Origin: Rubripirellula amarantea
GTDB lineage: Bacteria; Planctomycetota; Planctomycetia; Pirellulales; Pirellulaceae
Assembly (NCBI RefSeq): GCF_007859865.1
Contig: NZ_SJPI01000001.1
Coordinates: 2,232,001-2,296,000 of the forward strand
Direction: 5' to 3'
Length of the DNA stretch: 64,000 bases
Shown: positions 1 to 64,000 of the stretch, piece by piece
Numbering within the stretch: the stretch's first letter is position 1
Layout: each line of letters begins with the position of its first letter
Program-made: the position numbers and the translations under genes
Notes under the pieces: model-generated
Told to the model about the DNA's origin: nothing
Seen by the model: the letters and a program-made list of their open reading frames with translations, nothing else
Databases searched by the model: none

Positions 1-257
1 CAGTAACCACGATGAAGGCTGTTCAAGTTCAAACTTGCCAACAAGTTCCTACCACCGTGACCGTTCCTGTCTACTCGGCACCAGCCGCTAGCAGCGAAGT
101 GATCATGGATGGTGGTAGCTACAACAGCGGCATGATGAGCGAAGGCGTCATCATGGACGGCGGAGCAAGCTACAACAGTGGCGCAAGCTACGAGTCGGCT
201 CCTGTTGTTGAATCAGCTCCTATGGCTACCGGTGCTGGTTGCACCACCTGCCAGTAA
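1..257 (+). CDS. C-terminal end of a YTV-like, Cys-containing cell-wall protein (5' partial)
   Basis: The frame is open to the left edge, so the first ATG (position 12) is probably internal. The tail has TVTVPVY, two copies of the motif VIMDGG, Ser/Gly/Tyr-rich stretches and ends in CTTCQ. The complete protein encoded at 39739-41523 also ends with a VIIDGG motif followed by a Cys/Ala-rich tail and is full of YTV/VPV motifs, so I infer the two are paralogues. Proteins with YTV motifs and many cysteines are known from the proteinaceous cell wall of Rhodopirellula. The function is presumably structural. A strong terminator follows at 308-341. Family assignment rests on a short tail only. Confidence 0.6.
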   Translation, partial: VTTMKAVQVQTCQQVPTTVTVPVYSAPAASSEVIMDGGSYNSGMMSEGVIMDGGASYNSGASYESAPVVESAPMATGAGCTTCQ

Positions 258-307
258 GCTGCAGCAATCAAATCTTGCTGTCGTCAAGGCAGCAACGAAA
301 TAACGAA

Positions 308-341
308 AGCCCCGAGGATTTTGGTCCTCGGGGCTTTTTTT
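308..341 (+). terminator. Rho-independent terminator
   Basis: An 11-bp perfect stem (AGCCCCGAGGA / TCCTCGGGGCT) with a six-base loop is followed by seven T. It lies 50 bases after the stop of the partial cell-wall protein gene and fits as its terminator. Confidence 0.9.
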
Positions 342-439
342 GTGCGCATCCCTAGCCCATCATCAATAGTGCAGTGACCCGCACTGCAACCCGTTCGTAA
401 TTCGCACTTTCACTTGCCACCCTTATCGCTCGTCTTCCA

Positions 440-1225
440 ATGCAGCATGTTGATGTCAAAGTTCACGGTGCTATCGCCACCATCAAGTTGGACCGTACTC
501 AAACCCGAAACGCGCTTAGCCAAGCCGCCATCGAAGATCTGAAGACAGCCTTTGGCGATGTCCATCAAGAAAAACGTGCGAAGGCGGTTGTGTTGACCGC
601 TGCGGGTAGCGAGTTTTGCTCGGGGCTCGATATGAAAGTGATGAACGATATCGCGTCTCTACCGAACCACGAGTCGATGCCCGAGTGGTTCGAGTTGTGG
701 ACTGGCTTCGCCGAATTGATCGAGCAGATACTTCGTTTCCCCAAACCCGTCATCGCAGGCGTCGACGGATCTGCACTTGGTGCGGGCCTCGCGCTCGCAT
801 TGGCAGCCGATGTGATCGTTCCCTCCAAGACCGCTAGATTCGAGGCTACGGCGGTCAATCGAGGTTTGGTGGGAGGAATCACAACCGCGCTGTTGGCTTT
901 TCGATTCGGGGCGGCTGTCGCAGCCCGCATGAGTCTCTCTGGCGAAGCGATTGATGCTGATGAAGCCTATCGGTTGGGGATGGTTGAGAAACCAGTCGAT
1001 TCAACGCAGATTTGGGTGGCCGCGTCGAGTTTGGCGACTCGTTGTTCGCAGGGGCCTCGCGAAGCTATTCAGGCAACCAAACGAGTCCTGAACGAAGGAG
1101 TAGGAGAACTCATGCTGACGCATCTTGCAGCAGGTGCAGCAGACAGTGCGACAGCCTGCACTACCGAATCTGCGCTCGAAGGAATCCGTGCCTTTTGTCA
1201 GAAACGCGAGCCCGAATGGCCCTAG
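440..1225 (+). CDS. Enoyl-CoA hydratase/isomerase (crotonase) family protein
   Basis: At 261 residues it has the usual length of single-domain crotonases, which act on acyl-CoA thioesters. Both halves of the family's oxyanion hole are visible: EFCSGLDMK, and the glycine-rich GSALGAGLALALAADV that follows FPKPVIAGVD. The two glutamates that catalyse hydration in rat enoyl-CoA hydratase (Glu144 and Glu164) align by eye with Ala (FEATAVNRG) and Arg (AARMSLSGE), so ordinary hydratase activity is doubtful; another crotonase reaction such as isomerisation or hydrolysis is possible. It stands alone, with no other fatty-acid degradation gene nearby. Family call is firm, substrate unknown. Confidence 0.88.
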   Translation: MQHVDVKVHGAIATIKLDRTQTRNALSQAAIEDLKTAFGDVHQEKRAKAVVLTAAGSEFCSGLDMKVMNDIASLPNHESMPEWFELWTGFAELIEQILRFPKPVIAGVDGSALGAGLALALAADVIVPSKTARFEATAVNRGLVGGITTALLAFRFGAAVAARMSLSGEAIDADEAYRLGMVEKPVDSTQIWVAASSLATRCSQGPREAIQATKRVLNEGVGELMLTHLAAGAADSATACTTESALEGIRAFCQKREPEWP

Positions 1226-1294
1226 TGTCCAGTCAGGATTCAACTTCCTCGTCTACTTTTACTTGCTTGCTTTTATAGGACGGTTTTCATCACC

Positions 1295-2578
1295 ATGGTT
1301 CAATTTACGACTTCATCGACACGTAATCGAGTTGTCGCTCGGGGTGTGATGGCTTTCTTCGCTGGAATGTGTTGCTTTGGCGGCGAGCTTCTAGCTCAAA
1401 CGCAGTGGAAGGATGTTCCGCTCGTTCGCACGATCGACACGGTTAGTCCTTGGACCGGAATGGTGTTATGGAGCGAAAGCGATCATGCCCAATCCGATTC
1501 GATTGCCTTGGAGTTTAGCTACATCCGCTACGACAGCATCGTCAAAGCCTCGGGGCAGTACGATTGGTCATCCATCGATCAATTACTGGATGAAGTAGCA
1601 AGTCGAAAGCATCAAGCAGTGCTACGGTTCCACTATGTCTACCCAGGCAAAGACTCGTCCGTTCCCCCCCATGTCAAGGCAAGCTCTGGTTACAAGAAGA
1701 TCGTCGCCAAGAGTGAAGGCAAGAAGACAGAGTTTGTGGATTGGAGTCACCCCAGCATCGAAGCCTTCACGCTAGATTTCTACACGAAGTTTGCTGCTCG
1801 CTACGACACAGACCCTCGCATCGCGTACTTGCAGACTGGATTTGGGCTTTGGGCCGAGTACCACATTTATAGTGGTCCGCGCAAGGTTGGAGAAACTTTC
1901 CCTTCATTGGCGTTTCAGCGAACGTTTGTAAAGCATCTTGATGAGCAGTTCGATCAGCTCCGGTGGATGATCTCGGTAGACGCTGCGGATGGTGATTATT
2001 CACCGTTTGAATCGGAGCCGAATCTTAAAAACCTCGCTTTCGGCGTATTTGACGATTCGTTTCTTTGGAAGCAGCATGCCAAGCAGAACGGTGTGAATTG
2101 GCAATTCTTTGGTAGTGAACGCTGGAAGCAAAATCCGGCTGGCGGAGAACTGAGTTACTACACCGGTCGAGACCAGAAGCAGGCCCTTGCAGAAACCGGG
2201 CCCCACGGGATTCCCTTCGAGAAAATGGCGGCTGACTACCACATTTCTTTCATGATCGGAAACGACCAACCTAACTATCAAAGTATGGACCGTATTCGAA
2301 AGGCATCTCAAGCTATCGGATATCGATTTCGAATTACCGAGTATCAAACCAACGATGCGAGCGTGCGGGTAGTTGTGAAGAATGAAGGCGTTGCCCCCGC
2401 TTACTACGATGCCTTCGTGGCGATCGACTCTCATCGCAGTGAAACAAGTCTTCGCGGACTATTGCCCGGTGAGACTCGCGAGTGCTTAATCGCTAATGTA
2501 AGTCCAGGCGAGGTTACCATCGAATCGGATCGGCTTGTTTCGGGGGAAATCATTCCGTTCATCGCCGAGTTGCCATAA
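1295..2578 (+). CDS. Secreted DUF4832-like (glycosidase-like barrel) protein
   Basis: The 427-residue product starts with a signal peptide ending near LLAQTQW. The mature part reads like the DUF4874/DUF4832 arrangement: VSPWTGMVLW, then YDWSSIDQLLDEVASR and AVLRFHYVYPG (strand-helix pattern of a TIM barrel), FGLWAEYH, and a C-terminal beta-sandwich with VRVVVKNEGVAPAYYD and LRGLLPGE. Such proteins are thought to resemble beta-glycosidases, but no catalytic activity is established for this one. It probably acts in the periplasm or outside the cell on polysaccharide. It begins 69 bases after the crotonase gene on the same strand; a functional link is not evident. A run of seven C at 1664-1670 lies inside the gene. 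Confidence 0.65.
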   Translation: MVQFTTSSTRNRVVARGVMAFFAGMCCFGGELLAQTQWKDVPLVRTIDTVSPWTGMVLWSESDHAQSDSIALEFSYIRYDSIVKASGQYDWSSIDQLLDEVASRKHQAVLRFHYVYPGKDSSVPPHVKASSGYKKIVAKSEGKKTEFVDWSHPSIEAFTLDFYTKFAARYDTDPRIAYLQTGFGLWAEYHIYSGPRKVGETFPSLAFQRTFVKHLDEQFDQLRWMISVDAADGDYSPFESEPNLKNLAFGVFDDSFLWKQHAKQNGVNWQFFGSERWKQNPAGGELSYYTGRDQKQALAETGPHGIPFEKMAADYHISFMIGNDQPNYQSMDRIRKASQAIGYRFRITEYQTNDASVRVVVKNEGVAPAYYDAFVAIDSHRSETSLRGLLPGETRECLIANVSPGEVTIESDRLVSGEIIPFIAELP

Positions 2579-2895
2579 CACTTACGACTCGATGTTATGT
2601 CTCGCTGATTCGTGCGAGTCGATCACCATGTCTTGGATTGGGTTTTCTTGCTCGACCACGCTTCACCGCAAGTTCGAGATGAAGCGTTGCCTACGTTGGG
2701 CCTGATGGAGCTAGGCGTATTAGCCATCTCAAGTTCCAACGACAAGTCTGGTACCGAGCTAGCGAAATCGCCCATCGCACGCTGCGCTTGATTCAAGAAT
2801 GTCAGACGAGATTCGGTCCTTTCTTGTCTAGCAAACGCACTAGCTAAACAGGGCATAGGGTAGTCAAGGCATAGGGTCGTCAGGACGCTAGGTGA
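2579..2895. other. Intergenic, 317 bp, convergent gene ends
   Basis: The region separates two convergent genes. Two short frames are open: a plus-strand GTG frame at 2612-2791 (59 codons) and a minus-strand frame at 2623-2856 (77 codons). Neither has a clear ribosome binding site and I cannot say either is a gene. Degenerate short repeats of the type GCATAGGGTAGTCAAG occur near 2850-2890. No terminator hairpin with a T-run was found. Confidence 0.4.
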
Positions 2896-3807
2896 TTAGG
2901 GCACTATGGAATCATGCGGAAAGAGCAAGCCGCGAATTAGTTCGACATCGATTTGGGACGACACCATCTCCACCGATCCGTCGAAGCGGCTAAATATCGC
3001 TCCGGCGGGATGGGGCGAACCCCAATTGTTTACGAAACTAATGCCCGGTGCATCGGGTTCGATGATGACGCCTCCACGGACTGTTCCATGACTGCCGCCT
3101 GAAAAGATAGGTTCGTCGTGATGCCATGTTGTGGCTGCATGCACAACCGGATCGAATGCTTTTTCACCTAGCGCGATTGTTTGACTTAGCCCATCCAAGA
3201 TGGCTGAATCTCGCAATGCATCTGGCTTCTGCAGCATGACATATCGGTTGCCCGCGTAGTCGGTCTGCGCCCATGCCCGTCCGGCGGTGGTGTAGTCACC
3301 AAACTCGTCAGTCGTCACTACCGTGGGGTCGGTTCGACTTCGGCTGGGGCAACGGAACAGCGGACCTGCCGACTCGACTTCCATCGTCTCATAAGAGCTT
3401 GGTTGTTCGATCGACGGTAGGATCGCATACGCCCAGCTTCCTGTTTGATCATGAGGCTTCGCACCAGGCAATCCAACGCCCCACCAGAATTGTTCGTTGC
3501 TGTTATTGTCGTACGTACCGATAGTGACCATGGACCCATCGCTAGCACGAATTTTGCTGTCTTCCGAAGGGCCACCGTTCGTGGGAAACGACCTCAGTTT
3601 GTTGAGGTGTAGTTGGAGGCCAAGAGTCAACTGCCGAACATTGTTGAGGCACTGAGTCCGACGTGCAGCTTCACGAGAGTTCTGCAATGCACTGCTCATC
3701 AGCGACAAGAGCAAACCGACGATCGCAATGCAAATCAACAACTCAATCACTGTAAATCCGCAGCGAGATTGCCTTGACTGTTCTTCGCGTATTTGAATGC
3801 CTTGCAT
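2896..3807 (-). CDS. DUF1559 protein with type IV pilin-like N-terminus
   Basis: The 303-residue product has a short basic leader, then the prepilin motif GFTVIELLICIAIVGLL (cleavage expected after the Gly), followed by SREAARRTQCLNNVRQL, which is the hallmark of the DUF1559 family expanded in planctomycetes. The C-terminal FSRFDGSVEMV matches the family's conserved end (H/F-x-DGSV). Family members are believed to be processed by a prepilin peptidase and anchored through the N-terminal helix; their role is unknown. It is the last gene of the minus-strand series that begins with the Cys-rich peptide at 8607, 42 bases after the glycosyltransferase gene, so it may be co-transcribed with it. Confidence 0.93.
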   Translation of the reverse strand: MQGIQIREEQSRQSRCGFTVIELLICIAIVGLLLSLMSSALQNSREAARRTQCLNNVRQLTLGLQLHLNKLRSFPTNGGPSEDSKIRASDGSMVTIGTYDNNSNEQFWWGVGLPGAKPHDQTGSWAYAILPSIEQPSSYETMEVESAGPLFRCPSRSRTDPTVVTTDEFGDYTTAGRAWAQTDYAGNRYVMLQKPDALRDSAILDGLSQTIALGEKAFDPVVHAATTWHHDEPIFSGGSHGTVRGGVIIEPDAPGISFVNNWGSPHPAGAIFSRFDGSVEMVSSQIDVELIRGLLFPHDSIVP

Positions 3808-3849
3808 CGTTGTATTCCTTTCGCCGCCTATCTAGCGAGTTTGAATGGA

Positions 3850-5580
3850 TCAGTTTTCGTAGACAAAGTGACTTACACCAATTTCGTATGTTGGCTCGCG
3901 GTGGATGTACTGGATTCCCTTTGCCCCTACGAGGTCATGCTTGCTCATCACGGTCCATCGCTGGGCGTCCTGGCTGATGGTCACGTGATCGGGCAAGCCC
4001 ATTGATTCGGGCGTCTGAGAATTGAACCCATTGATTGACACAATGTTGACGGGGCGGATTTCGGGGTGCTGTTCAAGCCATTGCCTTACTAAATAGCAGT
4101 CCTGCCCCCAGTCGGTTGCGTCATTAAAGAGATGCTTATAGCCATCGCGCGAACCGCCTGATGGAAGATTGAAGAACCCCAGCCAATGCGGTGTGGCCCC
4201 GATGCAGGCGACCACTGTCAAGCCAGCACCCGTCCAAGTCAACTTGGCATACCACGACGTCCAATCGACGATCCGAAGCGCAGACGCAGTAAGGAAAAAA
4301 GCGAATGGGTAGAATGGGAAAATGTAGCGATGTTGTTGGGCAAACCCGCTTTTGTAGGCGGTGATCTGTAGCATCGCAAATGCAATCACACCTACCAACG
4401 CCACGTCAATCTTTGCGATCACGGCGAGCTTGCGGTTGCTTTGCATGTAAATACAAACAGCGCTCGCAGTCATTGCGAGCCACGTTCCCGTCGGCAACTT
4501 GACAAGCATTGCGTAGAGATAGAACCACCACCACCCGGTGCCCGATAGCGTGCCAGCGGCGTAGCCTCCTAAGCCCGTTTCAAAGTCATACTGTTGGCGA
4601 TCCATCCCCACGACAAATTCTTGAGGTACGGGCATTGGTAAGTTAGCAAACCAACGTTCTCGATATCGTGGTGGAGTTTGCTCCCAAGTTGTGCCGATGG
4701 GTTGGTCGGTTAAAAAACAAACTTCGCCAATTGGTTTGCCGACGCCCTCGAAACGATATGGCACCGCAATCGTCCCCAGCGAAACCGCGACCGCTAACAG
4801 TGATTGCAGAATGACTGTAGATCGCCCATGCCGATTACCTACGACCACATAGATCGCGAATACCAAGAAGAACGGCCACAACAATAGAGCGGTGAATTTG
4901 CATAGCGTAGCGAAGCCGAGCGAGAAGCCACCTGCAATCGAGCGAGCCCACGTTGGTGTGCGGCACCAGGCTGCAAACAGAAAGCAAGCAATCAACATGC
5001 TGGCCGCGACAGGGACATCGTTAGTGATCAGTGATCCATGAGCGATAATTTCGGGTTGGAACGCCCATAACGTCGCGGCCAACAGGCCACCGGGTTTACC
5101 AAAACAAATGGACCCCCAATAAAACAACGTCAGGGTACCCATCACCGCAAACGAGCCAACCAGCAAGCGTCCGAGAAACAGGTGTCGTTGAAATTCTTCC
5201 GGATATCGAGCGAACAACTGATGGCCATCGTCAAACTCAAAACGGCCGCGAGCAACGTGATCTGCTGATGTCCGCTCTTGTTCCCCCACGCCGGTTCGGC
5301 GCTCCGAATCAATAATTGGCACATCATTCCAAAGGAGATAAGCAGGCAGAGTTCCGATGGCACGTATCAATGGCGGATTGACATTGAAGGTTTCGATGTC
5401 GCGGTGCTTCCAGTACTGCAAGCCCGCATAGAAATGACCAAACTCATCTCGCACCGGAGAACTTCGATAAGCGGATACGACTAGAAAGGTAATTTGAACG
5501 ACACAGACGGCGATCAACAGCAACTTTAACCAATCGCAGTTTCTGGTCCGCTGCTCAGTATGACGAGACTGTTCACTCAT
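3850..5580 (-). CDS. Polytopic GT-C (GT39/PMT-like) glycosyltransferase
   Basis: A 576-residue integral membrane protein with roughly ten hydrophobic segments. After the first membrane segment comes RDEFGHFYAGLQYW, the acidic first-loop motif (Asp45-Glu46) expected of GT-C enzymes that use polyprenyl-phosphate sugars, then NPPLIRAIGTLPAYLLW. The long soluble C-terminal part (DWGQDCYLVRQWLEQHP) resembles the luminal part of planctomycete and verrucomicrobial PMT-like proteins. The likely reaction is transfer of a sugar from a lipid carrier to an exported acceptor; the acceptor is unknown. Its ATG overlaps the end of the upstream DUF1573 gene by 8 bases (ATGAGTGA), which indicates translational coupling. 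Confidence 0.8.
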   Translation of the reverse strand: MSEQSRHTEQRTRNCDWLKLLLIAVCVVQITFLVVSAYRSSPVRDEFGHFYAGLQYWKHRDIETFNVNPPLIRAIGTLPAYLLWNDVPIIDSERRTGVGEQERTSADHVARGRFEFDDGHQLFARYPEEFQRHLFLGRLLVGSFAVMGTLTLFYWGSICFGKPGGLLAATLWAFQPEIIAHGSLITNDVPVAASMLIACFLFAAWCRTPTWARSIAGGFSLGFATLCKFTALLLWPFFLVFAIYVVVGNRHGRSTVILQSLLAVAVSLGTIAVPYRFEGVGKPIGEVCFLTDQPIGTTWEQTPPRYRERWFANLPMPVPQEFVVGMDRQQYDFETGLGGYAAGTLSGTGWWWFYLYAMLVKLPTGTWLAMTASAVCIYMQSNRKLAVIAKIDVALVGVIAFAMLQITAYKSGFAQQHRYIFPFYPFAFFLTASALRIVDWTSWYAKLTWTGAGLTVVACIGATPHWLGFFNLPSGGSRDGYKHLFNDATDWGQDCYLVRQWLEQHPEIRPVNIVSINGFNSQTPESMGLPDHVTISQDAQRWTVMSKHDLVGAKGIQYIHREPTYEIGVSHFVYEN

Positions 5581-6292
5581 CTCGTAGATCCACGATGATG
5601 AATACGTCGATGGTCGAAAAACTATTTGAGTGTCCTACCTCTAACCGCACTTGTTGGTGGTGGAAACCACGTCGCTTTGTTTGCTGGTTGCCGCGAACGA
5701 TCAAACGAAATGTATTGGTGTCCTCGAAGTCGGATTCGTCCAAGCTGACAAGCAATGGAGCGTCAGTCGGCAACGGTTCAAGCTTGATTCCCGTAAGCAG
5801 TATTTGATGCTCATTGCGAATGTGATAGGGAATTACAAGCTCCTCTTGCGAATTTACCGGAACGACACCGGCAAACGTTTTCTGAGGAATGATCACGAGC
5901 GGCCTTTTGCCCTCGAAACGTATCGTCGTTTCGCACAAAATCTGATCGTTGGCGATCGCTTGCACGCGATAACTGTTCGGGCCGCCAAAAACGTCTGTGA
6001 ATCGCAGTTCGATCTTGCGACTCGAATCCGGTTCTAACTCGATCGGACCTTCATCAGTCTCGATGCAGTTACAACTACCAGCGACACGGTCAACTCGTAT
6101 GGTGGATTTACCCGGATTGTGAAGCTCAACCACCCGGGTTTCGTTCTCGCCGGATTGAATCGATCCAAAATTGTATTCCTGTTCAGAAAACTCCGGCGTT
6201 TGGATTGGTTTGGATTGTTCGCATCCAACACCAAGAGCTATCAGACAAGTAAGGAAACTGAAACGTACTTTATCCAAACTTAGACTAGCCAA
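5573..6292 (-). CDS. DUF1573 lipoprotein
   Basis: The mature part opens with YNFGSIQSGENETRVVELHN and includes GSCNCIETDEG, the Cys-x-Cys strand typical of DUF1573, an Ig-like domain family common in planctomycetes and Bacteroidetes. A second beta domain follows (IPYHIRNEHQILLTGIKLE). A lipobox is visible (LIALGVGC), so the protein should be anchored to a membrane. The frame extends upstream to an ATG at 6403, but that would overlap the previous gene by about 110 bases; a TTG at 6292, two bases after the previous stop, gives a normal lipoprotein signal and is preferred. The product is then about 239 residues. Function unknown; it is sandwiched between a C39-like peptidase and a glycosyltransferase. 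Confidence 0.82.
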   Translation of the reverse strand: MASLSLDKVRFSFLTCLIALGVGCEQSKPIQTPEFSEQEYNFGSIQSGENETRVVELHNPGKSTIRVDRVAGSCNCIETDEGPIELEPDSSRKIELRFTDVFGGPNSYRVQAIANDQILCETTIRFEGKRPLVIIPQKTFAGVVPVNSQEELVIPYHIRNEHQILLTGIKLEPLPTDAPLLVSLDESDFEDTNTFRLIVRGNQQTKRRGFHHQQVRLEVGHSNSFSTIDVFIIVDLRDE

Positions 6293-6293
6293 T

Positions 6294-6989
6294 TTATTGC
6301 TCCGATCGTGTTCGTTTTGCAATGGCAACAAAAACCAGAGCCAAGAGCCCGGCCAAAGTTGTCCAACCGGATTGAACAAGATGCGAACAAAATGACGTAG
6401 CAATTTGCAATGTGGATGGTTCTAGCGATTCGGTTGCGATGACCATGATCGGAATTTCCGTAGTGCCTTCAATTTCAAACGTGAACAATTCGTTGGTTTG
6501 CGAGTCTAGCAAAACAGCGTTGCCATTCGCTTCGATCGTACGAAGGACGACGAAGTGCCCTAAAGATTCCCTTTTGAGGTCTGTTGACGTTGGCGCCATC
6601 CATGCAATCGCTGATGCACCGCGGTTTAGCAAGTGATTGACATGTGGGGCGTTATGTTGCTCGAGAAGCATCGCACGGGTGTTAAGACCAAGCGACTTGA
6701 TCGCTTGTTCGATATCACCAAGGGTTACAAACGGTGATTGCATAAGCTGCGTAGTTGCCTCGTTTCGGGACCACGTAGCTCCTATCTCATCCGCACAGAA
6801 CCTCGCACTGTCGTAGCCACAAAAACCGGCGGTCGCCACCTTCGGGGCAGCGTTCACGGTGCTGGTATCCCCAACCGTTTGCTGCTGGGCGAACGCTTGA
6901 TCCGAAAGAAGGCTGCAAGCAGTAAGCAACGCTGCCTTCATTGACAACATCAATGGTGCGTTGCCAGCGTTCCTGTGTGAACTACGCAT
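6294..6989 (-). CDS. Membrane-anchored C39-like cysteine peptidase
   Basis: 231 residues: signal peptide up to about QAFA (34), a C39-like papain-fold domain, and a C-terminal membrane helix (LAGLLALVFVAIA) followed by a basic end. The catalytic triad can be traced: Cys57 in CGYDSARFCADEIG, His144 in GHFVVLRTI, and Asp161 in AVLLDSQTN. C39 peptidases normally form the N-terminal part of bacteriocin ABC exporters and cut after double glycine in leader peptides; here the domain is free-standing and predicted to face the periplasm. The oxyanion Gln of the family is not obvious. Its ATG overlaps the stop of the upstream gene by 8 bases. A natural substrate candidate is the Cys-rich peptide encoded upstream (inference). 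Confidence 0.75.
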   Translation of the reverse strand: MRSSHRNAGNAPLMLSMKAALLTACSLLSDQAFAQQQTVGDTSTVNAAPKVATAGFCGYDSARFCADEIGATWSRNEATTQLMQSPFVTLGDIEQAIKSLGLNTRAMLLEQHNAPHVNHLLNRGASAIAWMAPTSTDLKRESLGHFVVLRTIEANGNAVLLDSQTNELFTFEIEGTTEIPIMVIATESLEPSTLQIATSFCSHLVQSGWTTLAGLLALVFVAIAKRTRSEQ

Positions 6990-8106
6990 CGACTGTTTCC
7001 TGTCGCCACGACCGCAGCAGCAACAACCCGATGATGGCGATGGCCAGCCCCACGTTGATCCAAACGAAGGGCACTTTTTTCGCTTTGACGTTCGATCGTA
7101 GGTTCTCAGCAGAACGTGCTCGAATGCTCTTTAGTTGATCCGAAGTAAAGGGGATTTCTTCGATCTTCGTTTGTTCCTCGTGCCATACAACTGTGCCGGT
7201 TGGCCACGGCGGGAACCAATCATAAGAAGCCAGTTCGGCTTCGTCCAACTCAGTGACCTCGAGAAGTTGGAACTCCTGAGTCTGAGAGTAGGTCACACGT
7301 TTTCCCTTTTGGGGATAGCGATAGTTGCCGTAGAGGACGAGTTCTGAAACCGACATCCCCTGAACCACCTTGCTATGCGGCGTGACGTTGTGATCCCAAC
7401 TTTCAAGCGTCAGGTACTCTGGCCAAGAACTGACCACGTATTGCAGATTCGCCCCTTCCGGAAGTTCTGACTTAAACTCCAACGCATCGCGGTCGGCAGT
7501 GTGCTTAACCTTCATGATCGTGAAATCATCTTTGACGGATTCCAAAGGCTCGTGGTCGACGATTCCATCAAATTTGTATACCGCCGGTGTGAGCGCGTTT
7601 AAGAATGGGTCATCCAAAACGACGGCTATGTTGATACCTGCGAGAACGCTGGCGGAGGAATTGGGGTTCCAGTTGGTGAAGTCGACCAATAGATCTCGCC
7701 AAAACACTCTCGATTCTTTGCCATCGAAACCCGAGAAGTAAGTCATCAAGGGATCTTCGTCCGTGTGCGGTTCGCCACGGTTCTGTTGAAAATGAACCAT
7801 GCAAATGGGCACCGAGCTTCTGCCCTGGCTCCGACGTCCAATGACAAGCTCACGAGTACCTTCGTAAAGAATATCTCCCTTGCTTAGATAGATGCCTCCC
7901 GGTTCAGCTTCTGGGTGTTCGGTGATTTTGATTTCATATCGATACTTCTTTCCGAAGAAGTAGTCGCGGTTCCAAGCGACTCGGCGAATTTCATCAGCAT
8001 TGGGGATATCGTCCGCCATGCCTGTTGCCGACCATGTCACGACAAACAGGCAAGCTAAATGGATACCCGTAAATGTGCTGATGCTAAGAATCGTGAAACG
8101 AAACAC
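6982..8106 (-). CDS. Exported single-pass membrane protein of unknown function
   Basis: I do not recognise the family. The 374-residue product has a signal peptide ending near TGMADD, a large extracytoplasmic part rich in beta-strand patterns (YRYEIKITEHPEA, ELVIGRRSQG, VTYSQTQEFQLLEVTEL) and a C-terminal membrane helix (FVWINVGLAIAIIGLLLL) ending in RSWRQ. This topology, with the bulk outside and a short basic cytoplasmic tail, is the same as that of the C39-like peptidase encoded directly after it, with which it overlaps by 8 bases. The beta-rich layout would be compatible with a LolA-like or substrate-holding fold, but that is a guess. It lies 81 bases after the Cys-rich peptide gene. Confidence 0.8.
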   Translation of the reverse strand: MFRFTILSISTFTGIHLACLFVVTWSATGMADDIPNADEIRRVAWNRDYFFGKKYRYEIKITEHPEAEPGGIYLSKGDILYEGTRELVIGRRSQGRSSVPICMVHFQQNRGEPHTDEDPLMTYFSGFDGKESRVFWRDLLVDFTNWNPNSSASVLAGINIAVVLDDPFLNALTPAVYKFDGIVDHEPLESVKDDFTIMKVKHTADRDALEFKSELPEGANLQYVVSSWPEYLTLESWDHNVTPHSKVVQGMSVSELVLYGNYRYPQKGKRVTYSQTQEFQLLEVTELDEAELASYDWFPPWPTGTVVWHEEQTKIEEIPFTSDQLKSIRARSAENLRSNVKAKKVPFVWINVGLAIAIIGLLLLRSWRQETVDA

Positions 8107-8187
8107 AAAACACCACGTCTTGACCGAGGCTTAGAAGTAACAACTTTGAGACTGACAAGGGATAGAGCGCACCCCAAATAGCGAGAC

Positions 8188-8607
8188 TCAATTACAGGTC
8201 AGGAAATTGCCGCATGTTCCAGCACCGGTCTGGTTCCATGAACGACCTCCGCCAGGATTAGGCGAGCACGTTAGTTTCATACCTGGGCACTTGTCTCCAT
8301 TCACTGCGGGCGGATAGCAATAATCATAAAGAAACGGGTAGCAGCGTTTCTGTTGCATTTGGGAGGTGCACTTATCAATTGTAGAGTTGCCATTACAGGG
8401 AATTCCCGGCCCGGCGCCTTGATAGGTTACCGTGCATACTGAAAGGTCGTCGTCGTAGCAACGTTCTTCCGCTCCATACCCACCAAGTCTGCTCATCAGA
8501 CTTGTGTCATATCCCCAATCAAGTAGCGTGTAATTGGACGACGTTAGCACAGCCATTCCAAGGCAAGCCAACACGCCAAACGTCGAAACCCATCGAAAAA
8601 TTTTCAT
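8188..8607 (-). CDS. Small secreted peptide with ten cysteines
   Basis: The product has 139 residues from the ATG at 8607 (MKIFRWVSTFGVLACLG), which begins a signal or anchor sequence; an upstream in-frame ATG at 8664 would spoil it. Residues 24-43 form a linker ending in SLMSRLGG, and immediately afterwards the sequence changes to a Cys-rich module with ten cysteines (from ERCYDDDLSVC to the final LTCN), enough for five disulfides, plus many Tyr, Pro and Gly. The Gly42-Gly43 pair just before the module looks like a double-glycine cleavage site. It is the first gene of a minus-strand operon with a C39-like peptidase. No known family recognised; a cell-surface or released disulfide-rich peptide is the likely role. 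Confidence 0.72.
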   Translation of the reverse strand: MKIFRWVSTFGVLACLGMAVLTSSNYTLLDWGYDTSLMSRLGGYGAEERCYDDDLSVCTVTYQGAGPGIPCNGNSTIDKCTSQMQQKRCYPFLYDYCYPPAVNGDKCPGMKLTCSPNPGGGRSWNQTGAGTCGNFLTCN

Positions 8608-8687
8608 AGCAAAGACCGTTGATACAATTGAAACGGCATTGTCGACACGTACGCCGTGCCGCATGGCTAAATGGTATGCTGTCCGGA

Positions 8688-8712
8688 GGGGGGGGCAAGC
8701 CTTTTTTTAAAA
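8688..8712. repeat. G8 and T7A4 homopolymer tracts upstream of the Cys-rich peptide gene
   Basis: Eight G (8688-8695) are followed after six bases by seven T (8702-8708) and four A. They lie about 80-105 bases upstream of the start at 8607, in its presumed promoter or leader. Tracts of this length can slip during replication. Confidence 0.6.
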
Positions 8713-8835
8713 GATGCCAGGAGTCTTCAAACTCGTTCGCTGCTGACTTAGCTAGGATCTCTGACGCATTGCCTAGTCCGCATCTTTAATAGACAAGCGA
8801 TCACGGGCGGATAGCGATGAGACGTGAAGCGATGA

Positions 8836-9327
8836 CTACTCGTTGGCTTGGCCTTTGATGGTTCTTTGGGCGACATCCCAGGCCGAATCAAGGTGCTCGA
8901 GATACGCAGAAGGACTTAGTAGTGAGTCGCATGAATCGGTCTGGATATCAAAGAGCCAACCGTCGCTGTACGTTTCAGCATTGATAATTGAAGGGTCATC
9001 TAACGCCGCTTCATTGATGCCAACGAGTTTGCCTGCCAGCGGTGCGTACAAATCACTTTCCGCCTTCTTGCTTTCGATCGAACCCAGAGACGCTCGCGAC
9101 TTCAGGTCCATGCCGACTTCGACCGTCCAATCAAGGAAATAGACATCTTGAAGAAGTCGCACAGCGTACGCGGTGAGTCCAAAACGCAGGACGCCATCGC
9201 CGATCGCTTTGGCCCACATATGATTGGTGGCGTAGAGAAGGTCCGTTGGGAACGAGGCAAGATGCTCGCCCATGGCAAACTCGAGCGGGGATCCTTCGTT
9301 GCTCGATTCCGAAGCATCACTTCTCAC
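8836..9327 (-). CDS. Glycine cleavage H-like lipoyl-carrier protein
   Basis: 163 residues, longer than the usual ~130 of GcvH because of an N-terminal extension of about 30 residues and a longer C-terminus. The lipoyl motif is clear: GSIESKKAESDLYAPLAGKL, with Lys88 as the expected lipoylated residue, and the preceding FGLTAYAVRLLQDVYFLDW is the GcvH core. H-proteins carry aminomethyl groups in glycine cleavage or relay lipoyl groups. No gcvT or gcvP is near; instead the ATG-containing start of this gene overlaps the stop of the radical SAM gene upstream by 4 bases (ATGA), so the two are coupled. Either a dispersed glycine cleavage component or a dedicated partner of that radical SAM enzyme. 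Confidence 0.85.
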   Translation of the reverse strand: MRSDASESSNEGSPLEFAMGEHLASFPTDLLYATNHMWAKAIGDGVLRFGLTAYAVRLLQDVYFLDWTVEVGMDLKSRASLGSIESKKAESDLYAPLAGKLVGINEAALDDPSIINAETYSDGWLFDIQTDSCDSLLSPSAYLEHLDSAWDVAQRTIKGQANE

Positions 9328-10679
9328 GTGTAGCGAACCCCTTGATGCTCAGGTTCAAAGAACGCTGGCAACAGTGAATCGACTCGCAGCAATCCTTCAT
9401 CGGTCAGCCGGATGGTATCGTCCTGGACGGTCGCCAATCCCTCTTTCACATAGGAATCCCACACGCTTTTCCATTGATCGACAATCTCGACTTGGAACTT
9501 GTCGCGGAAGTACTTGGCATCAAGGTAGCCGCGTTTAAGCAACAAGATCATTTCGCGTACAAGCTTTTGATGTTCACTTGGAACGAATCCACGTCCGAGG
9601 GGCAGTTTGCCGCTCTCTACCGTGCTGAGGTATTTTTCCAAGTCCGCTAAGTTTTGGTAATGAACTCCGCTGGCGTGGCCAAAGCTAGCGATACCGGTAG
9701 CAAGCAAGTCAGCACCTTGCCAAAGATTGTCGCGGTAACTGAAGTTCACTTTCGATGGATCTTTGACGACCGTGTAGGCACTGCTAACGCTGTACCCAGC
9801 AGCCTGGAATTCATCGAAAGCGTATTTCACCCAGTCGCGTTTGGTTTGCCAATCTGCAACTGGGCTTTCGACTTTGTTGCCCAAGATGTCCTTGCTGTAG
9901 ACGGTGTTGAAAGGCAATTCCATTTGATAGATCGTCACGCTCTCTGGCGACAATTCGAGTGTCTTGACGACGTTGCGTTTCCAATTGTCCCAAGTCTCAC
10001 CCACCATGCCGGCGATCAGGTCAATGTTGACATTGGGAAATTCGGCAGCTTGAATCCATTCCCAAGCGTTGTAGACCTGCTTGGACAAGTGAGCGCGACC
10101 GTTTTCTTCGAGAAGTTCGTCCGAGAAATTTTCAATCCCCAGACTTAGCCTCGTTACGCCAAGGACTTCCCGCAGCGTTTTGACTTTTGTTTCGCTCAGC
10201 GTTCCTGGCTCACATTCGAACGTGACTTCCTCGGCACCGTCCCAAGTGATGTGTTGTCGCAAACGATCGGCAAGTTTGGTGAGCTGCTTGGGCGACAGAA
10301 AGCTAGGAGTGCCGCCACCAAAATACACAAATCGAAACGGACGGTCCTTCATCACTGCCAGTTCGCTGACCAGAGAGATTTCGTTGCACAACGCATCGAC
10401 GTACCGCTGGACTTCGGCCGCGTTCACATCCGTGAAGACTTTGAAGTAGCAAAACTTGCAGCGTTTACGACAAAAGGGAATGTGCAGATACAGACCGAGA
10501 GGCGTTTCTTCTTGGGGGGCACTCTCCAATGCCGATTTTACGGCTGGCAAAGCGTCCACATTCCATTGGCTATATGGTGGATAGTTGGAAATGAAATAGC
10601 TGCCGACTTCGGTCTTTTTGAGCGGTGTGGTCGATGACATGGCTGGCAAGTGAGGTAGGGAAACGGTCGGGCGAGGCAA
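9324..10679 (-). CDS. HemW/HemN-like radical SAM protein
   Basis: 451 residues with the radical SAM cluster motif LHIPFCRKRCKFCYF (Cys70, Cys74, Cys77), the SAM-binding FVYFGGGTPSFLSPKQL, FECEPGT and TRLSLGIENFSDELL, and a HemN-type C-terminal domain (from about residue 360). This is the coproporphyrinogen III dehydrogenase/heme chaperone family. The Tyr after the third Cys (CYF), instead of the Asp in typical HemW (CDF), suggests a divergent subgroup. A second Met (residue 14) could be the start. It is translationally coupled to the downstream H-protein-like gene, an unusual pairing. True heme synthesis, heme insertion or another radical reaction cannot be told apart here. Confidence 0.85.
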   Translation of the reverse strand: MPRPTVSLPHLPAMSSTTPLKKTEVGSYFISNYPPYSQWNVDALPAVKSALESAPQEETPLGLYLHIPFCRKRCKFCYFKVFTDVNAAEVQRYVDALCNEISLVSELAVMKDRPFRFVYFGGGTPSFLSPKQLTKLADRLRQHITWDGAEEVTFECEPGTLSETKVKTLREVLGVTRLSLGIENFSDELLEENGRAHLSKQVYNAWEWIQAAEFPNVNIDLIAGMVGETWDNWKRNVVKTLELSPESVTIYQMELPFNTVYSKDILGNKVESPVADWQTKRDWVKYAFDEFQAAGYSVSSAYTVVKDPSKVNFSYRDNLWQGADLLATGIASFGHASGVHYQNLADLEKYLSTVESGKLPLGRGFVPSEHQKLVREMILLLKRGYLDAKYFRDKFQVEIVDQWKSVWDSYVKEGLATVQDDTIRLTDEGLLRVDSLLPAFFEPEHQGVRYT

Positions 10680-10694
10680 GGTTAAGGAACAGCT

Positions 10695-11840
10695 CTAGTT
10701 TGCAGATGTGTTATTTGTGGCGGATTCTATCGCAGATTCGGACTTAGGGCCGAAGCACCGGAGTACCCCATTGTCGTCGGCAATCAGTAGTTTTGCACCC
10801 CACACCGTTGGACTGGCTAAAAAAGATCCGCGAACCTCGTAACTCCAAGACCTTTCCTGGCCATCGGCAAGCGATAATCGCAACAATCGTCCATCAGTTC
10901 CGGCGATAAAGACATCATCGCCGACTATCAACGGCGTTGCATCGGCACGTCGTCGCAGCGTGTGTCGCCAAAGGCGTTCGCCGGTCTCGATCGAAATGGC
11001 GTCCACTTGTTTACGTGCACTACTGACAATGACCACGCGTTCGTTTGCCGCGGCGCTATTGCGATATTCTTGAACACGTTCGTCGTCTTCGTAACGCCAA
11101 AGTTGTTCTGGTTTCTGCCAATCGAACGCGAACACGGCACCATCCATGATCGGAAGATAGGCTCTGTTGCCAAAGACCGTGGGAGTACTGCCGGTTGGGC
11201 CGCCAAGTGGAAACGGTTCTCCGATCGCTTTGCCCGTGTTGAGGTCAACCATGTGAAGCCGGCCGTCGCAGCCACCTAAGAATGTACGGTCTCCCGCGAT
11301 AGCTGGACTGCAACGGATCTGGTCTTCCGTTTCGTAAGTCCATTTGTTTGAGCCATCGGCAAGGTTGTAACCGTACAGTTTTCCATCCTGGCTTGTTACC
11401 AACACGAGGTCGCCAAAGAAGGCAGCGGTGCCATTGATTTCGCCTTCGGTACTCGCTTGCCACTTGGTTGACCCATCACTAATGTCCAACGCATACAAAT
11501 TTCCTTCGACATCTCCGATCACCAGCGATTGGTTCTTAATCGCAGGCGAAGAAACGAAACCTGTGTCGAAGTTACGTTTCCAGATTTCCGTTCCATCGGA
11601 AAGTGTGACTGCGTAAATTTTGCCCAGGGCATCGGCGATGAAAACTTTATCGTCGGCGATAGTAGGCGAGGATTCGATCGCTTCGTCAGCTTCGTATTCC
11701 CAAAGAAGTGAAAGCTCTTTGGGTAACGATGTAGTTGCGGGCTGATCTGTGGCAGGGACTTCCTCGGAAAGTCCAGGAACGCCAATCACAAGCGAAAATA
11801 GTAAAGCGAAGATTGAGGCGTAGCGTGATCGGACGTTCAT
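10695..11840 (-). CDS. Exported PQQ-like beta-propeller protein
   Basis: From the ATG at 11840 the product has 381 residues with a signal peptide (MNVRSRYASIFALLFSLVIG). The mature part is a series of PQQ/BamB-type blades: ELSLLWEYEADEAIESSP, GTEIWKRNFDTGFVSSP, GSTKWQASTEGEINGT, GSNKWTYETEDQIRCSP and GERLWRHTLRRRADATP, each with the G-x-x-x-W signature. The fold suggests a scaffold or BamB-like role in the periplasm; no catalytic residues for a quinoprotein dehydrogenase are obvious. The frame continues upstream to 11921, but the start at 11840 is the one followed directly by a signal peptide. It lies 15 bases upstream of the radical SAM gene on the same strand, so it may head that operon. 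Confidence 0.85.
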   Translation of the reverse strand: MNVRSRYASIFALLFSLVIGVPGLSEEVPATDQPATTSLPKELSLLWEYEADEAIESSPTIADDKVFIADALGKIYAVTLSDGTEIWKRNFDTGFVSSPAIKNQSLVIGDVEGNLYALDISDGSTKWQASTEGEINGTAAFFGDLVLVTSQDGKLYGYNLADGSNKWTYETEDQIRCSPAIAGDRTFLGGCDGRLHMVDLNTGKAIGEPFPLGGPTGSTPTVFGNRAYLPIMDGAVFAFDWQKPEQLWRYEDDERVQEYRNSAAANERVVIVSSARKQVDAISIETGERLWRHTLRRRADATPLIVGDDVFIAGTDGRLLRLSLADGQERSWSYEVRGSFLASPTVWGAKLLIADDNGVLRCFGPKSESAIESATNNTSAN

Positions 11841-12044
11841 ATCAGGGAATATGTGTGAGGTTGCTTCCTTGCCGTATTTAGCAAGGATCATGAAGGAGCG
11901 ACATCGTAGTATAGGCATCACATACCCAGAATAATTTTCTTTTGGGGGACTCAGGTATAAGGATTTCTTGCATTCGACTGTTTCGCACTCTTAAACTGGA
12001 ACCCACACTTTTTTGAACTTTCGACCCCAACTAGGGCCATTGTC

Positions 12045-13916
12045 GTGACTAGTGATAAGATTCAGTTCCGGTGTCCGAAGTGTTCCAAAGTCTTGGCGGT
12101 CGCATCGCATCATGCAGGGAAGACAGTCAAGTGCCCGGGATGTCAAACGCATTTGAAGTTGCCTGGGGCGACGCAGCTTACGTCGGTCACGGCTAGGTCC
12201 GCTCCAGCGGCCAATTCCGATCAGGCGGTTTCATCCGCAAGGGCAACATCGTCCGTCGCTAACAGCGGCAAGCCGGTCGCCCGTACAACCCCTGGCAATG
12301 GACCTTTGGAAGCTGAAGTTCGGTTGTCGCTAGGAATGCCAGCGACCGGATTGGACCCGAGGTCCAGTTCTTCAATTGCCAAATCGCAATCGAATCCGCA
12401 GTCAAATCCATTTGATTTCCCCGACCAGCCGAATCATACGAGTCAGGCTGCGAGTGCAAACTATGCACCCGCGAACCCGTTCGTGACGCAAGCAACCGGT
12501 CCCACGACGTTTTCGGCGAATCCGCAAGCAACCACGCCATCAAGTGCATCACCCGGTACGCGAAGCGGGGACATTCGCAAATCGACCCAAGATGGCGCTT
12601 CCAGTGTTCCTCTTGGATTGTCGATTGGTGGATTCATCACGGCGGTAATTGTCGCGTCAATCTTCATGGTGGTTTGGTTGGTGGTGGCGGCGGTGACCGG
12701 ACGCGAATTAGGAGTGCTAGCTTGGGGGCTTGGCGGAGCTATAGGCGCAGTCGCTGGATTCATTGCCCGCAATCCATCGAAACTCTATTGCGGTTCGGCG
12801 GCCGGGCTTGCAGTCGTTAGCATCTTAATGGCGAAGGTTGTGATGGCGAAGGTTGTGATGGCGATGTTCTTGATGCTGGCGTCATTGGGAATGGATGTTA
12901 TGCAAGAGTTCGCGAACTACTCGCCTGAACGAGTCAAGCAGCTTCACGCGTTGGCCGATGAAAAGCTCGCTAATGGCGAACTAGACGGTTACGAGAAGGA
13001 CTATGCCCAACGATACGTGAAGGCTTTTTACTCAGGTCAGCATGAGGTGCTCTACGAGGAAGTGGACGTCAGCGAAGATCAATACGAGATTCAGCAATCA
13101 TTCGCCGAAGATCTCGGGCAAGAACTGGATGCACTCACACCGCAAGACATAGAAAAGCTAGTGTCGAAAGCGAAGGCTCGGCATCCAGAGTGGATTGAAG
13201 ACAACAATCATTACCTTGCGATGGTGGATCAGTTGGCGAATGAACCGGGGGCCCTACCGGATGACCTGCTCGCGCACGCGAGGAACGAACTGGCTGGACT
13301 GGACGAGGTTCAAGACACGGACTACTACGAATCGGTCGCACCCAAGGTGATGCGAGAACGTCGCAATCAGTTGCGTGACGTAGCTGCGCAGCGTCTTGTT
13401 TCTCTTGATGCATCAGCAACGGATGAAGCGGTTCGAACCGCGCTTAAGAATCATCCCCTATGGAACCCGTTTCCCGATGCGTCTCACGCAATGATGGAAA
13501 CCATGTACGAGAACGGTGAATTCCAAGGTCCACTTGCTCGCCATGCCGAAGCTGCAATCGCGGCCACGTTCGATGATGAGTACTCGGAATACTACGACGA
13601 AGTTGACTACGATGAAATTGACTCGCGTGACAACGACGTGCAGAAGTTGATTTCTGCAAAGCTTGTCGATCTCGATGCTACGGGGCGTGAACAAGTCATT
13701 GCCGAAGCCCGATTACGGCATCCCGACTGGTATGGGGAAAACATGACGTTGGAACAACAACAGGCCGAGATGCAGAGGGCCATGGAGGAGATAGGTGGCG
13801 ATGGAAGCTTTCTGGGCAGTTTTGCTGCCGTGTGCGGACCACTAGATTTGCTGTGGATTTTCTTGGGGGCTAGCACTGCGTATTCCACCTCCCGCAAACT
13901 AGGATTTGCAGCCTAG
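12045..13916 (+). CDS. Zinc-ribbon membrane protein with three HPxW repeats
   Basis: The gene starts with GTG. The 623-residue product begins with a treble-clef zinc ribbon (Cys10-x2-Cys13 and Cys30-x2-Cys33 in RCPKC and KCPGC), a pattern frequent at the N-terminus of planctomycete membrane proteins. A Ser/Ala/Pro/Asn-rich linker follows, then membrane segments at about 195-290. The remaining half contains three divergent repeats of about 90 residues, each an acidic Tyr-rich stretch followed by a helix ending in KARHPEW, LKNHPLW or RLRHPDW (near residues 378, 469 and 558). A last hydrophobic segment closes the protein. Function unknown. A short in-frame duplication gives MAKVVMAKVVMA in the membrane region. 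Confidence 0.85.
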   Translation: MTSDKIQFRCPKCSKVLAVASHHAGKTVKCPGCQTHLKLPGATQLTSVTARSAPAANSDQAVSSARATSSVANSGKPVARTTPGNGPLEAEVRLSLGMPATGLDPRSSSSIAKSQSNPQSNPFDFPDQPNHTSQAASANYAPANPFVTQATGPTTFSANPQATTPSSASPGTRSGDIRKSTQDGASSVPLGLSIGGFITAVIVASIFMVVWLVVAAVTGRELGVLAWGLGGAIGAVAGFIARNPSKLYCGSAAGLAVVSILMAKVVMAKVVMAMFLMLASLGMDVMQEFANYSPERVKQLHALADEKLANGELDGYEKDYAQRYVKAFYSGQHEVLYEEVDVSEDQYEIQQSFAEDLGQELDALTPQDIEKLVSKAKARHPEWIEDNNHYLAMVDQLANEPGALPDDLLAHARNELAGLDEVQDTDYYESVAPKVMRERRNQLRDVAAQRLVSLDASATDEAVRTALKNHPLWNPFPDASHAMMETMYENGEFQGPLARHAEAAIAATFDDEYSEYYDEVDYDEIDSRDNDVQKLISAKLVDLDATGREQVIAEARLRHPDWYGENMTLEQQQAEMQRAMEEIGGDGSFLGSFAAVCGPLDLLWIFLGASTAYSTSRKLGFAA

Positions 13917-14169
13917 CGGCCGAGTCCCTGCCCGTGCTGGGGCGGAAATTCGCGTTCGCCCCTGCAAAACCGGATAATTCGTTGCGAACAAGGTCTCCTC
14001 GGGCGTGTCTGAAGGCTGAGTTTTTTGGCCCCCCTCGAAGTTCCCTCGCGGGCGTCTAACATACGCTCAGCAAGGACTTCGTCTTCGTCGTCCTTTGCCA
14101 AATCCAGTGGCCCGCCCTCGGCGGCCGTTTCCTTATTTCTGCTACGCTTCGTTCTGCTATTTGCTATTT
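13917..14169. other. Intergenic, 253 bp upstream of aroDE
   Basis: Contains an imperfect GC-rich hairpin (GGGGCG 13939-13944 with CGCCCC 13957-13962) but no T-run, so termination there is uncertain. The aroDE frame is open from 14095, but the family start is at 14170. Confidence 0.4.
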
Positions 14170-15660
14170 ATGATTTGTGTCACTCTTGGACGTGCTCGCC
14201 ACAAGCGAATGATCGCCGATCATCAGTTTCTCGCTGAGCAAGGGGCTCAACTTGTTGAGCTTCGGTTGGACTACATCAGTCGCGCCGTTAGTCTTAAACG
14301 ATTGCTTGAGAATCGATTTTGTCCGATCGTGGTAACCGTTCGCCGTCGCGAAGATGGTGGACGTTGGCTTAAAAGCGAAGCTGAGCGGTTGACGCTGCTT
14401 CGCAGTGCAATTGCGGCCGGTGTGGATTACGTCGACATCGAGGCGGACGTGGCATCCCAGATCCCACGCTATGGGAATACCAAACGCATCATCAGTTTTC
14501 ATGACTTTGATGAAACGCCTGAGGATCTTGAAGAGCTACACGCTGCCATGGCTGAGGAAGACGCCGACATCGTCAAAATCGCCACCATGGCAAATTCGTT
14601 CCAAGATAACCTGCGAATGATGGACTTGGTCAAAAACGCCAAGATTCCAACCATTGGAATTTGCATGGGTGAAATGGGAATGATCACTCGGATTCTTGGG
14701 GAAAGGTTGGGGTCTCCCTTTACCTACGCCACGTTCAGCAAAGACAAGAAAATGGCGCCTGGTTTGCTTGAGTGGAAAGAAATGCAAACGCTGTATCGGT
14801 ATTCCACCATTGACGACAACACGGTGCTGTTCGGTGTCGTCGCAGATCCGGTAGCTCATAGTTACAGCCCGTTGATTCACAATCGAGCGTTCGAAGATTC
14901 CGGAATCAATGCAAGGTACTTGCCGTTTCGAGTACCCAAAAGTGACCTTCCTAACTTTATCAAGCACTGCAAAGAACTCGGCGTGGAAGGCTTAAGTGTT
15001 ACGATCCCGCATAAGGAAGAGGCCTTGGACCAGTGTACTCAGGCCGAATCTAGCGCTTCGGGAATCGGTGCCGTGAATACACTTGTGTTTCAAGGCGATA
15101 GCGTTCTTGGGTACAACACCGACTACCGCGCCGCAATGGACTGCGTCGAGGAATTATTTAACATCGATCGGACCAAGGAACGTCCGATGCAAGGCATGAC
15201 GGCTCTCATTCTTGGAGCCGGAGGGGTGTCGCGAGCGATAGCTTGGGGACTGAAACAACGCCACTGCGATGTGGTGATTGCATCGAGAACGTTTGAAAGA
15301 GCCGAAATCTTGGCTTCGGAACTAGGATGTCGAGTGATCAAATGGGAGGATCGTCATGACGAACGAATTAACTTGCTCGTTAACGGAACGCCGATCGGTA
15401 TGCATCCCGATGTGGATGTTTCGCCGTACAACGAAACGTCGCTCAATCAATTCGTCGCTGTCTTTGATACGGTCTATAACCCCGAGAACACACTATTGAT
15501 TAAGTACGCTAAGCGGGCTCAGTGCCGAATCATCACGGGCATTGATATGTTTGTGCGTCAGGCGGCCTATCAGTACAAACTGTTCACTGGCAAAGACGCC
15601 AATGTTCAACTGATGCGGAAGACGATTAAGGATGCAACCAACCCGGTGCAGTTGAACTAA
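14170..15660 (+). CDS. aroDE: Bifunctional 3-dehydroquinate dehydratase / shikimate dehydrogenase
   Basis: A fusion of two steps of the shikimate pathway, about 496 residues from the ATG at 14170 (MICVTLGRARHKRMIADH), the start that opens the AroD barrel. Residues 1-210 form a type I dehydroquinase with the catalytic His (SFHDFDETP, His111) and the Schiff-base Lys (ADIVKIATMANSF, Lys136). Residues from about 217 form AroE: shikimate-binding SYSPLIHN, VTIPHKEEAL with the catalytic Lys, LGYNTDYRAA with the catalytic Asp, and the NADP-binding glycine motif LILGAGGVSRAIAWGL. Fused AroDE is known from plants, chlamydiae and planctomycetes. The product converts 3-dehydroquinate to shikimate in the cytoplasm. 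Confidence 0.96.
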   Translation: MICVTLGRARHKRMIADHQFLAEQGAQLVELRLDYISRAVSLKRLLENRFCPIVVTVRRREDGGRWLKSEAERLTLLRSAIAAGVDYVDIEADVASQIPRYGNTKRIISFHDFDETPEDLEELHAAMAEEDADIVKIATMANSFQDNLRMMDLVKNAKIPTIGICMGEMGMITRILGERLGSPFTYATFSKDKKMAPGLLEWKEMQTLYRYSTIDDNTVLFGVVADPVAHSYSPLIHNRAFEDSGINARYLPFRVPKSDLPNFIKHCKELGVEGLSVTIPHKEEALDQCTQAESSASGIGAVNTLVFQGDSVLGYNTDYRAAMDCVEELFNIDRTKERPMQGMTALILGAGGVSRAIAWGLKQRHCDVVIASRTFERAEILASELGCRVIKWEDRHDERINLLVNGTPIGMHPDVDVSPYNETSLNQFVAVFDTVYNPENTLLIKYAKRAQCRIITGIDMFVRQAAYQYKLFTGKDANVQLMRKTIKDATNPVQLN

Positions 15661-15747
15661 TTGGAAAATCCGCTTCGCTGCATGCATTGCGAATCCCGTT
15701 CATTTTAAGTGGCCACACGCCCTACGGTTTATATCGAAGACTTACTG

Positions 15748-16200
15748 ATGCCATCAACACTACCGAGCAACTTGATCATTCGCCAAGCAGAACCCGCCGA
15801 TGCAGAAGCAATTCATGCTCTGATGCGGCCCTATGTTATGCAGCACCTGTTGCTTGCGCGCACGGAAGCCGAGGTGATTGAATTGACGCGGCACGGTTTT
15901 GTAGCCATGCGAACCGAAGGCGATCAAGAAGTTCAGTTGGTGGGTTTTTCGGCAGTGGAAATCTACAGCCCCAAGTTGGCTGAATTGCAATGCCTTGCGG
16001 TACATCACGAATTCCAAGGTTCGGGCGTCGGTAAAGCGCTTGTTACTCACTGCGTGGACCGAGCACGCGATGTCGGCGTCATGGAAGTGCTGGCCATTAG
16101 TTCCAACGAGCAGTTCCTGAAAACTTGTGGTTTCGACTTTTCGTTGCCCGATCAAAAGAAGGCGTTGTTTTGCCAACTGAGGCCCCGCCCGAAGGAATAA
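15748..16200 (+). CDS. GNAT N-acetyltransferase, ArgA-type domain
   Basis: About 150 residues from the ATG at 15748; an upstream GTG at 15709 in the same frame is an alternative start. The acetyl-CoA-binding motif is clear: LQCLAVHHEFQGSGVGKALV (Q-x-x-G-x-G/A). The preceding IRQAEPADAEAIHALMRPYV and following VMEVLAISSNEQFLKTCGF follow the stand-alone GNAT domain of N-acetylglutamate synthases. It may acetylate glutamate for arginine synthesis, but no arg gene is nearby, so this is inference. It lies about 90 bases after aroDE on the same strand. Confidence 0.8.
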   Translation: MPSTLPSNLIIRQAEPADAEAIHALMRPYVMQHLLLARTEAEVIELTRHGFVAMRTEGDQEVQLVGFSAVEIYSPKLAELQCLAVHHEFQGSGVGKALVTHCVDRARDVGVMEVLAISSNEQFLKTCGFDFSLPDQKKALFCQLRPRPKE

Positions 16201-16245
16201 CCGGCACGCGCAGCATCGAGAATTTTAGTTGCAGGCCCGCGTTTG

Positions 16246-16809
16246 CTAGGGAGTTTGCCACTCACGGATGGCATCGATCGGATAACCCAGCATGATGATG
16301 TTCAACAGCAGGCTATCACGAATCGTGATCAAGAGTCCGACTTCCAATGCAATGGCAAATAGGATGGACCACTTCCAACCTGCCTTTGAAGCGATGAAGT
16401 ATCCGGTCAAACAGGCGATAACATCGGCTATTGAATTGGCAATCGAATCCCCCGTGTATCCCAGTGCCATGGTGGCCTCGCGATACCGATTGATAATCAG
16501 TGGCGAGTTTTCGAGGATTTCCCAGGACGCTTCAATCGCGGTTGCGACCGCCCAACGCGATGATTCGTGATTTCGCAGCCATTGAGGCCACGGCATCCAC
16601 TTAAGCACCCAGTAGAAAATCACTCCGTGTAGCACGTGAGTGAAGAAGTAGGGGTCGATGAGGTGCTGCGATGCGTGTTCGGACCAAATGTCCCAAGCCC
16701 ATGGGGTTGCTTGACCGCATTGGCACCAAAGTTGACGTCCCATCGCGGCAAGGACCGCCACCATGGCGGCGACGATCGCAAAGCAAATCATGGATGTTTT
16801 TCGGCTCAT
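16246..16809 (-). CDS. DUF2585 (UPF0314) integral membrane protein
   Basis: 187 residues with four or five hydrophobic segments. The motif block [20 protein letters not shown], then [20 protein letters not shown] and [18 protein letters not shown], followed by [14 protein letters not shown], is characteristic of the DUF2585 family found in alphaproteobacteria and planctomycetes. The conserved His, Glu and Asp residues in or near membrane segments could bind a metal or catalyse lipid chemistry, but no function is established. It lies on the same strand as folE2, beyond that gene's terminator, so it probably has its own promoter. Confidence 0.9.
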
Positions 16810-16851
16810 GCCCCAAGCTTAGCGTTTTGCCGAGATCGTCGCAGGGCATAG

Positions 16852-16884
16852 AAAACCCCAGCAGCGTGAATCACTCTGCTGGGG
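16852..16884 (-). terminator. Rho-independent terminator of folE2
   Basis: A 9-bp perfect stem (CCCCAGCAG 16856-16864 with CTGCTGGGG 16876-16884) is followed, reading on the minus strand, by TTTTC. It lies 34 bases beyond the folE2 stop. Confidence 0.8.
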
Positions 16885-16917
16885 CTGTGCTCGATTGATC
16901 AACGACGACAACTTTGT

Positions 16918-17754
16918 CTAAGCCGATTCAGGTCGCTTGTCGCATTCAATAAAAGCGTAGGCGTTGTGATTGTGAATCGATTCAAAGTTTTCCGAGAAGC
17001 ACTGGTACCACTCGATTCGGTCGTCGGCATTCAGGGTAACGGCCATGTCCCGGACAATGTCTTCGACAAATTTGGGATTTTCGTAGGCTCGTTCGGTAAC
17101 CCATTTCTCATCGGGACGTTTGAGCACCGAGAACACCTGAGTCGATGCGCACTTTTCAATCATGCCAAACAATTCTTCGATCCATAGATGGTGACCTTCC
17201 GCAACGCGGACCTTCACCGTCATCTCGCATCGTTGGTTGTGGGCACCATATTCCGAAATCTCTTTCGAGCAGGGGCAAAGGCTTGTCGCCGGAATCTTCA
17301 ACGTCATGATGAAATCGTCGGTCGTACCGCTCGCGATTTCAAACGTGACATCAAAATCTAGCTTGCCACTTTGCCCGGTAACGGGAGCTTTTTTGTCGAT
17401 GAAGTAGGGGAACGACAACTCCAAGAACGCATCCTTCGCCTTCAGCTTGTCTTGCATGGTGACGCAGATTTCACGAATGGTGTCGGACGTGATGCCCTCG
17501 TGATAATCATTGAGCACTTCAACGAAGCGAGACATGTGAGTGCCTTTCTCTTCGTGAGGAAGTGACACGAACATATTGATCGTGGCAACGGTGTGAATGA
17601 AGGTGTTGCCATGGCCTTCGCCTGGAGTGCGAAACGATATGGGGTAGCGAACGTTGGTGACGCCTACCTTATTGATAGCGACGTTTCGCTTATCGCCGGT
17701 GGATTGAATATCGGGAAGTGGTTGGCTGGTTTCGCCGTCAGTAAGCTGAATCAT
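16918..17754 (-). CDS. folE2: GTP cyclohydrolase FolE2 (type IB)
   Basis: 278 residues, typical of the family. Converts GTP to 7,8-dihydroneopterin triphosphate, the first step to folate and to 7-deazapurines. Visible signatures are ATINMFVSLPHEEKGTHMSR, the metal-binding region SLCPCSKEISEYGAHNQR (Cys160, Cys162) and CASTQVFSVLKRPDEKWVTE. FolE2 can work with metals other than zinc and in many bacteria replaces FolE under zinc limitation. Here it is followed by a strong terminator and lies downstream of queD on the same strand, so together they can supply 6-carboxytetrahydropterin for queuosine. No Zur-type operator could be identified by eye. Confidence 0.97.
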   Translation of the reverse strand: MIQLTDGETSQPLPDIQSTGDKRNVAINKVGVTNVRYPISFRTPGEGHGNTFIHTVATINMFVSLPHEEKGTHMSRFVEVLNDYHEGITSDTIREICVTMQDKLKAKDAFLELSFPYFIDKKAPVTGQSGKLDFDVTFEIASGTTDDFIMTLKIPATSLCPCSKEISEYGAHNQRCEMTVKVRVAEGHHLWIEELFGMIEKCASTQVFSVLKRPDEKWVTERAYENPKFVEDIVRDMAVTLNADDRIEWYQCFSENFESIHNHNAYAFIECDKRPESA

Positions 17755-17864
17755 ATTTTAAATATCGGTATGTGAGATCAGTGTTAAGTTGCAGAAGCCG
17801 TTGTGCTTCGCGAGCGTCGCTTAAAGTGATGCCCAGTTCGATGAAGGGTTATCGAGATCTGCAA

Positions 17865-17894
17865 CGAGTGAGTATGCATCGAGTGAGCATGCAT
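17865..17894. repeat. Two-copy 15-bp tandem repeat
   Basis: CGAGTGAGTATGCAT and CGAGTGAGCATGCAT follow each other directly, one base different. The unit length equals that of the longer array 120 bases further on, but the sequence differs except for GCAT. Confidence 0.85.
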
Positions 17895-18015
17895 GTGCAA
17901 AGTGGCGTAGGTGAAGGTTCTGAATTACATCGGACCGCAAGAGAGGCTAAAGATTCGACGATTGGGAATGGCGATACAGCAGGACGGTCACACCAGAGGA
18001 TGGCTTGCCCATGGA

Positions 18016-18134
18016 TATGCAAAGCATCGATCAGCAAAGCATCGATCAGCAAAGCATGGGTCAGCAAAGCATGGGTCAGCAAAGCATGGATCAGCAAAGC
18101 ATGGGTCAGCAAAGCATGGGTCAGCAAAGCATCG
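18016..18134. repeat. 15-bp tandem repeat, about eight units
   Basis: Units of TCAGCAAAGCATGGG with variants ending in TCGA or TGGA repeat head to tail without spacers; the first and last units are imperfect. In any frame the array would encode a pentapeptide repeat (for example ALLTH on the minus strand), but no gene is supported. The lack of spacers excludes CRISPR. Confidence 0.95.
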
Positions 18135-18166
18135 CGTAGGTTTGGCCAACCAGAACTGCGTGGGCA

Positions 18167-18646
18167 CTACAGCGAGATCGTCTCCGATGTCACGTACGAG
18201 TCATCGCTGTCATGTTGGTTTTGGATCGCTGCCTCGGCAAACGATTCGTCTGTTTCCCAGACACGAACACGAACGGCCCTTGCCCCAGTGCCTTGAAGTG
18301 CTTCCGGACACATCTCTTCCAGCAGGTACTTAGCCATGTTTTCGGCGGTCGGGTTATACGGCATCACAAAGAATCGACTTGGGACAACCATCGACAATGC
18401 TTGCTTTGCATTCTCGTCCGTGTCGCGAATCAAAAAGCTGTGATCCCAGTGTTCGTCAATCCAGCCTTTGACACGCTTCTTTAGATCCGAGAAATCAAGC
18501 ACTCGACCGACGTCATCTTGGCTGTCTCCCTGGACAAAGAAATCGGCAACATAGTTATGGCCATGGAAGTGCTCGCACTTGCCACCGTGCCCAAACAGTC
18601 GGTGTCCGGCGCAAAACTTGATGCGCCTCATAATCGTTAAACTCAT
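18167..18646 (-). CDS. queD: 6-carboxy-5,6,7,8-tetrahydropterin synthase QueD
   Basis: 159 residues of the 6-pyruvoyltetrahydropterin synthase fold. Zinc ligands are His15 (CAGHRLFGH), His28 and His30, and the nucleophile Cys24 precedes them in KCEHFHGHNY. The spacing Cys-x3-His-Gly-His is that of QueD rather than of PTPS or PTPS-III. It makes 6-carboxytetrahydropterin from dihydroneopterin triphosphate, the product of FolE2 encoded downstream. ETDESFAEA near the C-terminus holds the family Glu. The tail of about 25 residues (NQHDSDDSYVTSETISL) is longer than usual. queE, queC and queF are not in the window. Confidence 0.92.
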   Translation of the reverse strand: MSLTIMRRIKFCAGHRLFGHGGKCEHFHGHNYVADFFVQGDSQDDVGRVLDFSDLKKRVKGWIDEHWDHSFLIRDTDENAKQALSMVVPSRFFVMPYNPTAENMAKYLLEEMCPEALQGTGARAVRVRVWETDESFAEAAIQNQHDSDDSYVTSETISL

Positions 18647-18910
18647 CGGCTGTATTTTACCTATGTAATCGCTTCATCGGACTTTTCAGACTGCTACCCC
18701 GAGTGTGAAGCGATTCACGACTCTGATGGCGGTCACCGTAAGTATAGACAAGAGGCGAGGTATCCGAAAATGAACCACAAAAGCTAGGGTTTTAAGCTGC
18801 TGCGGGGAATTCGCGGGCCGCAAATCGACGATAGCGGGTGCGAACGAACGTCGACTCATTGACCGCACAAAACGCTACAATTGGAGATGCTCACCTCTTT
18901 AGGACTCTCC

Positions 18911-19999
18911 ATGCAACGATTTTTCTGTTCCTCACTTTCTCTGTTGGCCCATGGGCTCATTTTCGCTGTTGGATTGGCAAGTCCAGGATGTAGCCCTGGC
19001 ACTGGATCATCGACAAGTTCCCCGCCGTCAACGGCCACGTTTTCGGGAGCTCATCCCATGAATGTGGTCGCAACCACGGGAATGGTGGCGGATATCGTCA
19101 AGGTCGTTGCTGGTCCACACGCCAATGTGATTCAGATGATCGGGTCTGGCGTGGACCCCCATCTGCACAAACCTTCGCGAGACGATGTGCAGTTGATCAT
19201 GCGAGCAGACATTGTTTTCTATAGCGGTTTGATGCTTGAAGGCAAAATGAGCGACACGTTTGTCAAGTTAGCGAGGTCCAAGCCGGTGATCGCAGTGACT
19301 GAGGCAATCGATCCTGCAGTCTTGCTTGAACCCGAAGAAATGTCCGGACATTTGGATCCGCACGTATGGAATGATGTTTCGGCGTGGAGTCAGTGTGTGG
19401 GAGCGGTACAGCAAGCGCTTAGCGAGTTTGACCCGGCCCATTCGAAAGATTACGCACTCAATGCGACAAAGTACCAAGCTGCACTCGCTGAACTGCACGA
19501 GTATGGAATCAAGTCAATCGCGACGATTCCCCAAGATCAACGGATTCTCGTGACATCCCATGATGCCTTTAATTACTTTGGGCGAGCGTATCACCTCAAA
19601 GTCATGGGGGTTCAAGGCATTTCTACCGAATCCGAAGCTGGCATTCAGCGTATCAATCAGTTGGTCGATACGTTGGTTGAAAATGATGTCCGCGCGGTGT
19701 TCATTGAGAGCAGCGTATCACCCAAGAACATTGATGCACTCATTGAAGGTGCCCAGTCGAAGAATCACCCGGTCGTCATCGGCGGTGAACTCTACAGCGA
19801 TGCTATGGGACCGGCGGGGACCTACGAGGGAACCTACATGGGCATGCTCGACCACAACATCACGATTGTTACCCTCGCTCTAGGCGGCAAAGCTCCTCAG
19901 CATGGCCTGCACGGAAAATTGCAGGCGAGTAGTCACGGTGCGAAGAATCATGACGAGGCTTTGGAAACCAAGTTCGAAACGGTTGATTCAACAAAATGA
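18911..19999 (+). CDS. Metal ABC transporter substrate-binding lipoprotein (Mn/Zn type)
   Basis: From the ATG at 18911 (MQRFFCSSLSLLAHG) the product has about 362 residues with a lipobox (LASPGC). It belongs to the cluster A-I binding proteins (ZnuA/TroA/MntC). The ligands can be traced: His in GVDPHLHKPS, His in HLDPHVWND, Glu in GISTESEAG and Asp in GELYSDAMG. A His-His-Glu-Asp set is typical of manganese or mixed Mn/Fe/Zn binders rather than of ZnuA (three His). The C-terminus has several His (HGLHGKLQASSHGAKNHDE). The stop overlaps the ATPase start by 4 bases (ATGA). A still earlier ATG at 18881 would only lengthen the signal. Confidence 0.92.
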   Translation: MQRFFCSSLSLLAHGLIFAVGLASPGCSPGTGSSTSSPPSTATFSGAHPMNVVATTGMVADIVKVVAGPHANVIQMIGSGVDPHLHKPSRDDVQLIMRADIVFYSGLMLEGKMSDTFVKLARSKPVIAVTEAIDPAVLLEPEEMSGHLDPHVWNDVSAWSQCVGAVQQALSEFDPAHSKDYALNATKYQAALAELHEYGIKSIATIPQDQRILVTSHDAFNYFGRAYHLKVMGVQGISTESEAGIQRINQLVDTLVENDVRAVFIESSVSPKNIDALIEGAQSKNHPVVIGGELYSDAMGPAGTYEGTYMGMLDHNITIVTLALGGKAPQHGLHGKLQASSHGAKNHDEALETKFETVDSTK

Positions 20000-20820
20000 C
20001 ACGACCTTTTGCCGCTGGCGCGATAGCCGACTCTCATCCTTTGGCAAGTGGCGATTCAAATTGTCCGCTATCGGTTTATGACCTTACCGTTGCCTATCAT
20101 CGAAAACCGGTGATCTGGGATATCGGGTTCGATTTGCCCGCGGGGCAACTGATTGGCGTTGTCGGGCCCAATGGAGCTGGCAAGAGCACTCTGCTAAAGG
20201 CCGTGATGGATTTGATTCCGCGTGCCTCAGGACGCGTGCGGGTATTCGGCGATACGTACCGGCATAACCGCCATCGCGTCGGCTATGTGCCCCAGCGTGA
20301 GAGTGTTGATTGGCAGTTTCCCGTCAGCGCGCTGGATGTCGTAACGATGGGGCTGTACGACGAAATTGGATGGTGTTTGCCGGTTCGCCGAAAGCACCGA
20401 GAGAAAGCACTCGTCGCACTTGATCGCGTGGGAATCGCGGACCTCGCCAATCGACAAATTAGCCAGCTTTCGGGCGGCCAGCAACAGCGTACCTTTTTAG
20501 CGAGGGCGTTGGTTCAGGACGCGGACTTGTACTTAATGGACGAACCGTTCGCGGCAGTCGATGCGTCAACAGAGCGAGCGATTGTGGAAATCCTTCGCGA
20601 TTTGAAAGCTCGTGGCAAGACGGCTGTTGTGATTCATCATGACCTGCAAACGGTTCCTGAGTACTTTGATTACGTGGTGTTGCTCAACATGCGAATCGTG
20701 GCTCATGGTCCGGTGGAAACGACATTCACGCCAGAGAATTTGAACAAGACGTACGGTGGTCGTTTGACCTTGCTCGACGAAGTCACCGAAGCGATGCGTC
20801 GTCGGGAGCAGTCCTTGTGA
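19996..20820 (+). CDS. Metal ABC transporter ATP-binding protein
   Basis: 274 residues. Walker A is GPNGAGKST (from residue 57), the ABC signature is LSGGQQQR, Walker B is LYLMDEPF, and IHHDLQTV is the switch His. RDTYRHNRHRVGYVPQRESVDWQFPV-type Q-loop wording (GYVPQRESVDW) is characteristic of the MntB/ZnuC subfamily that serves manganese and zinc importers. It overlaps both neighbours by 4 bases, so the four genes 18911-23647 form a single translationally coupled operon. It powers import by the two fused permeases. Confidence 0.95.
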   Translation: MTRPFAAGAIADSHPLASGDSNCPLSVYDLTVAYHRKPVIWDIGFDLPAGQLIGVVGPNGAGKSTLLKAVMDLIPRASGRVRVFGDTYRHNRHRVGYVPQRESVDWQFPVSALDVVTMGLYDEIGWCLPVRRKHREKALVALDRVGIADLANRQISQLSGGQQQRTFLARALVQDADLYLMDEPFAAVDASTERAIVEILRDLKARGKTAVVIHHDLQTVPEYFDYVVLLNMRIVAHGPVETTFTPENLNKTYGGRLTLLDEVTEAMRRREQSL

Positions 20821-22331
20821 TGGGATCGCGATGGGCGATGCTGGCTGGATTGGCCGTGCTGGTTGCGGTGAGCAAAGGCTCAGCGCAGGACTTGGGCGTC
20901 GTCGGTGAGTCCGCATTCGACCAAACCTCTGCATGGCCGACATTGTCCCAGTGGTGGCGAGTTATTTCGTTGCAGGATTACAACACCCGCATCGTAGTCT
21001 TGGGCGTTGCTGTGTTGGGGGCCAGCGCTGGATTAGTCGGCAGCTTCACACTGCTTCGCAAGCGTGCCTTGATGGGTGATGCGCTTTCCCACGCCAGTTT
21101 GCCTGGCATTGGATTGGCATTCATGATCGCAACTTGGTTTGGGCGTGACGGCAAGTCGATCGGCTATTTACTTGCCGGAGCAACCATCAGTGGTCTGTTG
21201 GGTGTGGCAACCATTCTTTGGATTCGCAATCGCACCCGCCTAAAGGAAGATGCAGCCCTAGGAATTGTGCTTAGCGTTTTCTTCGGTGCTGGCGTCGCGA
21301 TCCTAAGTTTGATTCAGCAGATGGAAGTCGGGCACGCGGCGGGGCTAGAAGGTTTTATCTATGGCAAAACCGCGTCGATGCGATCATCGGACGTTGCTTT
21401 GATTTCCGTTGCATCGCTGATTGCGATATCCGTTTGCTTACTCAACTTCAAAGAGCTGAAGCTGTTGTGTTTCGATGAGGGGTTTGCTGGATCACGCGGC
21501 TACCCGGTCGTGTTGCTCGACGTGCTGCTGATGTCCATGGTGGTGTTGGTGACCATCGTGGGGCTGCAAGCGGTCGGATTGATCCTGGTGATTGCATTGA
21601 TGGTGATTCCGGCAGCCGCCGCGAGGTTTTGGACGGATTCCCTGTGGCGGATGACAGCGTATTCGGCAGTATTGGGAATGGTGGGCTGTGTTTCGGGGGC
21701 CATCATCAGTGCCGTTTTTCCGAACCTGCCTTCGGGGGCGATGATCGTGCTCGTTTGCGCCGTCTTCTTTTTTCTTAGCATGATGTTTGGAACATCACGA
21801 GGCGTTTTGATTCGGACCATTCGCCGTCGACGTCTCAATCGTCGGATCGAACGACAGCACCTGCTGCGTGCGATGTATGAACGGCTCGCACCATCAGAGC
21901 GGAATGATTCCATTGCCGCCAAAACACCGGTGGCCTTCGACAGTCTGTTGGATCTAAGAAGTTGGTCGCGCCAGAGGCTTCACAAGATCATACGTCGCGC
22001 CGAAGACGATGAATTGGTGCGAATGCGTTTCCCTACCTCCAAGAGTGTTCAGGCGGAAATCTTGTTAACGCGGGCAGGTTACATCGAAGGTGCGAGACTG
22101 ACTCGCCAGCACCGTTTGTGGGAACTCTACTTGATCGCCTACGCGGAAGTGGCGCCCGGGCTTGTGGACCGTGATGCAGATGACATCGAACACGTTCTTG
22201 CGCCCGAGATTGTCGATAAATTGGAAGACTTGCTCGAAGAGGAACAGATGAGGATTCCGGTTCCGGATTGTCCCCACGAGATGTCCTCGAGTGAAGCCGC
22301 ACATACGACGACCGGGAGTGAGCGAGCATGA
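20817..22331 (+). CDS. Metal ABC permease fused to a DtxR/MntR-like domain (first)
   Basis: 504 residues. An N-terminal extension with a signal-like segment (MGSRWAMLAGLAVLVAV) precedes a standard ABC-3 permease of about 280 residues (LRKRALMGDALSHASLPGIG; VGLQAVGLILVIALMVIPAA). After the last membrane segment the chain becomes basic and then follows the DtxR/MntR layout: a winged helix (SWSRQRLHKIIRRAEDDELV), LTRAGYIEGARLTRQHRLWE, and a metal-binding/dimerisation helix (DRDADDIEHVLAPEIVDKLE). The His of HRLWE and the Glu-His of IEH correspond to metal ligands of DtxR-type repressors. The domain should sit in the cytoplasm and could sense the imported metal. Confidence 0.92.
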   Translation: MMGSRWAMLAGLAVLVAVSKGSAQDLGVVGESAFDQTSAWPTLSQWWRVISLQDYNTRIVVLGVAVLGASAGLVGSFTLLRKRALMGDALSHASLPGIGLAFMIATWFGRDGKSIGYLLAGATISGLLGVATILWIRNRTRLKEDAALGIVLSVFFGAGVAILSLIQQMEVGHAAGLEGFIYGKTASMRSSDVALISVASLIAISVCLLNFKELKLLCFDEGFAGSRGYPVVLLDVLLMSMVVLVTIVGLQAVGLILVIALMVIPAAAARFWTDSLWRMTAYSAVLGMVGCVSGAIISAVFPNLPSGAMIVLVCAVFFFLSMMFGTSRGVLIRTIRRRRLNRRIERQHLLRAMYERLAPSERNDSIAAKTPVAFDSLLDLRSWSRQRLHKIIRRAEDDELVRMRFPTSKSVQAEILLTRAGYIEGARLTRQHRLWELYLIAYAEVAPGLVDRDADDIEHVLAPEIVDKLEDLLEEEQMRIPVPDCPHEMSSSEAAHTTTGSERA

Positions 22332-23647
22332 CAGAGTTCGCTTGGGATTCATCGCTTGACGGCTGGATCATAGTGGTTGGTGCTCTATGTGCCGTCGCCT
22401 CTGCACTGTTGGGCAATTTTCTTGTGCTGCGTCGAATGAGCATGCTCGGCGACGCGGTTACCCACGCAGTTTTGCCGGGTATTGCAGCGGCGTTCTTTAT
22501 CAGCAGCAGTCGAAGCAGCTTGCCGATGTTCATTGGTGCGGTCGTCGTCGGAGTATTGACGGCAGTGTTTACCGAATGGATTCGCAACGTTGGTAAGGTT
22601 GACGAAGGGGCCTCCATGGGAGTCGTCTTCACATCCCTGTTTGCGTTGGGGTTGGTAATGTTGGTCCAAGTGGCCGACGATGTCGATTTGGATCCCAATT
22701 GCGTGCTCTACGGGGCATTAGAGATGACACCGTTGGACCTGGTTCCCATTTTGGGTTTCTTCGTCCCTCGCGCTGCCTTGATCCTAGCGGTGGTCACGCT
22801 TCTCAATTTGACCTTTGTGGTGCTGTTCTTTAAGGAGCTTAAGATCAGCTCATTCGATCCAGCATTGGCAACCACGATGGGGTTCTCGGCTCGCTGGATG
22901 CATTATGCATTAATGGTACTAGTGTCGATCACGGCGGTTGCGAGTTTCGAAAGCGTGGGCAGTATCTTGGTGGTAGCGATGTTTGTCGTGCCAGCGGCTG
23001 CGGCTTACATGCTGACCGATCGTCTTGCAACGATGGTCGGTCTAAGCGTGGTGCTGGCCATCGCTTCGTCGGTTGGAGGTCACTTGGCGGCGATTACGGT
23101 GCCGCGATTTTTTGGGTTCGGCAGCACAACCACGGCCGGCATGATGGCTGTGGTTAGCGGCGGACTTTTTGTGCTCGCTGCGTTGTTGGGCCCAAGTCAC
23201 GGTGTCTTAGTGAAATGGGTTCGTCGACAACGATTGTCGTGGCAGATCCTTTGCGACGACATTGTTGCACTGCTTTATCGCGTCGAAGAAAAACCCAATC
23301 AAGTGATCACCTTGGACGATCTTGCGGATCAATTGTTAACGAGTCCTTGGTCACTCAACACGGCTTTAAGAATGCTGCGTCGCAAGGGTGAGATCAGCGC
23401 TGATGGATCGCTTCACCTAACACCCAAAGGTCACGACCGTGGTCGAGAGCTCGTGCGTTCCCACCGCCTTTGGGAGCAATACTTGGTCGTCGAAACGAGT
23501 GCTGAGGCGGACCGTATCCATCCGCAAGCTGAGCAGTTTGAGCACTTCACCGATCGAACACTACGTGATCGTCTCGATGATCACACCGAAGCACCCACCG
23601 AAGACCCACACGGCAGTCCGATTCCCCATGAAAAGGACTCGCCGTAG
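22328..23647 (+). CDS. Metal ABC permease fused to a DtxR/MntR-like domain (second)
   Basis: 439 residues, the second permease of the importer, overlapping the first by 4 bases. The ABC-3 part (VLRRMSMLGDAVTHAVLPGI; FESVGSILVVAMFVVPAA) ends near residue 300. The C-terminal part again follows the DtxR pattern: VITLDDLADQLLTSPWSLNT and ALRMLRRKGEI (winged helix), LTPKGHDRGRELVRSHRLWE, and HPQAEQFEHFTDRTLRDRLD (metal-binding helix with His and Glu-His). Both permeases thus carry the same regulator-like appendix, so a heterodimer of the two domains is plausible beneath the transporter. The end (DHTEAPTEDPHGSPIPHEKD) adds further His. Confidence 0.92.
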   Translation: MTEFAWDSSLDGWIIVVGALCAVASALLGNFLVLRRMSMLGDAVTHAVLPGIAAAFFISSSRSSLPMFIGAVVVGVLTAVFTEWIRNVGKVDEGASMGVVFTSLFALGLVMLVQVADDVDLDPNCVLYGALEMTPLDLVPILGFFVPRAALILAVVTLLNLTFVVLFFKELKISSFDPALATTMGFSARWMHYALMVLVSITAVASFESVGSILVVAMFVVPAAAAYMLTDRLATMVGLSVVLAIASSVGGHLAAITVPRFFGFGSTTTAGMMAVVSGGLFVLAALLGPSHGVLVKWVRRQRLSWQILCDDIVALLYRVEEKPNQVITLDDLADQLLTSPWSLNTALRMLRRKGEISADGSLHLTPKGHDRGRELVRSHRLWEQYLVVETSAEADRIHPQAEQFEHFTDRTLRDRLDDHTEAPTEDPHGSPIPHEKDSP

Positions 23648-23697
23648 GAATGGTGGCTGCCAAGTCACCTCGACGTGACTAGACGTTGATTGTCCAT

Positions 23698-23736
23698 CGA
23701 TGTTGACTGTCGATGTTGACTGTCGATGATGACCGT
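23698..23736. repeat. 13-bp tandem repeat, about three units
   Basis: CGATGTTGACTGT occurs twice exactly and a third time as CGATGATGACCGT, in the 92-base space between the convergent permease and DUF1559 genes. Confidence 0.85.
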
Positions 23737-23739
23737 TGA

Positions 23740-24720
23740 TTAGTAATCCTCAGCCGACACGAACTCTTTGTTCGCGCGAGTGGTCAATGCATGAAAAACA
23801 CGCAGGTCAATCGAGTCCGTGATCATGTGGACCGAACCGTCGGACAAAATGAACTGCGCTCCGCCCACGTGGTGGCTGCTGAAATCTTCGAAGTGACCCG
23901 ACTGAGAATTCGGTGTGTGATCGGCGGCGCCAATCACGCGGGCCGCAGGTTCGTTCGCGTCATGAATCACTCCATGCCAAATCGAACCACCCAACTTGCT
24001 GTTGCGTTCGCCAACCATCAACGTGTTGCTTAGACCGTCAAGGATATCGCGGAACCGGTGTCGGCTATTGCCGTAAAATAATCCATCCCCCTTATACAGG
24101 TCGTCGTGGATGTCGTAGGTGCCGTAAACGCCCACGTAGTTGCTCTTTGCAACAAAGAAAAGGCTGTCGCCTTCGTCTACATTTTCGCCAGGTTCACCAT
24201 GTTCGTGGTGATCGTGGTCATCGTCGTCGTCATCATGATCGTCGTCGTCATGGTCATCATCGTGATCATGGTCGTGCTCTTCACCCTCTGCGATAGCAAA
24301 CGTGGCTGAAAGCAGGTCACTGGGGCAAATGAACGCTTCAATCTCATTCAGCCGAGCAGCTTCGTGGTAGTCGTCGTCGATCGGAAGCGAAAAGTTGATC
24401 TGCTCGTACGCTGCGGACTGTTCCATTTGAGGCAAAATCGCGGAAGCCCAGCCCCAGCCCGGCTCGTGATGATCTTCATCGTTCGCAATCCAACCGCTCG
24501 GTAGTTGCTTGAATGAATAGTGGTAGTTGTGCAGAGCAATGCCAACGTTGTGCAGGTTGTTCTGGCAAGACATTCGTCGGGCGGCTTCGCGAGCAGCTTG
24601 AACGGCTGGTAACAAAAGGCCAACGAGAATTCCGATGATTGCGATAACCACCAGAAGTTCGACCAGAGTGAAAGCGCGAACGCGCGTGCGCGCTGACCGC
24701 GCAGAGTAAATTGAAAACAT
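23740..24720 (-). CDS. DUF1559 pseudopilin-like protein with His/Asp-rich insert
   Basis: 326 residues. The N-terminus is a classic planctomycete DUF1559 start: basic leader, FTLVELLVVIAIIGILVGLL, then VQAAREAARRMSCQNNLHN; the C-terminus holds FILSDGSVHMI. In between, residues 147-174 are almost only Asp and His (starting EEHDHDHDDDHDD and ending DHDHHEHGEPG), an insert I would not expect in the family and which looks like a metal-binding tract. The gene converges on the metal ABC importer and lies 47 bases after a His/Cys-rich exported protein gene on its own strand. A role in binding divalent metal outside the inner membrane is a reasonable inference. Confidence 0.93.
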   Translation of the reverse strand: MFSIYSARSARTRVRAFTLVELLVVIAIIGILVGLLLPAVQAAREAARRMSCQNNLHNVGIALHNYHYSFKQLPSGWIANDEDHHEPGWGWASAILPQMEQSAAYEQINFSLPIDDDYHEAARLNEIEAFICPSDLLSATFAIAEGEEHDHDHDDDHDDDDHDDDDDDHDHHEHGEPGENVDEGDSLFFVAKSNYVGVYGTYDIHDDLYKGDGLFYGNSRHRFRDILDGLSNTLMVGERNSKLGGSIWHGVIHDANEPAARVIGAADHTPNSQSGHFEDFSSHHVGGAQFILSDGSVHMITDSIDLRVFHALTTRANKEFVSAEDY

Positions 24721-24767
24721 GGGTGGTCCGACCTAAGGAAAACGATTGATCTAAGAACGAATTGTGA

Positions 24768-25217
24768 TCAAACGTTTTGTGGTGGACCTCGAGGTGAATG
24801 TTGGCTTACCGAATGATCGACCAATGCGACCGGTGGAGGTAGCGACGTCCGGTGAGCAACGAACAAAGCCGTTGCATTGACTTGGTTTACTACCGGACTC
24901 GATACCAACGTTCGTGCAATACAGATCGCACAAAGCCCGTCACAAGTAACATGGTGACCATGAGTGAATCCCAATCGCGTTGCATCGGCATCAGCAGCAC
25001 TCGATGCACTGTCATCGTCTGAATCGCAGACATGATGCGTGCAAGAGCAGGTGTGGTCTGTTGCACCAGAGTCCTCTGTTGAATCGAAACCGACGGTTGC
25101 GACTTCGGTTCCACAATGACCTCCATCGTGCACGTGACCGTGACGGTGAACTGCAGGCAGCAGCCAACCACCGATCAGGTAGGCGACGAGGGCGATGCGG
25201 GAAATCCAGAGATTCAC
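24768..25217 (-). CDS. Small exported His/Cys-rich protein
   Basis: 149 residues. The N-terminus (MNLWISRIALVAYLIGGWLLP) is a signal or anchor segment. The mature part is crowded with possible metal ligands: HRHGHVHDGGHC, HTCSCTHHVC, THGHHVTCDGLCAIC. The layout, including LCAICIAR, resembles small DUF2946-like exported proteins that are often next to metal transporters or TonB receptors, but I am not certain of the family. It is probably the first gene of a two-gene operon with the His/Asp-rich DUF1559 gene. With the neighbouring ABC importer it suggests a locus for capture and handling of zinc, manganese or copper at the cell surface. Confidence 0.72.
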   Translation of the reverse strand: MNLWISRIALVAYLIGGWLLPAVHRHGHVHDGGHCGTEVATVGFDSTEDSGATDHTCSCTHHVCDSDDDSASSAADADATRLGFTHGHHVTCDGLCAICIARTLVSSPVVNQVNATALFVAHRTSLPPPVALVDHSVSQHSPRGPPQNV

Positions 25218-25754
25218 AAATTCACTCTAAGCGGTAGTTGTCAGTCCACCAAGGACTTTTACGCCATTAGGAGTACGAAGTGTCCACCTAGGAAGTTCGG
25301 CGTTACCAAACCGGCACCAAGCGCGACAAGAGCATTATTCTCGCACCTGACATCTTTGTGCAAGGCAAAATGAACGCAATTGACGAAGGTTCACCTAATC
25401 TAAACGCGTGAAACGTCCCAGGGACCACCGTGTTTTTGAGCCCAATGTTCGGCAACGCGGCCGAAGCAGCACTCGTTCTTGTCCCGCCTGAGGCAAAGGC
25501 AAAATGGAGTTCTCTTCGTTTTTACAGGTCCCTCAGGTGGTTATTGTTGGCGGAGTCAAATTGATTCTAAAGGTTGGCTCAGGTCGATTCCCGCATTCAC
25601 GTTTCCATTACCGAGTTAGGTCAGGGCACAAAAAAACGCGACCGTGGGAACGATCGCGTTAGATCTGCTTTATTGACTTAACAACTAGGCCGATGGCCTG
25701 TCCAGCAAGGATACGCCCGACGTACAGCTACGCTGTTATCGAGCAATTGGTGCA
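25218..25754. other. Intergenic, 537 bp
   Basis: Holds the terminator at 25631-25660 and the presumed promoter of the His/Cys-rich gene. Short frames cross it, but none has coding character. No tRNA or known RNA structure was recognised. Confidence 0.5.
25631..25660 (-). terminator. Rho-independent terminator
   Basis: AACGCGACCG and CGATCGCGTT form a 10-bp stem with one mismatch and a 6-base loop; on the minus strand it is followed by six T. It serves the Tyr/Gly/His-rich gene that ends at 25755. Confidence 0.8.
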
Positions 25755-26132
25755 CTAGCGGTGACCACGATGACCGCGGTGACCATGGTGTCCGCCGTAG
25801 TGAACGTCGTAGTGACCAGGGACGTAATCGAAGTGGTTACCATGAGGAACCAACGTAGGAGCGTGGTAATCCAGGTGCGTCCCACGTGGATGGTATCCCC
25901 CACCATAGTACGAATTGTAAACAGGGACCCCGTAGTGCCTGCCGTAAGAGTTGTAGCCGTAGCTCGGACGATAGCTGCGGTAGCTACTCCCATAGCCGTA
26001 ATTGCTAACGCCGAAACCGCCGATTTGCAGTGAGAAACCGCCAGCTTCTGCTTTGGTGTCGTTTGAAACCATAAGCATTGCGATAGCCAAAACGGGAACG
26101 GCAAGCCATCTAAGTTTGAATCGTGAAATCAT
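25755..26132 (-). CDS. Secreted Tyr/Gly/His-rich protein
   Basis: 125 residues with a signal peptide (MISRFKLRWLAVPVLAIAML) ending near KAEA. The mature part begins GGFSLQIGGFGVSNYGYG, is very rich in Tyr, Gly, Ser and Arg in the middle (RSYRPSYGYNSYGRHYGVPV) and ends in a His-rich tail (HYGGHHGHRGHRGHR). The start FSLxIGGF and the later HYG(I/V)PVY are shared with the larger protein encoded at 43423-44388, so the two belong to one family of low-complexity surface proteins. Tyrosine-rich exported proteins suggest cell-wall or matrix structure; the His tail could bind metal. A terminator follows at 25631-25660. Confidence 0.82.
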   Translation of the reverse strand: MISRFKLRWLAVPVLAIAMLMVSNDTKAEAGGFSLQIGGFGVSNYGYGSSYRSYRPSYGYNSYGRHYGVPVYNSYYGGGYHPRGTHLDYHAPTLVPHGNHFDYVPGHYDVHYGGHHGHRGHRGHR

Positions 26133-26528
26133 TTTTTACTCCGTAAAGACGCTTCTCTTCCCGTCGCCAACGACTCACCCGAGTCGTGTTAGGGCCGTCC
26201 GGGGCTGAACTTAGCCAGGACAGAGCAGCCGTTAGCGTGGGCTGCCGATACCTAACTATGCACGCGCCGGACCAAAGTACCGGTCAGCCTGGCCCATTTC
26301 GTGTGTCGGGGAACAAATATGTCGTGAAACACGGGAAAAAATGATTTTTGAGCCGGACAAGTAAACTTTCGCTACTAGGCAATTCAATCATTGAGTGTGT
26401 TCAAAGTGACTCCATGATATGGTCATTGTGAGACCAGCTTGGATGACACTGCTGGGAACAGCGTGAGCCTTCAGAACGTGATGAGTTCCCGGACTGAGTC
26501 GGATTAATGTCTACGATTGCCGATCGGT
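26133..26528. other. Intergenic, 396 bp
   Basis: Upstream of the Tyr/Gly/His-rich gene and downstream of cdd. I see no gene, terminator or RNA; the promoter for the gene starting at 26132 must lie here. Confidence 0.4.
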
Positions 26529-26948
26529 CTACGACTGGGCCGGTAGATGGGTGGCATCGAAAGCTTCGGGGAGAAGTGAGGAGAGCTTAAACGTCCTCCG
26601 GCTTCCATCGATCACGTTGACGCAGATCACTACCATCTCGTAGTTGAACTCGGCAAGAAATTGCCGGCATGCGCCGCAAGGAGAAACACCGCCAATGCTG
26701 GCGACAGCCACCGCGCGAATATTACGATGGCCTGAGGCTACCGCCGCAGCGGCAGCGGTGCGTTCGGCACACATGCAAAGTGAGTAGCTCGCGTTCTCGA
26801 CGTTGCATCCGTCGACGATCTGTCCGTCCTCGACCAGCACCGCAGATCCCACATAGAAATGGCTGTGAGGGGCATAGGCGTGATCGCGGGCTTGGGTCGC
26901 ACGTCGAACGAGTCGATCGATGTCAGTAGATTTAATTTCGCTCATCAA
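26529..26948 (-). CDS. cdd: Cytidine deaminase
   Basis: 139 residues, normal for the small tetrameric class. Deaminates cytidine and deoxycytidine to uridine and deoxyuridine. Zinc ligands Cys60 (MCAERTA), Cys91 and Cys94 (SPCGACRQ) and the catalytic Glu62 are present; CNVENASYSLCMC and FYVGSAVLVEDG complete the family pattern. It lies 6 bases after the pyrimidine-nucleoside phosphorylase gene, whose substrates it supplies, so both form a pyrimidine salvage operon. The alternative start one residue later (Met2) is possible. Confidence 0.97.
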   Translation of the reverse strand: MMSEIKSTDIDRLVRRATQARDHAYAPHSHFYVGSAVLVEDGQIVDGCNVENASYSLCMCAERTAAAAAVASGHRNIRAVAVASIGGVSPCGACRQFLAEFNYEMVVICVNVIDGSRRTFKLSSLLPEAFDATHLPAQS

Positions 26949-26954
26949 ACAGAT

Positions 26955-28229
26955 CTATTGGAAACGTTTCACAATTAAAGGACGCTCACTCACAGGTTGG
27001 TCCACAACAACCACCGCCTCGGCAAGTAACTCAGCATAGTCTGCTGCCGAATCGCAATATACAGTCAACAACGGATCGCCCTGTTCGACCTTCGCCCCAA
27101 CCCGGCAGTGGGTGCGGATTCCCACCTGATGATTAAGCTGATCGCCCTTCATGCGTCGGCCGCCACCCATCGCGACCACAGCTTCACCGATGGCGGGACA
27201 ATCCACGCGTTCGACGAACCCGGCCCGTTTGGCGTTAATGACATGAGGTTTTGCAAGAGGCAGTGGGCCCGCCAGCTTTCCGGATTGAGCATGAACCAGG
27301 GCTTCGAATCTTTCCATCGCGGAACCGTCATCAAGCGCGCGTTCGAGCCTTGCATTCGCTGACTCAGACGTGGCTTCTGTGCCAACTTGGACAAGCAAAT
27401 TGGCGCAAAGGGCGACCGTTAGATCGCGCACAACTCCTGGTTTGCCTTGAAGAACCTCAAGCGACTCGTTGACTTCGATAGCATTGCCAATCGTTTCGCC
27501 CAAGGGTTGGTCCATATCGGTAATCATTGCTTGGGTCGGCATCCCGGCGGCCACGCCAACGGAAACGATCGACCGAGAAAGTTTCTCAGCTTGCTCTAAC
27601 GTCGGCATGAAGGCGCCGCTTCCGCATTTGACGTCCATGACTAACGCATCCAAACTTGCCGACAACTTCTTGCTCAGAATGCTGGCGGTGATCAACGCGA
27701 TCGATTCGACCGTGCCCGTCACGTCGCGTAGCGCATAAAGCCTGCGATCGGCGGGAGCAATTTTGTCGCTCGCACTGATGATAAAAGCACCCACTTGGTC
27801 CAGCAATTGGGTCGCTTCTTCGCTCGAGAAGTCGGTGCGGAAACCCTCGATTGCTTCTAGTTTGTCGAGGGTTCCCCCGGTAAGCCCCAGGCCACGACCA
27901 CTGACCATCGGCACGTCGACGTCGCAAACCGCTAGCAGGGGTGCCAAGATCAGCGAGACTTTGTCGCCTAATCCGCCAGTGCTGTGTTTGTCGACGCGAG
28001 GTTTGCCACGGTCGGTGCGAGGCAGTCGTTCGCCACTTTCGAGCATCGCCATGGTGAGCGTGGTGATTTCACGTTCGGTCATGCCGCGAAGGCAAATTGC
28101 CATCGCCAGCGCTGACATTTGATAGTCGGCGACGTTGCCTTCGCAAAACCCATCGATCAGAAACCGGATTTCGCTGTCGGATAGTTCACCGCCTTCACGT
28201 TTCTTAACAATTAACGTTGAGGCGAGCAT
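26955..28229 (-). CDS. Pyrimidine-nucleoside / thymidine phosphorylase
   Basis: 424 residues. Cleaves uridine, deoxyuridine or thymidine with phosphate into base and (deoxy)ribose-1-phosphate. Signatures: VDKHSTGGLGDKVSLILAPL (phosphate-binding loop), SGRGLGLTGGTLDKLEAIEG, TASILSKKLSASLDALVMDV and KCGSGAFMPTLEQAEKLS. The length and KHSTGGLGDKVSL favour Pdp/DeoA of the NP-II family; whether it is specific for thymidine (DeoA) or broad (Pdp) cannot be read from the sequence. Co-transcribed with cdd. It is divergent from the HtrA gene, with 149 bases between them for two promoters. Confidence 0.95.
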   Translation of the reverse strand: MLASTLIVKKREGGELSDSEIRFLIDGFCEGNVADYQMSALAMAICLRGMTEREITTLTMAMLESGERLPRTDRGKPRVDKHSTGGLGDKVSLILAPLLAVCDVDVPMVSGRGLGLTGGTLDKLEAIEGFRTDFSSEEATQLLDQVGAFIISASDKIAPADRRLYALRDVTGTVESIALITASILSKKLSASLDALVMDVKCGSGAFMPTLEQAEKLSRSIVSVGVAAGMPTQAMITDMDQPLGETIGNAIEVNESLEVLQGKPGVVRDLTVALCANLLVQVGTEATSESANARLERALDDGSAMERFEALVHAQSGKLAGPLPLAKPHVINAKRAGFVERVDCPAIGEAVVAMGGGRRMKGDQLNHQVGIRTHCRVGAKVEQGDPLLTVYCDSAADYAELLAEAVVVVDQPVSERPLIVKRFQ

Positions 28230-28378
28230 TGCGGAGTGCCAAAAATTGGGAAAGTGCTATGCAGATCGAACAAAAATGCCTGCGGTACAAGGATTGATCT
28301 CCACGTTATATTGCATCAGGCAGTCCAGCCGAAGGTTGCGTCTATTTTCCTCACCCCCGTTTTTCTGATCGTCTCCTC

Positions 28379-29677
28379 ATGAATCTTGCTCCGTGGAAAA
28401 CCGCTCTTTCCTGTTTTGTCTTCATCGGCGTTCTTTCATCCATAGGTTTGAACGGTTTCAGCCTCGCCGATGATCTCGAATCGGTGGTTGAGGAAGTTCC
28501 GGCTGAAGTGAAGGCTGGTCCCCGGGCTTTGTCCAAGGCCTTTCGTATGGCCGCCAGGAAAGCCTCGCCCTCGGTGGTCACCATTTTGACTTACGGACAA
28601 GAGCCCAAAGGCTTGCCGCAAACCTCGTCTCGCGGCAAAGAGGGCGACGATTCAGATGCCGAGGTCTACGACGAAAAGCGACTGACGGGACTGGGAAGTG
28701 GTGTGATCGTTTCAGACGATGGAATGGTGATCACCAACAACCACGTGATTGCCGGAGCAAAACGCGTGGTCGTTCAGTTGCCCGACGAAACGGAACTTGA
28801 AGCGACCGAGGTTTACGGCGATCGTGATTCCGATGTTGCGACGCTTCGCATTGTGGTGGACCCGAGTCAGGAAAGCATGCGAGATGTAACTTTGGTTGGC
28901 GCCGATGTTGGCGACTCGGACGCGATTGAAATCGGCGATTGGGTGTTAGCGATCGGTAGCCCCTTTCGGCTTGAAGCGACAGTGAGTGCGGGCATCATCA
29001 GTGCGAAGAACCGAGCGATCTCGAGGATCAACCGCGGTCGCTTGATCCAGACGGATGCGGCAATTAATCCGGGCAATTCGGGTGGCCCTTTGATTGACCT
29101 TGATGGAAATGTGGTCGCGATCAACACTGCGATCGCTACTCGAAATGGTGGATATCAGGGAATTGGTTTTGCCATTCCGATCAACCAAGCCAAGTGGATC
29201 GCAGAAGAATTGGCTCAGCACGGTAAGGTCCGCCGAGCGGCGATTGGGATTCGCATGGCTGAACTGAAGCCAAAGATCGCTCGCAAGTTCAAGCTGCCTT
29301 CGGGCATAGGCATCCTCGCCTATCAAATCATCGGGAATTCGGCTGCTCAGCGCGCTGGCATCAAGCCGCTCGACGTAATTGTCGAGTTTGCTGGCGAGCG
29401 GGTTACCAAGCCAGCCAACTTGCAATTAATTGTTGAACGTAAACCGATCGGATCCTTGCAAACGGTGAAGGTGCTACGCGGCAATGAAGAGATCGAGTTG
29501 GAGATAGAAATCGCATCGCTCGAAGATCCCACGCTCAGTAACGATTCAGCAACTGAAGGTGAAGCAGAATCGGCATCCCAGTCCAGCGAGTCTGACGAAG
29601 ATTCAGAGGCTGATCTACCGATGCTTGATGAGGTTGAAGAAGCAAAGAAAGCGATGGAAGAGTCAAAGGACGACTAG
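28379..29677 (+). CDS. Periplasmic HtrA/DegP-type serine protease
   Basis: 432 residues with a signal peptide (ALSCFVFIGVLSSIGLNGFSLA). The trypsin-like domain has its triad at His122 (VITNNHVIAGA), Asp152 (DRDSDVATLRI) and Ser234 (NPGNSGGPLIDL). One PDZ domain follows (GIGILAYQIIGNSAAQRAGI; LDVIVEFAGERVTKPANL), then a strongly acidic tail rich in Glu, Ser and Asp ending in ESKDD. One PDZ domain and the domain order match DegS/HtrA-like proteases of envelope quality control. An insertion of about 20 residues between strand 1 and the His region (QEPKGLP to DEKRLTG) is variable in the family. Confidence 0.95.
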   Translation: MNLAPWKTALSCFVFIGVLSSIGLNGFSLADDLESVVEEVPAEVKAGPRALSKAFRMAARKASPSVVTILTYGQEPKGLPQTSSRGKEGDDSDAEVYDEKRLTGLGSGVIVSDDGMVITNNHVIAGAKRVVVQLPDETELEATEVYGDRDSDVATLRIVVDPSQESMRDVTLVGADVGDSDAIEIGDWVLAIGSPFRLEATVSAGIISAKNRAISRINRGRLIQTDAAINPGNSGGPLIDLDGNVVAINTAIATRNGGYQGIGFAIPINQAKWIAEELAQHGKVRRAAIGIRMAELKPKIARKFKLPSGIGILAYQIIGNSAAQRAGIKPLDVIVEFAGERVTKPANLQLIVERKPIGSLQTVKVLRGNEEIELEIEIASLEDPTLSNDSATEGEAESASQSSESDEDSEADLPMLDEVEEAKKAMEESKDD

Positions 29678-29701
29678 ATCGCGTTTAGCTTCTTGCATCC
29701 T

Positions 29702-30547
29702 TTAGCGATTCGTGCGGCTAGTGATTCGTTCGACAAACTTCAACAGCAGCGGGTAAGCCGGTTCGTCCATTCCGCCGTGGTTATAGCCTTCGAGTTCGAA
29801 GAGTTCGATGTCGGGATGCTTCACCTCCTTCATCATTCGCCAAAAGTAGGCATTTTCTTCGTAGCGACCGAGCATTTCTTTTTCCCGGTCACCCGTGATC
29901 AGCAGAGTCGGTGGACAGTCTTTTCGCACATGAAAAAGCGGTGCCAAATCATCGACGATTGGTTGCGTGCCAGCGATTCCTCGTTCGGCACGAATCGTAA
30001 AATGCGTGATCGTATGGCCGCTGAAGGGGATCAGTCCTGCGATTTGGTCTGCGTCAATACCATGACGTGACAGCCAGCGTTTGTCGAGTCCGATCATGCT
30101 GGTGAGGTATCCGCCCGCGGAATGACCACTGACGAAGATCTTGTCCGTTGACCCACCGTACGATTCGATGTTCTCGAACGTCCATGCTACCGCCGCCGCT
30201 GCGTCTTGAATGTAAGTCGGAGCCTCCACCTTGGGATGCAAGCGATAGTTAACAGCCACCACGGCGATGCCTTTCTGTTTTAACGGATCCGGGATGCTGC
30301 GGTCGCCCGACTTCAGTCCTCCGCCATGGAACCAGACTACGGTCGCAACGTCCTGCTGGTCTACGGGATAATAAACGTCAAGCCGACATCGCTCGTTGAT
30401 GTATTGGTCTTGGTCTGGATTTTCACGATAGGCGATATCCGAAGCCGTCTGGTAGGTCGCATCGTCGGCCAACACCTGTAGGCTGTTGCTGTGAAGAGTA
30501 GCGACAAGAACGCAGACGCAAAGAATGGGTTTGAAACAGAATGACAT
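29702..30547 (-). CDS. Secreted alpha/beta hydrolase (BD-FAE/carboxylesterase-like)
   Basis: 281 residues from the ATG at 30547, which opens a signal peptide (MSFCFKPILCVCVLVATLHS); the frame extends upstream to 30649 but would overlap the ligase gene. The oxyanion motif WFHGGGLKSGDRS, the nucleophile elbow SGHSAGGYL (Ser), the acid in LITGDREKE and the final His in EGYNHGGMD identify a hormone-sensitive-lipase-like esterase. Enzymes of this type in planctomycetes are often polysaccharide deacetylating or feruloyl esterases, but the substrate is not known. It follows the malonyl-CoA synthetase-like gene on the same strand and may be read through from it. Confidence 0.88.
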   Translation of the reverse strand: MSFCFKPILCVCVLVATLHSNSLQVLADDATYQTASDIAYRENPDQDQYINERCRLDVYYPVDQQDVATVVWFHGGGLKSGDRSIPDPLKQKGIAVVAVNYRLHPKVEAPTYIQDAAAAVAWTFENIESYGGSTDKIFVSGHSAGGYLTSMIGLDKRWLSRHGIDADQIAGLIPFSGHTITHFTIRAERGIAGTQPIVDDLAPLFHVRKDCPPTLLITGDREKEMLGRYEENAYFWRMMKEVKHPDIELFELEGYNHGGMDEPAYPLLLKFVERITSRTNR

Positions 30548-30581
30548 GGTGGGAACTGGACGCAGTTTAGGAAGGGAGGAA

Positions 30582-32054
30582 CTAGAAGAGATCGGCAACG
30601 ACAGGCTTGGTAACTTTGCCCATTGCATTGCGGGGAAGCGAATCAACACATTTAAGGTGACGCGGAATTTTGTAAGGCGAAATTCGATCTTGGCACCACG
30701 AGCGAAGCGTTGACAGATCCATCGCGGTGGCGGTGTCCGTCACTACCGCGGCAGCAACTGATTCACCCCAGGTGTCATCAGGAATCCCCACGACGGCACA
30801 TTCTTTGATGCAAGGGTGATCCAATAATGCGGCTTCGATTTCTAGGGCTGATAGCTTGTAGCCGCCGCTTTTGATGATGTCGACACTGCTGCGGCCCATG
30901 ATGCGCAGGTAGCCGGACTCACGAACGGCAATGTCGCCGGTTCGGAACCAACCCTTCGTGAACGAATCTACTGTTGCTTCGGGCCGCTTCCAGTATTCAC
31001 GAAACACGTTCTTGCCTCGGACTTGGATTTCTCCCGCCACGTCATCGACATCAACGACGTTGGCTTGTTCATCGACCAGGCGAACTTCCACGCCGGGCAA
31101 AGGTAAGCCAACCGATCCCGGTCGTCGTTCACCTAGGTAGGGATTGGAAAGGGCCATGCCAATCTCGGTCATACCGTAACGCTCAAGTAATCGTTGGCCC
31201 GTCAAACGAGTCCACTGTTCATGCACGCTGGCGGGCAGCGCAGCGGAACCGGAAACCATTAGGCGCATCGCGGCAAAACCATCAATCACTGGTTGCCGTT
31301 GAGCATCGCTGAGTTGCTCTAGTGCCTCGATCATTTTTACATAGATCGTCGGAACGGCCATGAACACGGTGTAGGCATTGCCCGCGACACGGTCGAAAAT
31401 GGTGGTGATGTCAAAGCGGTTGAATGGCTCAATCGTAGCACCGCTGAACAATGCGCAGGACATGATATTGATGATGCCATGAATGTGGTGCAGTGGCAGG
31501 AACAACGGAATGCGGTCGTCGGACTGCCATCGCCAAGCCTGAACAAGCGATTGAATCTGAGCGTCGATGCAATCGTGAGTGGTCAAGACGCCCTTTGGTT
31601 TACTTGTCGTTCCGCTGGTGTACAGCATCATGGCTGCGCGTGATGGATTGACCTCGGGAAGCTTTGAAGCCGCGGCTTCGGTCATCTGGTTGATATTGAG
31701 CAGCGGGATGTTGAGTGGCCGAAGTTGTTCAGCGTATTCGTTGTTGGTAACGATTAGCTTGGACTGCGAATCTTCAACCGCGTATTTCCATTCCTGCAGC
31801 GTCGCTGACACACTCAGTGGTACAGCAACCGCACCGGATCGCCAAATTCCCCACTGAGTTGCTGCGTAGTCAAACCCGGCGGGGACGAGGTAGGCAACGT
31901 GGTCTTCAGCAAGGTCGTTGGTGTCACCAAGCAACGCTGATGCGATTTGATGCGAACGATCTAACAAGTCCTGATAGCGATACATAACCGTGTCGGTCGT
32001 GAACGCCGTCGAGTTTGCGTGATAGGCTGCGCGTTGGATAAGTGAAAGGCTCAT
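30582..32054 (-). CDS. Acyl-CoA ligase, probably malonyl-CoA synthetase (MatB/ACSF3-like)
   Basis: 490 residues of the AMP-forming adenylating family: P-loop MLYTSGTTSKPKGVLTTHD, LERYGMTEIGMALSNPYLGE, GWFRTGDIAV, and the C-terminal catalytic Lys in PRNAMGKVTK. The stretch RYGMTEIGMALSNPY followed by RRPGSVGLPLPGVEVRL is close to what I know of MatB and ACSF3, which make malonyl-CoA from malonate, CoA and ATP. The gene starts 12 bases after madM of a malonate importer, which strongly supports malonate as substrate. Malonyl-CoA could feed fatty-acid or polyketide synthesis. No malonate decarboxylase genes are present. Confidence 0.88.
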   Translation of the reverse strand: MSLSLIQRAAYHANSTAFTTDTVMYRYQDLLDRSHQIASALLGDTNDLAEDHVAYLVPAGFDYAATQWGIWRSGAVAVPLSVSATLQEWKYAVEDSQSKLIVTNNEYAEQLRPLNIPLLNINQMTEAAASKLPEVNPSRAAMMLYTSGTTSKPKGVLTTHDCIDAQIQSLVQAWRWQSDDRIPLFLPLHHIHGIINIMSCALFSGATIEPFNRFDITTIFDRVAGNAYTVFMAVPTIYVKMIEALEQLSDAQRQPVIDGFAAMRLMVSGSAALPASVHEQWTRLTGQRLLERYGMTEIGMALSNPYLGERRPGSVGLPLPGVEVRLVDEQANVVDVDDVAGEIQVRGKNVFREYWKRPEATVDSFTKGWFRTGDIAVRESGYLRIMGRSSVDIIKSGGYKLSALEIEAALLDHPCIKECAVVGIPDDTWGESVAAAVVTDTATAMDLSTLRSWCQDRISPYKIPRHLKCVDSLPRNAMGKVTKPVVADLF

Positions 32055-32066
32055 GGCATGTACACG

Positions 32067-32840
32067 TTAAGAAACGCACCACTGAATAAATAGAAACACC
32101 ACCGATGGACCGAGCATGCAACCCAGTCCTGTGTAAAACGTAGCGGTCATTGCTCCGTAAGGAACGAGTCGTTCGTCGGTTGCTGCCAATCCACCCGCCA
32201 CTCCGCTCGTCGTGCCCATCAGGCCACCGAAAATTAGTGCTGAACGAGGATTGTCCAGGCCGATCCATTTGGCAACCGCCGGCGTCAGGCTCATCACCAA
32301 AATGGATTTCACCAATCCCGCAGCCACACTGATCGCGATCACGTCGCTTGACGCTCCCAACGCCGTTCCAGTCACTGGGCCGACAATGTAGGTTGCTGTG
32401 CCTCCGCCTATTGTAGTAAGGCTGACCGCGTCGCGATAACCGTAAGCGTAAGCAACCGCGGCGCCGACGAGAATCGAACCAAGCACACCGACCAGCAGCG
32501 AAACGACGCCACTGAGGCCAGTCTTGGTGAACTCGTCGAGTCGAACACCGAATGCTGTCGCTACGATGGTGAAGTCTCGCAGCATGGACCCTCCCATCAA
32601 ACCGATTCCTGCCAACCAGGGAATATCGGCGAGGCCCCTTTCGCCACCCGTCAACCAACCGCCCAAGTACGCCAGTGCGAGGCCCGCAAAGATCGCAATG
32701 GCGGAACCGTGCACCCGTCCCGCCGTCAAATGGTGAGAGCACTTGTAGGACAACCATGTCAGTGAGCCAATCACTGCAAACGCAGTGACGAGCGAATACT
32801 TCGTGAGGATCGGGTCTATCGCGTTGAGCCAATCTGTCAT
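32067..32840 (-). CDS. madM: Malonate transporter subunit MadM
   Basis: 257 residues with about nine hydrophobic segments, in length and pattern matching MadM (TIGIR-type malonate transporter, subunit M). Characteristic stretches are LADIPWLAGIGLMGGSMLRD, FTIVATAFGVRLDEFTKTG and LTTIGGGTATYIVGPVTG. MadL and MadM together form the sodium-dependent malonate/sodium symporter first described in Malonomonas. Its start overlaps madL by 4 bases (ATGA), and the ligase gene follows after 12 bases. Confidence 0.92.
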   Translation of the reverse strand: MTDWLNAIDPILTKYSLVTAFAVIGSLTWLSYKCSHHLTAGRVHGSAIAIFAGLALAYLGGWLTGGERGLADIPWLAGIGLMGGSMLRDFTIVATAFGVRLDEFTKTGLSGVVSLLVGVLGSILVGAAVAYAYGYRDAVSLTTIGGGTATYIVGPVTGTALGASSDVIAISVAAGLVKSILVMSLTPAVAKWIGLDNPRSALIFGGLMGTTSGVAGGLAATDERLVPYGAMTATFYTGLGCMLGPSVVFLFIQWCVS

Positions 32841-33241
32841 TGGTCACTCGTGTCGGGATGCTTGGTCAGCCAAGCGTCATCATCGTTTGATTTGCCTAAA
32901 CGATTGATTGTGGGAACCATCGCAAACGAGAAGATGACTCCTAAGGTGCCGGCTACGATGGCAAGCGGTCCGCCACTGATAGCGGCTCTTACGTTTTGGC
33001 TTGCCGCCATTGCGATCACGACTGGGATGTAGATGGAACTCCAGAACAAAACTCCGCTTGCCGTGGCTTGCGGCAACTTTCCGGATTGCCGAAGTTTCCC
33101 TGAAATCAGGATTAGAAGCAGCATCGCTATACCAACGCCGCCCACATTGGCTTCGATTCCCATGGCCATTCCAAGGAGTCGTCCAATGAGCAATCCCGTC
33201 AATAAGCAGCCCGCTAGAATAGCAGTTCCATAGATGGCCAT
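32837..33241 (-). CDS. madL: Malonate transporter subunit MadL
   Basis: 134 residues with four hydrophobic segments. Typical MadL text is visible: MAIYGTAILAGCLLTGLLIG, ANVGGVGIAMLLLILISGKL and GVLFWSSIYIPVVIAMAASQ. It is the small partner of MadM and both are needed for uptake of malonate. The gene lies only 18 bases after dprA on the same strand, so it may lack its own strong promoter, or use one inside dprA. Confidence 0.92.
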   Translation of the reverse strand: MAIYGTAILAGCLLTGLLIGRLLGMAMGIEANVGGVGIAMLLLILISGKLRQSGKLPQATASGVLFWSSIYIPVVIAMAASQNVRAAISGGPLAIVAGTLGVIFSFAMVPTINRLGKSNDDDAWLTKHPDTSDQ

Positions 33242-33259
33242 AGGCTTGGATTGGGCGTC

Positions 33260-34621
33260 CTAAATACGCGAAACGTTTTGGCCGGATTGCCGTTGCACGA
33301 GTCGCCGTATTTCTAGGACGCTAATGATCGCGATGACCCGGTGAGCGGGCATCTCGGATTTGACGATGACGTCATCAATAGGCGTGGCGGTGTCACCGAT
33401 CGCCTCAAGAACTTGCCGTTCAACTTCATTGAGTTGCAATTCGGTGATGTTACGAACCTCGCCGCCTTCGGGTGACGTGAGTGGTTGCCTCAACGGCCCG
33501 AGTTGTTCCAAAACGTCGTCTATGTTCTGTACCAGAATAGCACCGTCGCGAATCAGTTGGTTGCAGCCACGGGAGGCTCGCGAGGTCACCGGTCCGGGTA
33601 ACGCCATGACGTCTCGATGATTTTCTTGTGCTAGCCGAGCGGTGATGAGGGAACCGCTGCGATCGGGCGCTTCAATGACTAACGTCGCTAACGATAAGCC
33701 AGCGACAATACGATTCCGCTGCGGGAAGAGTCCGGACTTTGTCTTTGTCATGGGCGGATGCTCGCTAATAACGGCACCGTCCGCAGCGATCGCTTTGGCG
33801 AGTCCTTCATGTTCAGCCGGGTACATTTGAGCGAGTCCTCCACCAAGCACCGCGATTGTTCGTCCGCCGCCATTGAGCGCACCTTCATGCGCCGCCGCAT
33901 CGACTCCGCGAGCTAACCCACTGACTACTGTCACGCCCGCGCGGGCAAGTGCGTATGCCATTCGCTCGGCTTGTTGCAGTCCGTAGGTGGTTGCGTGACG
34001 CGTTCCTACAATTGCGACCGCCAATTCGTCGGCGGGTTGCAGTTCGCCTCGACAAAACAAAATCGGAGGCGCGTCTTCTAGGTCTTCCAGCATCGCCGGG
34101 TAGGGGCTTCGTCCCCGCACCAAGATTTCGGTGTCGTGGTGAAGGCACCAATGCACGATGGCGTCTAGGTCATAGTGGCGACTTTCGAGTTTGATTTGGT
34201 TGTACAGCTTCGGGCCGATTCCGGGGACAGCCATGATGGCGTCGGGTGTCGCGGCAAAGACTTCCTTGGCACTACCGAAGTGTTCGAGCAGTTGAGCCAT
34301 GGTCCGCGGTCCGACACCAGGAATCGACGACAGTCGTAATTGGTCAAGAACCGCGGGAGCGAGGGTTTGGCTGGCTATGCCGCTAGGTACCGGCTCGTCG
34401 ATATCTTTAAGCCAACCCTTGCTGTCTCTTTGGGATCGGTTTCGGGGCGGCCCAGAACGAGCAACCTTCGCGGAAACTCCGCCTCGGCCCTGGTTGGCTA
34501 ATTCCGCGTTCGCTGCTTCCAGCGCCGCCTCGTTGAAGTCCGGATCGCTGGCGGGTTTGTTGGCGTCCAATCCTGGCAAAAACTCGTCCATCTGCGTGAG
34601 ATCCCCCGATCGCGTGCCCAT
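33260..34621 (-). CDS. dprA: DNA processing protein DprA
   Basis: 453 residues. An N-terminal extension rich in charged residues precedes a helix-hairpin-helix part (LSSIPGVGPRTMAQLLEHFG; MAVPGIGPKLYNQIKLE). The extended Rossmann domain has the family signatures VAIVGTRHATTYGLQQAERM, VSGLARGVDAAAHEGAL and FPQRNRIVAGLSLATLVIEA, and a winged-helix domain lies at the C-terminus (VERQVLEAIGDTATPIDDVI). DprA loads RecA on incoming single strands in natural transformation. No other competence gene is close by. The long N-terminus could start later than the annotated Met1. Confidence 0.95.
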   Translation of the reverse strand: MGTRSGDLTQMDEFLPGLDANKPASDPDFNEAALEAANAELANQGRGGVSAKVARSGPPRNRSQRDSKGWLKDIDEPVPSGIASQTLAPAVLDQLRLSSIPGVGPRTMAQLLEHFGSAKEVFAATPDAIMAVPGIGPKLYNQIKLESRHYDLDAIVHWCLHHDTEILVRGRSPYPAMLEDLEDAPPILFCRGELQPADELAVAIVGTRHATTYGLQQAERMAYALARAGVTVVSGLARGVDAAAHEGALNGGGRTIAVLGGGLAQMYPAEHEGLAKAIAADGAVISEHPPMTKTKSGLFPQRNRIVAGLSLATLVIEAPDRSGSLITARLAQENHRDVMALPGPVTSRASRGCNQLIRDGAILVQNIDDVLEQLGPLRQPLTSPEGGEVRNITELQLNEVERQVLEAIGDTATPIDDVIVKSEMPAHRVIAIISVLEIRRLVQRQSGQNVSRI

Positions 34622-34848
34622 TCGGTTCGTTAGCCCCTATTGCAAACCGGTTTTCACGGGAAAAATCAGTCGCTGGCTAAACGGTGGAACGCCATGATAA
34701 CGCATGGAAACCGCACAAGGGTGCTTCGCTGCGTTAGGGCAAGGCCGAGAGTCTGGTCAGGCGTCCCTTGATTCGATACGGCCCAGCGGGTATTCAGTGC
34801 AGACCATAAGCGACCCTACTTCCAACGAACAACCTGATTACCTCCTGC

Positions 34849-36756
34849 ATGGCCAAGAGCACCTACTCCGCTGATGATATTACCGTTCTCGAAGGACTCG
34901 AACCGGTCCGGAAACGCCCTGGCATGTATATCGGTGGCGTCGGAATGCAGGGCCTGCACCACCTAATTTGGGAGGTCGTCGACAACAGCGTGGACGAGGC
35001 GATGAACGGTCACGCCACCGAAATCACCGTCACGCTGCACGGTGACGGTCGGACCGTCACGGTGTCAGACAACGGCCGCGGTATCCCGGTTGATCGCAAT
35101 ACCAAAACGAAGAAGAGTGCCCTGGAAACTGTGCTGACGGTGTTGCACGCCGGTGGCAAATTTGACGAAGGCAACTACAAGACGGCCGGTGGTTTGCACG
35201 GTGTTGGCGCGTCCGTGGTCAACGCACTTTCCAAAGAGCTCGTGGCGGTGGTTCGTCGCGATGGCGCCCAGTATCGCATGGCGTTTGCCAAAGGTCAGCC
35301 AACCAGTGCTTTGCAAAAGCTGAAGGGAGCTGTCCGCGGTTCAGGCACGACGATCACGTTCACCCCCGACCCAACAATCTTTCCGAAGACCGATTTCGAT
35401 TCGGCAACCATTCGAACTAGGCTCGAAACAGCCAGCTTTCTTCATCGAGGCGTGAAGGTCACGTACATCGACGATACGGCGAAAACAAAAGAAACGTTTC
35501 TGCACGAACAGGGGATCGTTGATTACTTGGGCAAGGTGCTTAAGGAACGCAAAGCACGTCCGATTCACGAGGCTCCGTTTACGATCCGCAAGCAGGATGA
35601 TCCTCGCATGGAAATGACCATGCAGTGGACCGAGTCAACGGACGAGCATGTTCGATCGTACGTCAACGGCATTCCCACCGGCAGCGGCGGTACTCACGAG
35701 AACGGTTTTCGCAGCGGACTAACCAAAGCCGTCCGAAATTACATCGACACACACAGCCTTACCCCGCGCGGCGTGAAAATCAGCGCCGAGGATATCCGCG
35801 AGGGGCTCGTGGGAATTGTCTCAATCTTCATATCCGAACCCCAATTCCAAGGTCAAACCAAAGACCGGCTCAACAATCCCGAAGTGACACCTGCGGTCGA
35901 GAACACGATTCGACCGGCGATGGAACAATGGATGAACGACAACCGAAGCGTTGCCGATTCAATCATCGCGCGGATCATCGCTGCTGCACGCGCTCGCGCT
36001 GCCTCACGAGCCGCTTCGGACGCCGTTTCCCGAAAAGGCAGCGGCAAACGCACGATGTTGCCAGGCAAGCTTTCGGATTGCATCGCCAGTGGCAAGGGGA
36101 ACTCTGAAATCTTCATCGTCGAAGGTGATTCTGCGGGTGGTTCAGCCAAACAGGGACGAGACCGCAACACTCAAGCGATTCTGCCGCTTCGAGGAAAGGT
36201 GCTCAACACAGAAAGCGCTACGCTGAAAAAGGTGCTTGAGAACAAAGAAATTCAAGACATGGTGGCGGCGCTGGGGTGCGGTATCGGTCCCAGCATAGAC
36301 TTGGCCAACTTGCGATATGATCGCGTTATCCTACTTGCCGATGCTGATAGTGACGGTCACCACATCACCACGTTATTGCTAACTTTTTTCTACCGACATA
36401 TGCCAGCGTTGATCGCGGCCGGACGCCTCTATATCGCTGACCCGCCTCTTTACCGAATTGACATTGGAAAAGAAACCTATTGGGCCGCCGATGAACCCGC
36501 TCGCGAGCAAATCTTGGCCAAACACAAGGGTCGCGCGAATCCTGAGATCACTCGCTTCAAAGGCCTTGGCGAGATGATGCCAAAGGTTTTGTGGGACACA
36601 ACGCTTAACCCCAAAACGCGTCGGTTGATGAAAGTGGAAATCGACGACCAGCTTGAAACGGATCGTGTTATCAGCGACCTGATGGGACGGGATGCGTCCG
36701 CGCGTTTCCGATTTATCATGGAGCGAGCCGAAGACGCAGAAGCAATCGACGTTTGA
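34849..36756 (+). CDS. Type IIA DNA topoisomerase subunit B (GyrB/ParE)
   Basis: 635 residues, the short form without the insertion found in E. coli GyrB. The GHKL ATPase is clear (EVVDNSVDEAMNGHA, VSDNGRGIPVD, LHAGGKFDEGNYKTAGG, LHGVGASVVNALS). The Toprim domain has EIFIVEGDSAGGSAKQGRD and LLADADSDGHHI, and the end is the usual ITRFKGLGEMMPKVLWDTTL. It shows both GyrB-like (ALGCGIG, ILPLRGKVLN) and ParE-like (DADSDG, PPLYRIDIGKE) details, so I leave gyrB or parE open. No gyrA/parC gene adjoins. It is divergent from dprA, with 227 bases of non-coding DNA between, and converges on xseA with only 10 bases in between. Confidence 0.93.
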   Translation: MAKSTYSADDITVLEGLEPVRKRPGMYIGGVGMQGLHHLIWEVVDNSVDEAMNGHATEITVTLHGDGRTVTVSDNGRGIPVDRNTKTKKSALETVLTVLHAGGKFDEGNYKTAGGLHGVGASVVNALSKELVAVVRRDGAQYRMAFAKGQPTSALQKLKGAVRGSGTTITFTPDPTIFPKTDFDSATIRTRLETASFLHRGVKVTYIDDTAKTKETFLHEQGIVDYLGKVLKERKARPIHEAPFTIRKQDDPRMEMTMQWTESTDEHVRSYVNGIPTGSGGTHENGFRSGLTKAVRNYIDTHSLTPRGVKISAEDIREGLVGIVSIFISEPQFQGQTKDRLNNPEVTPAVENTIRPAMEQWMNDNRSVADSIIARIIAAARARAASRAASDAVSRKGSGKRTMLPGKLSDCIASGKGNSEIFIVEGDSAGGSAKQGRDRNTQAILPLRGKVLNTESATLKKVLENKEIQDMVAALGCGIGPSIDLANLRYDRVILLADADSDGHHITTLLLTFFYRHMPALIAAGRLYIADPPLYRIDIGKETYWAADEPAREQILAKHKGRANPEITRFKGLGEMMPKVLWDTTLNPKTRRLMKVEIDDQLETDRVISDLMGRDASARFRFIMERAEDAEAIDV

Positions 36757-36766
36757 CGTCATCACG

Positions 36767-38002
36767 CTAAGACTGGGAAACCTTCACGACGGTGGATTCC
36801 ACTCGACCTTGATGCAAGCGTGTTTGAATGGCATCACCCGGCTTCAATTTCGTTGCCTCCTTGATCGCGTTACCCTCAGAATCCAGCGTGACGCTGTAGC
36901 CGCGGGTTAGCACATCCAGTGGTGACAGTGCCGATAGCGACGCTGCGGCGGTGACCAGTCTGGCTTGAGCTAACTTTAGCTTTGACTCCATCGCCCGACG
37001 TGCCCGTTGGTCCCATTCATCCAGCAATCGCGATCGTAGCTGGATGATCTCAAACGGTTTTCGCAGCACCGTTGACGACTCAAGTCGTTTCAGTTCTTCC
37101 CGACGCGTGGTGATCATAAACTGACTGATCCGCCGGAGTCTTAGTTCGAGTTCCAAAACGGTCTGCGTGAGGCGTTCGGCATCGGGAAGCACTTGCGATG
37201 CCGCATCGGTGGGCGTCAGTGCACGCACATCGGCCGCAAGGTCGCAGAGCGTGATGTCGATTTCGTGACCGATCGCCGAGACGATGGGGAGCTTTGACTT
37301 CGCAACCGCGCGTACCACCGCTTCTTCGTTAAAGCTCCATAGATCTTCGAGTGAGCCGCCGCCTCGGGTGAGCACGATCACATCGAGGCCAAGCGAGTTC
37401 GCGTGCGCGGCTTTGATGGCTTGGGTAATCGAAGGCACGCTACCGACGCCCTGGACCAACGCGGGGATAACAATGATCTCGGTGCCGCGGAAACGACCCT
37501 GGGAAGCTTTCAGGAAATCTCGCACCGCCGCGCTCGACGGGCTAGTGATTACACCGATTCGCTTGGGGAAGGCGGGCAGCGGTTTCTTGAGCTCAGCCGA
37601 AAACAAGCCTTCGGCATGCAGGGCAGCTCGCAATTTCTCGAACTTCTGCTGAAGTGGTCCCAGGCCTTGTTGTTGGACTTGCCGCACCACTAATTGATAC
37701 GAACCGCGCGCCGCATAAACCTCTACATCACCAAGGCAAAGTACCGCTTGCCCTTCTTTGATTTCGTCCCGTAGTCGCATTGCCGTGCTGCGCCAAATGA
37801 TGCCGCGAATCTGGGCATCATTATCCTTGAGCGTGAAATACAGATGCCCGCTGCGAGCTTTCACAAGATCCGAAATTTCACCAGCGATCCAAACCGAGGG
37901 AAACGTTCCCTCGAGAATTGCCTTAATGTGACCGGTCAACTCGCTGACGGATACGGAATGCGGTGACTCGGTTTCAGGATTGTCGTAGCCAGGATGCATC
38001 AT
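36767..38002 (-). CDS. xseA: Exodeoxyribonuclease VII large subunit
   Basis: 411 residues. The N-terminal OB-fold (SVSELTGHIKAILEGTFPSV; GEISDLVKARSGHLYFTLKD) binds single-stranded DNA. The catalytic core has FPKRIGVITSPSSAAVRDFL, VLTRGGGSLEDLWSFNEE and SAIGHEIDITLCDLAADVRA followed by TPTDAA, then the coiled-coil region and the final RGYSVTLDSEGNAI. The enzyme degrades single-stranded DNA with the small subunit XseB, whose gene I do not find in the window. The gene starts 3 bases after dapF ends, so both share an operon. Confidence 0.96.
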   Translation of the reverse strand: MMHPGYDNPETESPHSVSVSELTGHIKAILEGTFPSVWIAGEISDLVKARSGHLYFTLKDNDAQIRGIIWRSTAMRLRDEIKEGQAVLCLGDVEVYAARGSYQLVVRQVQQQGLGPLQQKFEKLRAALHAEGLFSAELKKPLPAFPKRIGVITSPSSAAVRDFLKASQGRFRGTEIIVIPALVQGVGSVPSITQAIKAAHANSLGLDVIVLTRGGGSLEDLWSFNEEAVVRAVAKSKLPIVSAIGHEIDITLCDLAADVRALTPTDAASQVLPDAERLTQTVLELELRLRRISQFMITTRREELKRLESSTVLRKPFEIIQLRSRLLDEWDQRARRAMESKLKLAQARLVTAAASLSALSPLDVLTRGYSVTLDSEGNAIKEATKLKPGDAIQTRLHQGRVESTVVKVSQS

Positions 38003-38005
38003 CGG

Positions 38006-38848
38006 CTATTGTTCCCAAACGCCGCTGAAGACTTCCGTCGCGCCGCCCGTTTTGAAGACATGGTTGGTGTTGTCATCCCATCGCAATTTCAATAGGCCAC
38101 CGAGTAGTTGAATCTCAACCGCACGTTCGGTGCGACCCGTCAGTACGCCAGCGACACAAACCGCCGAAGCGCCTGTGCCGCAGGCCCAGGTTTCGCCCGA
38201 TCCGCGTTCCCACGTTCGTTGTCGCAAATGGGTGCGGTCAATGACTTCGACGAATTCGACATTAGTACGGCGAGGAAATCGTGGATCGTTTTCGATTTTG
38301 GGTCCGAGTCCCAATACCAAATCATCGGTAGCCTCGTCGACGAAAATCACACAGTGTGGATTTCCCATCGAAACACAGGTAACTCTGAAGGTCCGTCCGT
38401 CAAACGTCACTTCGTGGTCGACCACTTGCCTGGACGGAACGATTGTCGTCGGTACTTCACTGGCTTCAAGGATTGGTTCGCCCATGTCAACGGTGACTCG
38501 TTCAACGATCGAATCGTCGGAAACTTCAAGATCGAGCGTAAGGTCTCCGGCACCGGTTTGGATCGTCATTCGCTCCTTGCGGGCGATGCCTCGTTGGTAG
38601 ACCAATTTGGCGACACAGCGGATGGCGTTGCCGCACATTTCGCTTTCGCTGCCATCGGCGTTGAACATCTGCATCCACGCGTCAGCCCTCTCGCTGGGAC
38701 GAATCAGGACGAGCCCATCGCCACCCACGCCAAAATGGCGATGGGACATTTTTTGAGCAAGTTGGGGGATATCGTTGGGGACGGGGTTCGCAAAGCAATC
38801 GATGTAAATGTAATCGTTGCCCGCACCGTGCATTTTGGTGAATTTCAT
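38006..38848 (-). CDS. dapF: Diaminopimelate epimerase
   Basis: 280 residues. Interconverts LL- and meso-diaminopimelate for lysine and peptidoglycan. The two catalytic Cys are Cys72 (ESEMCGNAIRCVA) and Cys223 (ETWACGTGASAV); KMHGAGNDYIYIDCF at the N-terminus and GNPHCVIFVDE in the middle are diagnostic. Its presence agrees with the finding that several planctomycetes make peptidoglycan or at least diaminopimelate. First gene of an operon with xseA. Confidence 0.97.
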   Translation of the reverse strand: MKFTKMHGAGNDYIYIDCFANPVPNDIPQLAQKMSHRHFGVGGDGLVLIRPSERADAWMQMFNADGSESEMCGNAIRCVAKLVYQRGIARKERMTIQTGAGDLTLDLEVSDDSIVERVTVDMGEPILEASEVPTTIVPSRQVVDHEVTFDGRTFRVTCVSMGNPHCVIFVDEATDDLVLGLGPKIENDPRFPRRTNVEFVEVIDRTHLRQRTWERGSGETWACGTGASAVCVAGVLTGRTERAVEIQLLGGLLKLRWDDNTNHVFKTGGATEVFSGVWEQ

Positions 38849-38997
38849 AGAGTTGATCTTAGCGGGATGAAGTCGGGTCGCGAAGTCGGGTTTCGTGACG
38901 CTGCTGGCTGATTTACGCTACGACGTCGGTTGTAGGCTTCTGATTGTGTCCTACACGCGTTTTCATTTACTGTTCACTATTATCACGGTGCCACTCG

Positions 38998-39558
38998 ATG
39001 GTCGATCTTGCCAAGTTTGTTCGTGACATTCCTGATTATCCCAAGCCGGGGATTTTGTTCCGTGACATCACGCCGATGCTCGCTGATCCGGCTGCGCTAA
39101 AAGCCGCCGCCGAGGCCATGGCAGCGCCCTTTGTGGACATGAAGATAGACGTGGTTGCCGCTGCGGAGGCTCGCGGTTTTATTTTTGCGGCTCCGGTTGC
39201 GATTCAACTCGGTGCTGGCTTTGTGCCGATTCGTAAACCTGGCAAGCTTCCCTTCGACCTCCATTCGTTCGCGTACGAGTTGGAGTATGGCTCCGACGAA
39301 TTGCAAGTTCATGTGGACGGAGTCAAGGCTGGCCAGCGGGTGTTGATCATCGACGATTTGTTGGCGACCGGAGGCACCGTCGAAGCATGTTGTCGCTTGC
39401 TGGAGAAATGTGACGCCGAGATTGTGGGGTGTTCTTTCTTGATCCACTTGGCAAAGTTGGGTGGCCAGGAACGCTTGAGCCCTTACAAGTGTCACAGCGT
39501 GCTGACGTACGATCAAGACGATTTGGAATCAGAGCTAAGCCCCTCGGGACGTGTCTAA
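38998..39558 (+). CDS. apt: Adenine phosphoribosyltransferase
   Basis: 186 residues from the ATG at 38998 (MVDLAKFVRDIPDYPKPGIL); the frame is open further upstream, but this is the family start. It makes AMP from adenine and PRPP (purine salvage). The PRPP-binding motif is VLIIDDLLATGGTVEACCRL, and LFRDITPMLADPAALKAA, AEARGFIFAAPVAIQLGAGF and PIRKPGKLPF are typical Apt signatures. The gene stands alone on the plus strand and converges on the YTV-like gene, with the terminator at 39648-39684 between. Confidence 0.96.
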   Translation: MVDLAKFVRDIPDYPKPGILFRDITPMLADPAALKAAAEAMAAPFVDMKIDVVAAAEARGFIFAAPVAIQLGAGFVPIRKPGKLPFDLHSFAYELEYGSDELQVHVDGVKAGQRVLIIDDLLATGGTVEACCRLLEKCDAEIVGCSFLIHLAKLGGQERLSPYKCHSVLTYDQDDLESELSPSGRV

Positions 39559-39647
39559 GCACGGTCACGATTAGCGCTGCATTTGCACTGGATTTTCGCT
39601 CCGTTTACTTTGAGTGAAATCACGAAAACCAGCGAAGCCATCTAACG

Positions 39648-39684
39648 AAAAAACCGTTGCCATCCGCAAAGGAATGACAACGGT
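39648..39684 (-). terminator. Rho-independent terminator of the YTV-like gene
   Basis: ACCGTTG (39653-39659 as read on plus) and CAACGGT (39678-39684) form a stem with partial inner pairing; on the minus strand it is followed by a T-rich run (TTTTTTCG). It lies 55 bases beyond the stop at 39739. Confidence 0.75.
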
Positions 39685-39738
39685 CTCGCTACTCGTGAAG
39701 CGAATTGCACGCGAGTCTAATTTGCTTTCACCAAGCGA

Positions 39739-41523
39739 CTAGCAACCACAAGGGCTTGCTGGTGCTGGTGCTGGAGCCGAGCATCCACAACCGGTTGCTA
39801 CAGGAGCAGCGGCAGCACCGCATCCGCATCCTGAACCACCGTCGATGATGACGCCGGCGTCCATCGAGCTGCCACCGTTGCCGCTAGCGGACGAAGCGCC
39901 ATCGCAGCAAGGGTTGATGGTTTCTTCGACCAAGCGAGGAACCATCTTGCAAACTTGAACTTGACGCTCTTCGGTGTCGGTGTAAGGAACCGTCACGGTG
40001 TACTCTTCCACTTGCTCTTCCGCAACGCGGTCGTAACGAGTGGTTTCGTAAGGCTCTACCGAGTACTCAGGCACGTTGTACGTGTAAGAAACTTCCTTCG
40101 TTCGTTGCTCGGTGGTGTAAGTCACGAAAGGAACGGTTTCAGTCTTAGTAACGGTCGTGTAGCTGAGTTGACGACGCATGCGAGTTCGCTTTTCGTCGTT
40201 GTATTGAACAACTTTGCGAGTGCGGGTGCGTTCTTCGTCGGTGTAAACAACGACTTGCTTAGTTCCGGTGCGAGTTTCGCTACGGTAAGCAAGCGTGGTG
40301 CATTCGTAAGGAATTTCCTCAGTTTGTTGTTCGTAAACGGTGTAGTTGACCACTTCGCTGCGTGAGCTGCTGGTCGTGACTGGAACCGTTTCGGTAACAA
40401 CATTAGGAACCCAAACCTTCTTGGTCATGGTCGTGGTACCAGCACCACAGCCATCGGCCGAAGCACCGCTGCCACAGCCATCGGCCGAGCCGCAACCACC
40501 AGCCGAAGCGCCGCATCCGCCGCCACATGACGATGAACCGCAGCTACCGCATGACGATTGGCAAGACGAACGACATGCCGAGCAACCGCCGCCACATCCG
40601 CCACCGCAACCAAGCAGGCGACGAACGATGCCACCGCGCGAGCTGCCGCAGCTACCCGAGCCGTAGCTCACGTTGCTGTAGGTTGCTGGAGCGTAGCTGT
40701 AGCTAGGCGATGCAGCGACTTCAACAACTTGCTCTTCCCAGTGTCCGTAGTCCTTTGTCACCGTTTGCATGGTGGTCTTAGGTTCGCAGACTTGGATCGT
40801 GCGTTGCTTGGTAACAGGAACCGCGTTCACAACGGTGCGAGTCTTTTGGGTCGTAACAGGATAAGGAACGTTCACTGAGTAAGTGAAGGTTTCGTCTTGA
40901 AGGCTAGCGACCTTAACGGTGTAGGTTTCAGGAACATCAACCAGTTGAGGCACGCGAACGGTGTACTCTTCAGGAACTTCAGTCCAAACAGGAACCGATT
41001 CTTGAACTTCAACGGTCTTTTCGCCCTTCTGAGGAACCAATACCGAGTAGTTGATGGTCTTGGTTTCGGTCTTCGGAACGTTAACGACCTTGCTGCGATA
41101 CTTCGTTTCGGTCACAGGAACGGTGTTGTAAACCGTCTTGGTGCGATAACGAGTTTCGGTGCGGGTCTTCTGAACGCATACCGAACGCGATTCGGTTACG
41201 TACTTCGATTCCATCACTACCTTGTAGGTCGTGATAGGCTCACAAAAGGACTCGCCACCGCTGATAACGGTGCCGTCCATCGTTGCCGAGCCCATCGAGG
41301 CTCCGCTTGCGTCTGAACTTGATGAGATGATCGTTCCGGTATCGGCCACAATGCCTGATTCCAACGATTCACTGCCGCAACCACAACCTGCTGCAACCGT
41401 TACGGCCGCGCTTGCACATGGGTCACTGCAACCACCACAGGGTACACAATCGCCGGCTTGGCTAATGCCGGCTGATGCCAGCACAGCGGCCGACATACTT
41501 ACCAAACTTGCAATCCACTTCAC
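39739..41523 (-). CDS. Secreted Cys-rich protein with YTV/VPV repeats (cell-wall type)
   Basis: 594 residues with a signal peptide (MKWIASLVSMSAAVLASAG). The mature protein has a Cys/Gly start (CVPCGGCSDPCASAA), then two long arms rich in Tyr, Thr, Val and Glu with recurring strands such as EEYTVRVPQLVDVPETYTVK, VNVPYPVTT and VEEYTVTVPYTDTEERQV, separated by a Cys/Gly-rich centre (CGGGCGGGCSACRSSCQSS, then many GCG/GCGS units). It ends in GVIIDGGSGCGCG and a Cys-Pro-Ala tail. YTV-motif, Cys-rich proteins are abundant in the protein cell wall of Rhodopirellula baltica; this is very probably one, cross-linked through disulfides. The signal peptide supports a surface location. A paralogous tail is cut by the left window edge. 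Confidence 0.88.
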   Translation of the reverse strand: MKWIASLVSMSAAVLASAGISQAGDCVPCGGCSDPCASAAVTVAAGCGCGSESLESGIVADTGTIISSSSDASGASMGSATMDGTVISGGESFCEPITTYKVVMESKYVTESRSVCVQKTRTETRYRTKTVYNTVPVTETKYRSKVVNVPKTETKTINYSVLVPQKGEKTVEVQESVPVWTEVPEEYTVRVPQLVDVPETYTVKVASLQDETFTYSVNVPYPVTTQKTRTVVNAVPVTKQRTIQVCEPKTTMQTVTKDYGHWEEQVVEVAASPSYSYAPATYSNVSYGSGSCGSSRGGIVRRLLGCGGGCGGGCSACRSSCQSSCGSCGSSSCGGGCGASAGGCGSADGCGSGASADGCGAGTTTMTKKVWVPNVVTETVPVTTSSSRSEVVNYTVYEQQTEEIPYECTTLAYRSETRTGTKQVVVYTDEERTRTRKVVQYNDEKRTRMRRQLSYTTVTKTETVPFVTYTTEQRTKEVSYTYNVPEYSVEPYETTRYDRVAEEQVEEYTVTVPYTDTEERQVQVCKMVPRLVEETINPCCDGASSASGNGGSSMDAGVIIDGGSGCGCGAAAAPVATGCGCSAPAPAPASPCGC

Positions 41524-41827
41524 TGCTGTCTTCCTCTAAGAAGGGGGCGAAAAAATTCAAAATTTGGGCGCAGGCGCAAACGACCCACTACCAACTCCCC
41601 CGAGCAGTAGTGAATAAGAGTAGATGCGTTGAACTGACTTACAACCGTTCAGGTCCCGTTTTTTCGTAAAATCCGCACGCCAGCTATCCGGCTCAGGATC
41701 GCCATCACGGTCACGATCCTCACGATCACTACGAAAGGACGGCCAAACTCCGTTTAGAGGGCGTTTTCGGGGGCCGAGTTATCCGTTGCCGGTAAGGGCG
41801 ACTAGTTTCGATGAACGCCAAAAAAAG
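41524..41827. other. Intergenic, 304 bp, divergent promoters
   Basis: Lies between the divergent YTV-like and TPR genes. No terminator or RNA is visible. For a highly expressed wall protein a strong promoter would be expected here, but I cannot single out one reliable -35/-10 pair. Confidence 0.35.
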
Positions 41828-43276
41828 ATGGCGATTTTCACTGATAAACCGCTTAGGCAGTCTGGATATCTGATCGTGATTCGAAATATTGACTTCGACC
41901 AACGTTGCGCGGCTCGCTGCTTCGTTCTCGCCGCGATGTTTTATTGCATTGTCCCAACGGCCTTTGCCGCGGCGCAGAAGCCCGCCGGTCATTCGCAGGC
42001 TGCCGGTCAATCGCAGGCTGCCGGTCAACCGCAGGCCGGCGCGGGACAGCCTGTGGTAGCTCGCATCGAGATGAAACTGGCGATCGACGACAAAGTCGTG
42101 GATGTCATCGAGAAAGGTGACCTGCTAACCGTCGTTGAAGAACGTGAGGACGACTACGTCATTCTTACCCACGATGGTTCCACTGGAGCCGTCGACAAAG
42201 ACACCGTCGCTAAGATTGCGGAATCGGGGCAAATCTATACCGAACTGATTGAAGCTCACCCTGAAGAAGGAAGGTACTACACACTTCGTGCTTCCGCTTG
42301 GTGGACGTTGGGCGAAGCCGAAAAAGCGCTGAACGATTTCGATAAAGCGATCGAACTTGGATACAAAGAGGCTCATGCCTACACCAGTCGTGGGCTCTTT
42401 CACGCAGAGATGGGTGAGTTTGACAAAGCTATCGAAGACTACAACCGAGCGTTGGAGATCGAACCGGATTCGATAGCGCCAATCATCAATCGAGCTGCTG
42501 TCCGTATGAGCCAGCGCGAGTACCAAAAAGCGATTGAAGATTATTCGCTTGTGCTTGCGATGAAAGAAAACTCGTCGTCGATTCTGCATCAACGCGCAAT
42601 CGCCTACAAGGCAAGCGGCGATTACGAGAACGCGGTGAAAGACTTCGATGCCATTTTGGACGCCAACCCCGATGACCGATCCGCTGTCATGGGACGCGGC
42701 TACATTCGTTTTCAACAGGCTGATCACGAAGCGGCCATCAAGGATTTTTCAAAGGCGATCGAACTGAACAACCAAGATCCCATCGCCTTTAACAATCGCG
42801 GTTACAACCTCGTGCAGGTGGGACGAGATCGAGAGGCGCTGCCTGACTACGAAAAGGCCATCAAGTTGGCTCCGAAGTACGCCTTGGCTTTGCAGAACCA
42901 AGCTTGGTTGCTGGCAATTTCGGAGGACGACGATGTTCGAAATCCTGAGCTAGCTATCAAGTCGGCCAAAGCGGCTTGCGAGCTATCCAACTACACCGTT
43001 GCCGGAGACCTATCCGCACTGGCGGCAGCGTTGGCGGCCAACGGTGACTTCAAAGAAGCAATTGGATGGCAAGAAAAGGTCGTCGAATTGGTAGCCGATC
43101 CGTACAAAGAGTTCGCGAAAAAGACACTCATTCGTTATCAAAACGATCGAGTTTTCGCGTCTGACCCGGACAAGGCAAACGCTGAAGACGATGCCGCTGC
43201 GGTGGCCGCCGAGAAACTGAAAAAGGCCGCTGAGAAGTCGGATGCCGCCGCTGAAGATTCGGACGCATCAAATTAA
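41828..43276 (+). CDS. Exported TPR protein with SH3-like N-terminal domain
   Basis: About 482 residues from the ATG at 41828; a TTG at 41786 is in frame. A hydrophobic signal (CFVLAAMFYCIVPTAFAAA) precedes an 18-bp-repeat-encoded linker (GHSQAA, GQSQAA, GQPQAG). A small SH3-like domain follows (IEMKLAIDDKVVDVIEKGD; DYVILTHDGSTGAV), then at least six TPR units such as EKALNDFDKAIELGYKEAHA, KAIEDYNRALEIEPDSIAPI and AAIKDFSKAIELNNQDPIAF. The tail is Ala/Lys/Asp-rich. TPR arrays mediate protein contacts; the exported location suggests envelope assembly. A more specific role cannot be read. Confidence 0.88.
   Translation: MAIFTDKPLRQSGYLIVIRNIDFDQRCAARCFVLAAMFYCIVPTAFAAAQKPAGHSQAAGQSQAAGQPQAGAGQPVVARIEMKLAIDDKVVDVIEKGDLLTVVEEREDDYVILTHDGSTGAVDKDTVAKIAESGQIYTELIEAHPEEGRYYTLRASAWWTLGEAEKALNDFDKAIELGYKEAHAYTSRGLFHAEMGEFDKAIEDYNRALEIEPDSIAPIINRAAVRMSQREYQKAIEDYSLVLAMKENSSSILHQRAIAYKASGDYENAVKDFDAILDANPDDRSAVMGRGYIRFQQADHEAAIKDFSKAIELNNQDPIAFNNRGYNLVQVGRDREALPDYEKAIKLAPKYALALQNQAWLLAISEDDDVRNPELAIKSAKAACELSNYTVAGDLSALAAALAANGDFKEAIGWQEKVVELVADPYKEFAKKTLIRYQNDRVFASDPDKANAEDDAAAVAAEKLKKAAEKSDAAAEDSDASN
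41987..42040 (+). repeat. 18-bp tandem repeat inside the TPR gene, three units
   Basis: Three copies of GGTCAATCGCAGGCTGCC with 1-4 changes encode the hexapeptides GHSQAA, GQSQAA and GQPQAG between the signal peptide and the SH3-like domain. Copy number could vary between strains without changing the frame. Confidence 0.92.
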
Positions 43277-43422
43277 AAGGACGTGGTAAGGGATTGTGAT
43301 TCAAACGAATTTGGCTTGTCGTTGATAGTAGAATGAGTGATCTATAGGTGTTCGGCATCGCCACCATCGGATCAAGATGCAAGCCTGCCTAGTCCACGCC
43401 CTTTGCTTGAAATCGTGCTGTT

Positions 43423-44388
43423 ATGAAAAAGTACTGTTTGATCGCGTTCATGTTCGTGGCATTCCATTACGCCCCCTCGCCAGCGTTTGCTCAGTTTAGT
43501 TTAAGCATCGGTGGGTTTTCGATCGGGAACGTTCCGCGCGGCTACTATCATCCGCCTCATGTTGGCTACGATCGGTATGGCGCTTACGTCGACCCATACG
43601 GTCCGCACTACGGTATCCCTGTTTATCCTCGATACTCGTATCCTCAGTATTCGAATCGTGGATTTGCGTTAGGTGTACCGCTGCAACGCTATGACTATCC
43701 GGACTATGACTACCGCGATTATGGGCGGTACGATCGTGACCTCTATCTAGCACCGTATGCGTATCGTGATCGCGACTACGATTTAGATCGCGGTCGTTAT
43801 TCGGGGCCAAGCTATGTTTATCCTCAGGATGATTCGTTTGGTCAGTCGTGGCAATCTCCTGACTTGACGGACAATGCGATTGTGAGTGACTTGGGAGAAC
43901 AGACGTTCGGTGAAACCCGGCTTCGTCGTTCTTTGGACACTGATCAATTGCACTTCGCGTGGTCTGATGAACGTTTGGCGAGGGATGCTGAGATGCTCAA
44001 GCAAGGCTTGGCGGCGCGAGCTGATGATGCGGACGTGTGGCTTGGCTACCTTAACCCTGACTTAGTCATTGAGAATGCAGAGAATGATCAAGCGGTTTCG
44101 GTGATGAAGGAGCTGTTGCGAAACTACGAGGGCCTATCGGGGAATGCAACCTTATCGAGCATTTGGATCGTGCCTGGCTTCCGAGAAACCCATCAAGGAT
44201 TGTCCGCCTGGGTGAGTCGCCGAGTGGGCGAAGAGATGGAAGGCGAAGCAGTTGAAAGTCTTCCCGAGCCCGTTCCGGTGCCGCTTGATCCGGTTCAGGA
44301 CGACACCGTTTCAGAGGGTGCTGGCCTAGCAGAGCCCGATTCTGACGAGTCGGACATTTTGGACGGCGAATATTCGGTCCCGCTCTGA
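43423..44388 (+). CDS. Secreted Tyr/Asp/Arg-rich protein with acidic C-terminal domain
   Basis: 321 residues. The signal peptide (MKKYCLIAFMFVAFHYAPSP) ends at AFA. The mature start QFSLSIGGFSIGN and YGPHYGIPVYPRY match the small protein at 25755-26132. Up to about residue 140 the chain is dominated by Tyr, Asp, Arg and Pro (RYDYPDYDYRDYGRYDRDLY). A folded C-terminal part follows (LHFAWSDERLARDAEMLKQG; DADVWLGYLNPDLVIEN), then a Pro/Glu/Asp tail. I do not know the function; a surface or matrix protein is likely. The gene lies upstream of the exopolysaccharide genes on the same strand, 192 bases before the Wzz-like gene. Confidence 0.82.
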   Translation: MKKYCLIAFMFVAFHYAPSPAFAQFSLSIGGFSIGNVPRGYYHPPHVGYDRYGAYVDPYGPHYGIPVYPRYSYPQYSNRGFALGVPLQRYDYPDYDYRDYGRYDRDLYLAPYAYRDRDYDLDRGRYSGPSYVYPQDDSFGQSWQSPDLTDNAIVSDLGEQTFGETRLRRSLDTDQLHFAWSDERLARDAEMLKQGLAARADDADVWLGYLNPDLVIENAENDQAVSVMKELLRNYEGLSGNATLSSIWIVPGFRETHQGLSAWVSRRVGEEMEGEAVESLPEPVPVPLDPVQDDTVSEGAGLAEPDSDESDILDGEYSVPL

Positions 44389-44580
44389 ACACTCGTAAGT
44401 GCCGTGAATAAGCCGTTTTTACGGCGAAAGATAGGCAAATCCTTATAGGTTTTGCGACTCCAAACGCTTTAACTTTGATGCACGGTTGTTAGAGTGGAGT
44501 GGTTTCCTAGTTGGTTTGCGGCGTTGCCGATGGCCTCGCACAGCTCGAGATGATTCCCCGAATTTCCGCACTAGAGTCTT

Positions 44581-46146
44581 ATGCAAATTTCTTTCCAACA
44601 ATGGTTCGTAGCAATCCTGCGTCATCGCCGGCTTGCGGTACTAGTGTTCTGCTCGGTGATGGCACTTGCGGTGCTGGTCATTGTTTTTGCGCCACGTGAG
44701 TACACCTCCGAGGCTCGTGTGATGTTGCGGATAGGTCGCGAAAGTGTTTCGGTGGATCCAACCGCCAGCACCGTCGGCGATCAATTGAGCCTGCAGAACA
44801 CTCGAGCGAATGAGATTCAAACGGCTGTCGGCGTTATGCAAAGTCGCGAGATCGTTGATCGTGTCGTTGATGAAGTTGGCGCTGACGTTGTGCTTAGCGG
44901 CCGACCGATGGAAGAGGACGGTGGCGGTTCAAGTATCGGTTCACTATTTGGCGGAATGCGTGGCATCGTTTCTGGCGTGATTGCAAGTCTTGATCCCGTG
45001 CCGGATCACGAACGAGCAACGAAGGCGCTAAGTGAAGGCGTCTACATTGAATCGACAAGCGAATCGAGTGTCGTAACAATTGCCTACACCACCAAATCGC
45101 CCGAGGTGGCACAGCAGATTGTCGCAAGCTGGGTGGATAACTTCATCACCCAACATGCAAAGGCGAACTATACCGAAGGCAGTTTTCAGTTCTTTTCCGA
45201 TCAAGGTGATCTGCTTAGAGAACGTCTCGAAAAGGCTCGCCATGACCTCGAGTCTATTAAAAGCAAGTCGAATCTCGTTACGGTCGCAGGTCAACAAAAA
45301 CTACTTGAAGCTCAGCTTGCCAAAGTACGTGACGGTCTTCTGGACACCGAAACCGAGATGTCATCGGTGCAATCTCGTTTGGGTGCCTATGACAGGATCT
45401 TGTCAGAAAGCGAATCCATGATCACGTCGGCCGTGACGGGGAAAATGAATGAAGGCCGAGATCTGATGAGGAACCGGTTGTTCGATTTGGAAGTGCTCGA
45501 AAAGGACTTGGAAAGCAAGTTCCAAAAAGATCACCCTAAGCTGGTTTCCATTCGTAACCAACTTCAAGATGCACGCAACATCGTTGATACCCAGGATGAA
45601 TCACGCGAAGAAATCACTCAGGCGGCCAACCCCTCTTACCAACAGCTTGTCGCTCGCAAATTAGTTGACAAAGCCGCGCTTGTGGGGCTCGAGCAAAAAC
45701 GACAAAAATTGCTGGAACAACGCGACGAGGTCCTCAACGAAATAGGGCACTTGAACGGTGTTGAACGCGAAGTTGAGATGCTCGAAAGCGAGGTTGCGAT
45801 TTTGCAGGGCCGATACTCTGACCACGCGATCAAAATGGAACAGGCTCGAATGCACGATGTGTTGGCGAAGAAGCAGATCACGAGCGTTAACGTGGTGCAG
45901 CCAGCTACGCTTCAAATGCGTCCGGTTTCGCCCAATAAGCCTGTCTGTGCTGTGATGGGCTTCATCGCGGCAATGGCGTTAGCGCTTAGTTTGCCGATGC
46001 TGATCGAGACCACTCGCACGGCATCGCAAGTATCAGCGGTCAAGCGAAGCAGTTACGACGAGTACGTTCCTGTGAACGAGTCATTGCACGAAGTCAGTTC
46101 AACAGAGTTGGAAGACCACGAAGCGCTTTTGCCAACGACTTCGTAA
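44581..46146 (+). CDS. Wzz/GumC-like polysaccharide chain-length protein
   Basis: 521 residues with membrane segments near both ends (LAVLVFCSVMALAVLVIVFA; PVCAVMGFIAAMALALSLPM), a large periplasmic part with long coiled coils (residues about 190-440, for example RERLEKARHDLESIKSKSNL), and the Wzz N-terminal motif PREYTSEARVMLRIGRESVS. The Pro-rich motif before the second segment (RPVSPNKP) is typical of polysaccharide co-polymerases. It lacks the tyrosine-kinase domain. It controls chain length during export of an exopolysaccharide or O-antigen and is followed after 45 bases by a Wzy/WaaL-type polymerase gene. Confidence 0.92.
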   Translation: MQISFQQWFVAILRHRRLAVLVFCSVMALAVLVIVFAPREYTSEARVMLRIGRESVSVDPTASTVGDQLSLQNTRANEIQTAVGVMQSREIVDRVVDEVGADVVLSGRPMEEDGGGSSIGSLFGGMRGIVSGVIASLDPVPDHERATKALSEGVYIESTSESSVVTIAYTTKSPEVAQQIVASWVDNFITQHAKANYTEGSFQFFSDQGDLLRERLEKARHDLESIKSKSNLVTVAGQQKLLEAQLAKVRDGLLDTETEMSSVQSRLGAYDRILSESESMITSAVTGKMNEGRDLMRNRLFDLEVLEKDLESKFQKDHPKLVSIRNQLQDARNIVDTQDESREEITQAANPSYQQLVARKLVDKAALVGLEQKRQKLLEQRDEVLNEIGHLNGVEREVEMLESEVAILQGRYSDHAIKMEQARMHDVLAKKQITSVNVVQPATLQMRPVSPNKPVCAVMGFIAAMALALSLPMLIETTRTASQVSAVKRSSYDEYVPVNESLHEVSSTELEDHEALLPTTS

Positions 46147-46191
46147 TTTTGTTGATTGATTCGCTTGCCTGTTTTATTGTTGCCCGTGGTG

Positions 46192-47610
46192 ATGAACACC
46201 GTTACTTCTCATACCGCAGTCTCACCATCATCAAAGACTGATGATCCGGGGACGACAGCACCCACGCACGTTGAATCGGCGAGGGGGGCAGTCGCGTTGC
46301 ATCGGTATGTGATGGCGAGTATCTGGCTCTTGCCGATCATGGCATTCACGACGCCAACGGATTCGATCGGAAAGTCGTGGGAAACGCTCGACTCGGTCAA
46401 ACTCGTCATCTTGGCATTCGGTTGCTTCGGCGGTGCTTTCGTGCTTTATCGCAACGTCGGTCATCCTCAGTTTCGTCGGGTCATCGATCCATTGATTCCG
46501 ATGTTCTTGTACTTCGCGTGGACGGTGCTTTCGGTCACGTGGTCACCGCTCAAGTCAGTGTCGCTAGCTCAATCGGGAAGCTTGGCAGCTTTGTTGATTT
46601 TCGCAACTTCGATTGCGATCATTTGCACCAGTCGCACGCAGGCTTCGAAGGTTCTGCTGCACGTCAACTTGGCGCTGTTAGCCTCAAGTCTTGTCGTTTT
46701 GATTGCGTATGTTATCGATCCAACTCTATCGGGAATGGACCGGGTAAGGATTCATACTGGCGGCGAAGCACTAATTCACCCCACTGCCGCTGGCGCGACG
46801 GCATCGTTGGGGTTGCTGCTGCCGGTGCTTTGCCACGTGATTGGACGTTTCACGTGGGCCAAATATCTGTTCATACCTAGTGTCTTGATCCAAGGTGCGA
46901 TCGTGATTCTGTCAAACAGTCGTACAGCGACCGGTATGGCAGCGATTACGATTGGCTTTGTTCTGTTCTGGTACAGCACCAATCGACAACGTGCGGTAGC
47001 GTTGTGTTTAGGCGGCGCGGTCTGCTTGGCCAGTCTCATTGTGGACCCCGGCTTTTCCGTGATCTCAAAGACGGCCGGAGCAAGTGCTCAATACGTCGCG
47101 CGGGGGCAATCCGGCGGAGAGCTGATGGGATTCTCAGGACGAGCCGAGATGTGGGGAGCGATCTGGTCGGAGTACCAAAAGGCATTGTTGATTGGTCATG
47201 GTTACTTTGTCACCAGCGAGAAAGGTGAAATACTTGTCTGGAACGAGAAGCACAATCATGACGCGCACAATTTGCTACTGCAGGTCTTGTCGACGACGGG
47301 TGCGATCGGACTGCTGATCTTCCTGTTAGGAATTGTCCAACCGGCGCTCGCGATGACGTTGTTGCGTAAAGGGGATGACTTTCAACGAAGGTTGTTTGTC
47401 ATGCTTGCGGTCGCGGCAATTTGGTACTTAGGTTGGGCGCAGCTTGCGGTTTCGGTGATGGGGGCGATTCGACCTGAATCACTCGTTTTCTTTGCGCTAC
47501 TTGGCGTCGGCGTGGGCCAGTCAACTCAGATGGCGATGCCGGGCAAAAAGTTGAACAGGCCAGGTCGGGAACCGGAAAAGGTGATGGCTGGCGGTTCGCT
47601 ATCAGCATAA
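46192..47610 (+). CDS. O-antigen ligase/polymerase family (Wzy/WaaL) membrane protein
   Basis: About 472 residues from the ATG at 46192 (a TTG at 46156 is in frame). Ten or more membrane segments; the periplasmic loop holds ILSNSRTATGMAAITIG, then FSGRAEMWGAIWSEYQKALL, IGHGYFVTSEKGEI and HNHDAHNLLLQVLSTTG, the Wzy_C pattern with His and Arg thought to handle lipid-linked glycans. Together with the preceding Wzz-like protein it completes export-coupled polymerisation. No initiating or other glycosyltransferases, flippase or outer-membrane exporter are encoded here. Confidence 0.9.
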   Translation: MNTVTSHTAVSPSSKTDDPGTTAPTHVESARGAVALHRYVMASIWLLPIMAFTTPTDSIGKSWETLDSVKLVILAFGCFGGAFVLYRNVGHPQFRRVIDPLIPMFLYFAWTVLSVTWSPLKSVSLAQSGSLAALLIFATSIAIICTSRTQASKVLLHVNLALLASSLVVLIAYVIDPTLSGMDRVRIHTGGEALIHPTAAGATASLGLLLPVLCHVIGRFTWAKYLFIPSVLIQGAIVILSNSRTATGMAAITIGFVLFWYSTNRQRAVALCLGGAVCLASLIVDPGFSVISKTAGASAQYVARGQSGGELMGFSGRAEMWGAIWSEYQKALLIGHGYFVTSEKGEILVWNEKHNHDAHNLLLQVLSTTGAIGLLIFLLGIVQPALAMTLLRKGDDFQRRLFVMLAVAAIWYLGWAQLAVSVMGAIRPESLVFFALLGVGVGQSTQMAMPGKKLNRPGREPEKVMAGGSLSA

Positions 47611-47674
47611 GGGCGGTAATCGGCCGTGCATTAAGGTTCCTGATCACTCGCGATTCTTGAACATGTTCGCCGAC

Positions 47675-48736
47675 TCAATCCGAATCAAGTCCGAACTCTT
47701 TCATTTTCTTGTGCAGCGTATTGCGATTAATACCTAGCCGCGTCGCAGCCTTAGTTTGAACGCCGCCGCACGAGTTGAGAACTTGAGTGATAAGTTCCTT
47801 CTCGATCTGTTCGACGATTTGCGAGTGGACATCTGATGGTCCTGACTCGACTAGGCCCTTTTGAACAACGTATTTAGAAAGCGCTTCAAAGTCAGACGTG
47901 CTGAGATCTTCGTTCTCGTCATCCGACGGTCGTTGCCGACCCGTCAAACAGTCTGGCAAGACATCGACGGTAAGCTCATCGGTTTCGGTCATAACAACCG
48001 CGCGTTCGATGTAGTTTTGCAATTCGCGCACATTGCCAGGCCAGTGATAGGCTTGCATCGCTTCGATGACTCCGGGGCCCATATGGACCACGTAGCGGTC
48101 ATTCACTTCATTGTAGTAATCAAGAAAGAATGAAACGAGAGCCGGGATGTCTTCGCGGCGGCGTCGCAGCGGTGGGATCTCGATAGGAACCACGTTTAGT
48201 CGCCAATACAAGTCTTCTCGAAAGCGTTCTTCTCGGACTTGTTGCATCAGGTCGCGGTTGCTTGCCGCAATGACCCGTGCATCGGTCCTAAGCGTGCTCG
48301 TATCGCCGACTCGTTCAAATTCCTTTTCTTGCAGCACCCGCAGCAGTTTGACTTGCAGCGTCAGAGAGGTGCTGTTGATCTCGTCAAGAAAAACGGTTCC
48401 GCCGTGTGCCGCTTCAAATCGCCCTGTGCGATTGGCTACCGCGCCGGTGAATGCCCCTCGAACATGGCCAAACAGTTCGCTTTCGAGCAGGCTTTCACTC
48501 AGTGCACCACAATTGACTCGAACAAAGGGGCCACCACTGCGATGGCTCAACCGGTGCACGGCACTGGCGATTAATTCTTTACCAACGCCGGTTTCGCCCA
48601 GGATCAACACGGACGCGTTGCTAGCTGCCACGCGACGGGTGATACGATAAACCTCCTGCATCGCCGGCGAACTGCCGATAATGCCGGGAATCGGTGGCCT
48701 GTCAGAGCCGCTTGAATTGATGCCGAGGATCGCCAT
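47675..48736 (-). CDS. Sigma-54-dependent transcription activator without receiver domain
   Basis: 353 residues. The AAA+ domain starts at once: IIGSSPAMQEVY, Walker A GETGVGKE (47-54), the sigma-54 contact GAFTGA (94-99), Walker B GGTVFLDEIN and the R-finger region REDLYWRLNVVPIEIPPLRR. The C-terminus is a Fis-type helix-turn-helix (TKAATRLGINRNTLHKKMKE). There is no N-terminal receiver, PAS or GAF domain; only about 18 residues precede the ATPase, so activity may be set by a partner or by its own level, as in PspF. It is convergent with the exopolysaccharide genes and could control them, but that is inference. Confidence 0.94.
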   Translation of the reverse strand: MAILGINSSGSDRPPIPGIIGSSPAMQEVYRITRRVAASNASVLILGETGVGKELIASAVHRLSHRSGGPFVRVNCGALSESLLESELFGHVRGAFTGAVANRTGRFEAAHGGTVFLDEINSTSLTLQVKLLRVLQEKEFERVGDTSTLRTDARVIAASNRDLMQQVREERFREDLYWRLNVVPIEIPPLRRRREDIPALVSFFLDYYNEVNDRYVVHMGPGVIEAMQAYHWPGNVRELQNYIERAVVMTETDELTVDVLPDCLTGRQRPSDDENEDLSTSDFEALSKYVVQKGLVESGPSDVHSQIVEQIEKELITQVLNSCGGVQTKAATRLGINRNTLHKKMKEFGLDSD

Positions 48737-48879
48737 AGAACTGTTTGATCAGATAAGCCGGATGCGCAGCAGCGACGATAGCGACAAATTGCCATTGTTG
48801 GTAGCCAACCTGCCGTCGAATTTGCCCTAGATAAGCGTTTTGGGCACTTCGATGTCGTAAATACTAACCTGGGGCTTAG

Positions 48880-50886
48880 CTAGCGATCGAGGTCAAGTTG
48901 CTCGATGGCTTGCTGCCGTAGCATGCGACGATCAAGGGTCGAAAGCGAGTCGAACTGACTGAGCCTGCCAACAGATTCGTTCAAGGGATCAAACGCTGCC
49001 ACAGTGCGAGGCGTGGCCATCTGGACCGTAGTCGCATCCCATCGGTTTTCACGAATGGAAGTCTGAAGAGAAAGATCGTGATCACCAAAAAATACAACAG
49101 GCACGTTTCTTGCCCGCGGAGAGCGACGGACAATGTCCAGTAATTCAACCGGAGGCAAGTCCGAGAGCTGCATCTTGCTAAGAATCAGGCGCAGGTCGCC
49201 GCCTTTCCTGATCGCACGTTGCAACCGATTAACGTCAGGCACGACCGTGACGTCGTATCCAAGGTCCGTCAGTATTTGTTCCATTTGCAATATCACGTCA
49301 GGACGTGTTTCGACCAAGATTGCCGCCGGACGGTCTTGCAAGCCAACCATTTCTGAAAGTGTTCGACGAACTTCGCTGCTTCCTGGGTAGGCTTCCGAAC
49401 CCGCAAGCTTGGAAACCAAAATGGCAGCCTCATAACGCACTCGAGGGTGAGCCGAGGTTGCCAATTGGACAAGACTTGAAGGACTCGACATTCCTGTCAA
49501 AAGCAACGGGTCGGCGTAACCGGTAACGGAAGGGCTAGTTGCTCGAATCTCTGCGATTAGCCGGACCATTCCAAGAGAAAGGATTTCATTCTGATTTTGC
49601 ACGGCGCTAGAAAGCGTTTGGTCCAGCAAAGAATCGTCGAACTCGAACGGAAGCGATTGAGCCAACTGATCCACCTCGGACGCCATTCCCCAATCTGAAT
49701 CGACGGCGATTCGATATTCGACTTCGGTGGCGAGTACCAGTGATGCGAGCTCAGGTGTAAGGTTGGCCACACGTTTGAGGCGAGCGGCAGCATCGACGGC
49801 GTCGCGATATGCCGAAAGGAACGAAGTCGTTTCGATAATTTGAAGGTCCTCGCATCCCACCGAACTGCAGGACCAGCATGTTTCGATGGCTTGTCCGCGC
49901 GGAACACTTTGGGCCATTTGGCGTTTGCCCGCCAAATCATCAATCAAGAATCGAATAGCCGCTCCGTTTGAGATCGACTTGCCGTGCAATCGCGTTATCG
50001 CCCGCATGCCCGCTTGTCGTTCAAAATCGAGAGAATCAGCAGCGAATGCAGCGGCAACGTAATCGGCGATGAAGTTGCGGTCACCGATACTCGCAAGTGC
50101 AGCGGCAGCGCGGGCTCTTTGTTGTCTTTCGCCGTACAGAGCGTGCCGTTGCAAAGGGGCCATCGCTTGGCCATCAAAACGACGAAGCACGCGAAGCAGC
50201 TTGTTGCGTGTTTCCGAGGTGTCTTGATTTGGATCCAGTGAGATGATTCGGTTTGTAATTTGCCGGATGGCGGCATTGCCACCTTCGAACAGTGTTCGCG
50301 CAGCCGCAAGGCGTTTGGTTTCCGAAGTGGAGCTCAGGTCTAAGATCGCCGCGTCGAGGCGTTTGTCGGACGTGGTGTATTCATTGGCGGCTTTCGCGAG
50401 TGCTTGCAGTTTGGCTTTTGCTTCGTCGCTAACCGATGCTTCCTGGTTGATTCGGATGTACTGGCTTGGCCCAATCAATCGGCCCATTTCCGCTTGCGCA
50501 CTCGCCGGTGTTTTTGCCAGGTCGAGCTGATTCAAGGCTTGGTTGACTTCGTTCCAGCGGCCAATCTTGGCGAGACTATTGATCGCCTTGGCTCGATCTA
50601 TCGGGCCCTTCGTTGCAAGCTGGATCAGTTGAGCGACCAAAGGTGATAGCTCAGCTTCGGTCGTCAGATCCGATATTGCATCCGTAGTATCGGCGCCACC
50701 AGTGGGAGCACCGAAATCCAGATCGCCACCTCCGAAGATGTCGCCCGCGCCACCGGCCTCGGCGAACGGATCATCTTGAGCGACCAGTGTCGCAGGAACA
50801 AAGATGCTAAAGCCACCGCAAGCCGTTGCGAGGGTCACAAGGGTAAGCAAAGAAAAACGACAAGGCACGACAGCAGCTCGTTTCAT
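48880..50886 (-). CDS. Exported HEAT-like protein with a degenerate receiver domain
   Basis: 668 residues with a signal peptide (SLLTLVTLATACGGFSIFVP) ending near LVAQDD. The body is helical with HEAT-type pairs (ETKRLAAARTLFEGGNAAI; RQQRARAAAALASIGDRNFI; HPRVRYEAAILVSKLAGSEA). Residues about 519-610 follow the CheY pattern (RPAAILVETRPDVILQMEQI, LTDLGYDVTVVPDVNRLQRA, NVPVVFFGDHD), but the acidic pair is Glu-Thr and the phospho-acceptor Asp is replaced (LILSKMQLSD), so phosphorylation is unlikely. A receiver fold in an exported protein is unusual. Two close Cys pairs (TCWSCSSVGCED) may form a disulfide or bind metal. It precedes a sigma-54 activator on the same strand. Confidence 0.82.
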   Translation of the reverse strand: MKRAAVVPCRFSLLTLVTLATACGGFSIFVPATLVAQDDPFAEAGGAGDIFGGGDLDFGAPTGGADTTDAISDLTTEAELSPLVAQLIQLATKGPIDRAKAINSLAKIGRWNEVNQALNQLDLAKTPASAQAEMGRLIGPSQYIRINQEASVSDEAKAKLQALAKAANEYTTSDKRLDAAILDLSSTSETKRLAAARTLFEGGNAAIRQITNRIISLDPNQDTSETRNKLLRVLRRFDGQAMAPLQRHALYGERQQRARAAAALASIGDRNFIADYVAAAFAADSLDFERQAGMRAITRLHGKSISNGAAIRFLIDDLAGKRQMAQSVPRGQAIETCWSCSSVGCEDLQIIETTSFLSAYRDAVDAAARLKRVANLTPELASLVLATEVEYRIAVDSDWGMASEVDQLAQSLPFEFDDSLLDQTLSSAVQNQNEILSLGMVRLIAEIRATSPSVTGYADPLLLTGMSSPSSLVQLATSAHPRVRYEAAILVSKLAGSEAYPGSSEVRRTLSEMVGLQDRPAAILVETRPDVILQMEQILTDLGYDVTVVPDVNRLQRAIRKGGDLRLILSKMQLSDLPPVELLDIVRRSPRARNVPVVFFGDHDLSLQTSIRENRWDATTVQMATPRTVAAFDPLNESVGRLSQFDSLSTLDRRMLRQQAIEQLDLDR

Positions 50887-50951
50887 CGAAGGAGGCTCGG
50901 TATTGCCACGGATGATGGAATGGGAAAAACCCTAGCATAGTCCGCCTGCGA

Positions 50952-51413
50952 TCATGCGTCCTCAAGGACCTTCATCAAATACTCCCGATCTTTCCATGGG
51001 ACCGAGCCGTCGTCAGAGTCATGGTTGCGAATCTCTTCATCAATGATTGATATTTCAGCTTCTAGGTGCTTCCTGCGAGTTTCCCAGTGGGCTTCGACCT
51101 CGGGTTCGCTTTTCGCTGGAAGTGGCTGAACCTTGCTCGTTCGCTTTCGCAAATCTTGCAAGAACATTTGATGTCGTTCTTTGACCTCAGCCTGATATCC
51201 CACAACCTCTTCCGGCGTCATCAGAACCCGCTCGGAATTTTTGCTGTGAACCGAACTGACGTTTGCCGAAGATGCTCGGAAGGGAATTGAGAATGCCCAG
51301 GCCAGCATGCAGGCGGTAAACAAGAACGACAAACCGATCAATATCGAGACGGTACGCCGTTTGGGCTTCGCCTGGACGGGAGCGTTTAGTTGGTAGTCAA
51401 TGTTCTGAGGCAT
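50952..51413 (-). CDS. Small single-pass membrane protein, coiled coil
   Basis: 153 residues, unknown family. A basic cytoplasmic N-terminus (QAKPKRRTVS) precedes one membrane helix (ILIGLSFLFTACMLAWAF); the rest is a charged helical region (TPEEVVGYQAEVKERHQMFL; HWETRRKHLEAEISIIDEEI) likely to form a coiled coil outside the membrane. It lies 51 bases after the TadG-like gene on the same strand and 65 bases before the HEAT-like gene, so it is probably part of the Tad-like operon. Confidence 0.78.
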   Translation of the reverse strand: MPQNIDYQLNAPVQAKPKRRTVSILIGLSFLFTACMLAWAFSIPFRASSANVSSVHSKNSERVLMTPEEVVGYQAEVKERHQMFLQDLRKRTSKVQPLPAKSEPEVEAHWETRRKHLEAEISIIDEEIRNHDSDDGSVPWKDREYLMKVLEDA

Positions 51414-51464
51414 GATGAAGTTTTTGATTGGGGAGTGGCGGTTCGCAGTTGGAACTGCCGTGTC

Positions 51465-52760
51465 CTATTCCGTGATGATGGTTGGCAAGTTGTTGGCAAT
51501 CTCTTCGAAGATTGCGACTAGTTGTGGTCCAGTGGTGGCGTGATAGTGCTTTCCTCCACCGATGGTCGCAACGTTCCGCATCCGATTTTGATCGGCACCG
51601 TCACCAAACGTCACGGTGTGAATCGTCAAGTTGTACGAGCTAACCAGGGTTGCAGCGACGCTAACGGGATCGACGCCTGAGTTATGCATTCCATCGGTCA
51701 TCACTACCATCGTTTTCGATGCGTAGGGGCGTGCTGCCGAATCCAGCAACGCGAGGATACCTTCTTGCATGCCCTTACCGATTGCCGTGTTGCCACCGGT
51801 GTTGAGTCCGTCAACAGTGTTTCGAACAAGCTCGAAGTCTTTCTCTAACCAGCAATCCAAAGTGGCGCTGCTTGAATAGCTAGCGATGGAAACCTGTTCT
51901 TCTTGGCTAGTTCCGTCGAGAACATCAAGGAAGGCGTCAACGGCATCAACAAGGTCTTGCCAGGCTGGTCGTGGGGCCGGGCCCAGTTCGTAGTAATCTT
52001 CCCAAACCCATTGTTGGTAACTGATGGAGTCATAACCGGACGAGTAGTAGTAGTTGCCCCAACTTTGATACATCACGCCAGCGCTAACGGCAGCGTTTTT
52101 CGTTGACGTATAGTTGGGCGACTTACCGCTTGGCCAATCGAAGGTCACATCATCCATCGAGCCCGAGCGATCCAGGATCAGCGAAATGTCACGGTCCACC
52201 TGCATGGCGACAGCGTCTTGCAAGGTTGCAAAGTCACTACGGTTAAGCACGCCTGGAATTGCCAACGGAACGCGACCCGAGAGCGATGAACCGTCGCGAC
52301 GTCCGTTCACACGGAACGCACTGGCCACTTCTTGGCCGCTGGCAACGACGGATGTTGGGATCTTTTCGAATACGTAGCGGCTTTCTAGACCACCTGGTTG
52401 TGTCGTGCGGCCGAACTCAAGTTCATTGGCGGAATCGTTCGTACGAAGCATTAGTGGTTGGCCATCGACCAAGTTCAATGCGGCGGTAGCCGCAGCAACA
52501 TTCTTAGCATCGTCGACTGTTTGTGTTTCGCTGAAGGCTCGACCGCCCGCTCGTGCAGCGGCATCGGTTGCCACCATTAATTCTGTTCGCGTCACTTGGA
52601 TGTGCGCGATGTTAATGCAGAAGGCCGCGAGAACGGCCAGCACGGGAAGTAGGATCGCCATCAAACCGAGAACGCTTCCGCGTCGTGATCGAATGTGGTG
52701 GCGAACGAGAGTTGGAACAGACGTGTTCTGAGCGTGTTGTGATATCATGATGACGTTCAT
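51465..52760 (-). CDS. TadG-like pseudopilin with von Willebrand A domain
   Basis: 431 residues. After a basic N-terminus comes RRGSVLGLMAILLPVLAVLA, the Tad/TadE-type hydrophobic start (putative Flp-pilus protein), followed by TRTELMVATDAAARAGGRAF. The VWA domain begins near residue 190: LILDRSGSMDDVTF is the MIDAS metal site, with TGGNTAIGKGMQEGI and MVVMTDGMHNSG as the remaining MIDAS parts. Such proteins are found with Flp/Tad pili and in planctomycetes also without them; a role in adhesion is likely. Its start overlaps the TadE gene by 4 bases. No TadA ATPase or secretin gene is in the window. Confidence 0.9.
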   Translation of the reverse strand: MNVIMISQHAQNTSVPTLVRHHIRSRRGSVLGLMAILLPVLAVLAAFCINIAHIQVTRTELMVATDAAARAGGRAFSETQTVDDAKNVAAATAALNLVDGQPLMLRTNDSANELEFGRTTQPGGLESRYVFEKIPTSVVASGQEVASAFRVNGRRDGSSLSGRVPLAIPGVLNRSDFATLQDAVAMQVDRDISLILDRSGSMDDVTFDWPSGKSPNYTSTKNAAVSAGVMYQSWGNYYYSSGYDSISYQQWVWEDYYELGPAPRPAWQDLVDAVDAFLDVLDGTSQEEQVSIASYSSSATLDCWLEKDFELVRNTVDGLNTGGNTAIGKGMQEGILALLDSAARPYASKTMVVMTDGMHNSGVDPVSVAATLVSSYNLTIHTVTFGDGADQNRMRNVATIGGGKHYHATTGPQLVAIFEEIANNLPTIITE

Positions 52761-53251
52761 TGTTGGTAGAAGCCTTCGTAACGCTCAGTCCGCATCACGG
52801 CCTGAGTTTCAATGGTAGTGTCGGGAAGAAAAAATGGTATGAACAACGCGACTTGGTGAAGTTCAACCCCTACCGTGACAGAGATTTCCGTGGACTCTGA
52901 ATCGACCTCGCTAACGTCGATCGTGTATCCGTTGCTGAGCATCGAGCCCAGGATTTCATCGGCTACCGCTTCCGCCTCGGCGGAGGTGGCACCTGGCACA
53001 ACCGCCGCACGTGCGCCGTAATAGGCGGCGTCTTGAGCAAGGTTGCGAACCATGTTCATGCGAGCGAATTCAATGCAAGTCAAAATGAGCAAGAACAAGA
53101 CGTTTGCGACAATCGCAAACTCCACCGCTGCCGCTCCGGTGCGACATGCCGCTCTAAAGCGACTTGCGCTGTGCACGTCAGCGCGTTGTTGCCGGCGACC
53201 GCAAGGTCGACGGCGTGCAACGGATCGGTTAGGTGAACGTGGGAATTTCAT
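52757..53251 (-). CDS. TadE-like pseudopilin (second of two)
   Basis: 164 residues from the ATG at 53251; the frame runs on upstream to 53617 but that part overlaps the previous gene and is Arg-rich, as expected for a shadow. The TadE motif is CRTGAAAVEFAIVANVLFLL followed by ARMNMVRNLAQDAAYYGARA, then an extracytoplasmic beta domain ending near MRTERYEGFYQQ. The N-terminal stretch before it is very basic (RSVARRRPCGRRQQR). A partner pseudopilin of the neighbouring TadE and TadG-like proteins. Confidence 0.88.
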   Translation of the reverse strand: MKFPRSPNRSVARRRPCGRRQQRADVHSASRFRAACRTGAAAVEFAIVANVLFLLILTCIEFARMNMVRNLAQDAAYYGARAAVVPGATSAEAEAVADEILGSMLSNGYTIDVSEVDSESTEISVTVGVELHQVALFIPFFLPDTTIETQAVMRTERYEGFYQQ

Positions 53252-53298
53252 GGAGTTCTTTAAGTGGCAAGGCTTCGCGAGAACGGGCAAGAATCGTC

Positions 53299-53754
53299 TC
53301 AATTGAGGTTCTTGTATTCCTTCACCATCGTGACGCCGGCGGAAACGGTTAGGTCTCCGATAATTTCGGATGGAATCAACGTGTTGCCGGCAACAGGGAT
53401 GTTGACGGTCACGGTTACGTTCTCGAGCGTTTCCGCGGTGTCGAATCCTGGATTGCTGATTTCGACGACGTTTCCGCCGTATTGAATGTTGCGTTGGTTG
53501 AGGAACTCTTCGACGCGAGCAACCACTTGGGCATTGGTTCGGTCGCGTCCTACACCTCGGCGTGCCCCTTCGTAGGCAGCCAAAACGGCGGATTCGCGCA
53601 GGAAAATCGCGGTGCAAACATCAATCGTTCCCAGCGTCATCGTTAGCAGTACGGGCAGGATGATTGCCAGTTCAACGGTCGCGGTGCCACGCCGGTTTTT
53701 CTTCCCAAAAAGGGTTGGGCGTTGCGAAGGGCGTCGAGGGTAAGATGGTTTCAT
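53299..53754 (-). CDS. TadE-like pseudopilin (first of two)
   Basis: 151 residues from the ATG at 53754. Basic N-terminus (SYPRRPSQRPTLFGKKNRRG), then the TadE hydrophobic segment GTATVELAIILPVLLTMTLG and TIDVCTAIFLRESAVLAAYE, then a soluble domain with NVTVTVNIPVAGNTLIPSEI. TadE and TadF proteins are minor pilins of the Flp/Tad system. This gene opens the row TadE, TadE, TadG/VWA, small membrane protein, HEAT-like protein, all on the minus strand. Confidence 0.88.
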   Translation of the reverse strand: MKPSYPRRPSQRPTLFGKKNRRGTATVELAIILPVLLTMTLGTIDVCTAIFLRESAVLAAYEGARRGVGRDRTNAQVVARVEEFLNQRNIQYGGNVVEISNPGFDTAETLENVTVTVNIPVAGNTLIPSEIIGDLTVSAGVTMVKEYKNLN

Positions 53755-53947
53755 AGCTCTAGATTGGCTTAGCACGTCCGGGGAATCCGGGGTCTAAAGC
53801 AAATCTAGGTCACAAATCGACAGCAGGCGCAAACTTTCTCAAATCTGCACATTTAGAACGCTCGCTAAGGTCGGTTCGCCTGGGAAATCGCGGTCCACCA
53901 CTTCAAAAGTGGCTCCATTTTCAACACGAATCAGGTCTTCTGGGGTT

Positions 53948-54142
53948 TCAGGCGCCCAGGTCAGCCTTTTCGTTGCCGTCGTCGTCATAACGATTAATCG
54001 CGAAATAGACGTAGGGGACCGGAAGGCATGGCAGAAGCAGCAAGAAGAATTTGCCCACCAAGAAAGAGAAGCCGATCGTGACCGCGATAAAACCGACCCA
54101 AAGCCACCACGTGTCTCGCCAAAGTCCAATTAGTTGTTTCAT
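53948..54142 (-). CDS. Small two-helix membrane protein
   Basis: 64 residues: MKQLIGLWRDTWWLWVGFIA begins a first membrane helix, and GKFFLLLLPCLPVPYVYFAI forms a second, followed by NRYDDDGNEK. Similar short membrane proteins occur in planctomycetes, but no function is known. A second frame (open from ATG 53988 to the stop at 53839) overlaps its end and has a protein-like text (PEDLIRVENGATFEVVDRDF), so the gene may be frameshifted or followed by a coupled small gene. It is divergent from the transaldolase gene. Confidence 0.6.
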   Translation of the reverse strand: MKQLIGLWRDTWWLWVGFIAVTIGFSFLVGKFFLLLLPCLPVPYVYFAINRYDDDGNEKADLGA

Positions 54143-54324
54143 TTGTTACTCTCTGAAAAGATAGATTGTGGTCGCTAGTTGGGATCTTGCCCACGGGTGA
54201 AACCATCGACGCGTCACCTACTTCGCAAATCGAGGTCCTCAACCGAGCGCAATGCGAAAACACGGGAACGCGATTTGCTAGACTTCAGAGCCAGTCCTTC
54301 AATACATTTCTAGCGGAGAATTTA

Positions 54325-55380
54325 ATGTCCGATTCGATAGCTTCCCTGATCGCCACCGGGACAAAACTTTACCTCGATTCGGTAGAGCCGTCACTGATTG
54401 ATCAGAATCTTGCTTGGGGGGCCGTTGGGGCAACAAGCAACCCGGCGATCATTTCCGATATCGTTAAAGGTGGTGGCCTTGATAGTCGGATCGAGGCGCT
54501 GCTCGGCGAAGGCCTCGACAATGAAGCCATCGCGTGGACCCTAACCGATGAATTGGTGATTGATGCGCAAAAGAAGTTTGCTTCCATTCATCGCGAAACC
54601 GAAGGCAATGCTGGGTGGGTTAGCTTCGAATTGGATCCGCTGCTAGAGGATCCCACGCTTGATATGTCCGATTCAGAGCGAACAGCCAAGTACATCGAGC
54701 TAGGTAAGAAATGGAGCGCCGGCCACACCAACCGGATGATCAAAGTACCGGCGTCGGAAGCAGGATTGGCGGCGCTTGAAGAACTTGCCGCCGCATGCGT
54801 GACGCTTAACGTGACTCTGATTTTCACCGACGACCAATACACGCGTGCTCGCGATGCGATTTGGCGCGGAGCACAACGCTGCGGAAAACTTGACTCGTTC
54901 AAGAGCGTCTACAGCATCTTCATCTCTCGCATCGATATCTACACGCAAGAAAAATTGCCTGGCTTGTCCGATGAAGCGCAAGGGACGGTGGGGATCTTGA
55001 ACGCGAAACGAATCTGGAAGGCGAACCAGGAGTTTTGGTCGGGAAAAAGTACAAAACTTGACCAGGAACTGATCTTTGCCAGCACGGGCACCAAGAACCC
55101 GAACGACCCGCCGACCAAGTACGTTGCGGCACTTGCGGGCAGCGATATCCAAACCAACCCACCCGCAACCAACCAAGCGGTCGTGGAAAGCGGGATCGAG
55201 TTCTCACGCACCGTCGATCAAATGCCATCGAAGGCAGTTCAAGACGAGATTGACGCGGCTTTGGATATTCAGGACATGCATAGCACGCTAATGTCCGAAG
55301 GCGTTGACAAGTTCGTCAAGCCACAGCGAGCGCTGCTGGATTTGATCGCCGCGAAACGTAAAGAGTTGTCTGCTACCTAA
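54325..55380 (+). CDS. tal: Transaldolase
   Basis: 351 residues from the ATG at 54325, preceded by GGAGAA; the frame is open further up but that part has no family resemblance. Transfers a dihydroxyacetone unit between sugar phosphates in the pentose phosphate pathway. Visible are LYLDSVEPS near the N-terminus (catalytic Asp), GATSNPAIISDI, the Schiff-base Lys140 in NRMIKVPASEAGL, NVTLIFTDDQYTRARDAIWR and IFISRIDIYTQ. It stands alone on this strand; a hairpin at 55390-55413 may end its transcript. Confidence 0.95.
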   Translation: MSDSIASLIATGTKLYLDSVEPSLIDQNLAWGAVGATSNPAIISDIVKGGGLDSRIEALLGEGLDNEAIAWTLTDELVIDAQKKFASIHRETEGNAGWVSFELDPLLEDPTLDMSDSERTAKYIELGKKWSAGHTNRMIKVPASEAGLAALEELAAACVTLNVTLIFTDDQYTRARDAIWRGAQRCGKLDSFKSVYSIFISRIDIYTQEKLPGLSDEAQGTVGILNAKRIWKANQEFWSGKSTKLDQELIFASTGTKNPNDPPTKYVAALAGSDIQTNPPATNQAVVESGIEFSRTVDQMPSKAVQDEIDAALDIQDMHSTLMSEGVDKFVKPQRALLDLIAAKRKELSAT

Positions 55381-55389
55381 TCACCAACG

Positions 55390-55413
55390 GCCTTTCGTCT
55401 GGTAACGAAAGGC
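55390..55413. terminator. Probable bidirectional terminator hairpin
   Basis: A 9-bp perfect stem (GCCTTTCGT / ACGAAAGGC) with a 6-base loop lies between the convergent transaldolase and DUF533 genes. There is no good T-run on either side, so strength is uncertain. Confidence 0.5.
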
Positions 55414-55450
55414 TCGGTGTCGTTTGACAAAACCACTAACGTGTCGGCGC

Positions 55451-56167
55451 TTACCGGAAAATCACGGGAGCGCCGAGTTGTTGGTGAATCTCGTTACAGC
55501 GTTGCGGTGAAAGCCGTAAACCATGCGCCAGATCGGCAAGGTACTCGGCTTCCTTCTGTTCATCCAAATCAATCGCGATCAGTGAGATTTGGTAGGCCTG
55601 TTCTTCCATGCCCTGAGGGATCGACCAAGCTAAGTCACGAACATCGACAGGTTTGGCAAACTCCGACCGCAGGAACGAAATTTCTTCTTCGCTGACGTGA
55701 TCGAGTTGTTTGACAATCGCGTCTTGTTCTTCTTGGGTTATCTGCCCGTCTGACTTCGCGGCGCAGATCATCGCACGAATGAGGACCTTGGCTTGTTCGT
55801 CCATCGCTTCCTTTTCCGGCGGCGTCCATCGGGGCTGCGGAATCGTTTGAGCCGGTGCGGATCGCGTTGGGCCGGATCGGGTCGGTGCGGTCGCGGAGGA
55901 TTGGTTTTGACGTCGCTCCTGGTGATGGTTGTTACTGACGCCAAGCAAGTCTTCGAGTCCTTTGGCTGCATCGCCAATTGTGCGTGGACGCTGAGCTTGA
56001 GGCGAATGGCCGCGAGTTGGGCTTTGCTTCGATGTGCCTCGCGATTGAGGTTGGTTCTGTTGGGTCGATCGACCGCCTGCCATCATGTCCTTGAGGATCT
56101 TGCCACCTAGACCGCCCGAGCCTGATTTTTTGCCCAGTAACGCGCCTAGAATATCCATAGCATCCAT
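55451..56167 (-). CDS. DUF533/YebE-like (TerB-fold) protein
   Basis: 238 residues. The N-terminus (MDAMDILGALLGKKSGSGGL) and GGKILKDMMAGG match DUF533 proteins; a Gln/Ser/Pro-rich linker follows. The C-terminal half (KVLIRAMICAAKSDGQITQE, EQDAIVKQLDHVSEEEISFL) is the TerB-like helical domain, and AYQISLIAIDLDEQKEAEYL completes it. E. coli YebE is a paralogue; its function is unknown apart from envelope-stress regulation. A strong terminator of the next upstream gene lies just before its start, so it has its own promoter. Confidence 0.9.
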   Translation of the reverse strand: MDAMDILGALLGKKSGSGGLGGKILKDMMAGGRSTQQNQPQSRGTSKQSPTRGHSPQAQRPRTIGDAAKGLEDLLGVSNNHHQERRQNQSSATAPTRSGPTRSAPAQTIPQPRWTPPEKEAMDEQAKVLIRAMICAAKSDGQITQEEQDAIVKQLDHVSEEEISFLRSEFAKPVDVRDLAWSIPQGMEEQAYQISLIAIDLDEQKEAEYLADLAHGLRLSPQRCNEIHQQLGAPVIFR

Positions 56168-56209
56168 AGCGAAGCCTTTTCAAATGAGTACATCGTAAGA
56201 AGTGAGTAC

Positions 56210-56248
56210 AAAAAAAGCCGGGCGAAGGACGGCGTCCTTCGCCCGGCT
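56210..56248 (-). terminator. Strong Rho-independent terminator of the SMC-like gene
   Basis: A near-perfect palindrome of about 15 bp per arm (AGCCGGGCGAAGGAC with its complement) is followed on the minus strand by at least six T. It lies about 50 bases beyond the stop at 56300. Confidence 0.92.
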
Positions 56249-56299
56249 TGGCTTCAATATACCGGATTTGCATTCGGGGTGCTGATGTACACCGGTCGG

Positions 56300-59200
56300 T
56301 TATGCCGCTTGCAGTGTCCGGTGGTGTTGCGCGTACTCAATCCACTCGGTAATTTCTTCCAAGTCAGGCAATTTGCCGCTACGGATGATTCGCTTGCCTT
56401 CGGTGCTGTGGGCAATCGGTTCAATCACGCCAAACAGTGAATCAGCGTCTTGCTCGGCTAATTCCTCAGCCGTCGTGATTTCGGCCATCACAAGCAATTG
56501 AGCATCATGACCACGTAACATCGGTACCCGGCAAACCAGCGTGGCTTGTTGTTGCCATTGAACAACCGTTTCGGCATCCACGCGTCGATGATCGAGCTGC
56601 TCGGCTATCGATTCAGCGTCCGTAGTGAGCAAATCATCCACCGTGTAGATGCCGATGGCTTCCAAGTTCGCGGCCATACGGGCTCCGATCGACGGGGCGT
56701 CCACGACGGGGCTGTCGCGTTGCAAGTAGAAACGCAATTCTCGTTCGGATGATTCCCGCTCGCGAGGTTCACGCTCGGTTCGTTCTCGTTGGATGTATTC
56801 TCGAGGCTCACGCTCGGCGCGTTCAGCCGATTCGTAATCGCGTTGGACGTACTCTCGCGGTTCACGGTCACCCGATTCGTATCGGCGAGGTTCTCGATCT
56901 AGGTTGTCGTAGCGGACGACATCACGTGGAGCACGCGATGCTCGTTGCCCGTTAGCACGACCGGTGCCAGAACCGTTTCCTCGGCCCGATCCATGCCCTC
57001 GGCCCGATCCACTGCCCGATCCGTTACCTGATCCACTACCTGATCCACGTCCGTTACCTGACCCACTGCCCATGCCCCGACCAGCGCCCGAAGCGGTGCT
57101 GTTGCGAGATTGGGAATGGCCATTGGAACGTCCCGCCGACCGGCGAACTCGACTTCGTGCGACTACATCTTCCGCGAGTCCGTCGTTGTTATTGATCGGA
57201 TCGTAGTCTTGGTCGAGGCTTCGGATTCCATAGCGACGAGTAGCGTCCGAACGATCGCTTGCGACGCGGCCACGTCGTGATCGCCGACCGGAAGCTCCGT
57301 TGCCACGGGAACGTCGATTTGATTTCAGTACTCGACGGTGTCGAACACCATCAGCGTCGATGTAGTTTCCATCGTTATCAAGTTCGTACTCGTAGCGGTC
57401 GCTGTCGAATGATTCTTTGTACTGACTAGCGTTGCCGGCGGCGATCCAACTGGTTAGTCGCGAAAGTTCGTGGCTACTACCACTAAGCAACAATTGTTGA
57501 CCACGGTCAGTCGCCAAGAATGACTCGACACTTTGCAGCAGATCAACCGGATGAATCGCTGCAAGCTCTGATGGCGTGGTGATGCCGCAGCCAACGAGTA
57601 CGCGGGCGTCGAAGCCACGTAAATGCGGCACGCGGCAAACCAAACGACATTCCGACTGCCAACGGCGAATAGCGCGAGCATCGACGTCGGTCATGCCGAT
57701 CGCATCTGCCAATCGGTTGGGATCTTGCTGCATCAAATGAGTGATGTGCGTGACGTTAAGGCCGCGAAGTCGGGCGGCAGCAACAGCATCAATTGACGGT
57801 GCTTGATCTATCGGGCTGTCAACACTTAAGAAAAATGGACTCGCTGGTGATGAAGCCACGGCTGAGTTAACGATACTCGTCGCGACACCCTGTACGGCGT
57901 TCTGTACGACGTTGGGGGCAGTAGCGTTTGATCCGGTGCCACGAAAGATCGGCTCCTTACGAAAGGAGCCGCCCTCCTCGGTGTTCAGGTAATGTCCGTT
58001 TGATCGGGTGCGGTTGTGAGGGTGAGGGTGCAGTCCGTGAACCGACCCGTCCGTAGCAGTGCGAGTGGTGTAGCTATCGGCGTAATAGTATCCGTCGCGA
58101 TAGTCGGTGCCGTCGGATGCCCAATCGGTACGCGCGCTTGGATTGTAAACTCCGTAAGCCTCGTGCCATGCCATGTCGAAATCGCGGTTGATGTCGTTCA
58201 CGCCGCGGGAGCGGTCATGGTGGGTTGCGTCAACGTGCAAGGGACGGGTGCGTGGGTAACTTTGGTAGGCATCGACGTGATCGCGGTCTGCGTACACGTG
58301 CGGATGAGGACCGACGTAACTTTCGGTTTCATAGTGAGGACGCCACAACGGTCGATGAGCGTGCTGAGTTCGTACGGCGTGCATCTGGAAGGCCCGAGCA
58401 CCGACACGTCCCAATTCGTCCGACAATCGTTGGTCACTAGTCAGCATCACGACTTGGCGACCCGCGGCGGCGTAATCTCGAAGTGCAGCAGCGATCGGAT
58501 GGTTGGCCAATTGGAACGCATCCTGATCTTGGAAGGCCCAGCTAGCGCCGTTTGCATCGACGCCCTTCGTCGTTTCGCCCATCAGTTCGCGATGAGTTTC
58601 GAGCACCAACGGGATAGGGCGACCAATGCGATGAAGCAACTCGCCGGCGGCGAGGCGAACTGCCATCGACGCAAGGGCGCGATCCGCACCTCGGCATTGG
58701 GATTCTTCGCGAGCGTCAATCGTAACGGATCCAAGGGTGTCTTGGCTTCGATGGTAGGGCCACGCGATTTGACGCAGGCGACCGCCCGATAGGCGAACGA
58801 GCCAATGGCTTGCCAAATCGGCAAGTGGCGATCGGCTAGCGATAGGTCGGCGAACAACTTGCAACTGGCTGCGAAGTTCATCGCGACGCGAATGCAACCA
58901 ATGCAGACGCGACATCGCGGCCAAACGCTGATCAATTTGACGGATTTCGTTTTGGATCGCTTGAGTATCAACCCAATCGTGACGTTGGCCTCGGTAGACA
59001 ATGTCTTCGTCCAAGATCGGAAGGTACCGCATCGACCGACGCAGATCCGCAGCTCGTCGAAGGCTCGCATCGAGTCGTGCGTCTACGTCGGCAAGCTCGC
59101 GGCGGCACGAGTCGTGCTCACGACGAAGCATGGCCAAGTCTGCACGGTATCGGTTCGTCCAGCTTGCCAGTTCAATGTTTTGAGACTGAGCAAAACGGCT

Positions 59201-60913
59201 CAGCAACGTTTCGCGGTGACGCCCAATGCTCTCCAAGGACGCAGCCAACCATCGCTCGCTACGGTCGAGTTCTTCAAGTCGGTTCCAATCACGATGGAAT
59301 GAACTTGAAGCAACGTGATCACCTGAAACGGTTCGTTGCGATGGCAAGTGCATGCCAAGTTGACGCAAGTCCTCTCGGATTGTGCGAAGTGTATCCCCCA
59401 GGCTGAAGTGACCGGCGTGTCCGTGAGTTGCGCGGCCGTAGTCGCTTTGCGGGTACACATCCGAGTAAGGATGGCGGAAATGCAATTCCGACGCGACTGA
59501 TTCGTACCAAGCGTGCGTTGGTGCATCACTGGCTGAGTATCGGCTCAACAGGCTATCAATGAGTCGTGTTGCCGAGTCGATACGCGCGTCGACTTCATCG
59601 AGTTGTTGGTACGGGCGATCCGCATAGCGGTACCAATCAGCCGTGTCCCAATGAGCGTTGTCGCGATAATGGTCGACCGCATGCAGGAATCCGTTAAGGC
59701 TGTAGCGTTCGTAGCTGCTTCGATCCATCGATGCGTAAGGTGACGTGGCGAATACATCACGTGCATCCACAATCGCTTGACGCAGTCCTCGAACTTCCAT
59801 CAACGCCCGTCGCCATCGAATGGCTTGGGCGTCTAAGTCATCGAGTTCTCGGCGAAGTCGTTCATCGTAGCGATCGGTGTAGTGAGGGGCGGTTGCATCA
59901 CCACGCAGGCTGCTACCTAAACCACGACGTCCAGTTGGTGCTTGGGAAATGTCGTTTTGAATGGCCGAAATCCACCTCGACAATTCGCTGCGACGCGATC
60001 GAAGTTGGTACGTCTCGCGGTGAAGTCGAGCGAGTTCGGCGCGGGTGTATTCGTCGCCGGGATACTCCGTGGCCGGATACTCGAAATCTTTCGGTGTGCT
60101 GTAATGCGAGCTGGAATGAGCTTGGTAGTCAGCGCCGCCGAATTCGGCTCTGTGCCGGCGGCGATAAGTCAAACGTGATGTCAATTCGTCACGACGAAGA
60201 ATCAAACGCTGATAATCATTGCCATGCTCGTTCTGCAAGCGAGCTAGTTCCGCTTCAACATCTGCAAGCTCGCTGCGGAGTGCGCGGTGGTCGGTGTAAC
60301 GAGCATGAGGTGATTGATAAGAGGCATCGCGGTATCCGCCCAAGACATCCGCGTCCTGGAATCCATTTTCGGATTGTGCAAGGTCTGGCGAGCTCGAAAG
60401 TTGCACGTGACGGTACGTTTCGGGCGAATCGAGTCCGCTTCGAATGCAGGCTGACACGACGCGGCTAACGCTAGTCACGGATGTGTCAGTGATGACTCCA
60501 TCGACAATGGATTCGGGCAGTTGGATGGATCGAGCGGCAAGTGAATTCGCATGATTGCCACTGAGGCTGTCGATCCAAGAGGATCCCAGCGTCTCGTGCA
60601 TGGCATCGGCGTAAAGAGGTTGGTGACCGCGAGATTCAATTTCAATCGTGCGACGACCACGAGCGGTGCCATCTTTTTCGCGGCGACAGTGAACCATTCC
60701 ATGACGGTCCGCCCACACGATGCGGCCGCTTGAGGAACTCATCATACCGAGTGGGTATTCACGATCGGTCAGCGAATCACGAATGAATCGAACGATTGCG
60801 GTTTTGCCGGAACCTTCAGGTCCGCAGACAGTATTTAGGTGTTCCGAAAATGGTCCCAGTTCGACACAGTCGAGTGGTCCGTGAGCGTCGATATCGATTC
60901 GATCCAACAACAT
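56300..60913 (-). CDS. Giant SMC/RecF-like ATPase with two DUF4332 domains
   Basis: About 1537 residues from the ATG at 60913, chosen for its ribosome binding site. Residues 1-830 are an ABC-type ATPase of the SMC/RecF kind: LDRIDIDAHGPLDCVELGPF, Walker A GPEGSGKT (31-38), helical, partly coiled-coil arms with unusual Tyr, His and Arg content, signature LVRLSGGRLRQIAW (about 708), degenerate Walker B PIPLVLETHREL (about 768) and VVMLTSDQRLSDEL. Then come a Tyr/His-rich stretch, a first DUF4332 domain (about 1031-1158; VCRVPHLRGFDARVLVGCGI), a Gly/Ser/Asn low-complexity linker (about 1284-1318), Glu/Arg repeats and a second DUF4332 domain (VCRVPMLRGHDAQLLVMAEI). DUF4332 has helix-hairpin-helix character. 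DNA binding or repair is a plausible role. Confidence 0.82.
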   Translation of the reverse strand: MLLDRIDIDAHGPLDCVELGPFSEHLNTVCGPEGSGKTAIVRFIRDSLTDREYPLGMMSSSSGRIVWADRHGMVHCRREKDGTARGRRTIEIESRGHQPLYADAMHETLGSSWIDSLSGNHANSLAARSIQLPESIVDGVITDTSVTSVSRVVSACIRSGLDSPETYRHVQLSSSPDLAQSENGFQDADVLGGYRDASYQSPHARYTDHRALRSELADVEAELARLQNEHGNDYQRLILRRDELTSRLTYRRRHRAEFGGADYQAHSSSHYSTPKDFEYPATEYPGDEYTRAELARLHRETYQLRSRRSELSRWISAIQNDISQAPTGRRGLGSSLRGDATAPHYTDRYDERLRRELDDLDAQAIRWRRALMEVRGLRQAIVDARDVFATSPYASMDRSSYERYSLNGFLHAVDHYRDNAHWDTADWYRYADRPYQQLDEVDARIDSATRLIDSLLSRYSASDAPTHAWYESVASELHFRHPYSDVYPQSDYGRATHGHAGHFSLGDTLRTIREDLRQLGMHLPSQRTVSGDHVASSSFHRDWNRLEELDRSERWLAASLESIGRHRETLLSRFAQSQNIELASWTNRYRADLAMLRREHDSCRRELADVDARLDASLRRAADLRRSMRYLPILDEDIVYRGQRHDWVDTQAIQNEIRQIDQRLAAMSRLHWLHSRRDELRSQLQVVRRPIASRSPLADLASHWLVRLSGGRLRQIAWPYHRSQDTLGSVTIDAREESQCRGADRALASMAVRLAAGELLHRIGRPIPLVLETHRELMGETTKGVDANGASWAFQDQDAFQLANHPIAAALRDYAAAGRQVVMLTSDQRLSDELGRVGARAFQMHAVRTQHAHRPLWRPHYETESYVGPHPHVYADRDHVDAYQSYPRTRPLHVDATHHDRSRGVNDINRDFDMAWHEAYGVYNPSARTDWASDGTDYRDGYYYADSYTTRTATDGSVHGLHPHPHNRTRSNGHYLNTEEGGSFRKEPIFRGTGSNATAPNVVQNAVQGVATSIVNSAVASSPASPFFLSVDSPIDQAPSIDAVAAARLRGLNVTHITHLMQQDPNRLADAIGMTDVDARAIRRWQSECRLVCRVPHLRGFDARVLVGCGITTPSELAAIHPVDLLQSVESFLATDRGQQLLLSGSSHELSRLTSWIAAGNASQYKESFDSDRYEYELDNDGNYIDADGVRHRRVLKSNRRSRGNGASGRRSRRGRVASDRSDATRRYGIRSLDQDYDPINNNDGLAEDVVARSRVRRSAGRSNGHSQSRNSTASGAGRGMGSGSGNGRGSGSGSGNGSGSGSGRGHGSGRGNGSGTGRANGQRASRAPRDVVRYDNLDREPRRYESGDREPREYVQRDYESAERAEREPREYIQRERTEREPRERESSERELRFYLQRDSPVVDAPSIGARMAANLEAIGIYTVDDLLTTDAESIAEQLDHRRVDAETVVQWQQQATLVCRVPMLRGHDAQLLVMAEITTAEELAEQDADSLFGVIEPIAHSTEGKRIIRSGKLPDLEEITEWIEYAQHHRTLQAA

Positions 60914-60920
60914 GATCAGG

Positions 60921-60929
60921 CTCCTCCTT
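60921..60929 (-). promoter_or_regulatory. Ribosome binding site deciding the SMC-like start
   Basis: AAGGAGGAG on the minus strand lies 7 bases before the ATG at 60911-60913. The ORF could otherwise begin at 60943, where no such site precedes. Confidence 0.85.
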
Positions 60930-60943
60930 GGCCAAGCGGGCAA

Positions 60944-61279
60944 TCATTTGCCCGTCAAATTCCGTTTCGATGGATGCTTTTGAGCAGGGTTTGGCAAAAA
61001 GGTTGCCGCGGGAAAACCCCCAAAAACGTCTTCAAAATCTGGGTCTATTCCACCGGTGCAGTGGGTCGATAGAGCGGACTTTAGCGAACTGGGTGTTTCA
61101 CGAAAAGAGAGAAATTTGTCGGGAAACACTAGGGCCGCGGTGCAAATCACCGAAATTTACGTTGTTTCGCTTCGCCAAAGGAACAGGCGAACACTGAAAT
61201 CGTTGGTCTTGTGAGCCTTGCTGGACGCATCCGGCGGTCAAAGCAATGCGACGAACCATCACTCGCTAAATTTGCCACA
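60944..61279. other. Intergenic, 336 bp
   Basis: Between the CCA-adding enzyme gene and the SMC-like gene, both on the minus strand. It must contain the promoter of the latter. I see no gene, RNA or terminator here. Confidence 0.4.
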
Positions 61280-62563
61280 TTAGATCTCGTTGTTCAGACG
61301 CTCGATCAATCGCCACGCTTCATCGACCGTGGTGATCTCGCCATCGAGCTGTGCGACTCGCAACGCATCTAGGAAAACACGAAACTTTGGACCGGCCTCG
61401 TAGCCTGCCTTTCTCAAGTCGTCACCGGTCAACAACATAGGCGGATTGAGCTTTTGTGGATCCCAGGCAAGAGCATCGCGCACCCGGTGGATCCCCGCTG
61501 CACCTCGCCGTTGAGATTGAACTACGGCTTGTGCAACATCGGCGATCACGTCGACATCACGATCAATCAAAATTGGTTGCAACCGCGACCATACTAGTTC
61601 GTCAGCATTTACGATCGCGTCGTGTTTGTCCAAGGCGGCTTTGGCTTGACGCGTTTCCTCGACCGATAGCCGCCACGCGCTTGAGCACGTATCGATCACG
61701 CTCGCTTGAGACGACAAGGCGACGCAAGCGAGTGATCGTGCGAACGATCTTTCAGGCAAATGATCCAGCAGGCTCGATAGTTGTTCCATATTGGCATGCA
61801 GCAATTCCGGCATGACGTTGCGAGCGAGTCCGCTGTCGACCAGACGCTGCAACCCATTGATCGCTTGTGGCGATGTCATCACTTTTCGCATTTCCACGCC
61901 AATTCGTTCGCCACTGACGTCGGTAATGTCGTCCGCGTGGACGGTGATTGCCGCGAAGGTTTCGTCGTCGATGGTGAAATTCAAAGTTGTCGAAAAGCGA
62001 ATTGCTCTTAACATTCGAAGCCGATCTTCCCCAAATCGTTGATCAGGGGAACCGATCGTCCGCAGCAATCTTCGATCCAAGTCCGCTCGACCATCGACGT
62101 AATCGATGATGGAGCGAGTCAGCGGGTCATAGAACAATCCATTGATTGTGAAATCTCGCCGCAACGCATCCGCATGCGCGTCGCCATAATGCACAGAATC
62201 GGGACGACGCCCATCGCTGTATTCCCCATCACTGCGAAAAGTGGCCACCTCGGTTGCCGAAACCGCGGTTTTAGCCGGCATTGCAGCGTTTCGCGGCGGC
62301 AACACGCCGATCACTCCGAAAGAGGCTCCGAATGCGAGCGTGTTCTTTTTTCCGAAAACTTCACGGACGGCTTCAGGAGTCGCATTAGTGGCAACGTCGA
62401 AGTCTTTGGGAGGCTTTCCTAGTAACGCATCTCGCACACATCCGCCCGCCAAGTAGGCGACGAAGCCACGCTCACGCAGGACACTGATGATTCGAATGGC
62501 TTCGGCTGCATCAGGATTGGAAAGCAATGTTGTCGAAGTAGAATCCATGCGTGCGATTGTCAC
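61280..62563 (-). CDS. CCA-adding enzyme / poly(A) polymerase family nucleotidyltransferase
   Basis: 427 residues (Met6 at 62548 could also be the start). The class II nucleotidyltransferase head is clear: YLAGGCVRDALLGKPPKDFD with catalytic acids in DFDVAT, then RRDFTINGLFYDPL, DYVDGRADLDRRLLRTIGSP and the RNA-binding EDRLRMLRAIRFSTTL. The enzyme adds or repairs the 3' CCA of tRNA; whether it makes whole CCA, A only or poly(A) cannot be decided from sequence. Divergent from the Nudix gene, with about 30-45 bases between their starts. Confidence 0.93.
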   Translation of the reverse strand: MTIARMDSTSTTLLSNPDAAEAIRIISVLRERGFVAYLAGGCVRDALLGKPPKDFDVATNATPEAVREVFGKKNTLAFGASFGVIGVLPPRNAAMPAKTAVSATEVATFRSDGEYSDGRRPDSVHYGDAHADALRRDFTINGLFYDPLTRSIIDYVDGRADLDRRLLRTIGSPDQRFGEDRLRMLRAIRFSTTLNFTIDDETFAAITVHADDITDVSGERIGVEMRKVMTSPQAINGLQRLVDSGLARNVMPELLHANMEQLSSLLDHLPERSFARSLACVALSSQASVIDTCSSAWRLSVEETRQAKAALDKHDAIVNADELVWSRLQPILIDRDVDVIADVAQAVVQSQRRGAAGIHRVRDALAWDPQKLNPPMLLTGDDLRKAGYEAGPKFRVFLDALRVAQLDGEITTVDEAWRLIERLNNEI

Positions 62564-62591
62564 AGTTGAACGGTTTATCTAAAAGGCATCT

Positions 62592-63110
62592 ATGAGTCAT
62601 TCAAAACGCCACACGAAGATCGGGTCAAGTCAATCCGAACTCGATTCGAGTTCCATCAGTGATAACGTAACTGCGCCGCTACACCTGAATGTTCCGGTTT
62701 CACAAATCGGCAAGAAACGAGGTGTGGTGGGCGTGATTCTTCGCGAGGACAAGTTTCTCGTGATTCGCCGTTCGCAAACCGTCACCGCACCTGGGAAGCT
62801 ATGTTTGCCAGGCGGGACGATGGAAAAAGGGGAGAGCGAAGTCGACACGCTGGTTCGCGAGATGCGAGAAGAATTGACGCTTGACGTGACTCCCGTGCGA
62901 TTGTGTTGGCGCAGCGTTACTCCGTGGGGCACTACCTTGGCGTGGTGGTTAGCACAAATCGAAGACCATGTGGTTCCGGTGCCTGACCCAATCGAGGTCG
63001 CTGAGTATTTTTGGATGACTCACGAAGAGGTCTATACCGCCAAAGACGCCCTGCCGAGTTTACCGGCATTCATCGATGCAGTTTCGGCCGGCGAAATTCA
63101 GATCGTTTGA
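62592..63110 (+). CDS. Nudix hydrolase
   Basis: 172 residues. The Nudix box is GTMEKGESEVDTLVREMREE followed by LTL: Gly, Glu and REx2EE are in place, with Thr in the last Gly position. The preceding GVVGVILREDKFLVIRRSQT and the following TLAWWLAQIEDHVVPVPDP fit the domain. An N-terminal extension of about 40 residues (SHSKRHTKIGSSQSE) looks unstructured. Substrate unknown; a nucleotide diphosphate derivative is expected. Confidence 0.9.
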   Translation: MSHSKRHTKIGSSQSELDSSSISDNVTAPLHLNVPVSQIGKKRGVVGVILREDKFLVIRRSQTVTAPGKLCLPGGTMEKGESEVDTLVREMREELTLDVTPVRLCWRSVTPWGTTLAWWLAQIEDHVVPVPDPIEVAEYFWMTHEEVYTAKDALPSLPAFIDAVSAGEIQIV

Positions 63111-63964
63111 GATCGCCAATTAGTAAAATTCAAGAAGTGAAACTGATCAGTGGAGCCAATCAGCGAATGGCCCATGGCGATGCGGCGAGGCATTTGCGGC
63201 GCGATTAGTGACGCGATTAGTGACGCGATTAGTGACGCGATCGAGCAAGTGACGCGATCAAGCAAAGGAAGCAGTGAAACACTGCAGACAAGCGAATCAC
63301 CTTCGCGAGCGTCCGCGGCCGGGTACTCCTGCACCCGGCCCGTGAGGAATCATTGGTGTTGATCAGACGAATCTGACCAAAACCGACGACGTCAGCCCGT
63401 GGCCGCAAGCTGACCGCGTTTCCCTCACGCAAGGCGAACTCGCGGAGACGATATCCACTCGAGCAAGCGATCAAGAGGTAACATTTCGGTCACGAAACGC
63501 ACCAAAAAAGGCATTTGCCCGAGATTAGCTAACCTTAATGCTGTCAATGACTTGCATCTCGGCTAATCCTTGTCTGGGGGTTGGAGGGCGGAGTCGTAAA
63601 ATTTACAGATGCTCTGCCTTCGGTAGTGTTAGATTACGTCCTCGCGAACTTCGGTCAACGGCAGATTTTCCGTTTTCATACCCTTCGATCAGGCTCAGGG
63701 TCGTTAAAGCGTTGACGCTACCCGGGTTAGAAATTTTCGCCTTTTTTAGGACGAGTTTTTCCTCGCCGCGATCGCCCCAAAACGGGCCTTCGAAGGTGAC
63801 TCCGTGGGTAGTGATCAACTGCTCATTCGCTGGAGCCTCGTGACTTTCTCGCAGGCTATTCAAGCGTTACGCTAGCAAGTTCCCCACCCTTCCAGCGTTC
63901 AGTCCGCTTAATCCCCGTTTTCCTACCCCCCCCTACCCTTTCGCTCTTCGCAGGCAGCCCCATC
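63111..63964. other. Gene-poor stretch of 854 bp at the right end
   Basis: Several short frames are open on both strands, but none resembles a protein or has a ribosome binding site. It contains the 12-bp tandem repeat at 63201-63236 and a run of eight C at 63926-63933. It may hold a promoter and leader for the gene starting at 63965, or decayed genes. Confidence 0.5.
63201..63236. repeat. 12-bp tandem repeat, three units plus degenerate remnants
   Basis: GCGATTAGTGAC is repeated three times exactly; GCGATCGAGCAAGTGAC and GCGATCAAGC follow as degenerate continuations. It lies about 90 bases after the Nudix stop. Confidence 0.92.
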
Positions 63965-64000
63965 ATGACCGACTCTGGCACCCGTACCCGTCCAGTACAC
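63965..64000 (+). CDS. Start of a gene cut by the right edge (3' partial)
   Basis: ATG at 63965 opens a frame of twelve codons to the window end (MTDSGTRTRPVH). There is no strong ribosome binding site; the upstream context is pyrimidine-rich (eight C, then TTTCGCTC). Too short to identify. Confidence 0.4.
   Translation, partial: MTDSGTRTRPVH

Follow-up and report, generated by a model that had tools for sequence, protein, structure and literature searches.

The six minus-strand genes at positions 2896-8607 of the window (the whole 64,000-nucleotide stretch of Rubripirellula amarantea DNA analysed here) probably form an operon that makes a disulfide-rich exported peptide and matures it by means of an exported C39 enzyme. 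That this C39-like enzyme would mature the Cys-rich peptide was the core claim of an earlier sequence-only reading, and it is well supported at the sequence level by C39 homology with its profile matches, by the recurrence of the pair, by the leaders and by the lack of a C39-ABC exporter in the host genome.

Organisation of the six-gene row

In row order, and all on the minus strand, the genes encode a precursor peptide of 139 aa (8188..8607) with a hydrophobic signal segment, a leader ending in LGG and a ten-Cys core; a partner protein, P0003, of 374 aa (6982..8106) with a signal, an exported domain and a C-terminal TM, all predicted; a stand-alone C39 double-glycine-type peptidase of 231 aa (6294..6989), predicted to consist of a signal, the C39 domain and a C-terminal TM; a DUF1573 lipoprotein (5573..6292; Pfam match over cut-off, lipobox read by eye); a PMT-type (GT-C) glycosyltransferase (3850..5580; Pfam PMT_2 over cut-off); and a DUF1559 (SBP_bac_10) pseudopilin-like protein (2896..3807; Pfam DUF1559 and N_methyl over cut-off). 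The ORF coordinates confirm the six-gene row that had been proposed. Starting from the peptide gene, the junctions are a gap of 81 bases, an overlap of 8, a gap of 1, an overlap of 8 and a gap of 42, in agreement with the 8-base overlaps at two junctions and the gap of 1-2 bases noted before.

The precursor peptide and its leader

The window peptide contains the ten cysteines read from it earlier, all downstream of Gly42-Gly43, and one further Cys in the signal segment. The Gly42-Gly43 codons lie at 8479..8484 (minus strand), with the cut predicted after Gly43. An alignment of homologues, proposed in the sequence-only reading as a check, shows Gly-Gly and all ten Cys to be invariant in 4/4 peptides of the window clade, one of them interrupted by a stop, and the broken paralogue in the host genome also has LGG. 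ATG 8607 is the preferred start because the alternative, ATG 8664, would sit some 6 bases from the presumed -10. No Pfam family was found for the window peptide, and the six peptides scanned gave no NCBIfam match above cut-off.

If a double-glycine leader is defined by GG, GA or GS before the core, Gly42-Gly43 of the window qualifies. A strict pattern (hydrophobic residue at -12, acid at -8, hydrophobic residue at -4, then Gly-Gly) is absent from the window peptide, whose clade keeps Gly-Gly and not the -12/-8 part. Peptides at distant loci carry a canonical double-glycine leader, as in L068 (LTNTEMQRVLGG); L052 (GSS) and L072 (GRG) have no clean Gly-Gly. In the 14 C39-anchored loci (set A), the strict pattern occurs in 8 of 20 candidate ORFs versus 0.6 expected by shuffling, a count that retains artefact-like ORFs satisfying the rules, such as L013 6951-7382 and L066 3927-4430. 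These matches fall in 8 of the 14 loci, including seven of the eight loci L064-L071, which were found through the C39 profile alone. Set B comprised 40 further short C39 frames, namely the best-ranked matches with open frames <650 aa, leaving aside the host, G538 (covered by set A), frames >=650 aa (ABC size) and lower-ranked matches; several of its loci are cut by contig ends. Here 8/39 candidates show the strict leader versus 1.0 by shuffling, and 32 of the 40 loci are without it. Two of the set B matches, those at L108 and L119, appear spurious; at L109 and L122 the matched stretch is not the Gly-Gly itself, which lies just behind in the same ORF. In control DNA, a small control, none of three ORFs has the strict leader.

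A C8 homopolymer (8688..8695, minus strand), a feature unanticipated by the earlier note, lies between the promoter-like hexamers TTGCCC (8698-8693) and TACCAT (8676-8671), weak matches identified by eye that the promoter scan did not list. A G/C homopolymer of 7-10 bases is found upstream of the peptide gene at five of eight order-level loci (the window and four others), with tract lengths taken from one assembly per genome, and this suggests phase variation of the peptide gene. Should the homopolymer act as a switch, the peptide would be a contingency trait, as expected of surface or antagonistic molecules.

The peptide most likely serves at the surface or in antagonism. An antagonism locus, with the peptide as a bacteriocin-like toxin and either P0003 or the DUF1573 protein shielding the producer, is possible, if on the doubtful side. 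A disulfide-rich core behind a double-glycine leader resembles bacteriocins, and the patchy, duplicated and decaying distribution, with its possible phase variation, would suit such a role. However, no bacteriocin or immunity family was matched in Pfam, NCBIfam or PADLOC, the last of which also gave no match for a defence-system reading of the locus, and the persistence of partner and DUF1573 genes at loci that lost the peptide fits orphan immunity in a non-specific way. It is rather unlikely that an N-terminal segment which is never cleaved off keeps the peptide in the inner membrane, the C39 cut then being a regulated release (shedding) and not removal of the leader once signal peptidase has acted. 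By eye, no clear signal-peptidase site stands out in the signal segment of the window peptide, and both peptidase and partner have predicted membrane anchors of their own, but L012 and L016 have plausible signal-peptidase sites, likewise by eye.

The C39-type peptidase

The window enzyme itself matches Pfam C39 below cut-off (E 0.08 and 0.14). Profile A12, representing 13 relatives, matches ComA (8hf7, E 4.3e-13; 5xe8, 2.3e-11; 3k8u, 2.5e-11), PCAT1 (4ry2, E 9.5e-9) and LahT (6mpz, E 2.2e-7), and PF03412 detects 11 of 13 family members at E<=0.1, the best being L068 with 54.3 bits versus a cut-off of 22. The putative catalytic Cys57 (codon 6819..6821, minus strand), which aligns on the Cys of ComA's DCG, and His145 (codon 6555..6557, minus strand) are invariant in 13/13. 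The candidate third catalytic residue, Asp162 (codon 6504..6506, minus strand), comes from a by-eye reading of the family, in which Asp follows the His by about 15-18 residues in 10/13 members and Glu does so in two, with neither in L052. The grouping of the window enzyme with the C39 double-glycine peptidases is thus supported by its family profile.

In C39 peptidases an oxyanion Gln is expected near position -6 relative to the Cys. In the family alignment, position -6 from the Cys carries no Gln. For LahT, the role of the oxyanion Gln is questioned in the available text of PMC6363468.

An AF2 model of the window enzyme, built from 3 sequences, reached pLDDT 76 and points to a papain-like fold. 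Its Foldseek matches include the papain-like enzyme CtaG (E 1.1e-4), the HlyB/D complex (6.8e-4), the papain-like toxin 9l5u_B (3.2e-3; TM by target 0.62) and staphopain (3.4e-3), with TM by query <=0.47 among the matches listed. CtaG as top match, the sub-threshold C39 scores of the window protein and the lack of Gln at -6 could all be read as signs of a papain-like transferase, cross-linker or binding domain that acts on the peptide and is a peptidase no longer. This is improbable, however, as the profile is far stronger to double-glycine peptidases than to CtaG entries (E 4e-13 vs 0.018), Cys and His are invariant, and most relatives' leaders end in Gly-Gly.

The window enzyme is predicted to be exported and membrane-anchored, has its C39 domain at about residues 45-200 and has no ABC part in its 231 aa; DUF1573 is fused behind C39 in L012, L050, L052 and L072/L033. 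The host genome yields four PF03412 matches, all in frames of 264-342 aa, which are too short for a C39-ABC fusion, in keeping with the proposed system without such an exporter.

Recurrence and pairing of peptide and peptidase

Single-protein searches in 60 genomes (the host and 59 relatives) had made the peptide system appear a host-only orphan, a view overturned by wider and profile searches. Order, class and phylum were sampled, and counts of absence apply to the genomes drawn. The host genome carries the row a second time, as a decaying copy at another site, and L012 (Stieleria sedimenti, another genus) preserves the gene order, with a fusion of C39 and DUF1573; the row is therefore more than chance. 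The trio of peptide, P0003 and C39 genes occurs at L013 with nothing further of the row, on a contig that starts 790 bases upstream. Intact peptides are also present in the relative Rhodopirellula solitaria CA85. A match in G241 (L014) was judged by eye to be a TPR-like protein and set aside, and L007/L026 (G040) represent a longer protein, with neither a peptide nor a C39 gene within ~1.5 kb on either side.

The co-occurrence check proposed earlier gave at least one signal-bearing Cys-rich ORF near the C39-type peptidase in 13 of 14 anchored loci, and the fourteenth, L012, has such a Cys-rich ORF with one in-frame stop. A nearby Cys-rich ORF alone is weak evidence, because control DNA contains 3 signal-bearing ones in 52 kb. 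Loci of G204, G201 and G232 have neither an intact C39 domain nor an intact peptide. Such co-loss is suggestive and not significant, with P 0.088 for 11 loci (window, L005, L012, L013, L016, L045-L049 and L052; table 3,1,1,6) and P 0.14 for 7 genomes; L050 and L072 stand outside the table, though both genes look intact there. Homologous loci that keep the peptide and lack the peptidase had been named as evidence against maturation. L016 is one: its peptide is intact although the adjacent peptidase is deleted. L013, which belongs to the same genome, retains an intact peptidase, however, and the objection applies to the locus and not to the genome.

A chance neighbourhood of surface-protein genes with no common function is very improbable: the downstream GT-C and DUF1559 genes do differ from locus to locus, but the order peptide-partner-C39 recurs in other genera and families, the row occurs twice in one genome, and the leaders exceed their shuffled expectation.

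P0003 and the remaining proteins of the row

P0003 contains the motif WFPPWPTGT, which is kept in relatives (the comparison across loci scanned the first 20 kb of the window). It has no Pfam match and no PDB profile match, and its AF2 model has pLDDT 39; a suspected likeness to LolA was dropped because none of these three approaches supported it. P0003 was not recognised by sequence in eight class-level loci, some of which show a gene in a similar place. The earlier proposal of two similar membrane-anchored proteins that act as a pair is unsupported, as BLASTP of P0002 vs P0003 gives no similarity (E 44) and the two share only the layout of signal and C-terminal TM.

The glycosyltransferase and the DUF1559 gene are accessory. 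The case for either of them in the mechanism, including the suggested decoration of the product by the glycosyltransferase, is weak: L013, on its contig starting 790 bases upstream, shows neither, and at L045, L046 and L048, GT-C and/or DUF1559 are kept without an intact peptide or peptidase.

Proposed mechanism and significance

The precursor would carry two N-terminal signals in series, a Sec-type signal or membrane anchor followed by the stretch ending in Gly-Gly. We infer that Sec would export the precursor first, and that the membrane-anchored C39 peptidase, its catalytic domain facing the periplasm, would then cut after Gly-Gly and free the ten-Cys core, whose cysteines would form disulfides; a C39-ABC exporter would take no part. 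P0003 may be a conserved partner that holds or carries the substrate, the DUF1573 protein would be attached to the peptidase or travel with it, with the PMT glycosyltransferase and DUF1559 pseudopilin perhaps serving to decorate or display the product. The G/C homopolymer in the promoter spacer may make transcription phase-variable.

As a tentative but plausible generalisation, several planctomycete families may share a double-glycine leader placed behind a Sec signal, its periplasmic removal by a free C39 enzyme anchored in the membrane and often joined to DUF1573 and, in the window's order, G/C-tract switching of the peptide gene between -35 and -10. Relatives of the peptidase-peptide pair do occur in several planctomycete families, and provide a handle on small, uncharacterised Cys-rich proteins secreted in a phylum whose envelopes are unusual. 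A stand-alone C39 gene adjoining a signal-bearing ORF with a GG leader serves as a search rule for more, and the cleavage site is directly testable.

Comparison with known systems

NVEALA-type peptides of Bacteroidetes have a hydrophobic N-terminus, a conserved motif and then a Cys-containing core. The window peptide resembles this layout, yet none of the six peptides scanned reached an NCBIfam cut-off. Among the open-access literature matches listed, with subscription papers outside the scope, no paper describes such a system. Bacteroidetocins, presented in the available text of PMC6671954 as peptide toxins of Gram-negative bacteria related to class IIa bacteriocins, belong to a different phylum and are set beside the window peptide by description, not by sequence. 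The Cys-rich YTV cell-wall proteins of Planctomycetes are, also by description only, similar as Cys-rich envelope proteins, but the available text of PMC8567305 describes no leader or C39 peptidase for them.

With the PCAT/AMS exporters (ComA, PCAT1, LahT) the system shares a C39 domain with Cys and His, and with their substrates the relatives' leaders share Gly-Gly preceded by hydrophobic residues at -12 and -4 and an acid at -8. In the textbook arrangement, a single ABC pump both exports the peptide and, through its peptidase domain, takes off the double-glycine leader. Unlike in PCAT/AMS systems, the peptidase here stands alone, with its own signal and TM, no ABC part and, in several relatives, a fused DUF1573 domain, and a hydrophobic export-type segment precedes the leader within the substrate itself. 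The peptidase here is separate from any pump, and export appears to fall to a signal peptide.

Gene row and C39 enzyme

Comparative evidence supports well the proposal of the sequence-only reading that the Cys-rich peptide would be matured by an exported C39 enzyme without a C39-ABC exporter. All six minus-strand genes lie where that reading placed them: the peptide (8188-8607), the partner membrane protein P0003 (6982-8106), the C39-like peptidase P0002 (6294-6989), the DUF1573 protein (5573-6292), a PMT-type GT-C glycosyltransferase (3850-5580) and a DUF1559 pseudopilin (2896-3807), with junctions of 81, -8, 1, -8 and 42 bases (gaps positive, overlaps negative). In the peptide, Gly42-Gly43 is followed by ten cysteines. 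The supposed likeness of two membrane-anchored proteins did not hold, P0002 and P0003 being without sequence similarity (E 44). Pfam cut-offs are exceeded in the row by DUF1573, PMT_2, DUF1559 and N_methyl; the peptide and P0003 have no match in domain-family searches including Pfam.

On its own, the window C39-like protein matches Pfam C39 weakly (E 0.08 and 0.14). Across 13 aligned C39 domains (alignment A12), Cys and His are invariant, and the third residue, read by eye, is Asp in ten, Glu in two and neither in one. The C39 profile matches ComA (E 4.3e-13), PCAT1 and LahT, and PF03412 matches 11 of the 13 members at E ≤ 0.1, the top score being 54.3 bits. Modelled with AF2 from three input sequences (pLDDT 76), the window enzyme resembles the HlyB/D complex and papain-like proteins; none of the matches listed has a TM-score by query above 0.47. 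Since the N-terminus looks signal-like by eye and a TM helix occupies residues 205-223 at the C-terminal end, the domain is predicted to be periplasmic.

PF03412 has four matches in the host genome at E ≤ 0.01, all in frames of 264-342 aa, and the three inspected are other membrane proteins; thus no C39-ABC exporter was seen at this threshold. These three (L073, L074, L075) are further stand-alone C39-domain membrane proteins.

Leader peptides

The four window-clade peptides agree without exception in Gly-Gly, ten Cys, a Trp and a CG pair; one of them (L012) carries an in-frame stop. Fourteen C39-anchored loci were compared: the window itself; L012 and L013, which P0002 retrieved; L050, L052 and L072, from the P0003 profile; and L064-L071, from the C39 profile. 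A crude [LI]SGGQ scan of their frames above 200 aa gave one match, in the L069 gene that occupies the place of the partner; it covered short flanks, and an exporter may lie farther off there. By script, at least one signal-bearing Cys-rich ORF occurs near 13 of the 14 loci; in L012, the remaining one, the in-frame stop accounts for its absence. Control DNA also contains ORFs of this kind fairly often (three in 52 kb), so the leader pattern is the real test.

The strict pattern asks for hydrophobic residues at -12 and -4, an acid at -8 and small residues at -2 and -1; it occurs in 8 of 20 candidates at these loci vs 0.6 expected from shuffling. Seven of the eight loci L064-L071 contribute, for example L068 (LTNTEMQRVLGG), L069 (VLATELAAIQGG), L071 (LSATEESRLIGG), L067 (VTQSEAESLKGG) and L064 (LTDAEGSRTFGG). 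A C39 search of the phylum matched 78 of 292 genomes, many with ABC-size frames. Near 40 short C39 frames from it, 8 of 39 candidates have the strict leader vs 1.0 expected; by eye, two of these matches (L108, L119) seem spurious, and in L109 and L122 the printed match sits just ahead of the actual Gly-Gly. The window peptide has Gly-Gly without the -12 and -8 residues. A LahT study describes a hydrophobic groove accommodating -4, -7 and -12, and GG, GA or GS sites (PMC6363468).

Paralogous Cys-rich peptides with GG/GA leaders are arrayed in tandem near a stand-alone C39 gene in L111 (2330-2653, 2863-3195, 3420-3755) and L113 (2625-3077, 3132-3590).

Relatives and a decaying second copy

P0002 matched 4 of 241 family genomes, host included, one match being spurious. 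Of 396 genomes in the order, 11 had a match to the P0003 profile, and of 327 in the class 10 had a match to C39 profile A11. Stieleria sedimenti (L015, the same as L012) has the complete row, with C39 fused to DUF1573. Rhodopirellula solitaria CA85 holds L016 and L017 (the latter equal to L013). Only peptide, P0003 and C39 are visible in L013, whose contig starts 790 bases upstream; in L016 a deleted C39-DUF1573 gene adjoins an intact peptide, and tandem P0003 genes (6088-7242, 7944-9125) lie one on either side of the peptide gene. The farther loci L050, L052 and L072 (= L033) combine peptide, P0003 and C39-TM-DUF1573. P0003 and at least one of GT-C, DUF1559 and DUF1573 are kept in L045-L049, which lack an intact C39 domain and an intact peptide. 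A single open frame in L069 (6571-8211, plus strand) joins a C39 domain to a DUF1559 pseudopilin, with a DUF1573-like gene next.

The host genome also holds a paralogous row, L005 (identities to the window row: P0003 58%, DUF1573 53%, GT-C 69%). The catalytic part of its peptidase is gone, its DUF1559 frame is split, and its peptide frame, which retains LGG, is broken close to a 22-base tandem repeat. Read by eye, this repeat is imperfect, in three copies (6447-6510), within the broken gene. The neighbours on one side, H-protein-like and radical-SAM genes, were found together in 20 of 21 other same-genus genomes (the remaining one, 74% complete, gave a weaker H-protein match only), and peptide and peptidase were found in none of the 21; the row therefore looks like an accessory insertion.

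Upstream homopolymer and accessory genes

In five of eight order-level loci a C or G run of 7-10 starts 71-88 bases ahead of the peptide gene's start: the window (8688-8695), L012 (near 10360), L013 (near 725), L016 (7375) and L072 (about 80 bases before 5687). In these loci promoter-like hexamers flank the run. It is missing from L005, L050 and L052 and from all 11 class- or phylum-level loci examined. Runs of at least 7 number 13 in 233,719 bases of order-level loci, giving P of about 3e-10 for five of eight, in a test picked after the pattern was seen and on related loci. In L013 and L046, G10 sits by eye between TTGACA and TATAGT or TAGGTT, the possible anatomy of a slippage-switched promoter, which may point to phase variation; the window's promoter-like hexamers are not among the sites listed by a general promoter scan. 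Tracts of the same type are kept upstream of P0003 in L046 (6074, G10) and L049 (6902, G9), loci in which the peptide has gone or survives as a remnant.

Upstream of the peptide, L065 (8732-9706, minus strand) and L072 (4429-5337, plus strand) encode a MauE-like membrane protein whose CxxC stretch is thioredoxin-like; as a candidate partner it would suit disulfide formation. As GT-C and DUF1559 genes are variably present between loci, decoration and display of the product are guesses. The proposed pathway is best regarded as a novel form of double-glycine peptide maturation.
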